Source of the DNA: Thermoleophilia bacterium
Lineage (GTDB): Bacteria > Actinomycetota > Thermoleophilia > Gaiellales > JAICJC01
Length of the DNA: 50,398 nucleotides
Reading direction: 5' to 3'
Assembly: GCA_025927685.1 (NCBI GenBank)
Contig: JAICKX010000011.1
Coordinates: forward strand, 1 to 50,398
The position numbers and the translations under genes were made by a program. Positions 1 to 50,398 of this stretch are shown here, piece by piece. The first letter of the stretch is position 1; every line of letters begins with the position of its first letter. The notes below the pieces were generated by a model that searched no databases, was not told the origin of the DNA, and saw nothing but the letters and a program-made list of their open reading frames with translations.

Positions 1-189
1 GGCGAGAACGTCTTCTTCGCCGCGACCGGCGTCACCGACGGCGACCTGCTCCGGGGCGTCCGCTACCGCGCCGGCGGCGCGCTCACATCCTCGCTCGTCA
101 TGCGCTCGAAGTCCGGCACCGTCCGCACGCTCCAGGCCACGCATTCGATCGAGAAGTTGTCTGCTGTGGCAGGCGAGCGGTACGGATAG
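1..189 (+). CDS. glpX: Fructose-1,6-bisphosphatase class II (GlpX), C-terminal fragment truncated by window start
   Basis: Frame 1 reads [53 protein letters not shown]...YG* with stop TAG at 187-189; typical GlpX C-terminus. Not in the ORF track because it has no start. Confidence 0.9.
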
Positions 190-278
190 CGGGAGGGCGA
201 TTACCGCAGAAGGAGTAGTGCCGTCCGCGCCTGCGCGCCCGATATCCCGGCCGGAATCGCAATGCCACCGGGGGTCGG

Positions 279-2051
279 ATGCTCTCCGTTCGGACGCTCA
301 TCCTCACGAGCGCGCTCGCGCTCACATCATTCATCGTCCCGTCCACGGCCTCCGCGGCCGTCGTCTCGCCGTGGGTGCACGTCCAGGGGGTCGGGTTCAC
401 CGACCGGAACGGGCTGCCCATCGTCCTGCGCGGCGTGAACCAGCAGGGCGGCGCCGGCGCCCGGTCGAACGGGCTCGCGCTCAGCCTGGGCTCGAACTTC
501 GTCCGCCTCCTGGCGCCCTGGAGCACCGTCGAGGACACGGCCCCGGTCGGCGGGCGGCACACATGGAACGAGGAGTACCTCCAGCGCCTCGACGCGCAGG
601 TGTCCTGGTACCAGGATCATGGCGTGAACGTCCTCATCGACTTCCACCAGTACAAGTGGTCGCCGTACTTCGGCTCCGGCGAGACGGGCATCCCCGGCTG
701 GTTCTACACCGACCTCCGGCCGGGCCTCTACCCCCAGACCGGCGCGGGCATGAAGCAGGCGATGGGCGACTGGTGGACCGACGCTCTCGGCCGCCAGGGC
801 TACCTCGCGTTCGTGCGGATGATGGTCGCCCGCTACAGCTCGCACCCGAACGTCGTCGGCTACGAGGTCCTGAACGAGCCGATGGTCGGTGATCTCGGCG
901 AGACTCACGCGGCGACCCAGGCGGTCATCTCCTGGGAGGCGCCGATCGTGAACGCGATCCGGCTCAAGGATCCGGAGCGCGCCGTCTTCCTCATGCTCCG
1001 CGGCGGCGGCGACAACGGCCTCGTGAACGGAGACTTCTCGAAGCTCGCGCCCATGGCGAACCTCGTCGTCGACCTGCACGACTACTACAACGGCCTCTAC
1101 GGCTCCGGCTTCACGCCCGACCAGGAGGGGTGGGCGCCCTCGTGGGACGCCACCCACAACCAGAACTTCCTCGACTACCACGGCACCGAGAGCGCCCTCC
1201 TCCAGAACCTCCAGTCCGCCGTGACCCGCACCCGCGCGCTCGGCATCCCGCTCGTCGTGGGCGAGTGGGGCGCGCAGACGGCCGACACCGGGATGCTCGA
1301 CTTCCAGCACCACCTGCTCGCGGTCATGACGCGGTACGGGCTCTCCTGGGCGCGCTGGAACCTGGGGCAGGGGACAGACCCGTTCACGATCCTCACGCGC
1401 ACGAAGTCGTTCAACACGGCCGGCGCCGACCTGGCGGCAGCGCTCGCGACGCGGGCACCGACGATGGGCATCGCGCCGGCGGCCGACATCCAACCGGCGG
1501 TGACCGGCTTCGCCCAGGTCAGTCGCGTGCTCTCGGCCTCGACGGGCATGTGGGCCGGCGTCCCCGCGCCCAGCCTCACGTTCCAGTGGCAGCGCTGCTC
1601 CACGATCGGCCTCCAGTGCAAGGCCGTCCCCGGGTCCGTCGCCTCGACCTACGTGGTCATGCCGAGCGACCTCGGCTCGACGCTGCGGGTGGTGGTGCGG
1701 GCGCGGAGCTCGGCGGGGCGGTCGGTGGTGACCACGCCGGTGACGGCGCCGGTGACGCCGGACGTGCTCACCGTCGCGAACATGACAGCGCAGGTGTCGC
1801 CGATCTCCCCGACCGTCACGATCGCCTTCGACCTGAACAAGGCCGCGGCGGTGAGGATCGTGATCCGGAGCGCCGCGGGGACGATCGTGAAGAGGCTCGA
1901 CAACGCCGATCACCCGGCCGGGCTCGTCCTCAAGCGATGGGGCGAGCTCGAGGACAACGGCCTCCCCGCCCCGCCTGGCGTCTACACGGCGCTCGTCACG
2001 GCGACGACGGCCGGCGAGTCCACCTCGGCGTCCGTGCCGTTCACCCTCTGA
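279..2051 (+). CDS. Secreted glycoside hydrolase family 5 (cellulase/endoglycoceramidase-like) with C-terminal Ig/FlgD-like domain
   Basis: Signal peptide; GVNQQGG, VLIDFHQYKWSP, GYEVLNEP and VVGEWGAQ motifs typical of GH5; C-terminal FDLNKAAAVRIVIRSAAGTIVKRL...GVYTALVTA FlgD-like. Confidence 0.88.
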   Translation: MLSVRTLILTSALALTSFIVPSTASAAVVSPWVHVQGVGFTDRNGLPIVLRGVNQQGGAGARSNGLALSLGSNFVRLLAPWSTVEDTAPVGGRHTWNEEYLQRLDAQVSWYQDHGVNVLIDFHQYKWSPYFGSGETGIPGWFYTDLRPGLYPQTGAGMKQAMGDWWTDALGRQGYLAFVRMMVARYSSHPNVVGYEVLNEPMVGDLGETHAATQAVISWEAPIVNAIRLKDPERAVFLMLRGGGDNGLVNGDFSKLAPMANLVVDLHDYYNGLYGSGFTPDQEGWAPSWDATHNQNFLDYHGTESALLQNLQSAVTRTRALGIPLVVGEWGAQTADTGMLDFQHHLLAVMTRYGLSWARWNLGQGTDPFTILTRTKSFNTAGADLAAALATRAPTMGIAPAADIQPAVTGFAQVSRVLSASTGMWAGVPAPSLTFQWQRCSTIGLQCKAVPGSVASTYVVMPSDLGSTLRVVVRARSSAGRSVVTTPVTAPVTPDVLTVANMTAQVSPISPTVTIAFDLNKAAAVRIVIRSAAGTIVKRLDNADHPAGLVLKRWGELEDNGLPAPPGVYTALVTATTAGESTSASVPFTL

Positions 2052-2517
2052 CGTGGGCCGCCAGATCCACGAGCCGCGCGCCGACGAGCTCGACCAGCTC
2101 CGAGGTCCCCACCTCGACGATCTGGCCGCGGCCGCCCGCGTTCAGGCAGATGCGCTCGAACTCGCCGCCGCTCTCGTCCAGGTAGACCGGCAGCCGCTTG
2201 CGCGAGCCCAGCGGGCTCATACCTCCCACCTGGTAGCCGGTCGCCCGCTCGGCGTCGCGCGGGCCGGCCATCTCGGCGTGCTTCACGCCGGCCGCGGCGG
2301 CGAGCTTCTTGAGCGAGAGCTCTGACGTCGCCGGCACGAGTGCGAACACCAGCTCCTCACCCGCCCGCGCGACCAGGCTCTTGAACATCCGGGCCCGCTC
2401 GACACCGAGGTCGTCGGCGGCCTGCTCGGCCCCGCCGCCGTGGCGGTAGGCGTAGCCCATCAGCGTGTGGTCGACGCCGGCGCCTCGCAATTCCGTGGTG
2501 CCTCTCGTCTCCGCCAT
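2041..2517 (-). CDS. YbaK/EbsC-family Cys-tRNA(Pro) deacylase
   Basis: 158 aa; ARMFKSLVARAGEELVFALVPATSELSLKKLAAAAGVKHAEMA...GYQVGGMSPLGSRKRLPVYLDE. Confidence 0.88.
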   Translation of the reverse strand: MAETRGTTELRGAGVDHTLMGYAYRHGGGAEQAADDLGVERARMFKSLVARAGEELVFALVPATSELSLKKLAAAAGVKHAEMAGPRDAERATGYQVGGMSPLGSRKRLPVYLDESGGEFERICLNAGGRGQIVEVGTSELVELVGARLVDLAAHVRG

Positions 2518-2534
2518 CAGTAAACTGTGCCGCC

Positions 2535-2789
2535 ATGCGAGAGTACACGCCCGAGCAGGAGTCCTTCCGCGAGGACGCCGTCGCCGTGATCAACGCCGGG
2601 GCGGTCGTGATCGCCGTCGCCGGCACGTGGACGCGCCCGATCTACATGGGCATCATCGCGCTCCTCGTCGCCGTGATCGGCTACTTCATGACGCCGCGCT
2701 CGCGCGGCGGGCACATCGTCGCCGTCTGCCTGATCACGGTCTTCGCGATCCTCGAGACGTGGCTCTGGCAGGGCAAGCACATCGTCTGA
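2535..2789 (+). CDS. Small membrane protein, uncharacterised
   Basis: 84 aa with 2-3 hydrophobic segments; TAAACT box 8 nt upstream of ATG. Confidence 0.65.
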   Translation: MREYTPEQESFREDAVAVINAGAVVIAVAGTWTRPIYMGIIALLVAVIGYFMTPRSRGGHIVAVCLITVFAILETWLWQGKHIV

Positions 2790-2790
2790 T

Positions 2791-3075
2791 CTACCCCTCG
2801 CCCGGCGGCGAGATCGGGAGCCCGCTCATCACGTGGCCGCGCCCGCCGGCCTGGTAGGCGACGTCGACGACGTGCTCGGGCTTGTACCGCCCGAAGAAGA
2901 ACCCGCGCACGAGGCTCCGGGCCGTGTCGCGGGCCGGCGGGGCGAGCTCCGCCGCGAAGACCAGCGAGCTGCCCTCGACCGCGTAGTCGCTGCCCTCGGT
3001 CTGAAGCAGGCCGTTCACGTAGACGTCGAACGGCGGCACCACCTCGGGCGGAAGCCGGACGCGCGACCCGTTCAC
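2791..3075 (-). CDS. Uncharacterised 94-aa protein
   Basis: ORF fits between neighbours; SRVRLPPEVVPPFDVYVNGLLQTEGSDY... Confidence 0.5.
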   Translation of the reverse strand: MNGSRVRLPPEVVPPFDVYVNGLLQTEGSDYAVEGSSLVFAAELAPPARDTARSLVRGFFFGRYKPEHVVDVAYQAGGRGHVMSGLPISPPGEG

Positions 3076-3082
3076 GCCCGCC

Positions 3083-5800
3083 TCACCACTCGACGAGCTT
3101 CCAGACCTCGGGCTGCATGCCGGCCTCCCCGTCGCCGACCTCGGCGAACAGCGTCACCGCGCGCTTCAGGTGCTCCATCGCCTCCGGCTCGCGGCCGGCC
3201 CGGTGCAGCAGGTCGGCGAGGTTGTTGTGGAGCGCGGCCTCGCGGTGGCGATCGCCCTGCTCGGAGCAGAGGTCGAGCGCGCGCGAGGTGTGGGCGACGG
3301 CCGTCTCCGTCTCGCCCGACCGGCCGCAGGCCAGCGCCAGGTTGTTCAGGGCCGCCACGAGCACGCTGCGGTCGGGGAGCGCCTCGGCCAGCTCGACGCT
3401 CCGTTCCAGGTGCTCGCGCGACCCGGTGAGCATGCCGAGGATGTTGCACGCCTGGGCCACGGCCTCCGGGTCGTCCGCGGCCTCGCCGAGCTCAAGCGAC
3501 CGGCGCGCGAGCCCGGCCGCGGCGTCGCTGTCGCCCCGGCGATGGGCGGCCAGGCTGCGGTCGGCCTGGACTCGCGCCGACTCGCCGCCGAGCCGGAGCG
3601 CCTCGAGCAGATGGCGGTCCGCGAGCTCGGGATCGCCGCGCCGGTCGTGCACCCTGCCGAGCTTGTGCTCGATCCCGGCGACCGAGCCGGGCTCGCCGAG
3701 GGCGGCCGCGGCCTCGTAGGCCGAGAGTGCCGCCGCGTATTCGCCCCGGAGCGTGTGCAGGTCGCCGATCGCCTCGTGCAGGAGCGCCGGCTGGTCGTGC
3801 CCCAGGCCGATGGCGGACCGGTAGGCGTCGAGCGCGACGCGGTGGGCGTACACGCTGCGCGCGCGGTCGCCCGCCCGGCGGAAGGCCTCGGCCGCCTCCG
3901 CCTCGTGCCCGGCCGCCAGCAGGTGGCGGGCGACGAGCGCCGGGTCGGCATGACCGACGGTGAGCGTCTCGGCGACGCGCCGGTGCAGCAGCCGGCGGCG
4001 GGCAAGCCCTGCACGCTCATAGGCGACCGCGAGCAGCTTGTCGTGCGAGAACTCGTATCCGGCGTCGCGCTCCACGAGGAGACCGCGCCGGGTCAGCTCC
4101 TCGAGGCCCGCGGCCGTCTCGTCCTCGCCCCTGCCGGCGGCGGCCCGTACGGTGTCGACGTCGAACGTCCGCCCGATCACCGCTGCCGCGGTGAGGAGCT
4201 GGAGCGACGCCTCTCCGATGCCGTCCAGGCGGGCGGTGAGCAGCTCGCGCACGCCCACCGGGAGCCCGCCGTCCTGCGCTGGATCCGTGAGCGCCGCCAG
4301 GTACTCGACGACGAAGAGCGGCAGCCCCTCCGTCTCGTCGAAGAGCTCCGATGCGCGGGCCCCGATTCCGGCGGCCGTGGCCAGCTCGGCGACGTCGGCG
4401 CGGGTCAGGCGGCCGAGCCGGATGACGCGATCCGCCGAGCGCCGCAGCACGGCGTGGTCGGCCCCGATCTCCTCGGAGCGCCACGCCGCGGCGACGAGGA
4501 TCGGCCGCCCCGCCAGGCGGCGGACGAGGTAGCCGACCATCGCGAGCGACGCCGGGTCGGCGAACTGGAGGTCGTCGAGGAAGAGCAGTCCGGGCGGGCG
4601 CGAGCCGGTGAGCGCCGCGATCACGTGGGCCAGTCCCTCGTACAGCCGCTGCTGGGCGGCGGCGCTGTCCGGGGCGGCGGGAGCCTCGCCGCCGATCTCG
4701 GGCACGAGCCGGGCGGCCTCGGCGCGCCAGTGCGCGGGGACGGTCGCCAGCGGCTCCTCGCCCGCCGCGTCGAGCGCGGCCCGGATCGCGGCCGCGACGA
4801 GCCCGAAGGCGATCCCAGCCTCGCCCTCGTGCGACCGGGCCACGGCGGCGACGTTCCCTCCGGCGCGGGCCGCCGCCGCCAGGTCCTCGCCGAGCCGGGT
4901 CTTCCCGACGCCGGCCTCGCCCTCGATGATGACGAGGCGCCCGTCCGGGCCGCACGCGCCGTGCTCGGCCACGACCGCCTCCCATTCGCCGGCGCGGCCG
5001 ACGAGCGGGCTGACCGGGGCCGCCGCCGGCGCGGCGGCCGAAGCGGCCTCGGCGACCGGCGTCTCCACAGGCCTGCCCTCGTTCACGGCGTTGTAGATCT
5101 CCGTGGTCTCCGCCAGGGGCCGCACGCCGAGCTCGCGGTCGAGCACGCGCACGCAGTCGCGGTACTGGCTCAGGGCCTCCGAGCGGCGCCCGCTCGCCGC
5201 GTAGAGGCGGATCAGCGTCCGGTGGGCGGGCTCGTGCAGCGCGTCGAGCGCCAGCCGCCGGCGGGCGTGGGGGATGGCGTCGTCCGGCCGGCCGCTCGCC
5301 TCGAGCGCCGCCACGAGCCGGTCGAGCGCGCGCTCGAGCTCGGCCCGCAGCTCGGCCGCTGTGTCCCGCTGCCAGTCGTCGAAGCGGACGCTGTCGCGCA
5401 CCCCGAACCCGGCCAGGAGGTCGTCGCGGTGCAGCGCGACCGCCGCCGCGAGCGGTTCCACGGCCGCCTGCCCGTCGCCGGCGGCGGCGGCGAGTGCCCG
5501 GAAGCGGGCGACGTCCACCGCGTCCGGCTCGACGTCCAGCATCACCGCCGCCCGGCTGACGGTGACCCACCGACCTCCGAGCGCGGAGCGCAGCGACGAG
5601 AGCGTACGCCGGAGCGCCGCCCGGCCGCGGTCCGGATCGGTGTCGGGCCAGAGCAGGTCGACGAGCAGATCGCGCGCCTGCGGGCCGCCCGTCACCGCCA
5701 GATGCGCGAGCAGCGCGACGGCCTTGCGCGTGTCCACCCGCAGCGGCTCGCCGTCGATCTCGATGCGGGGCGTCCCGAGCACGTCGATGCGAAGGGACAT
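3083..5800 (-). CDS. BTAD/SARP-type transcriptional regulator with AAA ATPase and TPR domains (AfsR/MalT-like)
   Basis: 905 aa; N-terminal MSLRIDVLGTPRIEIDGEPLRVDTRKAVALLAHLA wHTH, BTAD region, Walker A EGEAGVGKTRL, Walker B LLFLDDLQFAD, TPRs. Confidence 0.9.
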   Translation of the reverse strand: MSLRIDVLGTPRIEIDGEPLRVDTRKAVALLAHLAVTGGPQARDLLVDLLWPDTDPDRGRAALRRTLSSLRSALGGRWVTVSRAAVMLDVEPDAVDVARFRALAAAAGDGQAAVEPLAAAVALHRDDLLAGFGVRDSVRFDDWQRDTAAELRAELERALDRLVAALEASGRPDDAIPHARRRLALDALHEPAHRTLIRLYAASGRRSEALSQYRDCVRVLDRELGVRPLAETTEIYNAVNEGRPVETPVAEAASAAAPAAAPVSPLVGRAGEWEAVVAEHGACGPDGRLVIIEGEAGVGKTRLGEDLAAAARAGGNVAAVARSHEGEAGIAFGLVAAAIRAALDAAGEEPLATVPAHWRAEAARLVPEIGGEAPAAPDSAAAQQRLYEGLAHVIAALTGSRPPGLLFLDDLQFADPASLAMVGYLVRRLAGRPILVAAAWRSEEIGADHAVLRRSADRVIRLGRLTRADVAELATAAGIGARASELFDETEGLPLFVVEYLAALTDPAQDGGLPVGVRELLTARLDGIGEASLQLLTAAAVIGRTFDVDTVRAAAGRGEDETAAGLEELTRRGLLVERDAGYEFSHDKLLAVAYERAGLARRRLLHRRVAETLTVGHADPALVARHLLAAGHEAEAAEAFRRAGDRARSVYAHRVALDAYRSAIGLGHDQPALLHEAIGDLHTLRGEYAAALSAYEAAAALGEPGSVAGIEHKLGRVHDRRGDPELADRHLLEALRLGGESARVQADRSLAAHRRGDSDAAAGLARRSLELGEAADDPEAVAQACNILGMLTGSREHLERSVELAEALPDRSVLVAALNNLALACGRSGETETAVAHTSRALDLCSEQGDRHREAALHNNLADLLHRAGREPEAMEHLKRAVTLFAEVGDGEAGMQPEVWKLVEW

Positions 5801-5919
5801 CGGCGCGAGTATCGCAGAGCGTCACGGACAGGCAGGTGTCGATGGCTCCGTAACGTTTTCGGGACGGTCGACGTGGATGATCCTGGCAATCGGTTCACGA
5901 CCGCAGCACCAGGAGGTCA

Positions 5920-6321
5920 ATGATGTCCCGCTCCACCCGCATCACATCGGCCGTCGCAGTGCTCGCGTCGGCCCTCGCGCTCGCGCCCGCCGCACTCGCG
6001 GACGGCGTGACCCCGGACAACCGCGCCGACCGCACCGGGCCCTCGGGGCTCGCGGTCGCAGCCCCGACCGTCACGCCCGACAATCGCGCAGACAGGACCG
6101 GCCCGGCCGGGGCGGCGGTCAGGATCGACACGATCGGCACCGGGCTGCTGCACGCGAGCATGGTGAACGCCGAGATCGCCGCCCGGGCAGGGACCGCCTC
6201 GACTGACAGCGGCTTCCAGTGGGCCGACGCCAGCATCGGCGCCGCGGCCGGCTTCGCCGCCGCCCTGGCGTGCGCCGGCGCGGCGGTGGGGCTCCGCAGC
6301 CGCCGCCGGATCGCCGCCTGA
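5920..6321 (+). CDS. Small secreted/membrane-anchored protein with duplicated VTPDNRADRTGP motif
   Basis: Signal peptide, two copies of TPDNRADRTGP, C-terminal TM plus RSRRR; strong SD aggagg upstream. Confidence 0.8.
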   Translation: MMSRSTRITSAVAVLASALALAPAALADGVTPDNRADRTGPSGLAVAAPTVTPDNRADRTGPAGAAVRIDTIGTGLLHASMVNAEIAARAGTASTDSGFQWADASIGAAAGFAAALACAGAAVGLRSRRRIAA

Positions 6322-6378
6322 ACGTGCACCGCCGAGCGACCTCTTGCCACGCCCGTCACGATCGAAGATGCTGAACCG

Positions 6379-7662
6379 GTGATGAACGGCGCGATCCATG
6401 GTGAGAGGCCGCCCGGCCACACGGCGGCATGGGCGTGGGTCGTGTTCGCGGCCACCTCCGCGCTCTGGGTGGTCGCGGTGGTCACCGCGTGGGCCACCCG
6501 TGATCTCGAGGGGTCGGAAAGCCTCGGAAGCAGCGGCGCCGACCTGTTGGTGACGGTGGGAATCGCGGTCGTGCTGCTGATGTTCCCGGTTGCGGGCGTG
6601 GTCATCGCCACGCGCCAGCCGGCGAACCCCATCGGATGGCTCCTGCTCGCGATCGGGGTCGGTTGGGGGCTCCTTGCCGGCGCGACGGGATACGCCGACT
6701 ACGGGCTCCGCCTCCATCCCGGCTCGCTTCCGGCGGCAGACATCGCCGCCGCGCTCACCGTCGTCGTGTGGGCGCCGCCGGTCGGGCTCACCGGCACGTT
6801 CCTGCTCCTGCTCTTCCCGGACGGTCGCCTGCCCGGCCGGCGCTGGCGGTGGGTCGCGTTCGTCGGTGCGGCCGCGACAGCGGGCTGCATCGCGGCCGGC
6901 ATGCTCAATCCGGACGCGCTGGACGACGGCACGTATGCGCCCACGCGGAACCCCATGGGCATCGACGGACTGGGACCGGTCGTGGCCGTCCTGGACTACG
7001 CGGTTCTGGTGCTCGCGGTCATGATGGTCGCATCGGCGTCGAGCCTCGTCGTCCGGTTCCGCCGAGCCGGCCGCGCCGAGCGCGAGCAGGTCAAATGGCT
7101 CGCGGCCGCGGCGGCCGTGTCGGCCTGGATCTACCTCGTCGATCTCTGCATCTCCGTCACGGTCACGGGCTCCGGGCCGGAGCCCGTGTGGCGCGTCCTG
7201 CTCGATGACACGTTCGTCTTGAGCCTGGGCCTCATCCCGATCGCGATCGGGATCGCCGTCCTGCGGTACCGCCTCTACGAGATCGACGTGATCATCCGCC
7301 GGACGCTGGTCTACGCAGCGCTCGTGTCGGCGCTCGCGCTGCTCTACTTCGCGGGCGTCTTCGGGATCCAGGCGGCGGTGCGGTCGTTGAGCGGCCAGTC
7401 GGGGACGCTGGCGGTGACGGTGTCGACGCTGCTCGTGGCTGCGGCGTTCCAGCCGCTTCGCACCAGGATCCAGCGCGGGGTCGACCATCGCTTCTATCGC
7501 GGCCGCTATGACGCGGCGCGGACGCTGGAGGCGTTCAGCGGCCGGCTGCGGGAGCAGGTGGACATCGAGGCGGTGTCGGGAGAGGTGCTGGGCGTCGTGC
7601 GCGAGACCCTGCAGCCGGCGCACGCCTCGCTGTGGATCCGGTCGCCCGAGGTGGAGCGGTGA
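6379..7662 (+). CDS. Multi-pass membrane sensor-like protein (histidine-kinase N-terminal-like, no kinase domain), paralog 1
   Basis: Shared motifs across five paralogs: NPIGWLLLAIG, LLLLFPDGRLPGRRWR, RYRLYEIDVIIRRTLVYA, FQPLRTRIQRGVDHRFYRGRYDAARTLEAFSGRLR, LQPAHASLWIR. Confidence 0.85.
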   Translation: MMNGAIHGERPPGHTAAWAWVVFAATSALWVVAVVTAWATRDLEGSESLGSSGADLLVTVGIAVVLLMFPVAGVVIATRQPANPIGWLLLAIGVGWGLLAGATGYADYGLRLHPGSLPAADIAAALTVVVWAPPVGLTGTFLLLLFPDGRLPGRRWRWVAFVGAAATAGCIAAGMLNPDALDDGTYAPTRNPMGIDGLGPVVAVLDYAVLVLAVMMVASASSLVVRFRRAGRAEREQVKWLAAAAAVSAWIYLVDLCISVTVTGSGPEPVWRVLLDDTFVLSLGLIPIAIGIAVLRYRLYEIDVIIRRTLVYAALVSALALLYFAGVFGIQAAVRSLSGQSGTLAVTVSTLLVAAAFQPLRTRIQRGVDHRFYRGRYDAARTLEAFSGRLREQVDIEAVSGEVLGVVRETLQPAHASLWIRSPEVER

Positions 7663-8900
7663 AAGCCCGGCGTGGCCTGGCCACGGCCGTCTTCGTGCTG
7701 TGCGTCGCGCTGTTCCTGTTTGCCATGACCTTCGGCGTTCTCGCGAAGGACGCCGACCAGAGCAGCAGCTGGTCCGCCGGTGGCCTCTGGGGAGGACTCG
7801 CCTATCTCGTGGCGGTCTTCACCTACCCGGCGGCGGGCTGGCTTCTCGCGGCCCGCCGGCCAGACAACCCGATCGGGTGGCTCCTGCTTGTGATCGGCGC
7901 GTCGTGGGGCTTCAGCGCGACGGCCACCTATGCCGACTACACCGTCAAGCTTCACCACGACTTCGCGGGCGGACCGGTGCTGGCCGTCCTGGCAAACGGG
8001 TGTTGGTTGCCGGCGGTCGGCATCACGGGGACGTTCCTCTTGCTGCTCTTCCCGGACGGGCGGCTGCTCGGTCGGCGGTGGCGGTACGTCGGGTGGACCA
8101 GCGCGGTGGCGATGGTCGTGGGAGTCATGGGCCTCATCCTCAACCCGGGACCCCTCGGGGATGCCGGGTACCCCGGGGTGCAGAACCCACTCGGTGTCGA
8201 CGCCCTCGGTCCAGTGCTCGACGTCAGCTGGGTGGCGATCTTCGTCGTCGTGGTGATGATGGTCGCCTCGGCGGCGAGCCTCGTCGTCCGCTACCGGCGC
8301 GCCCGCGGGCCGGAACGACAGCAGGTGAAGTGGCTCGCGGCTGCGGCCGCCGGGGTTGCGGCCGTCTACGCGGTCGTGGTGCCGGTCGGGGCGCTCGTGG
8401 ACCCCTCGTCGCAGGACACGCCCGCGTGGCTCTCCGCAGCCCAGACGGCGTCTCTCCTGAGCTTCGGCCTCATCCCCGTCGCCATCGTCTTCGCGGTGCT
8501 CCGCTATCGCCTCTACGAGATCGACGTGATCATCCGGCGGACGCTGGTGTACGCGGTACTCGTCGCGGTGCTGGCGGCGCTCTATCTGGGCGGCGTGACC
8601 CTGGTCGGCGGCCTTCTGCGAGACATCACGGGCGGATCGGGTGCGATCGGAGTGACCATCTCGACCCTGGCGGTCGCGGCGGCCTTCCAGCCGCTGCGGG
8701 CGCGGATCCAGCGGGCGGTCGACCACCGGTTCTATCGCGCCCGCTACGACGCCGCCCGCACCCTCGAGGCGTTCAGCGGCCGCCTGCGCGACCAGTTCGA
8801 GATCGACGCGGTGTCGGGCGAGGTGCTGGACATCGTGCGGCAGACGCTCCAGCCGGCCCACGCGACGATCTGGCTCAAGCCGCCGGAGGCGCAGCGATGA
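7659..8900 (+). CDS. Membrane sensor-like protein, paralog 2
   Basis: Same motif set; GTGA start overlaps the previous stop. Confidence 0.85.
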   Translation: MKARRGLATAVFVLCVALFLFAMTFGVLAKDADQSSSWSAGGLWGGLAYLVAVFTYPAAGWLLAARRPDNPIGWLLLVIGASWGFSATATYADYTVKLHHDFAGGPVLAVLANGCWLPAVGITGTFLLLLFPDGRLLGRRWRYVGWTSAVAMVVGVMGLILNPGPLGDAGYPGVQNPLGVDALGPVLDVSWVAIFVVVVMMVASAASLVVRYRRARGPERQQVKWLAAAAAGVAAVYAVVVPVGALVDPSSQDTPAWLSAAQTASLLSFGLIPVAIVFAVLRYRLYEIDVIIRRTLVYAVLVAVLAALYLGGVTLVGGLLRDITGGSGAIGVTISTLAVAAAFQPLRARIQRAVDHRFYRARYDAARTLEAFSGRLRDQFEIDAVSGEVLDIVRQTLQPAHATIWLKPPEAQR

Positions 8901-10045
8901 AGCCGCCGTCCGTCCCGCGACCTGCGGCCGCCGCCTGGCTGGCCACGCTCGTCCTCTTGCTTGCCCCCGGGATTTTCGTCAGCGTGGGGAACGGCCTCGA
9001 CGTCGGCAACGTCCTCGAGGCTCTGCTGTTCGGTGCCGTCATGCAGGGGATGGCCACGCTCGGAGCACTGATCGCGCGTCGCGAGCCGCGAAATCCGATC
9101 GGGTGGATCTTCTGCGCCGTCCCCGGTCTGGTCGCCGTCGCGGTCGCGGCGGGCACGTACGCGGCGTGGGCGGACGACCACCATCCTGGCGCACCTGGCG
9201 CGGGCGCCGCCGGCTGGCTCGCCAGCTGGACATGGGTGGCCGGGCTCGCCGCCTACGCACTCCTGGTTCCGCTGCTCTTTCCGGACGGACGGCCGCCGGC
9301 ACCGCGATGGCGGCTGGTGGTTTGCGCCGACCTCGTCGTGATTGTGTGGATCGCGTCGTTCGCGGGCCTCTCCCACTCGCCTCCTGCGCCGGTGGTCGTC
9401 GCGACCGCGGTTCTCGCGGCCGTCCTGATCGCGGCCGGCCTGGCCTCGGCCGTCGTGCGGTACCGACGGGCGGACGCGACCCAGCGGGTGCAGCTCCGGG
9501 AGTGCCTGTTCGCCGCATGGGCCGCCTTCGTCGGCTTCTTTGCCATCTCCGTTCTGGTTCCGTACGAGGCCCTGTACGCGCTGGACTACGCGCTCCTTCC
9601 GCTCTCCGTCGGCCTGGCCATGCTCCGCTACCGGCTCTACGACGTCGACGTGATCATCCGCAAGACGCTCGTTTACGCGTGCCTCGTGGCGGTGCTGGTG
9701 AGCGTCTACCTGGGCGGGGTGGCGCTGGTCGGCGCGCTCCTTCGCACCGTCACCGGCTCGTCGGGAACGGTTGCCGTCACGGTCTCGACGCTCGCAGTGG
9801 CCGGCGTGTTCCAGCCGCTGCGACACCGGCTCCAGGCGGGTGTGGATCGGCGCTTCTATCGCTCCGCGTATGACGCACGAGCAGCGGCGGAGGCGTTCAC
9901 CGGTCGCCTGCGAGACGAGATCGACCTCGAGGCGCTCCGGGACGAGCTGCTCCAGGTTGTGACGTCGACGGTGCACCCGGCGCACAGCAGCCTGTGGCTC
10001 CGGACCGCAACAATCGCAGAGCAACCGACGGTGGAGCAGCCGTGA
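8897..10045 (+). CDS. Membrane sensor-like protein, paralog 3
   Basis: Same motif set (RYRLYDVDVIIRKTLVYA, FQPLRHRLQAGVDRRFYRSAYDARAAAEAFTGRLR); ATGA overlap with paralog 2. Confidence 0.83.
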   Translation: MKPPSVPRPAAAAWLATLVLLLAPGIFVSVGNGLDVGNVLEALLFGAVMQGMATLGALIARREPRNPIGWIFCAVPGLVAVAVAAGTYAAWADDHHPGAPGAGAAGWLASWTWVAGLAAYALLVPLLFPDGRPPAPRWRLVVCADLVVIVWIASFAGLSHSPPAPVVVATAVLAAVLIAAGLASAVVRYRRADATQRVQLRECLFAAWAAFVGFFAISVLVPYEALYALDYALLPLSVGLAMLRYRLYDVDVIIRKTLVYACLVAVLVSVYLGGVALVGALLRTVTGSSGTVAVTVSTLAVAGVFQPLRHRLQAGVDRRFYRSAYDARAAAEAFTGRLRDEIDLEALRDELLQVVTSTVHPAHSSLWLRTATIAEQPTVEQP

Positions 10046-11286
10046 CGACGAGCCGCGTTACGCCGTGGGCCCTGCCGCTCAGCATCGCTATCGCCTTCGC
10101 GAGCACGGTTCTCCTCGTGCTCGGCCCGGGACGACCGGTGGAGGCCGACGTTTTCGCCGGCATCGGCGGCGCGTCGTTCCTCGTGCTCTCGCTGACGTTC
10201 GGGAGCGTGGGCGCGATGGTGGCGGGGCGGGTGCCGGAGAACCGGATCGGCTGGATCTTCTGCGCGATCGGCGTGCTCTGCGGCATGTCAGTGCTGGCGT
10301 GGGCGTACGCCGACTACGGCCTGAACGCGACGTCTGGGGCGACTCCCGGCGCCGCACTCGCCGCTGTGTTTCCGAGCGAGGCGCTGGCGCCCATGTTCGG
10401 CTTCGCGTTGCTCGTGTTCCCGGATGGACACCTACCATCTCGGCGCTGGCGACCCGTGGCCGCCTTGCTCGCCCTCTCGATGGCGCTCCTTCTGGTCAGC
10501 GATGTCGTACGGCCGGGTGCGCTCGATGCTCCGTTTCGTACGGCTTCGAACCCGCTTGGCGTCCCGGATGTGCGCGCCGCCACGATTGCGATGAACGACG
10601 CCGGATGGGTGCTGGCGCCCGTCGGCCTCACGCTCGCGGCCGCGTCGCTGATTGTCCGGCTCCGACGAGCGGAGGGAGTGGCGCGCCGCCAGCTCGAGCT
10701 CGTCCTCGGCTTCGGCGCGCTCGTCGCGGTGGTGATCGCCGTCGACATGTCGACGTGGCTCATCTGGCCTGACGGAAGCCTCCAGGTCCGGATCGCAGTG
10801 ATCGGTGTCAGCTTCGCGGCGTTCCCCGCCGCTACGGGCGTTGCAATCCTCAGGCACCGGCTCTACGACATCGACGTCGTCATCCGCCGCACGGTGAGCT
10901 ACGCGGTGCTGGTCGCCGCGCTGGCCGGGCTCTACTTCGGCGGGGTGTACGTCGCCCAGGCCGCCCTGCGCTCGGTCAGCGGCCAGTCGAGCACGCTGGC
11001 CGTCACGGCATCCACGCTGGTCGTCGCCGTGGTGTTCCAGCCGCTGCGCAAGCGGATCCAGCTGGCGGTCGACCGCCGCTTCTACCGGTCGCGATACGAC
11101 GCCGGCCGGACGCTCGAGGCGCTCGCATCGCGCCTGCGCCGACAGATCGATCTCGAGAGCACGAGAGGCGAGGTCCTCGCGGCGGTCAACGAGACGCTGC
11201 ACCCGGCGCACGCGACCCTGTGGCTGCGCCCGCCCGGTCCCGTAACGAACCCGGAACGCCCGCTCGGTACAACGGAGGTGTCATGA
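10042..11286 (+). CDS. Membrane sensor-like protein, paralog 4
   Basis: Same motif set (RHRLYDIDVVIRRTVSYA, FQPLRKRIQLAVDRRFYRSRYDAGRTLEALASRLR); GTGA overlap. Confidence 0.85.
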   Translation: MTTSRVTPWALPLSIAIAFASTVLLVLGPGRPVEADVFAGIGGASFLVLSLTFGSVGAMVAGRVPENRIGWIFCAIGVLCGMSVLAWAYADYGLNATSGATPGAALAAVFPSEALAPMFGFALLVFPDGHLPSRRWRPVAALLALSMALLLVSDVVRPGALDAPFRTASNPLGVPDVRAATIAMNDAGWVLAPVGLTLAAASLIVRLRRAEGVARRQLELVLGFGALVAVVIAVDMSTWLIWPDGSLQVRIAVIGVSFAAFPAATGVAILRHRLYDIDVVIRRTVSYAVLVAALAGLYFGGVYVAQAALRSVSGQSSTLAVTASTLVVAVVFQPLRKRIQLAVDRRFYRSRYDAGRTLEALASRLRRQIDLESTRGEVLAAVNETLHPAHATLWLRPPGPVTNPERPLGTTEVS

Positions 11287-12887
11287 GCTCGGTTGCCCAC
11301 AGCCTTCGCCGCATCGTCTCGCGCGGACGGACCGCACCGGCCGTCGCGGCCTCGGTCGGCGAGCCCGCCCGGGCCGCGTCGCCGGCGCCGTCGCCGGCAC
11401 CGGTCGACATCGCGCCGAACGACCCGATCATCCCGTACTTCCAGAGCGCCGCCGGCGCCGTCGACATCGAGGCGCTCGAGCTCGAGTCGCCGGCGCTCGA
11501 GTCGATGCGGGCGGCGGGCGTGAAGCTGGTCGTCCCGCTCGTGACGCAGGGCGAGCTGATCGGCCTCCTGAACCTCGGCCCGCGGCTGTCCGACCAGGAG
11601 TACTCCGGCGACGACCGCCGCCTCCTCGAGAGCCTGGCCGCGCAGGCCGCCCCGGCGGTTCGCGTCGGCCAGCTCGTGCGCGAGCAGGAGGTCGAGATCC
11701 GAAGCCGGGAGCGGCTCGAGCAGGAGCTCGCCGTCGCCCGCCTGATCCAGCAGAACTTCCTGCCGCGCACGCTGCCCGAGGCTGCCGGCTGGAGCGTCGC
11801 CGCCGACTACCGGCCCGCCCGTGAGGTGGGCGGCGACTTCTACGACTTCATCGACCTGCCGGACGGCCGGCTCGGGATCGTCGTCGGCGACGTGACCGAC
11901 AAGGGCGTCCCGGCCGCGCTCGTGATGGCGGCCACGAGGAGCGTCCTTCGCGCCTCGGCCCAGCGGCTGCTCGAGCCGGGCGCGGTGCTCCAGCGCGTGA
12001 ACGAGCATCTCGTCCCGGACATCCCGGAGAACATGTTCGTGACCTGTCTCTACGGCGTGCTCGAGCTCGACACCGGCCGGCTGGTCTTCGCGAACGCCGG
12101 CCACAACCTGCCGATGGTGTCCTCCGAGGGCGCCGTCACGGAGCTGATGGCGCGCGGGATGCCGCTCGGGCTCATGCCGGGCATGACCTACGAGGAGACC
12201 GAGGCCGTGCTCGATCCCGGTGCGCACCTGCTGCTCTACTCCGACGGCGTCACCGAGGCGCACGACGCAGACCGCGAGATGTTCGGCGGCGGCCGCCTCT
12301 CGGCCGTCATGTCGCAGGCGGGCGCCCGGCACGGCTCCGCCCTGCTGCGCACGCTGCTCGCCGCGCTCGCCGCGTTCGCCGCCCCCGGCGCCGAGCAGGA
12401 GGACGACATCACGCTCGTCGCGATCAGGCGCGAATCCGGATCGGAGGCGCTGCTGGCCGAGTTCTCGGTGGCCAGCGAGCCCGGGAACGAGCGCGAGGCG
12501 ATCCGGCAGCTCGAGCCCGCCTTCGTGGCGGCGGGGCTGCCCGCGGCCAGGCTCGAGCGGATGAAGACGGCCGTCGCCGAGGCGGTCATGAACGCGATGG
12601 AGCACGGCAACGGGTTCCGGCCCGAGGTGCCCGTCGACATCCGCCTCGTCCGCGAGGGCGACGCGCTCGTGGTCGAGGTCACCGACGGGGGCTCGGCGCG
12701 CCCGATGCCCGAGGCCCCCGAGCCCGACATCGACGCCAAGCTCGCCGGTGAGCAGACGCCGCGCGGCTGGGGGCTCTTCTTGATCCGCAACATGGTGGAC
12801 GAGATGGACGTGTCGGGCGACGACGAGCACCACACCACCCGGCTCGTGATGCGCCTGGAAGGAGGGCGAGATGACGACCGCGCTTGA
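11283..12887 (+). CDS. GAF-PP2C (SpoIIE/RsbU) serine phosphatase with C-terminal HATPase (RsbW-like)
   Basis: GAF (LVVPLVTQGELIGLLNLGPRLSDQEYSGDDRRLLESLAAQAA), PP2C (REVGGDFYDFIDLPDGRLGIVVGDVTDKGVPAALVMA; LLLYSDGVTEAHD), HATPase (VAEAVMNAMEHGN...VTDGG...GWGLFLIRNMVDE). Confidence 0.93.
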   Translation: MSSVAHSLRRIVSRGRTAPAVAASVGEPARAASPAPSPAPVDIAPNDPIIPYFQSAAGAVDIEALELESPALESMRAAGVKLVVPLVTQGELIGLLNLGPRLSDQEYSGDDRRLLESLAAQAAPAVRVGQLVREQEVEIRSRERLEQELAVARLIQQNFLPRTLPEAAGWSVAADYRPAREVGGDFYDFIDLPDGRLGIVVGDVTDKGVPAALVMAATRSVLRASAQRLLEPGAVLQRVNEHLVPDIPENMFVTCLYGVLELDTGRLVFANAGHNLPMVSSEGAVTELMARGMPLGLMPGMTYEETEAVLDPGAHLLLYSDGVTEAHDADREMFGGGRLSAVMSQAGARHGSALLRTLLAALAAFAAPGAEQEDDITLVAIRRESGSEALLAEFSVASEPGNEREAIRQLEPAFVAAGLPAARLERMKTAVAEAVMNAMEHGNGFRPEVPVDIRLVREGDALVVEVTDGGSARPMPEAPEPDIDAKLAGEQTPRGWGLFLIRNMVDEMDVSGDDEHHTTRLVMRLEGGRDDDRA

Positions 12888-13218
12888 GGTGAGGATGGAC
12901 GTGAGCGGCGGTGCGGCAACGCTCCTGCTCGCGGGGGACGTCGACCGCGACGCCGCGGCGGCCCTGGACCGGGCCTACAGCGAGGCGGCGGCCGCCGGGG
13001 CAGCGTCGCTCACCCTCGATTTCGCGGCGGTGCCGTACATCAACTCGACCGGCATCGCACTGATCGTCGGGCTCCTGGGCCGGGCCCGAGGCGCCGGCGT
13101 GCCCGTCACGGCGCGCGGCCTCACCGATCACTACCGGGAGATCTTCGAGATCACCCGCCTGTCCGACTTCATGACCATCGAGGCAGGGGCACCCGCCCCG
13201 GAGGGGAGCACGACATGA
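12871..13218 (+). CDS. STAS-domain anti-sigma factor antagonist 1
   Basis: LTLDFAAVPYINSTGIALIVGLLGRARGAGVPV: STAS signature; overlaps preceding CDS by 17 bp. Confidence 0.9.
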   Translation: MTTALEVRMDVSGGAATLLLAGDVDRDAAAALDRAYSEAAAAGAASLTLDFAAVPYINSTGIALIVGLLGRARGAGVPVTARGLTDHYREIFEITRLSDFMTIEAGAPAPEGSTT

Positions 13219-13568
13219 CAGAGACCGCCGTTCCGATGACGGTGCGGACGCCGACCGGGCGCGCCAGCGTGATCGACATCGCCGGGGAGGTGACGGCCGC
13301 CAGCGAAGGGGTGCTCATGGACGCGTACGGCCGCGCCAGCGGCGAGCGCACGCGCTGGATCGTCCTCAACTTCTCCGAGCTCGAGTACATGAACTCGAGC
13401 GGGATCGGCCTGCTCGTCACCCTGCTCGTCCGCGCCAACCGGCAGAAGCAGCGGCTCCTGGCGTACGGCCTGACCGAGCACTACCGCCAGATCTTCCAGC
13501 TGACGCGGCTGGACGAGGCGATCACCATCCACGAGAGCGAGTCCGAGGCGATCGCCGCGGCCGCCTGA
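13215..13568 (+). CDS. STAS-domain anti-sigma factor antagonist 2
   Basis: IVLNFSELEYMNSSGIGLLVTLLVRANRQKQRL; ATGA overlap with STAS 1. Confidence 0.9.
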   Translation: MTETAVPMTVRTPTGRASVIDIAGEVTAASEGVLMDAYGRASGERTRWIVLNFSELEYMNSSGIGLLVTLLVRANRQKQRLLAYGLTEHYRQIFQLTRLDEAITIHESESEAIAAAA

Positions 13569-13586
13569 CCCGAAAGGACCGACACC

Positions 13587-14321
13587 ATGTCCGAGAAGCG
13601 CGAACAGCGCGACGGCACCGCCTGGGCGAAGCCCGTCGCACACCTGGAGATCGCGGGCGTCGAGCCCGGGTCGGCGGGGATCAACGTCACCGGGCGGCGG
13701 CCGACGTCGCCGGTGCAGGGGTTCGGCCGGATGTGGCAGAAGACGTACCGCATCCGGCTCGAGGGAGCCGGCGTGACGCCGGCCCAGGTCATCGAGGTGT
13801 GGAAGCGCGACTTCCCCGCCTTCTGGCCGAAGGGCAACCGCTTCTTCGCTCCGCTGGCCGGGATCGCCCCCGGCGAGGTGGCCGTGCTCGACCTGACCAT
13901 GCCCGGAGGGCTCAAGCTCTCGACCGGCGTGCTCGTGCTCTACGCCGACGAGGAGTCGTTCACGCTGATGACGCCGGAGGGGCACATGTTCGCCGGCTGG
14001 ATCACGTTCAGCGCATTCGACGACGGCGGCGTGACGGCCGCCCAGGCGCACGTCCTCATGCGGGCGTCCGACCCGCTCTACGAGATGGGGATGACCTTCG
14101 GCGGCCACCGCCAGGAGGACCGCCACTGGGCGCACACGCTCCGGTCGCTGGCCGCGGCGTTCGGCGTCGAGGGCGACGTGGCCGTCGAGACCGTGTGCGT
14201 CGACCGCCGGCGCCAGTGGGGGAAGGCGGGCAACGTGTGGCATAACGCTGGGATCCGGTCGGGTATGTACACGGCCATGGCGCCGATGAGGCTCGTGGCC
14301 AGGCCGTTCCGGCGTGCCTGA
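13587..14321 (+). CDS. Uncharacterised protein (possible SRPBCC/DUF1990-like fold)
   Basis: 244 aa, 18 bp downstream of STAS 2; no family confidently recognised. Confidence 0.65.
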   Translation: MSEKREQRDGTAWAKPVAHLEIAGVEPGSAGINVTGRRPTSPVQGFGRMWQKTYRIRLEGAGVTPAQVIEVWKRDFPAFWPKGNRFFAPLAGIAPGEVAVLDLTMPGGLKLSTGVLVLYADEESFTLMTPEGHMFAGWITFSAFDDGGVTAAQAHVLMRASDPLYEMGMTFGGHRQEDRHWAHTLRSLAAAFGVEGDVAVETVCVDRRRQWGKAGNVWHNAGIRSGMYTAMAPMRLVARPFRRA

Positions 14322-15741
14322 GATAGTCGACGCGATCGTCGTCGGCGCGGGCCCGAACGGCCTCGCCGCGGCGATCGCGCTCGCCCAGGCCGGACGCTCG
14401 GTGCGGGTCGTCGAGGGGGCGGCCGCCATCGGGGGCGGCACCCGCACCGAGGAGCTCACGCTTCCCGGCCACCTGCACGACGTCTGCTCGGCGGTGCACC
14501 CGCTGCTGCTCGGCTCGCCGTTCCTGCGGTCGCTGCCGCTCGCCGGGCACGGCCTCGCGGTGGTGCATCCCGACCTGCCGCTCGCGCACCCGCTCGAGGG
14601 CGGCCGGGCCGTGGCGGTCCATCGCTCGGTCTCCGAGACGGCGGCCGGGCTCGGCGCCGACGGCCCCGCCTACGAGCGGCTCCTCGGGCCGTTCGCGCGC
14701 GACTGGGAGGAGCTGGCCGGCATCCTGCTCGGTCCGCCGCTTCGGCTCCCGCGCCATCCGCTGCCGGCCGCCAGGTTCGCGGCGCTCGGCCTGCGCTCGG
14801 TCTCCGGGCTCGCCCGCGGCCGTTTCGGCGGCGAGCCGGCCCGCGCGCTCCTCGCCGGGAACGGCGCCCACTCGATGCGGCCGCTCACCGCGGCCGGCAC
14901 GGGGGCCTTCGCGCTCCTGCTCGTCATGCTCGCGCACGGCGTCGGCTGGCCGGTGGCCGCCGGCGGCTCGGGCGCGATCGCCGGTGCCATGGCGTCGCTC
15001 CTTCGCTCGCTCGGCGGCGAGATCGAGACCGGCCGGCCGGTCACGTCGCTCGAGGAGCTGCCGCCGGCCCGGGCCGTGCTCCTCGACGTGACGCCGCGGG
15101 CGCTGCTTCGGATCGCCGACGGCCGGTTCACCGGCCGCTACCGGCGGGCGCTCGAGCGGTTCCGGTACGGGCCGGGGGTGTTCAAGGTGGACTACGCCCT
15201 GCGCGAACCGGTGCCCTGGGCAGCGGAGGAGTGCCGCCGGGCCGGCACCGTCCACGTCGGCGGGACCACGTCGGAGCTGGCCGCGTCCGAGGCGCAGGTT
15301 GCGGCGGGCGTCGCGCCCAGCCGCCCGTTCGTGCTCGTCGCGCAGCAGAGCCTCTTCGATCCCGCGCGCGCCCCGGCGGGTGCGCACACGCTGTGGGCGT
15401 ACTGCCACGTGCCGAACGGCTCGGATGCCGACATGACGGACGCCATCGAGCGCCAGATCGAGCGGTTCGCGCCCGGCTTCCGCGACGTCGTCGCCGCCCG
15501 CCACACGATGGGCCCGGCGCAGGTCGAGGCGAAGAACCCGAACTACGTCGGTGGCGACATCAACGCGGGCCTGGCCGACCTGCGCCAGATCCTGGCCAGG
15601 CCGGCGCTCCGGCCCGTCCCGCACGCGACGCCCGATCCCCGCCTCTTCCTGTGCTCGTCCTCGACGCCGCCGGGCGGGGGCGTCCACGGGATGTGCGGGT
15701 GGCACGCCGCGCGGGCCGCGCTTTCCGGCGTCCTCAGATGA
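14314..15741 (+). CDS. NAD(P)/FAD-dependent oxidoreductase, phytoene desaturase-like
   Basis: Rossmann VDAIVVGAGPNGLAAAIALAQAGRSVRVVEGAAAIGGGTRTEEL; C-terminal SSTPPGGGVHGMCGWHAA. GTG start overlaps previous CDS. Confidence 0.88.
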   Translation: MPEIVDAIVVGAGPNGLAAAIALAQAGRSVRVVEGAAAIGGGTRTEELTLPGHLHDVCSAVHPLLLGSPFLRSLPLAGHGLAVVHPDLPLAHPLEGGRAVAVHRSVSETAAGLGADGPAYERLLGPFARDWEELAGILLGPPLRLPRHPLPAARFAALGLRSVSGLARGRFGGEPARALLAGNGAHSMRPLTAAGTGAFALLLVMLAHGVGWPVAAGGSGAIAGAMASLLRSLGGEIETGRPVTSLEELPPARAVLLDVTPRALLRIADGRFTGRYRRALERFRYGPGVFKVDYALREPVPWAAEECRRAGTVHVGGTTSELAASEAQVAAGVAPSRPFVLVAQQSLFDPARAPAGAHTLWAYCHVPNGSDADMTDAIERQIERFAPGFRDVVAARHTMGPAQVEAKNPNYVGGDINAGLADLRQILARPALRPVPHATPDPRLFLCSSSTPPGGGVHGMCGWHAARAALSGVLR

Positions 15742-15857
15742 ACGCGGGGAGCCCAGGGTTTCCCCGGCGGGCCCCTCCGTCGGGGTGGCGGGGCGTCGGG
15801 CGCGAGCGGCGTGGGTATGTGTCGCGAGCTCGCAACGAATCTCCGCGGCCTCCAACT

Positions 15858-15870
15858 GGGGTCTGACCCC
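15858..15870. repeat. Core of the same palindrome upstream of acnA
   Basis: GGGGTCTGACCCC. Confidence 0.6.
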
Positions 15871-15998
15871 GGCGCGCCGCTGTTGCGCACTTGTTGCGAC
15901 GGCGTTGCGGTTCGTGGTGAATCGTGACGCCGGAGCCGAAGCCCCGTAGGCGCGGGACATTGGCCGGAGGGTCGCTCCTCGGCGTCCTGCGCCGACAC

Positions 15999-16015
15999 TT
16001 GGAGCTACGCTCCAA
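15999..16015. promoter_or_regulatory. TTGGAGC-TAC-GCTCCAA palindrome overlapping the putative acnA -10
   Basis: Perfect 7-bp arms; TACGCT at 16006-16011 lies 6 nt before GTG 16018. Confidence 0.55.
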
Positions 16016-16017
16016 CT

Positions 16018-18549
16018 GTGGCGGATGAGGTGATCCATCGGATCGATTCGGTCGCGGACCCGTCACGGCTTCCGTACACGGTCTGCGTCCTGCTCGAGAA
16101 CCTGGTCCGCCGGGCCGGCAGCGAGCACGTCACGGACGCCGACGTGCAGGCGCTCGCCAACTGGCCCGCGCCGGCCGAGGGCGCCCAGCTCGCATTCATG
16201 CCTGCCCGGGTCATCATGCAGGATCTGACCGGCGTGCCGGCAGTCGTCGACCTGGCCGCGCTGCGCTCGGCGGTCGCCCGTCGCGGCGGCGACCCGTCCC
16301 GGGTCGACCCGCAGGTGCCGGTCGACCTCGTGGTCGACCACTCCGTGCAGGTGGACGCGTTCGGCTCGAGCGCGGCGTACGAGCGCAACATCGAGCACGA
16401 GTACGGCCGAAACGGCGAGCGCTACGCGCTCCTTCGCTGGGCGCAGGGCGCGTTCGGCAACTTCCGGGTCGTCCCGCCGGGCATGGGCATCGTCCACCAG
16501 GTGAACCTCGAGTACCTGGGCGCGGTCGTGGCGGTACGCGACGGCGTGGCGATGCCCGATACGCTCGTCGGCACGGACTCCCACACGACGATGATCAACG
16601 CGCTCGGCGTCCTCGGCTGGGGCGTCGGCGGGATCGAGGCCGAGGCCGTCATGCTGGGTCAGCCCATCTACATGACCGCGCCGCAGGTGACGGGCGTGCG
16701 CCTCTCCGGTGGCCTCCAGAGCGGTGTCACCGCCACGGACCTGGTGCTCACGATGACCGAGCGGCTGCGGCAGCACGGGGTGGTGGGCAAGTTCATCGAG
16801 TTCTTCGGCCCCGGCCTCGGATCGCTCACCGTCGCCGACCGGGCGACCATCTCGAACATGTCGCCGGAGTTCGGGGCGACCGCCTCGACCTTCCCGGTCG
16901 ACGACGAGACGCTCCGCTACCTGCGCGACACCGGCCGCTCGCCCGAGCACATCGAGCTGGTCGAGCGCTACACGAAGGAGCAGGGGCTCTTCCACACCGG
17001 GTCGGAGGCCGAGCCGGCGTACACCGAGACGCTGGACTTCGACCTCTCGGGCGTCGAGCCGAGCCTGGCCGGCCCGCGCCGCCCGCAGGACCGCGTGCCG
17101 CTGCCGCGCGTCGGGGCGAGCTTCGCGGACGCATTCGGCGCCGGCCGGAACGGCGGCGGCCTGGGCGACGGCTCGGTCGTGATCTCGGCGATCACGTCGT
17201 GCACCAACACGTCGAACCCGGCCCTGATGGTGGCGGCAGGGCTGGTGGCCCGCAAGGCCGTCGAGCGCGGCCTCACCACGAAGCCGTGGGTGAAGACCAG
17301 CCTCGCGCCCGGCTCGCGGGTCGTGATCGGCTACCTGCGCAAGGCGGCGCTCATGGAGCCGCTCGAGGCGCTCGGCTTCGATCTGGTCGGCTTCGGCTGC
17401 ACCACGTGCATCGGGAACTCGGGGCCGCTGCCCGAGGACGTGGCCGGCGCGATCGAGCGCGACGACCTGAAGGTGGCGGCGGTCCTCTCCGGAAACCGCA
17501 ACTTCGAGGCCCGCATCCACCCGGCCGTCCGGGCCAACTACCTGGCGTCGCCGCCGCTGGTCGTCGCCTACGCGCTGGCCGGCACCGTGAACGCCGACCT
17601 CACGTCCGAGCCGCTGGGGGAGGGGAGCGACGGCCCCGTCTTCCTGCGCGACGTGTGGCCGACGGCGGACGAGGTGAGCGAGGCGCTCGCGGCCTCCTTC
17701 TCGCCCGACCTCTTCACCGACGAGTACGGCCGCATCTTCGAGGGTGACGAGCGCTGGCGCAGCCTGCCGGTGCCGGAGGGCGAGCTCTACGCGTGGGACC
17801 CGGACTCGACGTACGTCCGCGAGGCCGCGTTCTTCTCGCACGACGCCGACCTGTCGGACATCGTGGACGCGCGCGTCCTGGCGCTCGTCGGCGACTCGGT
17901 GACGACCGACCACATCTCCCCGGCCGGGGCCTTCGCGCCCGCAACGCCGGCGGGGCAGTGGCTCGTCGAGCACGGCGTCGAGCCGCGCGACTTCAACTCC
18001 TACGGCGCGCGGCGCGGGAACCACGAGGTGATGGTGCGCGGGACGTTCGCGAACATCCGGCTGCGAAACGCGCTCGTCGAGCGGGAGGGCGGCTTCACCC
18101 GCCACCTGCCGTCGGGCGAGGAGCTGTCGATCTACGACGCCGCACAGCGCTACGGGGAGGAGGGCGTGCCGCTCGTCGTCATCGCGGGCCGCGAGTACGG
18201 CTCGGGCAGCTCGCGGGACTGGGCCGCGAAGGGATCGGCGCTGCTGGGCGTGCGAGCCGTGATCGCCCGGAGCTTCGAGCGCATCCATCGCTCGAACCTG
18301 GTGGCGCTCGGGGTCATCCCGCTCCAGTTCGCGGAGGGCGACTCGGCCGAGAGCCTCGGGCTCGACGGGACGGAGACGTACACCATCCGCGGGCTGGCCG
18401 GCCTCGACGTCGGCTCGCATGTCGAGGTGGAGGTGAACGGCGGCCAGCGCTCGTTCACATGCCTGGCCCGGCTCGACGCCCCGGCCGACGTCAAGGTCTA
18501 CCGGGACGGCGGGCTGCTGCAGATGGTCATGAAGCAGCTGATGGCGTAA
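16018..18549 (+). CDS. acnA: Aconitate hydratase
   Basis: 843 aa; VGTDSHTTMINALGVLGWGVGGIEAEAVMLGQP, SCTNTSNPALMVAAGL, FGCTTCIGNSGPL, REYGSGSSRDWAAKG. Confidence 0.97.
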   Translation: MADEVIHRIDSVADPSRLPYTVCVLLENLVRRAGSEHVTDADVQALANWPAPAEGAQLAFMPARVIMQDLTGVPAVVDLAALRSAVARRGGDPSRVDPQVPVDLVVDHSVQVDAFGSSAAYERNIEHEYGRNGERYALLRWAQGAFGNFRVVPPGMGIVHQVNLEYLGAVVAVRDGVAMPDTLVGTDSHTTMINALGVLGWGVGGIEAEAVMLGQPIYMTAPQVTGVRLSGGLQSGVTATDLVLTMTERLRQHGVVGKFIEFFGPGLGSLTVADRATISNMSPEFGATASTFPVDDETLRYLRDTGRSPEHIELVERYTKEQGLFHTGSEAEPAYTETLDFDLSGVEPSLAGPRRPQDRVPLPRVGASFADAFGAGRNGGGLGDGSVVISAITSCTNTSNPALMVAAGLVARKAVERGLTTKPWVKTSLAPGSRVVIGYLRKAALMEPLEALGFDLVGFGCTTCIGNSGPLPEDVAGAIERDDLKVAAVLSGNRNFEARIHPAVRANYLASPPLVVAYALAGTVNADLTSEPLGEGSDGPVFLRDVWPTADEVSEALAASFSPDLFTDEYGRIFEGDERWRSLPVPEGELYAWDPDSTYVREAAFFSHDADLSDIVDARVLALVGDSVTTDHISPAGAFAPATPAGQWLVEHGVEPRDFNSYGARRGNHEVMVRGTFANIRLRNALVEREGGFTRHLPSGEELSIYDAAQRYGEEGVPLVVIAGREYGSGSSRDWAAKGSALLGVRAVIARSFERIHRSNLVALGVIPLQFAEGDSAESLGLDGTETYTIRGLAGLDVGSHVEVEVNGGQRSFTCLARLDAPADVKVYRDGGLLQMVMKQLMA

Positions 18550-18560
18550 GATCACCCCTG

Positions 18561-19730
18561 GTGGGTACGACGCGGCGAAGGCTGCTCGCGAGCGCCGGCT
18601 TGGCGGCCGGCGGCATCGTCGGGGCGTCCGTGCCCGCGGCCGCGGCGGCGCGCGGCGGCCGGCTGCCCTTCCACGGCCGCTACCAGGGTGGCATCACGAC
18701 GCCGCCCCAGGCGCACATGCGCTTCGCGGCCTTCGACGTCTCCGGGTCGCGGGCCGACCTGGCCGGCCTCCTGCGCGCCTGGTCCGACGCCGCCGCGCGG
18801 ATGTGTGCCGGCGCCCCCGTCGGCCCCGTCGGCGGTGACCCGGACACCGCGCCCGTCGACACCGGCGACGCCTACGGGCTGCGCGCGGCGCGCCTCACGG
18901 TGACGATCGGGTTCGGGCCGTCGCTCTTCGACGGCCGCTTCGGGCTCGAGGCCGGCTACCCGCCGGCGCTCGCCGAGCTGCCGGCGTTCACGGGCGACCG
19001 CCTCGTGCCGGGCCGGAGCGGCGGCGACCTCGCGGTGCAGGCCTGCGCGGACGTCCGGCAGGTGGCCTTCCACGCCGTTCGCACGCTGGCGCGGATCGGT
19101 CACGGGGTCGCGACCGCGCGCTGGTCGCAGTCGGGGTTCGACTCAGCGCCGGACGGCCGCACCGGCCGGAACCTGATGGGGTTCAAGGACGGCACGAACA
19201 ACCTCGACGCGTCCGACGCGGCCGCCATGCGCCGGAACGTGTGGGTCGGAACCGGCGACGACCCCGCGTGGATGCGCGGGGGGACGTACCTCGTCACGCG
19301 CCGGATCCGCGTCCGGATCGAGCGCTGGGACGCGAGCGACCTGGACGAGCAGGAGACGGACGTCGGCCGGCGCAAGGTCTCCGGCGCGCCGCTCGGCGCC
19401 CGTTCGGAGTTCGCTCCGGTCGACCCGGCACTCGAGCCCAGGCACAGCCACATCATGCTCGCCAACCCGCGTGGGGCCGGGAGCGAGGCCGAGCGCATCC
19501 TGCGCCGCGGCTACTCGTTCGACGACGGCCTCCTCCCGGACGGGCGCCTCGACGCCGGCCTCTTCTTCGCCGCCTTCCAGCGCGATCCGCGCCGCCAGTT
19601 CGTCCCGATCCAGCGCCGGCTCGCCGAGCACGACCTCCTCGGCGAGTACCTGGTTCACACCGGGAGCGCGCTGTTCGCCGTGCCGCCCGGTTGCCGCGCG
19701 GGCGGGTACGTCGGCGACACGCTGATCTGA
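18561..19730 (+). CDS. Dyp-type (deferrochelatase/EfeB-like) peroxidase with Tat signal
   Basis: GTTRRRLLASAGLAAGG Tat motif; NLMGFKDGTNN, GGTYLVTRRIRVRIERWD, RRGYSFDDG, FFAAFQRDPRRQFVPIQ. GTG start refined within the longer ORF 17793-19730. Confidence 0.92.
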   Translation: MGTTRRRLLASAGLAAGGIVGASVPAAAAARGGRLPFHGRYQGGITTPPQAHMRFAAFDVSGSRADLAGLLRAWSDAAARMCAGAPVGPVGGDPDTAPVDTGDAYGLRAARLTVTIGFGPSLFDGRFGLEAGYPPALAELPAFTGDRLVPGRSGGDLAVQACADVRQVAFHAVRTLARIGHGVATARWSQSGFDSAPDGRTGRNLMGFKDGTNNLDASDAAAMRRNVWVGTGDDPAWMRGGTYLVTRRIRVRIERWDASDLDEQETDVGRRKVSGAPLGARSEFAPVDPALEPRHSHIMLANPRGAGSEAERILRRGYSFDDGLLPDGRLDAGLFFAAFQRDPRRQFVPIQRRLAEHDLLGEYLVHTGSALFAVPPGCRAGGYVGDTLI

Positions 19731-19851
19731 CGGGGCACGGCGCCGCTCGTCGGAACCCGGATCCGTCGTCGATGGGTTCGCCGTCCAGGGCGGAACCCGC
19801 TCCGGATCCGCCAGCGGGTCATAGATCCCCCCAGGCGATACGCTTGAGGGG

Positions 19852-21285
19852 TTGAGCCTCGTCGCCGACCTGGAGCGCGCGCTCGGCGCGGACGCCGTCC
19901 TCTCGGAGCCCGCGGAGCTGCGCACGTACGAGTGCGACGGCCTCACCGGCCACCGGGCCGTCCCCCGGGCCGTCGTGCTGCCGCGGTCGACCGGCGAGGT
20001 GCAGGCTGCCGTGCGGGCGTGCCGCGCGCACGGCGCGCCGTTCGTCGCCCGCGGGGCAGGGACCGGCCTCTCCGGAGGGGCGGTGCCGGTCGCCGAGGGC
20101 ATCGTGATCGGCCTCGCGCGCATGAACCGGATCCTCGAGGTCGACGTGCCGAACCGGCGAGTGCGCGTCCAACCGGGGGTCACGAACCTGGACGTGACGC
20201 GCGCGGTCACTGAGCACGGGCTCTTCTACGCGCCCGACCCGTCGAGCCAGCAGGTGTGCACGATCGGCGGCAACGTCGCCGAGAACTCCGGCGGCGCCCA
20301 CTGCCTGAAGTACGGTTTCACGTCGACGCACGTGCAGGAGCTCCTGGTGGTGCTCTCCGACGGCGAGGCCGTGAGGCTCGAGCGCGACGGCCCGATCGAC
20401 CTGGCGGGCGTGTTCGTCGGCTCGGAGGGCACGCTCGGGATCGCCACCGAGATCGTCGTCCGCGTCGTCCCGAGGCCGCAGCGGGTCGAGACGCTCCTGG
20501 CGGCATTCCCGTCCACGGACGCCGCCGGCGAGGTGGTGTCGGCCATCATCGGCGCCGGGATCGTCCCGGCCGCCGTCGAGATGATGGACGCGCTCACGAT
20601 CCAGGCCGCCGAGGACGCCGTCCATGCCGGGCTGCCGCGCGAGGCCGGCGCCGTCCTGCTCGTCGAGCTCGACGGGCCTGCGGCCGAGGTGGCGCTGAGC
20701 CTGAGGCGGGTCGAGGAGCTGTGCGCGGCCGGCGGCGCCACGGAGGTGCGGGTCGCCCGTGACGACGGCGAGCGGACCACGCTCTGGTACGGGCGCAAGG
20801 CGGCGTTCGCGGCGATGGGGCGGGTGAGCCCCGACTACTACGTCCAGGACGGCGTCGTCCCGCGCACGCGCCTCCCGCAGACGCTGCGCCGGATCGAGGA
20901 GCTGTCGCAGAGCTACGGCCTGCGGGTCGGGAACGTGTTCCACGCCGGCGACGGGAACCTGCATCCGCTCGTCCTCTACGACGCGGGCGTCGAGGGAGAG
21001 GCGGAGCGGGCCGAGCGGCTGGCGGCGGAGATCCTCGAGGCGTGCGTCGAGGCGGGTGGGTCGCTCACCGGCGAGCATGGGATCGGCGTCGACAAGGTCT
21101 GCGCGATGCCGTGGATGTTCTCGGAGGGGGACGTGCGCGCGATGGAGCGGCTGCGGGCGGCCTTCGACCCCGATGGCCTCTGCAACCCCGGCAAGCTCCT
21201 GCCGACGCCGCGGCTCTGCGGCGAGGTGCCGGGCCCGTACCGGCGCCATCCGCTCGAGCGCGAGGGGGTGGCGGAGCGGCTCTGA
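19852..21285 (+). CDS. glcD: FAD-linked oxidase, glycolate oxidase subunit GlcD
   Basis: GAGTGLSGGAVPVAEGIVIGLARMNRILEVD...TIGGNVAENSGGAHCLKYG...HAGDGNLHPLVLYD; TTG start. Confidence 0.93.
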   Translation: MSLVADLERALGADAVLSEPAELRTYECDGLTGHRAVPRAVVLPRSTGEVQAAVRACRAHGAPFVARGAGTGLSGGAVPVAEGIVIGLARMNRILEVDVPNRRVRVQPGVTNLDVTRAVTEHGLFYAPDPSSQQVCTIGGNVAENSGGAHCLKYGFTSTHVQELLVVLSDGEAVRLERDGPIDLAGVFVGSEGTLGIATEIVVRVVPRPQRVETLLAAFPSTDAAGEVVSAIIGAGIVPAAVEMMDALTIQAAEDAVHAGLPREAGAVLLVELDGPAAEVALSLRRVEELCAAGGATEVRVARDDGERTTLWYGRKAAFAAMGRVSPDYYVQDGVVPRTRLPQTLRRIEELSQSYGLRVGNVFHAGDGNLHPLVLYDAGVEGEAERAERLAAEILEACVEAGGSLTGEHGIGVDKVCAMPWMFSEGDVRAMERLRAAFDPDGLCNPGKLLPTPRLCGEVPGPYRRHPLEREGVAERL

Positions 21286-22052
21286 TCGAGCACGAGCCGG
21301 GCGACCTGACGGCCGTGGTCGACGGCAGCGTCACGCTCGCCGAGCTGGGCCGGGCGCTGGCGGAGCAGGGGCAGATGCTGGCCCTCGACCCGCCCGGAGC
21401 CGAGCGCCGCACCGTCGCGGAGGCGTTTGCGTCGGCCGTCACCGGGCCGCGCGCGCACGGCTACGGCCCGCCGCGCGACCTGCTGCTCGGCGTCGCGCTG
21501 CGGCTGCGCGACGGCTCGGTCGTGCACGGCGGCGGCCGCGTCGTCAAGAACGTCGCCGGCTACGACCTGCCGAGGCTCGCGACCGGGTCGGGCGGCAGGC
21601 TGGGCGAGATCGCGCGGGCCTGCCTGCGCTTGCACCCGCTCCCGGCGGCGACGTGCACGGTCGTCGCCGAGCCCTCCGACCCGATCGTCCTCGAGCCGCT
21701 CCGGCCGGCGTGCGTGGAGTACGCCTGGCCGCCGGGGCGCATGCTCGTGCGCTTCGAGAGCCCGGCCGCCGCGGAGCTGGCCGAGCAGGCCCGGGCGCTG
21801 ATCGGAGGGGAGATCGTCGCCGACGACGCGGCGCTCTGGGCCGAGCACCGCGAGCTGGCCGCCGACCTGCCCGTGCACGGGTCGCTCCCGGCCGGCGTGC
21901 CCGCGACGATCGACGGCCTGCGCGCGTCCGGCGCGACGCGCATCGTGGGCCGCCTGGCCCGCGGCATCCTCCACGCCGATGTGGAAAAACGGGGTCAGAC
22001 CCCAATTTTTCAACCGCTGGAGGAGCGGGTGGTGGAGGCGTTCGGTGGCTGA
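21282..22052 (+). CDS. glcE: Glycolate oxidase subunit GlcE (FAD-binding); start uncertain (CTG 21282 or GTG 21315)
   Basis: AFASAVTGPRAHGYGPPRDLLLGVALRLRDGSVVHGGGRVVKNVAGYDLPRLATGSGG...LGEIARACLRLHPLP; between GlcD and GlcF. Confidence 0.87.
   Translation: MIEHEPGDLTAVVDGSVTLAELGRALAEQGQMLALDPPGAERRTVAEAFASAVTGPRAHGYGPPRDLLLGVALRLRDGSVVHGGGRVVKNVAGYDLPRLATGSGGRLGEIARACLRLHPLPAATCTVVAEPSDPIVLEPLRPACVEYAWPPGRMLVRFESPAAAELAEQARALIGGEIVADDAALWAEHRELAADLPVHGSLPAGVPATIDGLRASGATRIVGRLARGILHADVEKRGQTPIFQPLEERVVEAFGG
21984..22011. repeat. Related imperfect palindrome inside the glcE coding sequence
   Basis: GAAAAACGGGGTCAGACCCCAATTTTTC. Confidence 0.8.
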
Positions 22053-23244
22053 GGTCACCACGCGCGAGCTGCTCGACACGTGCGTCCACTGCGGGTTCTG
22101 CCTGCCGGCCGGCCCCACGTACGGGCTGTGGGGCGACGAGTCCGACTCGCCGCGCGGCCGCATCCACCTGATGCACCTCCTGGAGCGGGGCGAGCTGGAG
22201 TGGGGCCCGGCGCCGGCGCGCCACTTCGACCGCTGCCTGGGGTGCATGGCGTGCGTCCCGGCCTGCCCGAGCGGCGTTCGCTACGACCTCCTGATCGAGC
22301 GCACGCGCGCCGAGCGGCGGGAGCGGGCGCCGCGGGGAGCCTGGGGCCGCGTGCTCGACGCCGCCATCTTCGCGACCGTGCCGCGGCCGCGGCTCCTGGG
22401 GGCGCTCTCGTGGCCACTGGCGCTCGGAATCCGGCCCTTCGCGCTGGCGCCGCGGATCCGCCCGGCCGACCTGCGCGCGCGGCCCGACCGAGCGACGCCG
22501 GCCAGGGGCGAGCGGCGGATGACCGCGGCGCTTCTCGAGGGCTGCGTGCAGCGCGCGCTCTTCGGGCGCGTGAACCGGGCCGCGGCGCAGGCGCTTGCCG
22601 CCGACGGGTGCGAGGTCGTCGTCCCCGCCGGCCAGGGGTGCTGCGGGGCGCTGGCGCTCCACGCCGGCCGTGAGCACGAGGCGCGGCGGCGGGCGGCCGC
22701 GACGGTGGCGGCGTTCGCCGGCCACGACCGGGTCGTCGTCACGGCCGCCGGGTGCGGCTCGGCGATGAAGGGCTACGGCGAGCTCCTGGGGACGGAGGAG
22801 GCGCACCGGTTCGCCGCGGCCGTGCGCGACGTGACCGAGCTCCTGGCCGAGCTCGGGCCGGCCGCCGAGCGGGCGCCGCTCCCGCCGACCCGTGTCGTCT
22901 ACCAGGACGCCTGCCACCTGAACCACGCCCAGGGCGTCGCCGCCCAGCCGCGCGAGCTGCTGCGGGCCATCCCCGGCGTCGAGCTGGTCGAGATCGAGGA
23001 CGCGGACACGTGCTGCGGCTCGGCCGGGATCTACAACCTCGTGCAGCCGCGCACCGCCCGCGAGCTGGGCGGGCGCAAGGCGCATGCGATCCTGGCGGCC
23101 GAGCCGGACGTCGTCGCGACCGCGAATCCCGGCTGCGCCGTCCAGCTCCAGGCGGCCCTGCGCCGGCTGGGCCGCGGCGACCTGCGGATCGTGCATCCGG
23201 CCGAGCTGGTCGCGGAGGCCGTTACCCCTGCTCAGGCGACCTGA
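22045..23244 (+). CDS. glcF: Glycolate oxidase iron-sulfur subunit GlcF
   Basis: CVHCGFCLPAGPTYG...CLGCMACVPACPSGVRYD; CCG domains GCVQRALF, YQDACHLNHAQGV, CCGSAGIYN. GTG start overlaps GlcE stop. Confidence 0.93.
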   Translation: MAEVTTRELLDTCVHCGFCLPAGPTYGLWGDESDSPRGRIHLMHLLERGELEWGPAPARHFDRCLGCMACVPACPSGVRYDLLIERTRAERRERAPRGAWGRVLDAAIFATVPRPRLLGALSWPLALGIRPFALAPRIRPADLRARPDRATPARGERRMTAALLEGCVQRALFGRVNRAAAQALAADGCEVVVPAGQGCCGALALHAGREHEARRRAAATVAAFAGHDRVVVTAAGCGSAMKGYGELLGTEEAHRFAAAVRDVTELLAELGPAAERAPLPPTRVVYQDACHLNHAQGVAAQPRELLRAIPGVELVEIEDADTCCGSAGIYNLVQPRTARELGGRKAHAILAAEPDVVATANPGCAVQLQAALRRLGRGDLRIVHPAELVAEAVTPAQAT

Positions 23245-24523
23245 GCCAGACGCTCGCGTGCCGGGGCTGGAACGTCTGCTCGACCACGCCCAGGAGCTCG
23301 CCGCACAGCGCGTCGAGGTCGACCTCCTCGCGCAGGCGCCCCGAGAAGGCGCGCATCGCCGTCTCGGCGTCGACCGTGCGGCGCGAGAAGCGATGGTCGA
23401 TCGCGCGCTGGATGCGGCGCCGGAGCGGCTGGAACACGAGCGCCACCACGAGCGTGGTGACCGTGACGGCGACATCGCCCGACTCCCCCGTGACCGAGAG
23501 CGAGAGCGACCCGAGGAGGCCGATACCGCCCCCGTAGACCGCCCCGAGGACGGCGATGAGGCATGCGTAGACGAGCGTCTTTCGGATCACCAGGTCGACG
23601 TCGTAGAGCCGGTAGCGCAGGATCGCGAGCCCCATCACGGCGGGGAAGAGGACGATCGAGAGCAGGAAGGGCAAGTCCCCGGCGGCGGCGAACCCGGCGA
23701 CCTGGAACGGCAGGCTGACGGCAAACACCGCCACCCAGATCAGGACACCCGCGACCACCCATTTCATCTGCTGGCGCTCGACGCCGGCTGACCGGCGGAA
23801 TCGCAGCGCCATCGCTGCGACGCCTCCCAGGAATGCGACGACGGTCAACGGAAGCGAGACCGTCTGAACGACGTTCAGGGCCGTCTCGAGGCCCCCGGAC
23901 GCAGCGAGCGGGTTGTGGATCCCGTGGAGCGGAGGCTCGCCGGTGAAGTCCAGGAAGCCTCGCGAGAGGCCGCACACCGTCGCCGTGATCGCCGCGGCCA
24001 CCACCGGGCGCCAGCGGGGCGTGAGCGCGCGCCCATCCGGGAAGAGCAGGAGCAGGAGCAGCATCGCGCCGAGGTAGATGCTGTCGAGTGCTGTCGACGC
24101 GATCCAGAACGCGGCCCGCCCGGCCGGCAGCGAGTCCGGGTCGACCGCCAGCGAGTAGACGGCGTAGTTCTGGGCCAGGTTGTGGCAGAGCGAGAAGAAG
24201 AACGCCACGGTTACGAAGAGCCAGCCGATGGAGTGGGCGCGGTGCCGCCAGACGATCAGCGCCCCGAAGACGGCAAAGCCGATCGTGGTCGGCGAGAACA
24301 TGACCGTCGCGGCGAGCGACTGGGCGTCGCGGTCGAGGATGCCGAGCACGATCGCGCCGGCATCGAAGGCGACGACCACTCCGACGATCGCCCAGACGAT
24401 CCACGTCTCCCGGCGCCTCCGCAGCATGTGCGCATGAGTATCCCGGACGGGGCGTCCCGGGATCGTTACGGCGGGGCTACTCGGCGTACCCGAGCCCGAA
24501 AGCCGTCGCGCAGAGGAGGGCAC
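23222..24523 (-). CDS. Membrane sensor-like protein, fifth (solo) paralog of the 6379-11286 array
   Basis: LLLLFPDGRALTPRWR, RYRLYDVDLVIRKTLVYA, FQPLRRRIQRAIDHRFSRRTVDAETAMRAFSGRLREEVDLDAL, FQPRHASVWLRSPE. Confidence 0.85.
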   Translation of the reverse strand: MPSSARRLSGSGTPSSPAVTIPGRPVRDTHAHMLRRRRETWIVWAIVGVVVAFDAGAIVLGILDRDAQSLAATVMFSPTTIGFAVFGALIVWRHRAHSIGWLFVTVAFFFSLCHNLAQNYAVYSLAVDPDSLPAGRAAFWIASTALDSIYLGAMLLLLLLFPDGRALTPRWRPVVAAAITATVCGLSRGFLDFTGEPPLHGIHNPLAASGGLETALNVVQTVSLPLTVVAFLGGVAAMALRFRRSAGVERQQMKWVVAGVLIWVAVFAVSLPFQVAGFAAAGDLPFLLSIVLFPAVMGLAILRYRLYDVDLVIRKTLVYACLIAVLGAVYGGGIGLLGSLSLSVTGESGDVAVTVTTLVVALVFQPLRRRIQRAIDHRFSRRTVDAETAMRAFSGRLREEVDLDALCGELLGVVEQTFQPRHASVWLRSPEQG

Positions 24524-24644
24524 CGACCGCGACGCCCCACCACTCGCCGGGGATGCCGTCCAGCCCGTTCACCGCGAAGACGATGACGCCGGCCAGGGCG
24601 ATGCCCGACGCGATGATCCACATTGCCGCTCGGCCCGCGCTCAT
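24477..24644 (-). CDS. Small (55 aa) two-TM membrane protein
   Basis: MSAGRAAMWIIASGIALAGVIVFAVNGLDGIPGEWWGVAVGALLCATAFGLGYAE; start CAT 24642-24644. Confidence 0.6.
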   Translation of the reverse strand: MSAGRAAMWIIASGIALAGVIVFAVNGLDGIPGEWWGVAVGALLCATAFGLGYAE

Positions 24645-24761
24645 GCGGCGGTGACGATAGCACCCGCGGCGGGCGCACGAACCGTTTCCGGCGGCGTGCC
24701 GAATAGCCGGCATCGACGAGGCCTCTCCGTCCCCCTTCGAACGAAAGGACACACGTCTCTG

Positions 24762-26099
24762 ATGCTGAAGCGCGTAGTCACCCTCGGGCTCACCGGCCTG
24801 GCGGCGGCGGCAATGACCGCCTCGCCCGCGGCCGCGTCGAGTCACCGCGAGGCGCCGCTGATCTCGAACGACCCGGTGGCCGACCTCGCGGACACGTTCA
24901 TGTGGGTGGATCAGAAGGACGCGAGCAAGATCAACCTGGTCATGACGGCCAACCCGCTCGAGAACCCTGGTGACGCCCCCAACTACTACGGGTTCGGACA
25001 GCACGTCCGCTACCAGTTCAACATCGACCGAAACGGCGACGCCCGCACCGATATCTCCTACCGGATCGTGTTCCGGACGCACGTGCGCACCAAGGGCACG
25101 TTCCTCTACAACATCCCGGGGAACCCGGTCACGTCGCTCTCCGACCCCGGTCTGAACGTCTACCAGACCTACTCCGTCGACCGGCTGAACTACGGCCGGC
25201 ACGGCAAGCTGCGCGGCACCGTCCACCTGGCGAAGAACCTGAAGACGGTGCCGAACAACGTCGGCCCGGTCTCGATGCCCAACTACCCCGGGCTCGTGAA
25301 GCTCGGGGTGAAGCCGCTCGCCGGACACGGCGGGAAGGTGTGGGCGGGTCAGTCCGACGACCCGTTCTTCCTCGGGCTCGGCGACATCGGCGACAGCCTG
25401 AACGTGAAGCCCAAGGGCGTGGCGAAGGACACGCTCGGCGGCATGAACGTCCAGGCCATCGCGCTCCAGATCCCGAAGTCCAGGCTCGTGAAGAAGGGCC
25501 ACCCGACGATCGGCATGTACGCCGAGACCGAGCGGCAGTCCTTCTCGAACGAGCTCACGGGCGCCGGGCGCGGGCGCTGGGTGCAGATCGAGCGCCTCGG
25601 CAACCCGCTCGTGAACGAGGTCCTGATCCCGCTCGGGCAGAAGGACCACTGGAACCACGTCGATCCGGCCGCGGACGGCCAGTTCGACCCGTTCTTCAGG
25701 GCTCCCCAGCTCGCCGCTGCGCTCGGTGACACGCACACCCCGCGCAACGACATCCTGGCGATCCTCGAGACCGGGCTGCCCGGCCTCAACTTCACCGGCA
25801 GGGTCCACGCCGACATGCTGCGCCTGAACACCGGCATCGAGCCGACCGCCATGGGGCACGAGAGCCCGCTTGGCGTCCTCGGCGGCGACACCGCCGGCTT
25901 CCCGAACGGCCGCCGGCCGCTGGACGACGTCACCGACATCGAGCTTCGCGCCCTGGCGGGTGCCACTGACACCCCCGCCATCCCGAACTCGACCTCGGAC
26001 GGCGTGCAGCGAAACGACGAGTCGTTCGAGATCACGTTCCCCTACCTGGCAATCGCCAACTCCGGGGTCGCCGGCATCCACCAGATGCCGACGCCGTAA
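24762..26099 (+). CDS. DUF4331-family secreted protein
   Basis: Signal peptide then SSHREAPLISNDPVADLADTFMWVD, typical of DUF4331. Confidence 0.9.
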   Translation: MLKRVVTLGLTGLAAAAMTASPAAASSHREAPLISNDPVADLADTFMWVDQKDASKINLVMTANPLENPGDAPNYYGFGQHVRYQFNIDRNGDARTDISYRIVFRTHVRTKGTFLYNIPGNPVTSLSDPGLNVYQTYSVDRLNYGRHGKLRGTVHLAKNLKTVPNNVGPVSMPNYPGLVKLGVKPLAGHGGKVWAGQSDDPFFLGLGDIGDSLNVKPKGVAKDTLGGMNVQAIALQIPKSRLVKKGHPTIGMYAETERQSFSNELTGAGRGRWVQIERLGNPLVNEVLIPLGQKDHWNHVDPAADGQFDPFFRAPQLAAALGDTHTPRNDILAILETGLPGLNFTGRVHADMLRLNTGIEPTAMGHESPLGVLGGDTAGFPNGRRPLDDVTDIELRALAGATDTPAIPNSTSDGVQRNDESFEITFPYLAIANSGVAGIHQMPTP

Positions 26100-26110
26100 C
26101 GCCGACCGTT

Positions 26111-26140
26111 CCCCGGGGCCCGGCTCGCCGGGCCCCGGGG
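26111..26140. terminator. 13-bp perfect GC hairpin, 4-nt loop, between DUF4331 and TPR genes
   Basis: CCCCGGGGCCCGG-CTCG-CCGGGCCCCGGGG, 12 bp after the DUF4331 stop. Confidence 0.65.
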
Positions 26141-26165
26141 GCATCGGGCTCGACACACCCTGCTG

Positions 26166-27488
26166 ATTCGACGCAGAAGGCTCTCGCCGCGCGTCCTGGC
26201 CCTCCCGGCCGTCGCCGCCGCGGCGGCGCTCGCGCTCAGCGCGGGCGGCACGAGCGGGTCGCGGCCGCACCGCGCACAGGTCGCGATCCCGTACGCCTCC
26301 GCCGCGCCGCGCACGCTCACGACGCTGCAGCTCGTCGCCCGCTACCGGGCCGAGGCGGCGGCGAGCCCGCACTCGGCGCAGGCGGCCGACAACCTTGCGC
26401 TCGCCGAGCTCCAGATGGCGCGCGAGGACGGCGACCCGACCTGGTACACGCGCGCCGACGCCCTCTTCCGCCACGCCCTGGCGCTGGCGCCGGGCGACTT
26501 CACCGCACTCGCCGGCCAGGGCTCGCTCGCGCTCTCCCGTCACGACTTCACCGGCGCGCTCGCGCTCGGCCAGAGAGCGCTCGCGATCGATCCGTCGAGC
26601 CCGTTCGCGATGGGCGTCGTCGTCGACGCGAACGTGGAGCTCGGCCGCTACGCCGCGGCCCGGTCCGCGCTCGAGCGGCTCCTCGACCAGCGCCCCGATC
26701 TGGCCTCGTACTCGCGCGTCTCGTACTTCCTCGAGCTGCACGGCCGCACCGCCGCCGCACGGCGGGCGCTCGTGCAGGCCACGCAGTCGGGCGCGCCGTC
26801 GGGCGAGAACACCGCCTGGGCCTACCTGTACCTGGGCAACCTCGACTTCAACCACGGCCGCTACGCCGCGGCCGCCCGCAGCTACCGGGCCGCGATCCAC
26901 ACGGATCCCGGCTTCCTGCACGCCCGCGCCGCCCAGGCCAAGCTGGCCGCCGCCCGCGGCGACTACCGCAAGGCGATCGCCGCCTACTCCGCCGTCGTCG
27001 CCCGGTATCCGCTGCCCGCCTACGTGATCGCCCTGGGCGACGTGTACCGCGCGGCCGGGAGGCCCGCCGCCGCGAGGCGCCAGTACGCGCTCGTCCGCGC
27101 GGAGGAGCGGCTCTACGCGGCGAACGGCGTCAACGTCGACGTCGAGCTCGCGCTCTTCGACGACGACCACGGCGGGGACGTCGCCGGTGCGCTCGCCCGG
27201 ATGCGCGCGCTGGCGCGGATCCAGCCCAGCGTCACCGCCGAGGACGCGCTGGCGTGGACGCTGTTCAAGGCCGGCCACGCTCGGGCCGCGCTGGCCGCCG
27301 CGGACCGGGCCCTGCGGCTCGGCACGCGCGACTCGAGCTTCCTCTACCACCGCGGCGCGATCGAAGCGTCGCTCGGCATGCGCGGCCCGGCCGCCCGCGA
27401 CCTGCGTGCGGCGCTCTCCCTCAACCCGCGGTTCTCGCTCCTCTACGCGCCCGACGCCCGCCGGCTCCTGCGGAGGGTCGGCCGATGA
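26166..27488 (+). CDS. TPR-repeat protein, probably secreted (start uncertain; non-ATG near 26163-26166 restores a signal peptide, ATG at 26415)
   Basis: TPR repeats; upstream in-frame RRRRLSPRVLALPAVAAAAALALSAGG resembles a signal peptide. Confidence 0.75.
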   Translation: MRRRRLSPRVLALPAVAAAAALALSAGGTSGSRPHRAQVAIPYASAAPRTLTTLQLVARYRAEAAASPHSAQAADNLALAELQMAREDGDPTWYTRADALFRHALALAPGDFTALAGQGSLALSRHDFTGALALGQRALAIDPSSPFAMGVVVDANVELGRYAAARSALERLLDQRPDLASYSRVSYFLELHGRTAAARRALVQATQSGAPSGENTAWAYLYLGNLDFNHGRYAAAARSYRAAIHTDPGFLHARAAQAKLAAARGDYRKAIAAYSAVVARYPLPAYVIALGDVYRAAGRPAAARRQYALVRAEERLYAANGVNVDVELALFDDDHGGDVAGALARMRALARIQPSVTAEDALAWTLFKAGHARAALAAADRALRLGTRDSSFLYHRGAIEASLGMRGPAARDLRAALSLNPRFSLLYAPDARRLLRRVGR

Positions 27489-28966
27489 TCCGCCGCCTCG
27501 CGGTCGTGCTCGCCGGCGCCGCCGTCATCGCGGCGGCGGCGCCGGCGGTCGCGCAGGCCCACCCGCTCGGCAACTTCACGGTCAACCGCTACAGCCTGGT
27601 CGTGGTCGGCAAGGGCTCGGTGAAGGTGACGTTCGTGCTCGACGAGGCCGAGATCCCCACGTTCCAGGCCCTCGGCGGACGGCCGACCGCCCAGGCGGCG
27701 CGGGCGTGGGCGGAGGCCAGGCTCGCGACTTTCTCCGGCAGGCTCCACCTGACGGTCGACGGACGTCCGGTGCGGCTCATGCCCGACCCGCGGCACGTGA
27801 CCGCGACGGTGCGGAAGGGTCAGGGAGGCCTGGACTGCATGCGGGTGACGGTGCCGCTCACGGCCCGCATCCCCGGCGCCGGCCCGTTCACCGCCACGTT
27901 CTCGGACGACACGTTCGGGGACCGGGTGGGGTGGAAGGAGATCGTGATGCGCGCCGCGCCCGGCGCCGTTCTGACCCGCTCCTCGGCCTCGACCCACGAC
28001 GTCTCCGACATGCTGCGCCACTACCCGTCGGGGATGCTGTCGACGCCACTCGACGTCAGGAGTGCGTCGTTCGGCTACCGGTACGGAGCCGGGACGAGCG
28101 TCTCGGTCGGCGCGCCGCAGGGGCACGGCGGGGAGAGCGTCGCCGTCTCGGGCGGGGCGTTCACCGACCTCGTGACCCACCGCGACCTCGGGATCGGGTT
28201 CCTCCTCGTGGCGCTCGCGATCGCGATGTTCTGGGGCGCGGTGCACGCGCTCTCGCCCGGGCACGGGAAGTCGATCGTGGCGGCCTACCTGGTCGGCTCG
28301 CGGGGGACGGCGCGGCACGCGGCGTTCCTCGGGCTCACCGTCACGGTGACCCACACCGCCTCGATCTTCGCCCTCGGGATCGTGACGCTCTACCTCTCGG
28401 GCTACATCCTGCCCGAGACCCTCTACCCGTGGCTCTCGGCCATCTCGGGGTTGGTCGTGGCCGGCATGGGCGGCTCGATCCTGGTGCGCCGCGCCCGGCG
28501 GCTGCGGGCGTCGCGCCATCATCATCACCGCCACCATGGCCACGAGCACGGGCATCACCATGATCAGGGACATGATCATGCTGATCACCACCATGACGGC
28601 CGGGGTGGTCATTCGCATGAGCCACCGGGCGCGATCACCGTGCGCAGCATGCTGGCGCTCGGGATCTCGGGCGGGATCCTGCCGTGCCCGTCGGCGCTCG
28701 TCGTGATGCTGGGAGCCATCGCCGTCCACCGGGTCGTGTTCGGGCTCGTGCTGGTGCTGGCGTTCAGCGTCGGCCTGGCGGCGACACTGACGAGTGTGGG
28801 CCTGCTCGTCGTCTACGCCCGGCGGCTCGTCGACCGCGTGCCGTCGAGCGGCCGGCTGGTGCAGGCCGCGCCGACGTTCAGCGCGGCGGTCATCACGCTG
28901 CTCGGCGTTGCGCTCACCGTCCAGGCGCTCGGGACGTTTCCGGGCGGCTTTCCGCTCACCGGCTGA
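27485..28966 (+). CDS. NicO/RcnA-type nickel/cobalt transporter-like membrane protein with His-rich loop
   Basis: MFWGAVHALSPGHGKSIVAAYLVGSRGTARHAAFLGLTVTVTHT; HHHHRHHGHEHGHHHDQGHDHADHHHDGRGGHSH; ISGGILPCPSALVVML. ATGA overlap with TPR CDS. Confidence 0.88.
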   Translation: MIRRLAVVLAGAAVIAAAAPAVAQAHPLGNFTVNRYSLVVVGKGSVKVTFVLDEAEIPTFQALGGRPTAQAARAWAEARLATFSGRLHLTVDGRPVRLMPDPRHVTATVRKGQGGLDCMRVTVPLTARIPGAGPFTATFSDDTFGDRVGWKEIVMRAAPGAVLTRSSASTHDVSDMLRHYPSGMLSTPLDVRSASFGYRYGAGTSVSVGAPQGHGGESVAVSGGAFTDLVTHRDLGIGFLLVALAIAMFWGAVHALSPGHGKSIVAAYLVGSRGTARHAAFLGLTVTVTHTASIFALGIVTLYLSGYILPETLYPWLSAISGLVVAGMGGSILVRRARRLRASRHHHHRHHGHEHGHHHDQGHDHADHHHDGRGGHSHEPPGAITVRSMLALGISGGILPCPSALVVMLGAIAVHRVVFGLVLVLAFSVGLAATLTSVGLLVVYARRLVDRVPSSGRLVQAAPTFSAAVITLLGVALTVQALGTFPGGFPLTG

Positions 28967-28987
28967 CCGGGGCCGCACCGGCCGGCG

Positions 28988-30049
28988 TCAAAAGTTGGAG
29001 CTTGCGCGGCAGGGACCGCGGACGATCACCGTCGGGGCGCCTCCGGCGAACGGGATGGTCTCGACGATCCCGTAAGGCGAGACCGTCCCGCCGCATCCGA
29101 TCGCCGCCAGCACGGTCCGGCCGTCGCGCGAAAGGCCCTGTGCGTAGAGGTCGCCCACGAAGGGTGTGAGCGGCCGCGCGGCGCCCGAGGAGACGTCGAC
29201 GGCGTAGAGCTTGCCGTTGTGAGTGGCGGGATAGGCGGCCAGCAGGCGCCGTCCGTCAGCCGACCATGCCGCCGGATAGATCCCGGCGTGGGTGTGGGTG
29301 AGCTGGTGCTGATCGCCGCCGTCCGCGTTCATCACCCACACGTCGCCGCGGCAGTTCGCGCACCGGTCCGGGCCGAAGCGCTCGAACGCGATCCCGGTCG
29401 GCCCCCATAGCGGATAGCCGCTGCGACGATCGTCGGTCAGCCGCTGGATCGCCCCGTCGGTTCGCCTGACCGTGTAGATGTCGCTGCCGGCGCCCGTCGA
29501 GTGCTGGAACACGAGCATCGTCCCGTCCGGCGAGAAGGAGAAGTTGCCCGAGGCCTCGGGCAGCCGGATCGGCGTCGCGCGCAGAGTGCGGGCATCGACG
29601 ATCGCGAGGCCGTGCGTGCCCTGCACCGCCAGAAGCCGGGAGTCCGGCGACCACGCGATTGGCTCGCCCTGGATCCCCACGACTCTCGGCGGGCCCCCGA
29701 GCGCACCGATCACGCGGACGCCGGTGGGACGATCGGTGGGGCCGCCGACATACGCCACCATGTTGCCGTTCGGCGAGAGCAACGGGCTTGCGCCCACGGC
29801 CAGCCGGCGCGGGTGCCCGGCGGCCGGCGACGCGACGTAGATGACCTCCCGGCCGGCGATGAACATGGTGCCGACGGGCTTGGCGTACACCAGCGCGACA
29901 CGTGCAGGAGCCGGTGCCGCTGGCATCGATGAGGTGTCGCGTCCGCTCAGGATCCAGGCGCCGGCGACAGAGGCGACCGCGAGCGCGAATGCGATCGCCC
30001 ATCCGCGACGACGGGGCGTACGCGCTCGGAGGGGACGGGCGGCGTCCAT
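28988..30049 (-). CDS. Membrane-anchored TolB/PD40 beta-propeller protein
   Basis: N-terminal TM (GWAIAFALAVASVAGAWIL) then repeated LSPNGNMVAYVGG, WSPDSRLLAVQG, FSPDGTMLVFQ, WSADGRRLLAAY. Confidence 0.8.
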   Translation of the reverse strand: MDAARPLRARTPRRRGWAIAFALAVASVAGAWILSGRDTSSMPAAPAPARVALVYAKPVGTMFIAGREVIYVASPAAGHPRRLAVGASPLLSPNGNMVAYVGGPTDRPTGVRVIGALGGPPRVVGIQGEPIAWSPDSRLLAVQGTHGLAIVDARTLRATPIRLPEASGNFSFSPDGTMLVFQHSTGAGSDIYTVRRTDGAIQRLTDDRRSGYPLWGPTGIAFERFGPDRCANCRGDVWVMNADGGDQHQLTHTHAGIYPAAWSADGRRLLAAYPATHNGKLYAVDVSSGAARPLTPFVGDLYAQGLSRDGRTVLAAIGCGGTVSPYGIVETIPFAGGAPTVIVRGPCRASSNF

Positions 30050-30143
30050 GGTGCTTTGACGACGGGAGCGCGTCGACGGTTCGCGGCTTAAACGCGGCGG
30101 CCGGCCCGAGGTTTCCCTCGCGCCGGCCGCTGCGGCCGCGTCC

Positions 30144-30302
30144 TTAGAGAGACGCGATGACGTTGTTGAGCGTGCTCTGAATCGCCGTGGAAAGCAGACC
30201 CAGAGTGACGACCACCGCAATGGTGATGACGCCCAGCACCACGGCGTACTCAGCCATGGTCTGACCACTCTCGTCACGAAGCCGGTTGAAGAACTCGATC
30301 AC
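30144..30302 (-). CDS. Flp-family type IVb pilin (52 aa)
   Basis: GTG start after GGAGG: MIEFFNRLRDESGQTMAEYAVVLGVITIAVVVTLGLLSTAIQSTLNNVIASL; G|QTMAEY processing motif. Confidence 0.88.
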   Translation of the reverse strand: MIEFFNRLRDESGQTMAEYAVVLGVITIAVVVTLGLLSTAIQSTLNNVIASL

Positions 30303-30405
30303 CGAATCGCCTCCTTGATGACCACACCTGCCGGAGTGCACCGGCAGAGGACAGTGGTGCAAATATCGGCGGCGATCCGCTGCACCTTTAGAGTGAAAGT
30401 GCGAG

Positions 30406-30723
30406 CTACCTCAAAAGGGTCAGGAGCGTTCGGACGTCGCTGTCCTCGAACGCGCTCCGCCGCAGCGGCATGTCCTCGCGCACGCGATAGTGGTTGCGGC
30501 GCCCGACGCGCGTCCGCTCGATGTAGCCGTCGGCGGCGAGGTCGGTGACGATCATCTGCGCCGCCCGGCGCGAGATCCCGATCTGCGAGGCCACGTCGTC
30601 GATGCGGATGCCCGGGTTTCGGTCGATGCACACGAGGACGGCGGCGTGGTTTGTCAGGAACGTCCAGTTCCGCTTCTGAGCCGGTGGTGGCATGGCAGGC
30701 GACAGCATCCCAGATCGGGGCAT
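30406..30723 (-). CDS. Winged-helix (MarR/ArsR-like) transcriptional regulator
   Basis: NHAAVLVCIDRNPGIRIDDVASQIGISRRAAQMIVTDLAADGYIERTRVGRRNHYRV. Confidence 0.85.
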   Translation of the reverse strand: MPRSGMLSPAMPPPAQKRNWTFLTNHAAVLVCIDRNPGIRIDDVASQIGISRRAAQMIVTDLAADGYIERTRVGRRNHYRVREDMPLRRSAFEDSDVRTLLTLLR

Positions 30724-30732
30724 GTGGCGGGG

Positions 30733-31617
30733 CTACCCCAGGTCGGCGTACCGCAAACCGCCGAACTCGCGGGCGAGGTCGTCGTCGCAGCCGTCGGCGA
30801 TTGCCGCCACCGCGTCGATGGCCGTCGCGAGCTCGACCGGGTCGAGATCGTCGCCCAGGATGGCGTGCTGGAGCCACACCTCGTCACGAGCGGCGACGTG
30901 GGCGAAGGCCCCGAACGGCTGCTCGCCGGCCAGGGCCAGCAGGCGCAGCGCCAGCTCGTCCGAGATCGTCACCTGGGAGAGCACCGGTGAGGAGACGCGG
31001 ACGGCGGTCGAGTCGTCGAGCACCGGCAGCACCTCGACGAAGACGCGGGCGCTCCCGAACGCGCCGTGGAAGCCCCAGTCGGGGTGGTGCTCGAAGCCGC
31101 CGTGGCGGGCGTCCAGGTGCTGGCGGACGCGCCGGGTGGTGAACTCGACGTGATCGGCCGCATCGCGCAGCCGGGCGGCAGGAGTCTGCGGCGGGCGCGG
31201 GACGGGAACCGCATCGGTCACGAGCGCCCGCAGCCGCGGGGCGAACGAGGCGGCCGCCCACCCGACGGCCCAGACCGACGCCTGCACCTCGACGGCGTCC
31301 ATCGTGGTGCCCGCCAGGATGGCGTGCTCGACGTCGACCGCGCCGTCCTTCGCCGCGAACCGGCCCAGCACGAGCTCCGCGTTCTCGCTCGCCAGCACGC
31401 GCGCGAGCCGGCCCGGCTCGGCCGTGCACTCGATCGACCGGGCCCGGGCGTGCACGAGCGCGCCGCCCTCGCGGGGGACGACGTCGACGCCGACGACCGC
31501 GTCGCCCACCCCGACGCTGCCCTCCCAGGCGTGCTCGGGCGACTCAGCCCCGTGGAACGTGCGGGCGAGCGCCCGCCGCACCTCGAGCGCGGTCACCTCG
31601 ATCTGCCGCTCCTCCAT
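30733..31617 (-). CDS. YbjN/TY-like (type III chaperone-like) protein, uncharacterised
   Basis: 294 aa from MEERQIEV; SPVLSQVTISDELALRLLALAGEQPFGAFAHVAARDEVWLQHAILGDDLDPVELATAIDAVAAIAD. Confidence 0.7.
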   Translation of the reverse strand: MEERQIEVTALEVRRALARTFHGAESPEHAWEGSVGVGDAVVGVDVVPREGGALVHARARSIECTAEPGRLARVLASENAELVLGRFAAKDGAVDVEHAILAGTTMDAVEVQASVWAVGWAAASFAPRLRALVTDAVPVPRPPQTPAARLRDAADHVEFTTRRVRQHLDARHGGFEHHPDWGFHGAFGSARVFVEVLPVLDDSTAVRVSSPVLSQVTISDELALRLLALAGEQPFGAFAHVAARDEVWLQHAILGDDLDPVELATAIDAVAAIADGCDDDLAREFGGLRYADLG

Positions 31618-31623
31618 GCGCGC

Positions 31624-31633
31624 ACGGTAGCGT
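31624..31633. promoter_or_regulatory. Overlapping divergent -10 boxes (ACGGTAGCGT)
   Basis: Minus strand TACCGT (31629-31624) 6 nt from ATG 31617; plus strand TAGCGT (31628-31633) 8 nt from GTG 31642. Confidence 0.55.
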
Positions 31634-31641
31634 TCCCGACC

Positions 31642-32346
31642 GTGCGTGGCCTTCGGGGAAAACGCGTCGTCGTCACCGGCGGAGCCCAGGGGATCGGCGC
31701 CGCCACGGTCGCACGGTTTCGCGACGAGGGATCCGACGTCGTCATCTTCGACCTCGAGCCCGGCTCCGACGGGATGCGCGTGGACGTCTCCGACCGCGAG
31801 GCGGTGCGCGCGGCCTTCGCCGAGCTGGGCCGCGTCGACGTCGTCGTCTCGAACGCCGGCGTGAGCGAGCGCGGGCCGGCCCTGGAGATCGACGAGCGCC
31901 GCTGGCGGCGCGTGCTCGACACGAACCTGCTGGGCGTCTTCAACGTCGCCCAGGCCGCCGGGCGGCTCATGCTCGACGCGGGCGGCGGCGTGATCCTGAA
32001 CACCGCCTCGACGAACGGCTACGTCGGACATCCCTACTACGCCGACTACAACGCCTCGAAGGCCGGGGTGATCGAGCTGACCCGGACGCTCGCGCTCGAA
32101 TGGGCGCCCGCGGTGCGGGTGAACGCCGTCTGCCCGGGCTACGTGCTGACGCCGATGCAGGAGGCCGAGTACACGCCCGAGATGCTGGCTCAGGTCGACG
32201 CCAAGATCCCGCTCGGCCGCCACGCCCGCCCCGACGAGATCGCGGCGGTCTACGCCTTCCTCGCCTCGGACGACGCGTCGTACGTGACCGGCGCGGTCAT
32301 CACGGCCGACGGCGGCGAGACCGCGGGCGGGCTGGCGAGCCGGTAA
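31642..32346 (+). CDS. SDR-family short-chain dehydrogenase
   Basis: GKRVVVTGGAQGIGAATVARFRDEG, VVSNAGVSERG, YYADYNASKAGVIELTRTLALEWAPAVRVNAVCPGYV; GTG start. Confidence 0.93.
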   Translation: MRGLRGKRVVVTGGAQGIGAATVARFRDEGSDVVIFDLEPGSDGMRVDVSDREAVRAAFAELGRVDVVVSNAGVSERGPALEIDERRWRRVLDTNLLGVFNVAQAAGRLMLDAGGGVILNTASTNGYVGHPYYADYNASKAGVIELTRTLALEWAPAVRVNAVCPGYVLTPMQEAEYTPEMLAQVDAKIPLGRHARPDEIAAVYAFLASDDASYVTGAVITADGGETAGGLASR

Positions 32347-32381
32347 CCACCTGGGGTTCCGGCGCCGGTAGAGTGCGGGCC

Positions 32382-33146
32382 GTGCCGACCCGCGCCGAGA
32401 TCGCAGCCGCGGCCCGCCTCTCGCGGCGCGAGCTCGCCGTCGCGGCGATCGTGCTCGGCTGGATCGCGCTCGGCGCCGGCACCGACTCGGGAGCCGGGAT
32501 CTGGCGTCAGCGGCTGGTCGGCCTCGTTACCTGGGCGCTGCTGGTCGCGCTTCTGCGCGGCGAGAAGCGCTCGGTCAGGATCCAGGTCGTGGGCGTCATC
32601 ATCGTCGCCACCTGCGTCGAATACACGGCGTCGCCGTTCCTCGGCTACTACACGTATCGCCTGCACAATGTGCCGAGCTACGTCCCGCCCGGTCACGGCC
32701 TCGTCTACCTCGCGGCGCTCTCGATCGGCCGCTCGCAGGTCGCCGCCGTCCTGCGCCGCCCCCTGGTCGGCTTCACGCTCGTCGTCTGCGGCGCATGGGC
32801 GGCCTGGGGCGTCCTGCTCTCGCCGCGGCGCGACACGTTCGGCGCCGTCATGTACCTCTTCCTGCTCCGGTTCGCGCTGCGCGGCAGCCGGCCGCTGGTC
32901 TACGCGGGCGCGTTCCTGGTGACGAGCTACCTCGAGCTGGTCGGAACGGGGGTGGGTGCCTGGGCCTGGGCCCACCAGGATCCGTCGGGCACGTTCAGCA
33001 TCGGGAACCCGCCGAGCGGCATCCCGGGCGGGTACTGCTTCCTCGACGCCGCGGGGGTGGCGCTCGCGCCGCGCCTGGGGGCGCTCCTCGAGCGCCGGCC
33101 GCCTGCATGGTCGCGCCTGCGGCCGCTCCCCGATGAAGCCGGCTGA
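32382..33146 (+). CDS. Multi-pass membrane protein, uncharacterised
   Basis: 254 aa from GTG (MPTRAEIAAAARLSRRELAVAAIVLGWIALG...), several TMs. Confidence 0.7.
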   Translation: MPTRAEIAAAARLSRRELAVAAIVLGWIALGAGTDSGAGIWRQRLVGLVTWALLVALLRGEKRSVRIQVVGVIIVATCVEYTASPFLGYYTYRLHNVPSYVPPGHGLVYLAALSIGRSQVAAVLRRPLVGFTLVVCGAWAAWGVLLSPRRDTFGAVMYLFLLRFALRGSRPLVYAGAFLVTSYLELVGTGVGAWAWAHQDPSGTFSIGNPPSGIPGGYCFLDAAGVALAPRLGALLERRPPAWSRLRPLPDEAG

Positions 33147-33846
33147 GCTCGAGCGCCTGCTCGAGCTCGCCGACCGGGTCGAGACCCTCGAGCGCCGCCT
33201 GGTCCGGGCCGAGACGCTCACCGGCGAGCTCGCGCGCCACGAGGAGCTGGTCGCGGCCGCCCCCGAGGTCGGCGCGGCGATGGAGCGGGCCGGCGTGGCC
33301 CTCCGGCCGATCACGCGCCAGCTCGAGCGGGAGTGGGTCGACCAGGGGCCGCTCGTCACCGACTGGCAGCGCGCCTTCGAGCTCGAGCAGATCGCCGAGG
33401 CCGCCGGCGCCGATCCGAGCCTGAGCGCGCAGGAGGCCGACGCGGCCCGCCGGCGGGTCGAGTCCGCCCGGCTGGCCACCCGCCGCCAGCGCGAGCTGAT
33501 CGACCGCGAGCGCGAGGCGATGACCGAGGCCGTCGACCGCTCGCCGTTCGACGTCGAGATCCCGGCGGGCGGCGCCGACGCCCGGCCGGAGGCGGCCCGG
33601 CGGGAGGCGCTGGCCCTCGCCGGCGTCGCGCAGGAGGCGGCGGGCGACGTGGCGGAGGCCGGGTCGGCCGCCGCCGCGCGCGCGGCCGACGCTCGCGCCG
33701 AGCTGGGACGGCTGGGCGAGCCGGCGGCGCTGCGCCGCGAGCTGGAGGAGCTCCGCGCCCGGCTCCCGGGCGAGGTGAAGCTTGGGGAGGACGCGCCGGC
33801 GTCCGCCGCCGTGAAGCTCGAGCGCGCGGGCGTGCGGGTGCGTTGA
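33133..33846 (+). CDS. Coiled-coil protein, uncharacterised
   Basis: MKPAELERLLELADRVETLERRLVRAETLTGELARHEE...; overlaps the upstream CDS end. Confidence 0.7.
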   Translation: MKPAELERLLELADRVETLERRLVRAETLTGELARHEELVAAAPEVGAAMERAGVALRPITRQLEREWVDQGPLVTDWQRAFELEQIAEAAGADPSLSAQEADAARRRVESARLATRRQRELIDREREAMTEAVDRSPFDVEIPAGGADARPEAARREALALAGVAQEAAGDVAEAGSAAAARAADARAELGRLGEPAALRRELEELRARLPGEVKLGEDAPASAAVKLERAGVRVR

Positions 33847-34637
33847 CGGCCCAGGTGCGGGTCGTTTCGGCCGGTCTGCTCGAGCCCGCGGTCGCGCTTG
33901 CGCTCGACGAGGCGGTCGTTCGCGCCGAGCCCGGCTCGCCCGTCCTGGTGCTGTGGCACACGCGGCCCGCGGTGGTGATCGGCCGCTTCCAACGGGCGGA
34001 CTGGGAGGTCGACGCGGCGGCGTGCGCAGCCCGGAGCGTGCGCGTCTGGCGGCGCTTCACCGGCGGCGGGGCGGTCTATCTCGATCACGGCACGCTGTGC
34101 GCCGGGATCGTCGTCCCCGCCGGCCATCCCGACGCGGCGCTGGGGGTGCCCGAGCTGTACGCGCCGTTCCTGGACGGGATCGCCGCCGCCTGCCGCGCGC
34201 TCGGGGTCGAGGCACGCCGTGACGAGCGAACGGTGCGCGTGGACGGCCGCAAGGTCACGGGCGTCGCCGCCCACCGCGGCCGCCGGGCGACGCTGGTGCA
34301 CGGGACGCTGCTCGTGGAGGCCGACCTCGAGGCCCTGTCCGCCTGCCTCGCCGGCCCGCGCGGCGGAAGTCTCGACGCGCGCCCGCGGCCGGCGCCGAGC
34401 CGGCCCGACACGGTCGCGAACGTCGGCGTCGGCATGGCCGCCGCTCGGGCCGCGGTCGCGCGCGCGTTCGCGGGCGAGGCCGCCGCCGAGGAGGCGCCCT
34501 CGGCGCGGGAGCTCGAGCTCGGAGCGGAGCTCCGGCGCGGGCGCTACGCCGATCCGGAGTGGCATGCGGGACCGTGGCACGACGTCACCTCCGGGGAGGT
34601 GGGCGCCGTGCTGGGAGAAGAGCGACCCTCTAGATGA
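33843..34637 (+). CDS. Lipoate-protein ligase A family protein
   Basis: ALALDEAVVRAEPGSPVLVLWHTRPAVVIGRFQRADWEVD...RVWRRFTGGGAVYLDHGTL...DGRKVTGVAAHRGRRATLVHGTLLV; TTG start overlapping upstream stop. Confidence 0.9.
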   Translation: MTAQVRVVSAGLLEPAVALALDEAVVRAEPGSPVLVLWHTRPAVVIGRFQRADWEVDAAACAARSVRVWRRFTGGGAVYLDHGTLCAGIVVPAGHPDAALGVPELYAPFLDGIAAACRALGVEARRDERTVRVDGRKVTGVAAHRGRRATLVHGTLLVEADLEALSACLAGPRGGSLDARPRPAPSRPDTVANVGVGMAAARAAVARAFAGEAAAEEAPSARELELGAELRRGRYADPEWHAGPWHDVTSGEVGAVLGEERPSR

Positions 34638-34788
34638 GGGCGATGACGTTGCCCATCAAGGCGATGACGTTGGCGCTGACCAGCGCGAACGTGGCCACGA
34701 CGGCGACGGTGATCACGCCGAGCGTGACCGCATATTCGGCCATTGTCTGGCCGCTCTCAGGGCCGGAGCAGGCCCCAAACTCGTTCAT
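34630..34788 (-). CDS. Second Flp-family type IVb pilin (52 aa); absent from the supplied ORF track
   Basis: Reverse complement reads MNEFGACSGPESGQTMAEYAVTLGVITVAVVATFALVSANVIALMGNVIALI*, preceded by AAAGGAGGTTCC. Same length and G|QTMAEYAV.LGVIT core as 30144-30302. Confidence 0.88.
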   Translation of the reverse strand: MNEFGACSGPESGQTMAEYAVTLGVITVAVVATFALVSANVIALMGNVIALI

Positions 34789-34881
34789 TGGAACCTCCTT
34801 TCGATAACAGCATCGGACGGGCGGGTATCACTGGAAGACCCCCTCTTGTGGGAGTCTTCGGTGACACTTCGAAGGAGTTGA

Positions 34882-35322
34882 ATGGCGCTCGACGCGCAGA
34901 TCTTCACGTACGAGGCGGAGCTGGAATGGCAGGGCGGCCGGCGGGCGGAGGTCAGCTCCGGCGGGCGGCCGGCGCTGGCCGTGATGCCGCCGCCCGACTT
35001 CCCGGCCGGGGACGAGGCGAGCTGGAGCCCCGAGCATCTCTTCCTGGCGTCCATCCAGTCGTGCACGATGCAGTCGTTCGTGGCCCACTGCGCCCATAAC
35101 GGGCTCGAGCTCGTGAGCTACCGGTCGTCCGCGAACGGGTCGGTGGCCCGCAACGCCGAGCGACGCTACGCCTTTCAGGCCGTCTCGATGGTCGTGTACG
35201 TGCGGATGGCCGGAGGGCACGCGGCCGCCGCCCGGGAGCTCACCGGGAAGGCGCAGCGCGACTGCTTCATCTCGGCCTCCACCACGGCCGAGGTCTCGAC
35301 CGACTGGAGGATCATCGAATGA
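34882..35322 (+). CDS. OsmC-family peroxiredoxin-like protein
   Basis: PEHLFLASIQSCTMQSFVAHCAHNGLELVSYRSSANG...AQRDCFISAST. Confidence 0.88.
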   Translation: MALDAQIFTYEAELEWQGGRRAEVSSGGRPALAVMPPPDFPAGDEASWSPEHLFLASIQSCTMQSFVAHCAHNGLELVSYRSSANGSVARNAERRYAFQAVSMVVYVRMAGGHAAAARELTGKAQRDCFISASTTAEVSTDWRIIE

Positions 35323-36458
35323 CCGTCCGCTGTGCGGTCGAGGTGGCATCCAGCGTCGCAGCCGATGCGCGCGCGTCCGCTGCCGAGGCCGCGGCCGCGG
35401 CCAGGGCGGGGCTCGGCGGGCCCCGGGCCGACCTGGCGTTCGTGTTCGTGTCGGCGGAGCACGCGGGCGACGCGGCCGAGGTGGCCGCGGAGGTGCGGCG
35501 TGAGCTCGACCCGGGCGTCCTCGCCGGCGCGAGCACGGAGGCGGTGATCGGCGGCGGCCGTGAGTTCGAAGGGCGGCCGGCGGTCAGCGTGCTGGCGGCG
35601 TCGCTCGGCTCGGGGACCGCGCGCGCCCGGCACGTCTCGGCCGCGGACGACGGCGACCTCGAGCTCGCAGGGCCGGCCGTGATCGTCGCCGACCCCTATA
35701 CGTATCCCGTCGAGCGGCTCCTGGACGACATGAACGACGCCGGTGCGGCGGTCGCGGTCGGCGGGATGGCGTCGGGCGGGCGTGGGGCCGGCGAGCACGT
35801 CCTCTTCTGCGGCGAGGAGATCCATCGCGAGGGCGCGGTCGTGGTCGACCTGGAGGGACCGGTCCAGCTGCGGACGCTCGTGTCGCAGGGCTGCGCGCCG
35901 ATCGGCCCCGAGATGGTGGTGACGCAGGCGGAGTCGAACGTGATCCACGAGCTGGCCGGGCGTCCGGCGTACGGCAGGCTGGTCGAGATCGTCGGCTCGC
36001 TCGACCTCGAGCAGGCCGAGCTGGCGCGCCGCGGCGTCCTGGCAGGGCTCGTGATCGACGAGAACCGGGTGGAGTACGGGGCCGACGACTACCTGGTGCG
36101 CGGCATCCTCGGCGGCGACCCCGAGTCGGGCGCCATCGCCGTCGGCGACGTCCCGCGCGTGGGACAGACGTTCCGCTTCCACGTGCGCGACGCCTCGACC
36201 GCCGACGCCGGCCTGCGCGCGGCGCTCGCGGCCGGCACCGCCCTTCCCGGCCGCGTCACCGGCGGGCTCCTCTTCGCCTGCAACGGGCGCGGCATGGACC
36301 TCTTCGGCACGCCTGACCACGACGCCGCGGCGACGGCAGCCGCACTGGGCGGCGCCCCCGTGGCGGGCATGTTCTGCGCCGGCGAGATCGGGCCGGTCGG
36401 CGGCCGCACGTTCCTGCACGGCTTCACGGCCACGCTGGCGCTCTTCGTCGAGGAGTGA
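35319..36458 (+). CDS. FIST N/C-domain sensory protein
   Basis: LAFVFVSAEHAGDAAEVAAEVRRELDPGVLAGASTEAVIGGGREFEG...; LLFACNGRGMDLFGTPDHDAAATAAALGGAPVAGMFCAGEIGPVGGRTFLHGFTATLALF. Confidence 0.92.
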   Translation: MTVRCAVEVASSVAADARASAAEAAAAARAGLGGPRADLAFVFVSAEHAGDAAEVAAEVRRELDPGVLAGASTEAVIGGGREFEGRPAVSVLAASLGSGTARARHVSAADDGDLELAGPAVIVADPYTYPVERLLDDMNDAGAAVAVGGMASGGRGAGEHVLFCGEEIHREGAVVVDLEGPVQLRTLVSQGCAPIGPEMVVTQAESNVIHELAGRPAYGRLVEIVGSLDLEQAELARRGVLAGLVIDENRVEYGADDYLVRGILGGDPESGAIAVGDVPRVGQTFRFHVRDASTADAGLRAALAAGTALPGRVTGGLLFACNGRGMDLFGTPDHDAAATAAALGGAPVAGMFCAGEIGPVGGRTFLHGFTATLALFVEE

Positions 36459-36520
36459 GGCAGCCGTCCGGCTCCGGCGAGCGCTCCATGGGCGCGTCCG
36501 GCGTGTGGTAGAACCGCGGT

Positions 36521-37027
36521 GTGAACAGCTCCGACGTGTCCCGGGCCCGATCCGCAGTCCTGCGCGACGCGGCTGCGGAGGCAGGGCGGACGAGCCGGTT
36601 CGCGCCGGGGACGCCGAAGCTGGTGGCGCAGGTGCTCGCGGAGGTTCCGATCTTCGCCGGATTCAGCGGCCGTCAGCGCCGTCGCATCGCCGAGCACGCC
36701 GAGATCGCCGAGATCATGACCGGCGAGCCGATCGTCCGTGAGGGGTTCACCGGCCAGGCGGCGTTCGTCCTCCTCACCGGCGCCGCGTGCGTCGAGCGCG
36801 ACGGAGTCTCGGTGCTGGACCTCGAGAGCGGCGCGCTGGTCGGGGAGCTGAGCCTCCTCAGCGGACAGCCCCGTTCCGCCACGGTGCGGGCCACATGCGA
36901 CCTGTGGGTGCTCCGCATCCGGCGCGACGCCTTCCGGCAGCTGGTCAGCCACGAGCCCGCCATGGCGGTTCACCTGCTGGAGACGCTCAGCCGGCGCCTC
37001 TGGGAGGCAGAGCACACCCCGTCCTAG
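36521..37027 (+). CDS. Cyclic nucleotide-binding domain protein
   Basis: VPIFAGFSGRQRRRIAEHAEIAEIMTGEPIVREGFTGQAAFVLLTGAACVERDGVSVLDLESGALVGELSLLSGQPRSATVRA. Confidence 0.88.
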   Translation: MNSSDVSRARSAVLRDAAAEAGRTSRFAPGTPKLVAQVLAEVPIFAGFSGRQRRRIAEHAEIAEIMTGEPIVREGFTGQAAFVLLTGAACVERDGVSVLDLESGALVGELSLLSGQPRSATVRATCDLWVLRIRRDAFRQLVSHEPAMAVHLLETLSRRLWEAEHTPS

Positions 37028-37096
37028 CGCGAAGCGCCCGGCGAAGCGCGGTCGTCGGCATCGGCGAGGAAGCGCACGGCCGTCGCGGGCGTCTTG

Positions 37097-37366
37097 TCAG
37101 GAGAGGCCCTGGCGCGCCTCGCGCACCAGGGTGACGGCCTCGGGGAAGATCAGCCGGATGGCGTCGCGCACCTGGTTGGCCTGCTCGTTGGCGGTGCCGG
37201 TCAGGTCGAGACGGCCGATCGCCGCCACCGTCATGCCGACCGCCAGGTTGATTGCCTGGTCGGCGAACGCCACGCGCTGGCCCTGCTGGGCCTGCTCCAT
37301 CCAGGCGGCCATCTGCTTCTGCAGCTCCTCGGGGTCGCCGAACATTCCGAAGGGAAACTCGCTCAT
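37097..37366 (-). CDS. Uncharacterised 89-aa protein
   Basis: MSEFPFGMFGDPEELQKQMAAWMEQAQQGQ...; TAGGCT box 6 nt upstream. Confidence 0.65.
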   Translation of the reverse strand: MSEFPFGMFGDPEELQKQMAAWMEQAQQGQRVAFADQAINLAVGMTVAAIGRLDLTGTANEQANQVRDAIRLIFPEAVTLVREARQGLS

Positions 37367-37370
37367 GACC

Positions 37371-38402
37371 TCAGCCTAGCGGTTGCGCGTAGACACCCTC
37401 GCGCACGCCGGCCGGGTCGGGCGGGGGGCTGGACTCGGCCTCGAGCACGCCGGCCTCGATCCAGGCGCGCACCTCGTCCTCGAGGGCGGCGAGCTCGTCG
37501 TCGGAGCAATCCTCGATCTCGGCGAGCCAGGAACGGAAGCGCTCCAGCGGGTCCTTCGAGCCGAACTCCGCCAGGAGCTCGCGCGGCACGTAGCCCGCGT
37601 CGTCGTGGACGGCGTGGCCCTCCATCCGCAGCGTGATCAGCTCGATGATCGTCGGGCCGCCGCCCTCGCGCGCCTTCTCGATGGCGCGCTGCGCCTCCCG
37701 GAACACGGTGACGACGTCGGTGCCGTCGACCACGATGCCCTCGAACCCGTACGCCGGGCCGCGGTCGGCCAGGTGCTCGCACGCGAACGAGAGCCGGTTG
37801 GGCGTCGAGTAGGCGTACTGGTTGTTGTCGATGATGTAGACGATCGGCAGGCGGCGGACGCCGGCCAGGTTCATGGACTCGTGCATGTCGCCGCGGGCGG
37901 CGGCGCCGTCGCCGCACCAGCCGATCGCGACCCGGTCCTCGCCCCGCAGCTGGAATGCGAGCGCCATCCCGGTGATGACGGGGATCATCGCCGGCAGGTG
38001 GCTGACGCCGGCCAGGAGGCCTTTCCCGGGCCCGAAGTCGTTCGAGCGCAGGTTCGAGTCGCGGCCCCGCGTCGCGCCGCCGTCGCGGCCCATGAACTGG
38101 CAGAAGATCGCCGCCGGCGGGACGCCGCGCACGAGGTGGACGCCGAGGTTCCGGTGCAGCGGCGAGGCGATGTCGTCTGCGCCCATCGCGGCCGCGACGC
38201 CGACCGAGGCGGCCTCGTTGCCGCGGCCGGTGTAGTAGCTGCCGGGCAGCTTCCCGGCCTTGAAGAGGAGGTTGCCGCGCTCCTCGACGAGGCGGGTCGC
38301 CAGCATGTCGCGGTACAGGCGGACGAGATCCTCGCGGTCGAGGCCCAGCTCGCGCGCCTCGGCCTGGCTCATGAGCGGGCTCGCCCGGCGCACCGTCGAC
38401 AT
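37371..38402 (-). CDS. Thiamine-pyrophosphate-dependent dehydrogenase E1 alpha subunit (pyruvate/2-oxoacid)
   Basis: YRDMLATRLVEERGNLLFKAGKLPGSYYTGRGNEAASVGVAAAM; GWCGDGAAARGDMHESMNLAGVRRLPIVYIIDNNQYAYSTP. Confidence 0.92.
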   Translation of the reverse strand: MSTVRRASPLMSQAEARELGLDREDLVRLYRDMLATRLVEERGNLLFKAGKLPGSYYTGRGNEAASVGVAAAMGADDIASPLHRNLGVHLVRGVPPAAIFCQFMGRDGGATRGRDSNLRSNDFGPGKGLLAGVSHLPAMIPVITGMALAFQLRGEDRVAIGWCGDGAAARGDMHESMNLAGVRRLPIVYIIDNNQYAYSTPNRLSFACEHLADRGPAYGFEGIVVDGTDVVTVFREAQRAIEKAREGGGPTIIELITLRMEGHAVHDDAGYVPRELLAEFGSKDPLERFRSWLAEIEDCSDDELAALEDEVRAWIEAGVLEAESSPPPDPAGVREGVYAQPLG

Positions 38403-38427
38403 GCCGCCAGGATACCCGCGGCCGCGG

Positions 38428-38751
38428 CTACGAGCCGCGCTTTGCGTGCCGCGCGAGCCGTGCCAGCCGCGACTCCCATTCGGCGCCGACGTTGTCGATC
38501 CACCGCCGGGCGTCGGTCAGGGGCGCCGGCGTGAGCCGGTAGCGCGTCTCCCGGCCGGAGCGCTGCGAGGTCACGAGCCCGGCGTCGGCCAGCGTCGCGA
38601 GGTGCTTCGCGACCGCCTGGCGGGTGATCGGCAGGTCGCGCGCGAGCTCGCTGGCGGTCACGGCCTCGCGGTCGGCGAGCAGGTCGATGACGTGCCGGCG
38701 GGTGGGATCGGCGAGCGCGGCGAAGGTCGCGCCGACGGCGTCGGCGGTCAT
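38428..38751 (-). CDS. ArsR-family transcriptional regulator
   Basis: GATFAALADPTRRHVIDLLADREAVTASELARDLPITRQAVAKHLATLADAGLVTSQRSGRETRYRL. Confidence 0.92.
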   Translation of the reverse strand: MTADAVGATFAALADPTRRHVIDLLADREAVTASELARDLPITRQAVAKHLATLADAGLVTSQRSGRETRYRLTPAPLTDARRWIDNVGAEWESRLARLARHAKRGS

Positions 38752-39167
38752 GCCGCGATCATCACCGGCCCCGCCGCGGCGTCGAGCCGCGCCTCCCACG
38801 CCCAGGCGTTCACGGCCGCGCAGGCCTGCGTGCTCGCGACCGGAAGCGTCTCGAATCCGGTCTCGACCACGGTGACGCGGGTGCCGTCCTCGGCGGGCTC
38901 GAGCTCGATCCGCACCACGGTCTCGAGCTCGACCTCGGGCACGGGATGCCAGCGGAAGACCACCCGCTCCGGGGCGGCCACCTCCTCGACCGTCCCGTGG
39001 CGCTCGCGCCCGTCATCGAAGCGGACGCGCAGGTCGCCGCCCTCGACGAGGTCGATCTCCACCTCGTCGGCCAGCCACTGCTCGAGCTGGTCGGCGTCGG
39101 TGACGGCGTGCCAGGCGTCGTCGGGGTCGAGGTCGAGCACGGTTTCGCGGGTCACGGAGTCGGACAC
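38748..39167 (-). CDS. SRPBCC/AHSA1-family protein
   Basis: VSDSVTRETVLDLDPDDAWHAVTDADQLEQWLADEVEIDLVEGGDLRVRFDDG...ERVVFRWHPV; GTG start after GGAGGT; overlaps ArsR start. Confidence 0.85.
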   Translation of the reverse strand: MSDSVTRETVLDLDPDDAWHAVTDADQLEQWLADEVEIDLVEGGDLRVRFDDGRERHGTVEEVAAPERVVFRWHPVPEVELETVVRIELEPAEDGTRVTVVETGFETLPVASTQACAAVNAWAWEARLDAAAGPVMIAA

Positions 39168-39184
39168 GGGTACCTCCTTTACAT

Positions 39185-39228
39185 GCAACCTTCCGGTTGC
39201 GCTACCATCATGCAACTCATGGGTTGCA
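39185..39228. promoter_or_regulatory. Two TGCAAC-N6-GTTGC operator-like palindromes between SRPBCC/ArsR operon and clpP
   Basis: TGCAACcttccgGTTGCg (39184-39201) and TGCAACtcatggGTTGCA (39211-39228), centres 27 bp apart. Confidence 0.7.
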
Positions 39229-39248
39229 CACTCTAGCAAGGAGACGTC

Positions 39249-39875
39249 ATGGCACCGCTCATCCCGATGGTCGTCGAGCAGACCGCGCGCGGCGAGCGCT
39301 CGTTCGACATCTACTCGCGACTCCTGAACGACCGCATCATCTTCCTGGGCACCCCGGTCACGTCCGAGATCGCGAACCTGATCGTGGCCCAGATGATCCA
39401 CCTCGAGTCCGACGAGCCCGACAAGGACATCTCGCTCTACGTCAACTCGCCGGGCGGGGACGTCTACGCGGGGCTCGCGATCTACGACGCGATGCAGTAC
39501 ATCCGCTGCGAGGTCGCCACGATCTGCTTCGGGATGGCGATGTCGATGGGCGCGACCCTGCTCGCCGGCGGAGCGAAGGGCAAGCGGATGGCGCTCCCGA
39601 ACTCGAAGATCATGATCCACCAGGGCCACACCTCCGGGTTCGAGGGACAGGCCACCGACGTCGAGATCCGCGCCCGCGAGATCCTCGCGCTGCAGCGGCG
39701 GATGGAGGAGATCATGGCCCGCGACACGGGCAAGACCGCCGACCAGATCCACATCGACACGCAGCGCGACAACTTCATGACGCCCGAGGAGGCCCAGGAC
39801 TACGGGCTGATCGACGTCGTCTTCAGCACCCGGGCGCCGCGCGCAGCCGCCGCCCGCCGCACCGGTCTCGGCTGA
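39249..39875 (+). CDS. clpP: ATP-dependent Clp protease proteolytic subunit
   Basis: [42 protein letters not shown]...[33 protein letters not shown]. Confidence 0.96.
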
Positions 39876-39906
39876 AAAATTGGGGTCTGACCCCAATTTT
39901 TCAGCC
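39870..39906. terminator. Perfect 37-bp palindrome (18-bp arms) between convergent clpP and methyltransferase genes
   Basis: GGCTGAAAAATTGGGGTC-T-GACCCCAATTTTTCAGCC with A/T tracts on both sides. Confidence 0.85.
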
Positions 39907-39912
39907 AATGTT

Positions 39913-40533
39913 TCATCGCGTGGCCAGCAGCCACAGGAACGTCGCGTCGCCCTCGGGCTCGTGGATCGTGACCGTCTCGTCGAGCTCGATCCCGAGGCCG
40001 GCCTCGGTGAGCGCCGCGCGGGCCGCGTCCGGCTCGATGCTCGAGAAGAACATCGGCACGCCGAGCCACTCCCCGCTCCAGTCGCCGCCGCCCGTTCCGA
40101 GGCTCGCGAGGACGAGCCCGCCCGGGCGCAGCCAGCCCGCGATCCGCCGCAGCATCGCCGGCTGGTGGTCGGCCGGCAGGTGTGTGAGCGAGTAGCAGGC
40201 GGTCACGCCGTCGACGCTCTCCCTGCCCGGGTCGAACGCCGTCATGTCGGCCCGGACGAACCGCGCTTCGGGCACGAGCGCACGCGCCCGCCGGAGCTGC
40301 TCCGCCGACACGTCGACGCCGGTAACCGCGAGCCGCTCCGCCATCCGGGCGGTGGTCGGCACGCCGGCTCCGCAGCCCAGGTCGACCACGGCCGCCCCGT
40401 CGGGCAGCCCCTCCATGAAGCGCTCGACGAGCCGCGCGCGCGGGTCGCCCTCGACCCGGGCCGCCCACTCCAGGAAGCGGTCGGCCAGGGCGTCGTAGCC
40501 CCGCTCGACCACCCGGATGCGCTCGTCGGTCAC
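39913..40533 (-). CDS. Class I SAM-dependent methyltransferase
   Basis: AAVVDLGCGAGVPTTARMAERLAVTGVDVSAEQLRRARALVPEARFVRADMTAFD; GTG start overlapping FabF stop. Confidence 0.9.
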   Translation of the reverse strand: MTDERIRVVERGYDALADRFLEWAARVEGDPRARLVERFMEGLPDGAAVVDLGCGAGVPTTARMAERLAVTGVDVSAEQLRRARALVPEARFVRADMTAFDPGRESVDGVTACYSLTHLPADHQPAMLRRIAGWLRPGGLVLASLGTGGGDWSGEWLGVPMFFSSIEPDAARAALTEAGLGIELDETVTIHEPEGDATFLWLLATR

Positions 40534-41759
40534 TCCACCCGGCGCAGGATGAGGCAGGCGTTGTGCCCGCCGAGCCCCATCGAGTTCGAGAGGCCGGTGC
40601 GCACCTCCGCCGTGCGCGCGGCGTTCGGGACGTAGTCGAGGTCGCACTCCGGGTCGGGATGGTGCAGGTTGATCGTCGGCGGGATCACGCCGTGGTGGAT
40701 CGTGAGCGCGGTCGCCAGCGCCTCGACCGCGCCCGCCGCCCCGAAGAGGTGGCCGATCATCGACTTGTTCGAGGAGATCGCCATCCTGTAGGCGTGGTCG
40801 CCGAACACCTGCTTGACCGCCTGCGTCTCGGCGGCGTCGTTGTACGGCGTCGAGGTCCCGTGCGCGTTCACGTAGTCGACCTCGTCGGGCTGCATCCCGG
40901 CCCGGTCGAGCGCGTCGCGCATCATCTCGATCACGCCGACGGACTCGGGGTGGGGGGTGGCGATGTGATAGGCGTCGTTCGACGCGCCGTACCCCACGAC
41001 CTCGGCGTAGATGCGCGCGCCCCGCTCCTGCGCCCGCCCCAGCTCCTCCAGGACGAGCACCGCGGCCCCCTCGGCCATGACGAAGCCCGCCCGCGTGACG
41101 TCGAAGGGACGCGAGGCGCCCGGCGGGTCGTCGCGGCCGTCGACCAGGGCTCGCATGGCGCAGAAGCCCGCGAGGATGATCGGCACCATCGAGGACTCGG
41201 TCGCCCCCGCCAGGACGACGTCCGCCTGATCGCGGGCGATCGCCGCGGCGGCCTCGCCGACGGCGTGGGTGCCCGTCGCGCAGGCCGACTCGGTCGAGTA
41301 GTTGATGCCGCGCGCGCCGAGCATGGTCGCGACGTGGCTCGTGGACGTGTCGACGAGCGTGTTCGGGAGCCAGTGCGGAGACACCCGCTCCCAGCCGCGA
41401 TCCTCGAGGATCCGCTGCTGCTGGAGCGTGTACGGGAGCCCGCCCATGACGCTGCCGATGATGACGCCCGTGCGCGACGGCGTGTCGATGACCAGCTCGG
41501 CGTCGGCGGCGGCCTCCATCGCCGCCGCCACGGCGAAGTGGACGTCGTGGGACGTGCGCCGCACCTCCTTGGCCGACATCGCCTTCGTGGCGTCGAAATC
41601 CTTGACCTCTGCGGCGATGTTCACCGGGAACCCGGACGCGTCGAAGGCCCGGATCACGTCCACGCCGCTCCTCCCGGCGACGAGCGAGTCCCAGGTCGAT
41701 TGCAGGTCGTTTCCGACCGGGGTCACGGCCCCCAGTCCTGTGATGGCAACGCGTCGCAT
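40530..41759 (-). CDS. fabF: Beta-ketoacyl-ACP synthase II
   Basis: MRRVAITGLGAVTPVGND...STESACATGTHAVGEAAAAI...VNAHGTSTPYNDAAETQAVKQVFG...SNKSMIGHLFGAAGAVEALATAL. Confidence 0.95.
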   Translation of the reverse strand: MRRVAITGLGAVTPVGNDLQSTWDSLVAGRSGVDVIRAFDASGFPVNIAAEVKDFDATKAMSAKEVRRTSHDVHFAVAAAMEAAADAELVIDTPSRTGVIIGSVMGGLPYTLQQQRILEDRGWERVSPHWLPNTLVDTSTSHVATMLGARGINYSTESACATGTHAVGEAAAAIARDQADVVLAGATESSMVPIILAGFCAMRALVDGRDDPPGASRPFDVTRAGFVMAEGAAVLVLEELGRAQERGARIYAEVVGYGASNDAYHIATPHPESVGVIEMMRDALDRAGMQPDEVDYVNAHGTSTPYNDAAETQAVKQVFGDHAYRMAISSNKSMIGHLFGAAGAVEALATALTIHHGVIPPTINLHHPDPECDLDYVPNAARTAEVRTGLSNSMGLGGHNACLILRRVE

Positions 41760-41852
41760 CGAGGCAACTGACGGAGCATCCGCCGGCCGGGTTGCGCCGC
41801 AGCCGGCCCGGCCGGCGTGGCGGCGATAGCGTGTGCGCGATACCATGTGGTC

Positions 41853-42182
41853 GTGTCAAGCCAGTCCCACGCCCATCGCCGGCGGCTCACCGCGCAGTCG
41901 CTGGAGCGCATGCGCGAGGGCCTTCGCAAGCGCGCGGAGGCGCTCGGCCGCGACCACGAGCAGCGCTTCGCGGAGGTCGGCAGGATGGTCGCCGAGAACC
42001 GGCTGCGCCGCGGGATGTCGCAGCAGGAGCTCGCGATCCTGTGCGGCACGACCCAGTCGGCCATCGCCCGCCTTGAGCGGGGCGGGCGGCCGCCGAAGCT
42101 CGACACGCTGATGCGCATCGCGGACGCGCTCGACGCGGAGCTCTTCCTCGAGATGCGCTTGCGGCCCGCGCCGAACGAGTAG
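41853..42182 (+). CDS. XRE-family helix-turn-helix regulator
   Basis: VGRMVAENRLRRGMSQQELAILCGTTQSAIARLERGGRPPKLDTLMRIADALDAEL. Confidence 0.9.
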   Translation: MSSQSHAHRRRLTAQSLERMREGLRKRAEALGRDHEQRFAEVGRMVAENRLRRGMSQQELAILCGTTQSAIARLERGGRPPKLDTLMRIADALDAELFLEMRLRPAPNE

Positions 42183-42192
42183 GATTGACGCG

Positions 42193-42609
42193 ATGGCCGT
42201 CACCCTGCGTGACTTCATGAGCAGCGGCGATGTCCTGACCATCGAGCCGTCCGCGACGCTGGGCGACGCCGCTCGGGCGCTTCGCAAGCGGGATGTGGGC
42301 GCCGCCGTCGTCGTCGAGGGCGGGGCGGTGGTCGGCATCTTCACCGAGCGCGACCTGCTGCGCGCGATCGCCGACAGCCGGCATCCCGACGTCGGCCAGG
42401 TGCAGTCGTACATGACGGCCGATCCGGTCACGCTGCCACCCGACCACTCCCCGAGCGAGGCGGCCCAGATCATGTCCGAGCGGCGGTTCCGGCACATCCC
42501 GGTGATGGACGGGGACGAGCTGGTCGGGATCGTGAGCATCCGCGACCTGATGTCGGCCGGCCTCCGCATCGGCTCGGCCGAGGCCCACATGGGCACCGAC
42601 TTTCCGTAG
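42193..42609 (+). CDS. CBS-domain pair protein
   Basis: LRDFMSSGDVLTIEPSATLGDAARALRKRDVGAAVVVEGGAVVGIFTERDLLRAI...HIPVMDGDELVGIVSIRDLM. Confidence 0.93.
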   Translation: MAVTLRDFMSSGDVLTIEPSATLGDAARALRKRDVGAAVVVEGGAVVGIFTERDLLRAIADSRHPDVGQVQSYMTADPVTLPPDHSPSEAAQIMSERRFRHIPVMDGDELVGIVSIRDLMSAGLRIGSAEAHMGTDFP

Positions 42610-42964
42610 GCCGGGGTCGCCCGCGAATACCGTTTCGGGGGACGCGCGCCGGGCCGCTCCGGGGCATCCTGAGATCGACCCTCCTCCCCGGCCTGTGCGC
42701 GAAGCCTTTCGATGCCAGGAGCGGCGGGAGTGTCGCTGATTCGAGGCGGTGCCGCCGGGCCGGAATGCTGCTCTCCGGCGTTATGGGACGGCGTCGCTCA
42801 GCGGCCCCGGTGCACCGGCGAAGGCCCGCCGACGGCGGCGCTGCCTCGGATCGGCCCATGTCACAAACCGGATCGCGCCGGCGTGCGTATCTCACCTGAG
42901 AATGACGACTGCTGCGTATGCGATCCCGGTGCCCATCCGTGCGCCATCAAGTACCCTCCGCCGC

Positions 42965-43522
42965 ATGGATCCGGGGGGGCTTTCGGACGAGCAATTGCTC
43001 GAACAGGTCGCCGTCACACGCGACGCGGAAGCCTTCGAGGTCCTGTACAAGCGCTACAGCCGGGCGATCTACTCGCTCGTCCAGCGGGTGCTGCGCGACC
43101 ACAGTGCGGCGGACGATGCCTCCCAGGAGGCGTTCGCGGCGGTGTGGCGGGCGGCGCGCGGCTACCGGCGTGAGCGGGGCACGGCGTCGGGATGGCTCTT
43201 CGCGATCGCCCGAAACGCTGCGGTCGACGCCGCCCGCGCCCGGGTGCCGCTCGTCATCGGCGAGCCGCCCGAGGTGCCCGACCACGGGCCGCTCCCCGAG
43301 GCACTCGCGATCGCCGAGATGGAGGCGTTCGAGGTGCACGTGGCGGTGGACTCCCTTCCCGACCGGGAGCGTGAGGTCATCGAGCTCGCCTACTACTCGG
43401 GCCTGTCCCAGACCGAGATCGCGGACCGGCTGAGCCTGCCCCTCGGGACGGTCAAGACGCGCACCCGCTCCGCGCTGGGGCGGCTGGCGGGTGTGCTGGA
43501 AGAGCGGGGGGTGATGCGATGA
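42965..43522 (+). CDS. ECF-type RNA polymerase sigma factor
   Basis: EAFEVLYKRYSRAIYSLVQRVLRDHSAADDASQEAFAAVWRAARGYRRERGTASGWLFAIARNAAVD...LPDREREVIELAYYSGLSQTEIADRLSLPLGTVKTRTRSAL. Confidence 0.93.
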   Translation: MDPGGLSDEQLLEQVAVTRDAEAFEVLYKRYSRAIYSLVQRVLRDHSAADDASQEAFAAVWRAARGYRRERGTASGWLFAIARNAAVDAARARVPLVIGEPPEVPDHGPLPEALAIAEMEAFEVHVAVDSLPDREREVIELAYYSGLSQTEIADRLSLPLGTVKTRTRSALGRLAGVLEERGVMR

Positions 43523-44097
43523 GCGCGAACGACGAGTTCGATCGGGTTGAGCAGCTTCTTCGCTCGGCTCCGGCTCCGGCCCCGGTGCCGCCGGGCCTGG
43601 TCGACGTCGCCCGCGAGGCGGCTCTGGGCGGCGCGGGTGCGGAGCGGCGCCCGGTCGTCTCGGTCGCCCGCCGTCGCGTCCCGCGCCTTCGCATGGGCCG
43701 GCTCACCGCCGGCGTCGCGGTGATGGCGGCGGCGGCGGCCGCGGCGCTCCTGATCGGCGTCGGCGGGCCCGACACGTTCAGCCCGGAGAGGACGATCGCG
43801 CTCGCGGGCCCCACCGGCGCGTCGGCGACCGTCGACTTCGGCTCGTCCGAGAACGGCACGCGGCCGATGCTTGTGAAGATCCACGACCTGCGGCCCGCCG
43901 GGCCGGGGTGGTACTACGAGATGTGGTTCCGGGTGTCGGGCGACGATGTCTCGGCCGTCACGTTCAACACGAGCTCCTCCGGCGACGCGACCGTGCGCAG
44001 CGCGATCTCCGCCGACATGCACTGGGGCACCTGCTATGTCACGCTCGAGAAGGTCGGCGACACGGAACAGCGCCGTGTCGTCCTGCGCACAACGTAG
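43519..44097 (+). CDS. Anti-sigma factor, RskA-like, single-pass membrane
   Basis: ATGA overlap with sigma factor; one TM (LTAGVAVMAAAAAAALLIG) and extracytoplasmic GPGWYYEMWFRVSGDDVSAVTFNT... domain. Confidence 0.75.
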   Translation: MSANDEFDRVEQLLRSAPAPAPVPPGLVDVAREAALGGAGAERRPVVSVARRRVPRLRMGRLTAGVAVMAAAAAAALLIGVGGPDTFSPERTIALAGPTGASATVDFGSSENGTRPMLVKIHDLRPAGPGWYYEMWFRVSGDDVSAVTFNTSSSGDATVRSAISADMHWGTCYVTLEKVGDTEQRRVVLRTT

Positions 44098-44124
44098 CCG
44101 CGCCGCTCCGCGTCGCCGTGATCG

Positions 44125-44718
44125 CTAGCTGAGGATCTTCCCCAACCGCTCCGCGCGGTCCGCCACCTGGTCGAGCTCGCGCGCGACGACCTTGCTGCGC
44201 TTGCCCAGGTGGACGGCAGCCCTGCCGACACCCTCCATGACGGCCGCCGGATCGACGTCGCGCAACGCGTGCCTCGATCGCTCCGCGATGCCCGGGTCGG
44301 CCAGGCGGGGGCGCTGGCGAAGGACGAGCCCGCCGGCGAGTCCGGCCACCGCCGCGGCCACCGTGAGGGCCGGGCCGTTGGCCTTGTCCGCCGCCCGGAG
44401 CAGCGCCGAGCCCTTCTGCTTGAGCATCCCGGTGGTGCCGTTCGCCCGTGCGCTCGCCGCGCGGGCGCGCGTGGAGCCGCCGCTGCGGGCGCTGCCGTTT
44501 CGCGAGGCGGTCGCCTGGGCTGCCGCCGCTTTCGGTGACCGCTTCGCGCCGTTGCGAGAGCCGGTCGCGGCACGGGCGGTCTTCGCATTCGTCGATCGCG
44601 AGGTGGGTGTGCGCTTCTTCGCAGCGCCGGTACCCGGCGCCGTCTTCGATGCCGACGCCCGCGAACGTGGCGCGGTGCTCTTGCGGGTACCGCCGCTCGA
44701 TCGCTTCGTGGTTGCCAT
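44125..44718 (-). CDS. Basic Ser/Ala/Arg/Lys-rich (histone H1-like tail) protein
   Basis: MATTKRSSGGTRKSTAPRSRASASKTAPGTGAAKKRTPTSRSTNAKTARAA... followed by a hydrophobic AVAGLAGGLVLRQR segment. Confidence 0.7.
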   Translation of the reverse strand: MATTKRSSGGTRKSTAPRSRASASKTAPGTGAAKKRTPTSRSTNAKTARAATGSRNGAKRSPKAAAAQATASRNGSARSGGSTRARAASARANGTTGMLKQKGSALLRAADKANGPALTVAAAVAGLAGGLVLRQRPRLADPGIAERSRHALRDVDPAAVMEGVGRAAVHLGKRSKVVARELDQVADRAERLGKILS

Positions 44719-44832
44719 CGGTTCCTCCAAACGTGTGACGCCAGGTGCGTCGGTCCTACCCGCCCGCCTGTGGTTCTAACCCGCGACTTCGGGGTAGAAG
44801 CGGGCTTCCCGAGCAGAACGAGGAGGAGTGCG

Positions 44833-45447
44833 ATGCCGGACACTGTGCGTGACAACAAGATGGTGGAGCTCCTGAACGAGGCGTATGGCAAGGAGCAGCA
44901 GCTCACCGCCGCGCTGGAGCTGCATCTCCAGTCCACGACGCGTCCCGATTACGAGAAGCGGTTGACGGATCACCTGAAGGAGACGAAGTCTCACGCGCAG
45001 GCGGTCTCCAAGCGGATCAAGCAGCTGGGTGGGACGCCGGCCGAGGTGTCGCTCCCGGGGCCAGAGAGCGTCTCGAAGGCGGCGCAGGGGATGCAGGACA
45101 GGATCGCCAAGGCCAAGGCCGCCGTCCAGGGCCCGCTCGACACCGTGCGCGGGTCCGGCGAGCAGCAGCGGATGATCCGCAACGCGCGCGCCGAGTTCGA
45201 GGAGGAGGCGCACGAGATCGCGGCCTACACCGTGATCGACTCGGTCGCGACCGCGGTCGGCGACAAGGAGACGGCCCAGCTCGCGCGCGGCATCCTGCGC
45301 GAGGAGGAGCGGATGCAGAAGTACCTCGGCGATCTGCTGCGCGACCTCGCCGTCGACATGGCGCACGACGAGATCCCCGTGTCCGAGATCGACGGCCCGG
45401 CCGCGCGCCGCTCGTCGTCGCGGCAGAAGTCGGCCACGGCCCGGTAA
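44833..45447 (+). CDS. DUF892 (YciE/YciF-like, ferritin-like) protein
   Basis: NKMVELLNEAYGKEQQLTAALELHLQ...RPDYEKRLTDHLKETKSHAQAVSKRIKQLGG...EFEEEAHEIAAYTVIDSVATAVGDKETAQLARGILREEERM. Confidence 0.87.
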   Translation: MPDTVRDNKMVELLNEAYGKEQQLTAALELHLQSTTRPDYEKRLTDHLKETKSHAQAVSKRIKQLGGTPAEVSLPGPESVSKAAQGMQDRIAKAKAAVQGPLDTVRGSGEQQRMIRNARAEFEEEAHEIAAYTVIDSVATAVGDKETAQLARGILREEERMQKYLGDLLRDLAVDMAHDEIPVSEIDGPAARRSSSRQKSATAR

Positions 45448-45459
45448 GGAGGAAGGACG

Positions 45460-45921
45460 ATGGCCCAGACCCAGACGCGACAGCGCTCGAGTCGTGCGCG
45501 CTCGCGCTCCGCCGGGTCGTCGCGAAACGGCTCCAGACCGCGATCCAGAAGCACGGCGGAGCGGCTGAAGGCGCGAGCGAACGACGCGGCGGGCGCGCTC
45601 GGCCCCATCGCCCAGAAGTCCGCCAAGCCCGCGATGGCCGCAGGCGCGGCGCTCGCGGGCCTTGCGGCCGGCGCAGCCCTGGCGTCGCGCGGTCGCAGCC
45701 GCCTGGGCGACGTGGCGGCTGCGACGGCGGCACCGCTCATCACGAAGGAGGGCGCGACCAGGACGCTCCTGCGCGCGACGCGCGAGCTCCATGCCACCGC
45801 GTGCACGCTCAACGACGTGGCGAGCGAGATCCGCCAGGTGCGCGAGCTGGCCCAGGCCGGCAGGAGCCGCTCGCCGATCGAGGTGGTGCTCCAGGGCCTG
45901 ACGCGGCGGCCTGAGCAGTGA
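45460..45921 (+). CDS. Second basic Arg/Ser-rich protein with glycine-rich hydrophobic segment
   Basis: MAQTQTRQRSSRARSRSAGSSRNGSRPRSRS...MAAGAALAGLAAGAALASRGRSRLGD; 12 bp after DUF892. Confidence 0.7.
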   Translation: MAQTQTRQRSSRARSRSAGSSRNGSRPRSRSTAERLKARANDAAGALGPIAQKSAKPAMAAGAALAGLAAGAALASRGRSRLGDVAAATAAPLITKEGATRTLLRATRELHATACTLNDVASEIRQVRELAQAGRSRSPIEVVLQGLTRRPEQ

Positions 45922-45984
45922 GCGGCTGAGCCCGGTGCGGCGCGGCCGGGCCGGGCTCTCCCGCCGATATACTTCGCCCCTCGC

Positions 45985-46057
45985 GGGGCTATAGCTCAGT
46001 TGGGAGAGCGCCTGGATCGCACCCAGGAGGTCAGCGGTTCGAATCCGCTTAGCTCCA
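45985..46057 (+). tRNA. tRNA-Ala (anticodon CGC)
   Basis: GGGGCTA/TAGCTCC acceptor, CCTGG-ATCGCAC-CCAGG anticodon arm, AGCGG-TTCGAAT-CCGCT T-arm. Confidence 0.95.
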
Positions 46058-46097
46058 TGGGGTCGTGCAGACTCTGAATGGGTCTGCACGACCCCAT
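46057..46097. terminator. Perfect 16-bp stem, 9-nt loop hairpin starting at the tRNA-Ala 3' end
   Basis: ATGGGGTCGTGCAGAC - TCTGAATGG - GTCTGCACGACCCCAT. No clear U tract, so terminator role is inferred. Confidence 0.55.
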
Positions 46098-46229
46098 TGC
46101 GTTGAGGTGGGCCCGAGCGTCGGCCTCCTGGGTGCGATCGCGGCCAAGGCGCCTGGATCAAGGGGCCTGCTATCCAGCAGGCCCCGCCACGAGGCGGCCA
46201 AGGGAGCGGAGCGACCTTGACGGCCGAGT

Positions 46230-46265
46230 CCAGGAGGTCAGCGGTTCGAATCCGCTTAGCTCCAT
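46230..46265 (+). repeat. Exact 36-bp duplicate of the tRNA-Ala 3' half (46023-46058)
   Basis: CCAGGAGGTCAGCGGTTCGAATCCGCTTAGCTCCAT at both sites, offset 207 bp. Confidence 0.95.
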
Positions 46266-46336
46266 TCCGCTTGTGCTTGATTGTCTTGGCTCCGCCTGAG
46301 GTGGAACCGCTGGCTGTGAGAGGGCCGGAGCTTCAG

Positions 46337-46807
46337 TTAGCGCTGGATGCAGTGCGAGTGCGCGAACTGAACCGTGGGGTGGTCACCATCGAGACCCATG
46401 GCTGCGTGGAGTACGACGGCGAAGTGGAGCTGCGATCCGTCGGTGCCTTTGAGATTGACGCTCTCGGTGAATGTGGAGATGTCGGTGGTCTTAGTGATGT
46501 TGTCGCCGTCCCAGAAGGCGAAGTGTCCGGTGTAGGTGGGAAGCGATGGATCGGAGGGCACGAGTGTGTCCGTGCCCTGGGCCGTCACGGTGAAGTGGTA
46601 GGTGCCGTCTGGGAGCTGCGTAGTGTGCATGACGCCGTCAGACACTAACGTCTCGGTAAAGGAGCCTTGACCGTTGCAGTCCGAGATGATGTCCGATTCG
46701 ACGAGGTCGGAGAAGTGGATCGTCTGGGTGTCTGCGGTGGCGCCTGCGGTCGTGATGGCGGCCGCCCAGGCGACCACCGCGGTGGCGAGGATGGTGATGA
46801 CGCGCAT
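46337..46807 (-). CDS. Small secreted protein, uncharacterised
   Basis: 156 aa, signal peptide MRVITILATAVVAWAAAITTAGATA; beta-rich remainder. Confidence 0.75.
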   Translation of the reverse strand: MRVITILATAVVAWAAAITTAGATADTQTIHFSDLVESDIISDCNGQGSFTETLVSDGVMHTTQLPDGTYHFTVTAQGTDTLVPSDPSLPTYTGHFAFWDGDNITKTTDISTFTESVNLKGTDGSQLHFAVVLHAAMGLDGDHPTVQFAHSHCIQR

Positions 46808-46897
46808 GTCAGCTCCTTGAGTCGAGTGCGCGTCGAGTGTCGCGCGGAGCGCTGAACGAAACCTGAACGGGCGCCGAGAAGCCGGTACTCTCGACGA

Positions 46898-49800
46898 ATG
46901 CGGCCGTCGCCGTCCGGCATCGAGTACCGCGTGTTGGGGTCGGTCGAGGCGGTGCGCGGCGACAGTAGGATCGATCTGGGCGGGCCTCGTCACCGCGCAC
47001 TCCTGGCCGTGCTCGTGCTTCACCGAAACCAGATCGTCTCGACGGATCGTCTGATCGAGCTGATGTGGGGCGACCGGCCGCCGGCGAACGCGGCGAACAC
47101 CGTGCATGTGCTCGTCTCGCACCTACGCCGCTCCCTGGCTAGAGATGGCGAGGACGGCCCGTTGGTGACGCATCGTCCCGGCTACCGGCTAAGCGTGGAG
47201 GCTGGGTGCGTTGACGTCGAGGTGGCCGAGCGGTTCCGCGAGGAGGCAGCGCAGGCGATGGCCGCGGGCGATCCCCGAGCGGCGGCCGATGCGCTTCGCC
47301 GAGCGGTCGCGCTGTGGCGGGGCGAGCCTCTGCCCGAGCTGCGGGACAGCGTCGAGCTGGCCGGGGACCGCCGCCGGCTGGCAGAACTCCGGCTCGACGT
47401 GCTCGAGGAGCGGCTCGACGCCGATCTCGCTTGCGGGCGTCATCGCCAGGTCGCGAACGAGGCGGCGGCGCTCTTGCGTCTCGAACCACTCCGGGAGCGG
47501 TTGCGGGGGCAGGTGATGCTCGCTCTTTACCGGTGTGGACGCCAGGCGGACGCGCTCGAGGTGTACCGCGACGGCCGCACGCTGCTCGTCGAGACCCTGG
47601 GTGTGGAGCCGAGCCCAGATCTGCGCGCCTTGGAGCGGGCGATCCTCAACCATGACCCTGCTCTGAGAGCGCCGGCGGGGATCGTGAGGATCGCCCGGCG
47701 CGGCTACCCACTCCTCGTACTAGCCGGCGCCGCGGCGCTTGTGGTCGTGATTCCCGTGCTCTTGGGGTTCCACAGCCGGCGGGTGGAGTCGGCGCCGGCC
47801 GCGTTCGTCGCGTTGGTCCGCGGTTCCAGCACCGTCTCCGCGAAGGCGCGGCTGCCCAGGGCGGGCGTGATCGTCGCCCAACCGGACGGTACGGCGTGGG
47901 TCGCCGACACGACCGCCGGGACACTCAAGCACATCGGCCCGGGTGGGAGGGTCCGCGTGGTCGGGCTGGGCGGGCGACCCAGCGATCTGGCCTGGGGCTT
48001 CGGCATGGTGTGGGTGGGCGCGGCCGCCGACCGCCGCCTGACCGCCTACGACCCGGCGACGGGCTCGACGCCGCTCACCGTCGGGTTGGCGACCAGGCTC
48101 GGCGCGGTCGGCGAGCCAGCCGCCCATCTGGCCATCGGGTCGGGATCGGTCTGGGTGGATAACGGCGGCTCGGCCGGGGTGTGGCGCATCAACCCGGTCA
48201 CGGGCCGGGTCGAGGCGCGTATCCGCCACGTCCAGACCGGCGTGATCGCCTCCGGCATGGGCGCGGTGTGGGTGGCCGGCAACTTCTTCGGCTCGCCGAG
48301 GATCGACCGGATCAGCCCGGCCACGAACCGCCCCACCCGGGCGATCCCACTACCCGCGGGGACGCCTATCGCGATGACCGCTGCCGGCGGCGATTTGTGG
48401 GTGGCGACCGACGACGGCTCGCTGTGGCGCGTCGCCGCCGACACAGGCGCGACGACCGCTGTGCCCGTCCGGGGTGCGGTCGAGGCGCTTGCGGCCGGCC
48501 CGTCCGGTCTCTGGGTCGTGACGGCGGATGCGGTGCTGCGGCTCGACCCGGCCACCGGCGGCGTGCTCACCCGCGTCCCGATCGACGAGCCGCCTGCTGC
48601 GCTCGCCGCGACGGGAGCGGGCGCTTGGGTCGTCGCAGGCCGCTCAAGCTCGACGAGTAGCACGAACCCGCGCCACGGGACGCTCACGATCGCCCTTAAC
48701 ACGGGCATCGACACCATCGACCCGGCCGTGTCCTTCTTTGCGACCGTATGGCAGCTCGAGTATGCCACCGAGCTCCGGCTGCTCACATACCCGGACGTGG
48801 CCGGCCCTGCCGGCACGCATCTCGTGCCCGACGCGGCGACCGCGATGCCCGTGATCTCCGAGAACGGCCACACGTACACCTTCACGATCCGGCGTGGACT
48901 ACGGTTCTGGCCAGGCGGCCAGCCGGTCACGGCGGCCAGCTTTCGTGCCGGGGTCGAGCGGGCGCTCAGCCCTGGAATCGACTCGCCGTGGGCCCGCGGC
49001 TTTATGGCCGACCTGGTCGGAGCCTCCGCCTTCGAGCACGGCCACGGGACCCACATCAGCGGCATCCGCGTCGACGGCGGCGACACGATCTCGTTCACTA
49101 CGACCGGCGTCGATACTGACTTCCCCACCCGGATCGCTATGCCGTTCTATGCGGCTGTGCCTCCCAACACGCCGGACGTGCAGGCTCTCCATCCGCTGCC
49201 AACAGCCGGCCCCTATTACATCGCGGCGTACCGCCCGCACCGTCTCCTGCTCCTGCGCCGAAACCCCGGCTATCGTGGCCCCCGCCGCGGCGCGGCAGCG
49301 GCGATTCGCTACCGGCTCGGCGGGCCGGGCTCGACACCCGCATGGCGACTGGTTGCCATCGGGCGCGCCGACTACGACGCCGACCCGCTCAGCCCCGCGC
49401 AGCTCCCCGCGGCCCGACGCGTAGGAGGCGACCACATCCGACTGGACGTCCAACCCGCCGCCATCCTTGAGTACCTCGCCCTGAACATGCGGTCGCCTCG
49501 GATGCACGACCCGCGGCTTCGCCGCGCCATCGCCCTTGCCATCGACAGATCCGCGCTCGCCGCCACCCACGGCCCCGACGCCGCAAGCCCCACCGACCAG
49601 TACCTACCGCCTACCATCCTCGGCTACCCCGGAACCGGACTCGCATACCGGCTCGAAACGCCGGACGTCTCCGCTGCCCACAGGCTCGTCGATGCGACCG
49701 GCATGCACCAACCCATCACCCTCCGCCTCAGCTCGTGTAGCGACGCGACATGCCGCGCAGACGGCGCGCCGGCCCGTGCCCGGCTCCTGCGCAGCGAGCT

Positions 49801-50191
49801 TCGCCGAATCGGCATCCGGCTCGTTGTCCGCACGCTCCCGCGCGACGACCAGTTCATGCTCGACACCTCCCACACCAGCGGGTATGACATCGCCGACGAG
49901 GGGTTCGTGTTTCCCAACCCTGATCCGAGCCTGATCGAGTACCCGCTCACCGCCGAGGCGAGCATGGCCCTGACCCACGCCATCCGCGCCGCCGACCACG
50001 CCCCAATCCCCGCCCGGTACGACGCGTGGGCGCACGTCGACTTCTCCCTCGCTCGCCGGCAGGTACCGCTCGCCGCATACGCCATCGCCAACACCCTCAC
50101 GCTCACCAACACCCGCCTCGGCTGCGTCGTGGTTCAGCCCGTGTACGGCCTCGACCTCACCCGCGGTTGTGTGACCGCGCCGTCGGGGTGA
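46898..50191 (+). CDS. BTAD/AfsR-type DNA-binding regulator fused through a TM to a beta-propeller and an SBP_bac_5 (oligopeptide-binding-like) domain
   Basis: N-term EYRVLGSVEAVRGDSRIDLGGPRHRALLAVLVLHRNQIVSTDRLIELMWG; BTAD; TM YPLLVLAGAAALVVVIPVLLGF; propeller repeats (GSGSVWVDNGG, GAVWVAGN, GDLWVATDDGSLWRV); C-term YTFTIRRGLRFWPGGQPVTAASFRAGVERAL...LRRAIALAIDRSALA. Confidence 0.9.
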   Translation: MRPSPSGIEYRVLGSVEAVRGDSRIDLGGPRHRALLAVLVLHRNQIVSTDRLIELMWGDRPPANAANTVHVLVSHLRRSLARDGEDGPLVTHRPGYRLSVEAGCVDVEVAERFREEAAQAMAAGDPRAAADALRRAVALWRGEPLPELRDSVELAGDRRRLAELRLDVLEERLDADLACGRHRQVANEAAALLRLEPLRERLRGQVMLALYRCGRQADALEVYRDGRTLLVETLGVEPSPDLRALERAILNHDPALRAPAGIVRIARRGYPLLVLAGAAALVVVIPVLLGFHSRRVESAPAAFVALVRGSSTVSAKARLPRAGVIVAQPDGTAWVADTTAGTLKHIGPGGRVRVVGLGGRPSDLAWGFGMVWVGAAADRRLTAYDPATGSTPLTVGLATRLGAVGEPAAHLAIGSGSVWVDNGGSAGVWRINPVTGRVEARIRHVQTGVIASGMGAVWVAGNFFGSPRIDRISPATNRPTRAIPLPAGTPIAMTAAGGDLWVATDDGSLWRVAADTGATTAVPVRGAVEALAAGPSGLWVVTADAVLRLDPATGGVLTRVPIDEPPAALAATGAGAWVVAGRSSSTSSTNPRHGTLTIALNTGIDTIDPAVSFFATVWQLEYATELRLLTYPDVAGPAGTHLVPDAATAMPVISENGHTYTFTIRRGLRFWPGGQPVTAASFRAGVERALSPGIDSPWARGFMADLVGASAFEHGHGTHISGIRVDGGDTISFTTTGVDTDFPTRIAMPFYAAVPPNTPDVQALHPLPTAGPYYIAAYRPHRLLLLRRNPGYRGPRRGAAAAIRYRLGGPGSTPAWRLVAIGRADYDADPLSPAQLPAARRVGGDHIRLDVQPAAILEYLALNMRSPRMHDPRLRRAIALAIDRSALAATHGPDAASPTDQYLPPTILGYPGTGLAYRLETPDVSAAHRLVDATGMHQPITLRLSSCSDATCRADGAPARARLLRSELRRIGIRLVVRTLPRDDQFMLDTSHTSGYDIADEGFVFPNPDPSLIEYPLTAEASMALTHAIRAADHAPIPARYDAWAHVDFSLARRQVPLAAYAIANTLTLTNTRLGCVVVQPVYGLDLTRGCVTAPSG

Positions 50192-50224
50192 CCGCTCGCC
50201 TCCGTCCTGCTTGTATCAAATGAC

Positions 50225-50261
50225 GCGGTTCGAATAGTGACCGATTAGCTCCATGGGGTCG
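50225..50261 (+). repeat. Third, degraded copy of the tRNA-Ala T-arm/acceptor end plus flank
   Basis: GCGGTTCGAAT-agtgaccga-TTAGCTCCATGGGGTCG compared with GCGGTTCGAAT-ccgc-TTAGCTCCATGGGGTCG at the tRNA. Confidence 0.75.
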
Positions 50262-50398
50262 GGGGGACCCACAAAGTGGGGGGACCACCCCCCAAAGGTG
50301 AGTGGGGGGCCCGCGGGGGGGGGCGCGGGGGGCGCGCCGCCGCGGGGCGGGGGGGGGCGCGGGGCGGAACCCAATACCGGGGGGGGTATGGGCCATGA

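What the first reader, a model, noticed from the sequence alone, without database searches (positions are those of the whole stretch)
46898..50191. One-piece transmembrane regulator: BTAD wHTH - TM - beta-propeller - oligopeptide-binding (SBP_bac_5) domain
The ORF is continuous over 1097 aa. The N-terminus is a SARP/AfsR-type DNA-binding plus BTAD region, a single TM follows (~47700-47770), then VWV-type propeller repeats, then a full SBP family-5 domain. It would let an extracellular ligand-binding module act directly on a membrane-tethered transcription factor (ToxR/CadC-like logic with an ABC-importer receptor).
Basis: partly seen in the sequence, partly recalled or inferred. Interest (0 to 1): 0.7.

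Follow-up and report, generated by a model that had tools for sequence, protein, structure and literature searches.

The report
Membrane-tethered SARP with importer-type receptor
One long soil-actinobacterium gene encodes a gene switch anchored in the membrane whose outer half looks like a nutrient-importer receptor; the same outer half recurs in relatives joined to other signalling enzymes, so it looks like a real, reusable receptor family that has not, as far as I could find, been studied.

Summary
ORF 46898-50191 (+, 1097 aa) is intact and encodes wHTH (Trans_reg_C) + BTAD, one TM helix (272-290), a YVTN/DUF6923-type propeller and an SBP_bac_5 domain. It is not a frame error: the full architecture recurs in at least 12 other Thermoleophilia genomes in four families. 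The sensor half (TM-propeller-SBP) is also fused to guanylate cyclase or Ser/Thr kinase, and the SARP-TM-propeller half also to Peripla_BP_6. Positive-inside charge puts the N-terminus inside in 48 of 50. SARP DNA-contact residues are kept, and 11-bp direct repeats, the SARP operator hallmark, are strongly enriched upstream (12/43); the window has two. TM-SARPs face a divergent exported-protein gene far more often than controls (21/39 vs 10/70 and 31/358). Best reading: a one-component transmembrane receptor-regulator acting on its divergent neighbour and itself. Ligand, and direct action versus proteolytic release, are unproven; the window's SBP lacks the WxxD peptide-amine anchor that most relatives keep. 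New variant of a known kind.

The parts
46898..50191 (+). ORF, 1097 aa: wHTH-BTAD-TM-propeller-SBP_bac_5 one-component regulator
46916..47194 (+). winged-helix DNA-binding domain, residues 7-99 (Trans_reg_C/ODB), keeps AfsR contact residues W57 P62 S74 R77 R78
   Evidence: contacts from PMC10936776
47210..47647 (+). BTAD, residues 105-250
47711..47767 (+). single transmembrane helix, residues 272-290, N-in by charge bias
47801..48637 (+). extracytoplasmic beta-propeller, residues 302-580
   Evidence: Pfam DUF6923; AF2 all-beta
48659..50188 (+). SBP_bac_5 domain, residues 588-1097 (Pfam core 642-1013)
49904..49915 (+). residues 1003-1006 FVFP where most relatives and OppA have WxxD (peptide-amine anchor)
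46821..46839 (.). direct repeat GTCGAGTG-CGC-GTCGAGTG, 11-bp period (candidate SARP operator)
46852..46869 (.). direct repeat CTGAACG-AAAC-CTGAACG, 11-bp period (candidate SARP operator); the only exact copy in the genome; on the minus strand part of a 22-bp box CGTTCAGGTTT CGTTCAGCGCT (46869-46848)
46886..46891 (+). candidate -10 (TACTCT) of a leaderless promoter of the regulator gene
   Evidence: sequence; inference
46836..46841 (-). candidate weak -10 (GACACT) 6 bp beyond the 22-bp box, the spacing of the AfsR-afsS promoter
   Evidence: sequence; inference, chosen after seeing the box
46337..46807 (-). divergent gene, 156-aa protein with N-terminal signal peptide, no Pfam family, SD AAGGAG; probable target

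Best explanation
The gene encodes a one-component transmembrane receptor-regulator. The C-terminal propeller plus SBP_bac_5 domain lie outside the membrane and sense a ligand (a small molecule, perhaps peptide-like, or a partner protein presenting it). The state of that sensor is passed through a single TM helix, most simply by changing the pairing of two protomers, to the cytoplasmic SARP (wHTH-BTAD). The paired SARP domains bind 11-bp direct repeats in the 90-bp intergenic region and recruit RNA polymerase in the AfsR manner, mainly to the divergent exported-protein gene 46337-46807(-) and probably to the regulator's own promoter. Shown here: architecture, recurrence, exchange of output domains, charge bias, operator-like repeats, pairing with exported-protein genes. 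Inferred: ligand binding, direction of signalling, DNA binding, target.
For: Domains above cut-off; full architecture in 13 genomes of four families including this one; same TM-propeller-SBP module under SARP, cyclase and kinase outputs, with at least 10 output changes on the SBP tree; the SARP-TM-propeller half also joined to Peripla_BP_6, including a paralogue in the same genome; N-in in 48/50, K/R 230 before vs 69 after the TM; contact residues W/P/S/R/K(R) kept in 41-43 of 43 TM-SARPs; perfect 7-bp repeats at 11-bp period in 12/43 upstream regions against a mean of 1.3 at other periods (binomial p 6e-9), two in the window; divergent exported neighbour 21/39 vs 10/70 for other SARPs (p 2e-5) and 31/358 for other genes (p 6e-11), and 21/33 vs 16/128 given a divergent neighbour (p 1e-8).
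Against: No ligand, binding or expression data. The base-specific AfsR contacts R92 and T88 are H and V here, so the operator letters cannot be predicted. The window's SBP has FVFP at the WxxD anchor, so its pocket may be altered or non-binding. The divergent partners are not one family, and the closest relative of the window's partner (63% identity, G004) has no protein of this family in the contig fetched around it, and I saw no such repeat upstream. On the regulator's own strand the repeat lies 16 bp from the candidate -10, not the canonical 8.
Confidence: 0.7

Rival explanations
1. Release by regulated proteolysis: the sensor is cut off on signal and the SARP domain is freed from the membrane (as reported for Salmonella CadC), instead of acting while tethered.
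For: Membrane one-component regulators are known to be controlled by proteolysis (PMC7593790); the linker between BTAD and TM is modelled with very low confidence, so probably flexible.
Against: No direct evidence either way; cyclase and kinase versions share the same sensor, and these outputs do not need release, which favours a conformational signal common to all.
Confidence: 0.2
2. The SBP domain also serves as the substrate-delivery protein of an ABC peptide importer, and the regulator reads transport flux through contact with the permease rather than ligand occupancy alone.
For: SBP_bac_5 is the Dpp/Opp importer receptor family; other SBP5-like proteins without a SARP domain exist in the genome.
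Against: No permease gene was recognised among the predicted genes next to the window gene or the full-length relatives listed (neighbours were judged by eye, not by a Pfam scan); output exchange points to sensing.
Confidence: 0.1
3. The SBP (and perhaps the propeller) is a degenerate or structural extracellular domain that binds another protein or the cell wall and senses envelope state, not a small ligand.
For: Window SBP lacks WxxD (FVFP) and sits on a long branch of the SBP tree; propellers are interaction or sensor scaffolds (PknD, PMC2877116); partners are exported proteins.
Against: Most other columns conserved in the family are kept in the window protein (53 of 76, several of the misses being insert columns); 20 of 28 fused SBPs keep WxxD (counted).
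Confidence: 0.25
4. Assembly or frame artefact joining a SARP gene and an SBP gene.
For: The gene is close to the contig end, and the last ~130 bases are low-complexity G/C runs.
Against: Same junctions in 12 other genomes, one a single-contig genome.
Confidence: 0.01

Closest known systems
AfsR and the large SARPs (Streptomyces)
   Same: wHTH-BTAD output, 11-bp direct-repeat operators, conserved DNA-contact residues
   Different: AfsR is cytoplasmic with NOD/NB-ARC and TPR domains; a 2024 review of SARP classes never mentions a membrane form (0 hits for membrane or transmembrane). Here the C-terminus is TM-propeller-SBP.
ToxR / CadC membrane-bound one-component regulators
   Same: Cytosolic DNA-binding output and extracytosolic sensor in one membrane protein (PMC7593790); wHTH at the N-terminus (own knowledge)
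   Different: No BTAD, no propeller, no SBP; proteobacterial.
SgrR (E. coli; own knowledge)
   Same: A transcription factor with a winged-helix domain and an SBP_bac_5 domain in one chain
   Different: SgrR is cytoplasmic, without TM, propeller or BTAD.
PknD / AfsK and Ser/Thr kinases with solute-binding domains
   Same: Output domain joined to an extracytoplasmic propeller (PknD, PMC2877116), PQQ repeats (AfsK, PMC1262709) or a solute-binding domain (S. coelicolor kinase, PMC1262709)
   Different: Output is a kinase; the S. coelicolor kinase has a Glu/Gln-type binding domain. Kinase-TM-propeller-SBP5 proteins found here (L046, L059, L080) bridge the two.

Membership tests
SARP / AfsR family | Trans_reg_C wHTH followed by BTAD | tested here: met
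   Pfam above cut-off; AfsR SARP domain E 2.5e-44
SARP / AfsR family | conserved DNA-contact residues W74, P79, S91, R94, K95 (AfsR numbering) | tested here: met
   W57 P62 S74 R77 R78; base-specific R92/T88 are H/V, Q48 is R
SARP / AfsR family | direct-repeat operator with 11-bp period near the promoter | tested here: met
   two such repeats in 46808-46897; binding not tested
SARP / AfsR family | 3' repeat 8 bp from the -10 | tested here: inconclusive
   16 bp on the regulator strand; toward the divergent gene a weak GACACT fits the AfsR geometry
Large SARP (NB-ARC/TPR) | NB-ARC and TPR after the SARP domain | tested here: not met
   neither
ToxR/CadC-like membrane one-component regulator | N-terminal cytoplasmic wHTH, one TM helix, C-terminal extracytoplasmic sensor | tested here: met
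   (topology by charge rule only)
ToxR/CadC-like membrane one-component regulator | signal-dependent transcription control from the membrane | not testable with these tools
   needs experiment
SBP family 5 | SBP_bac_5 profile match over the whole domain | tested here: met
   149.9 bits, positions 2-356 of 368
SBP family 5, peptide-binding (OppA/DppA type) | WxxD anchor of the peptide amino group | tested here: not met
   FVFP at 1003-1006; OppA WCAD aligns with a relative's WVAD. The anchor role is from own knowledge.
SgrR family | SgrR_N domain (PF12793, own knowledge) | tested here: not met
   not among Pfam matches

The most novel reading that the evidence does not exclude
An actinobacterial receptor family in which one extracytoplasmic module (TM, YVTN-type propeller, importer-type binding protein) is shuffled among unrelated outputs (SARP transcription factor, nucleotide cyclase, Ser/Thr kinase, and kinase plus cyclase), with the SARP branch being the first membrane-tethered SARPs, often paired with a divergent exported-protein gene that they control.
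Probability: 0.55. Interest if true: 0.68.

Novelty: new variant of a known kind. Interest (0 to 1): 0.57.

Why it matters
SARPs are known as cytoplasmic switches of antibiotic genes; a branch tethered to the membrane with a receptor of its own would give them a direct outside input. The shared sensor under SARP, cyclase and kinase outputs makes a natural test of how a single TM helix carries a signal to unrelated outputs, and the paired exported genes and 11-bp repeats give ready targets to test in Thermoleophilia, a soil class known mostly from metagenomes.

Tried and rejected
Single-protein scan of genome contigs gave no relative; the alignment scan did. Structure of the SBP alone with three sequences failed (mean pLDDT 36), so no pocket could be read; fold search was never accepted. 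The idea that the divergent secreted protein is a conserved partner family was rejected: homologues occur in 6 of 61 genomes searched (this one included), and no protein of the SARP/sensor family was found in the neighbourhoods fetched around the other five. A genome-wide regulon was looked for: the exact box occurs once; of the two one-mismatch sites one (C191) lies in a long coding-like frame and the other (C194) has no clear gene start beside it, so no regulon is claimed. A single origin of all sensor fusions was rejected on the SBP tree (p 5e-8). Literature: no paper in the held library has both SBP_bac_5 and BTAD, and none on this architecture turned up.

Full report
What is there. The ORF at 46898-50191 (+) is open for 1097 codons. 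Pfam finds Trans_reg_C (30-98), BTAD (105-250), a propeller repeat DUF6923 (469-567) and SBP_bac_5 (642-1013), each above its curated cut-off. The best solved relatives are the AfsR SARP domain (E 2.5e-44, residues 7-256) and two peptide-binding SBPs (8upi, 2wok) for residues ~570-990. One hydrophobic segment (272-290, hydropathy 2.79) separates the halves. AlphaFold2 models the SARP domain confidently and the 302-580 region as an all-beta propeller; the SBP part is not usable because only three SBP-bearing sequences were in the alignment.

It is not an artefact. With a seven-row alignment, 299 genomes of the class gave 13 genomes (including this one) with the whole model covered in one uninterrupted frame of about 1.1 kaa, in four families, one of them a 5.9 Mb single-contig genome. 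Only two candidates per genome were scored in that search, so this is a lower bound. One named example is a Solirubrobacterales MAG (PLES01000109, L065), and named near relatives are Thermoleophilia, so that is taken as the class. In 398 genomes drawn across the phylum at a stricter threshold, the SARP form appeared in two, both in the class, while in five genomes outside the class only the sensor half matched (model positions from ~262 to 1114); what those five carry at the N-terminus was not examined.

The family is modular. Pfam on relatives shows the same TM-propeller-SBP5 half behind a guanylate cyclase domain (L057, L058) and a Ser/Thr kinase (L059, and L046 in this genome), and the SARP-TM-propeller half joined to Peripla_BP_6 (L055). 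My own domain profiles extend this: kinase-TM-propeller-SBP5 in L080, a cyclase-like domain between kinase and TM in L046, and SARP-TM-propeller-PBP6 in a paralogue of this genome (L045). A tree of 44 SBP domains needs at least ten changes of output label, places SARP and cyclase versions side by side with support (L158 with L166, 95), and rejects one origin of all fusions (AU p 5e-8). Exchange of unrelated outputs over one sensor is the strongest argument that the outer half is a signal input.

Topology. In 50 members (some rows are the same protein seen in overlapping loci), the 15 residues before the TM hold 230 K/R in total and the 15 after it 69; 48 have more before than after. By the positive-inside rule the output is cytoplasmic and the propeller-SBP outside. 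This is a rule-based inference, not a measurement.

DNA binding. The AfsR structure paper (PMC10936776) lists backbone contacts including W74, P79, S91, R94, K95 and base contacts R92 and T88. The window has W57, P62, S74, R77, R78 at the former; R94 is kept in 43 of 43 TM-SARPs, S91 and W74 in 42. The base contacts are H75 and V71, so the operator letters should differ. SARP operators are direct repeats of 11-bp period (same paper). In 43 TM-SARP upstream regions, perfect 7-bp repeats at 11 bp occur in 12, against a mean of 1.3 at other periods from 6 to 26 (binomial p 6e-9); soluble SARPs show the same signal, 17 of 77. The window has two: GTCGAGTG-CGC-GTCGAGTG (46821-46839) and CTGAACG-AAAC-CTGAACG (46852-46869). 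The latter is the only exact copy in the genome. Read toward the divergent gene it is a 22-bp box CGTTCAGGTTT CGTTCAGCGCT followed after 6 bp by GACACT, which places the box at -40 to -19, as in the AfsR-afsS promoter, whose -35 is TTCAGC. The -10 is weak and was picked after seeing the box, so this fit is suggestive only.

The neighbour. A 156-aa protein with a signal peptide is divergently encoded at 46337-46807 (-), 90 bp away. Across the family, TM-SARPs have a divergent exported-protein gene in 21 of 39 cases, other SARPs in 10 of 70 (p 2e-5), other genes of the same loci in 31 of 358 (p 6e-11); given any divergent neighbour, 21 of 33 against 16 of 128 (p 1e-8). The signal-peptide call is a hydropathy heuristic, gene calls are by codon GC, and family members are not independent; the soluble-SARP control is also taxonomically different. 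Of ten divergent genes scanned with Pfam only three gave a match (arylsulfotransferase-like, lactonase/YNCE propeller, cupin), so the partner is a role rather than a family.

Ligand. OppA's WCAD aligns with WVAD in a relative. From the alignment, WxxD is present in 12 of 13 standalone SBPs and 20 of 28 fused ones; the window has FVFP. From general knowledge the Asp of this motif holds the peptide amino group in OppA/DppA. So most relatives look able to bind peptides, and this member probably binds something else or has lost small-ligand binding.

Judgement. The finding is real and its interpretation is the best available: it works like a ToxR/CadC-type membrane one-component regulator, and is a SARP by sequence, with an importer-type receptor as sensor. 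Direct tethered action is preferred over release by proteolysis because the same sensor is joined to cyclases and kinases, but this is an argument from analogy. I found no description of this architecture in the held papers; that library lacks most subscription journals. Kinases with solute-binding domains and with propellers are described (PMC1262709, PMC2877116), so the principle is known and the SARP form is a new variant.

Noticed in passing
window 3086-5800 (-): A second SARP-type gene in the window, 905 aa, with wHTH-BTAD-like N-terminus followed by what reads by eye like an ATPase/TPR-type region and no clear TM: an ordinary large soluble SARP/LAL-like regulator.
   Followed up: partly
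L046:1-2715 (-), same genome: Kinase, then a cyclase-like domain (own profile only), TM, propeller and the start of an SBP5 domain in one frame that runs to the contig end: two signalling outputs on one sensor.
   Followed up: partly
L045:2353-5676 (-), same genome: Paralogue with SARP-TM-propeller and a Peripla_BP_6-type domain (own profile) instead of SBP5.
   Followed up: partly
window 46001-50000: GC skew goes from +0.125 (46-48 kb) to -0.112 (48-50 kb) inside this one gene, i.e. between its first and second half; might mark a fusion of parts with different histories.
   Followed up: no
window 50260-50398: The contig ends in low-complexity G/C runs that look like assembly noise just after the gene's stop.
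   Followed up: no
upstream of regulators in L055, L068, L074, L192, L196 and the window: A TAnnnT -10-like hexamer, often preceded by GTG or GTGC, sits just before the regulator start, suggesting leaderless or short-leader transcripts.
   Followed up: no
soluble SARP genes of the collected loci: 17 of 77 soluble SARP genes also have a perfect 7-bp repeat at 11-bp period within 200 bp upstream, so autoregulation may be general in this family.
   Followed up: partly
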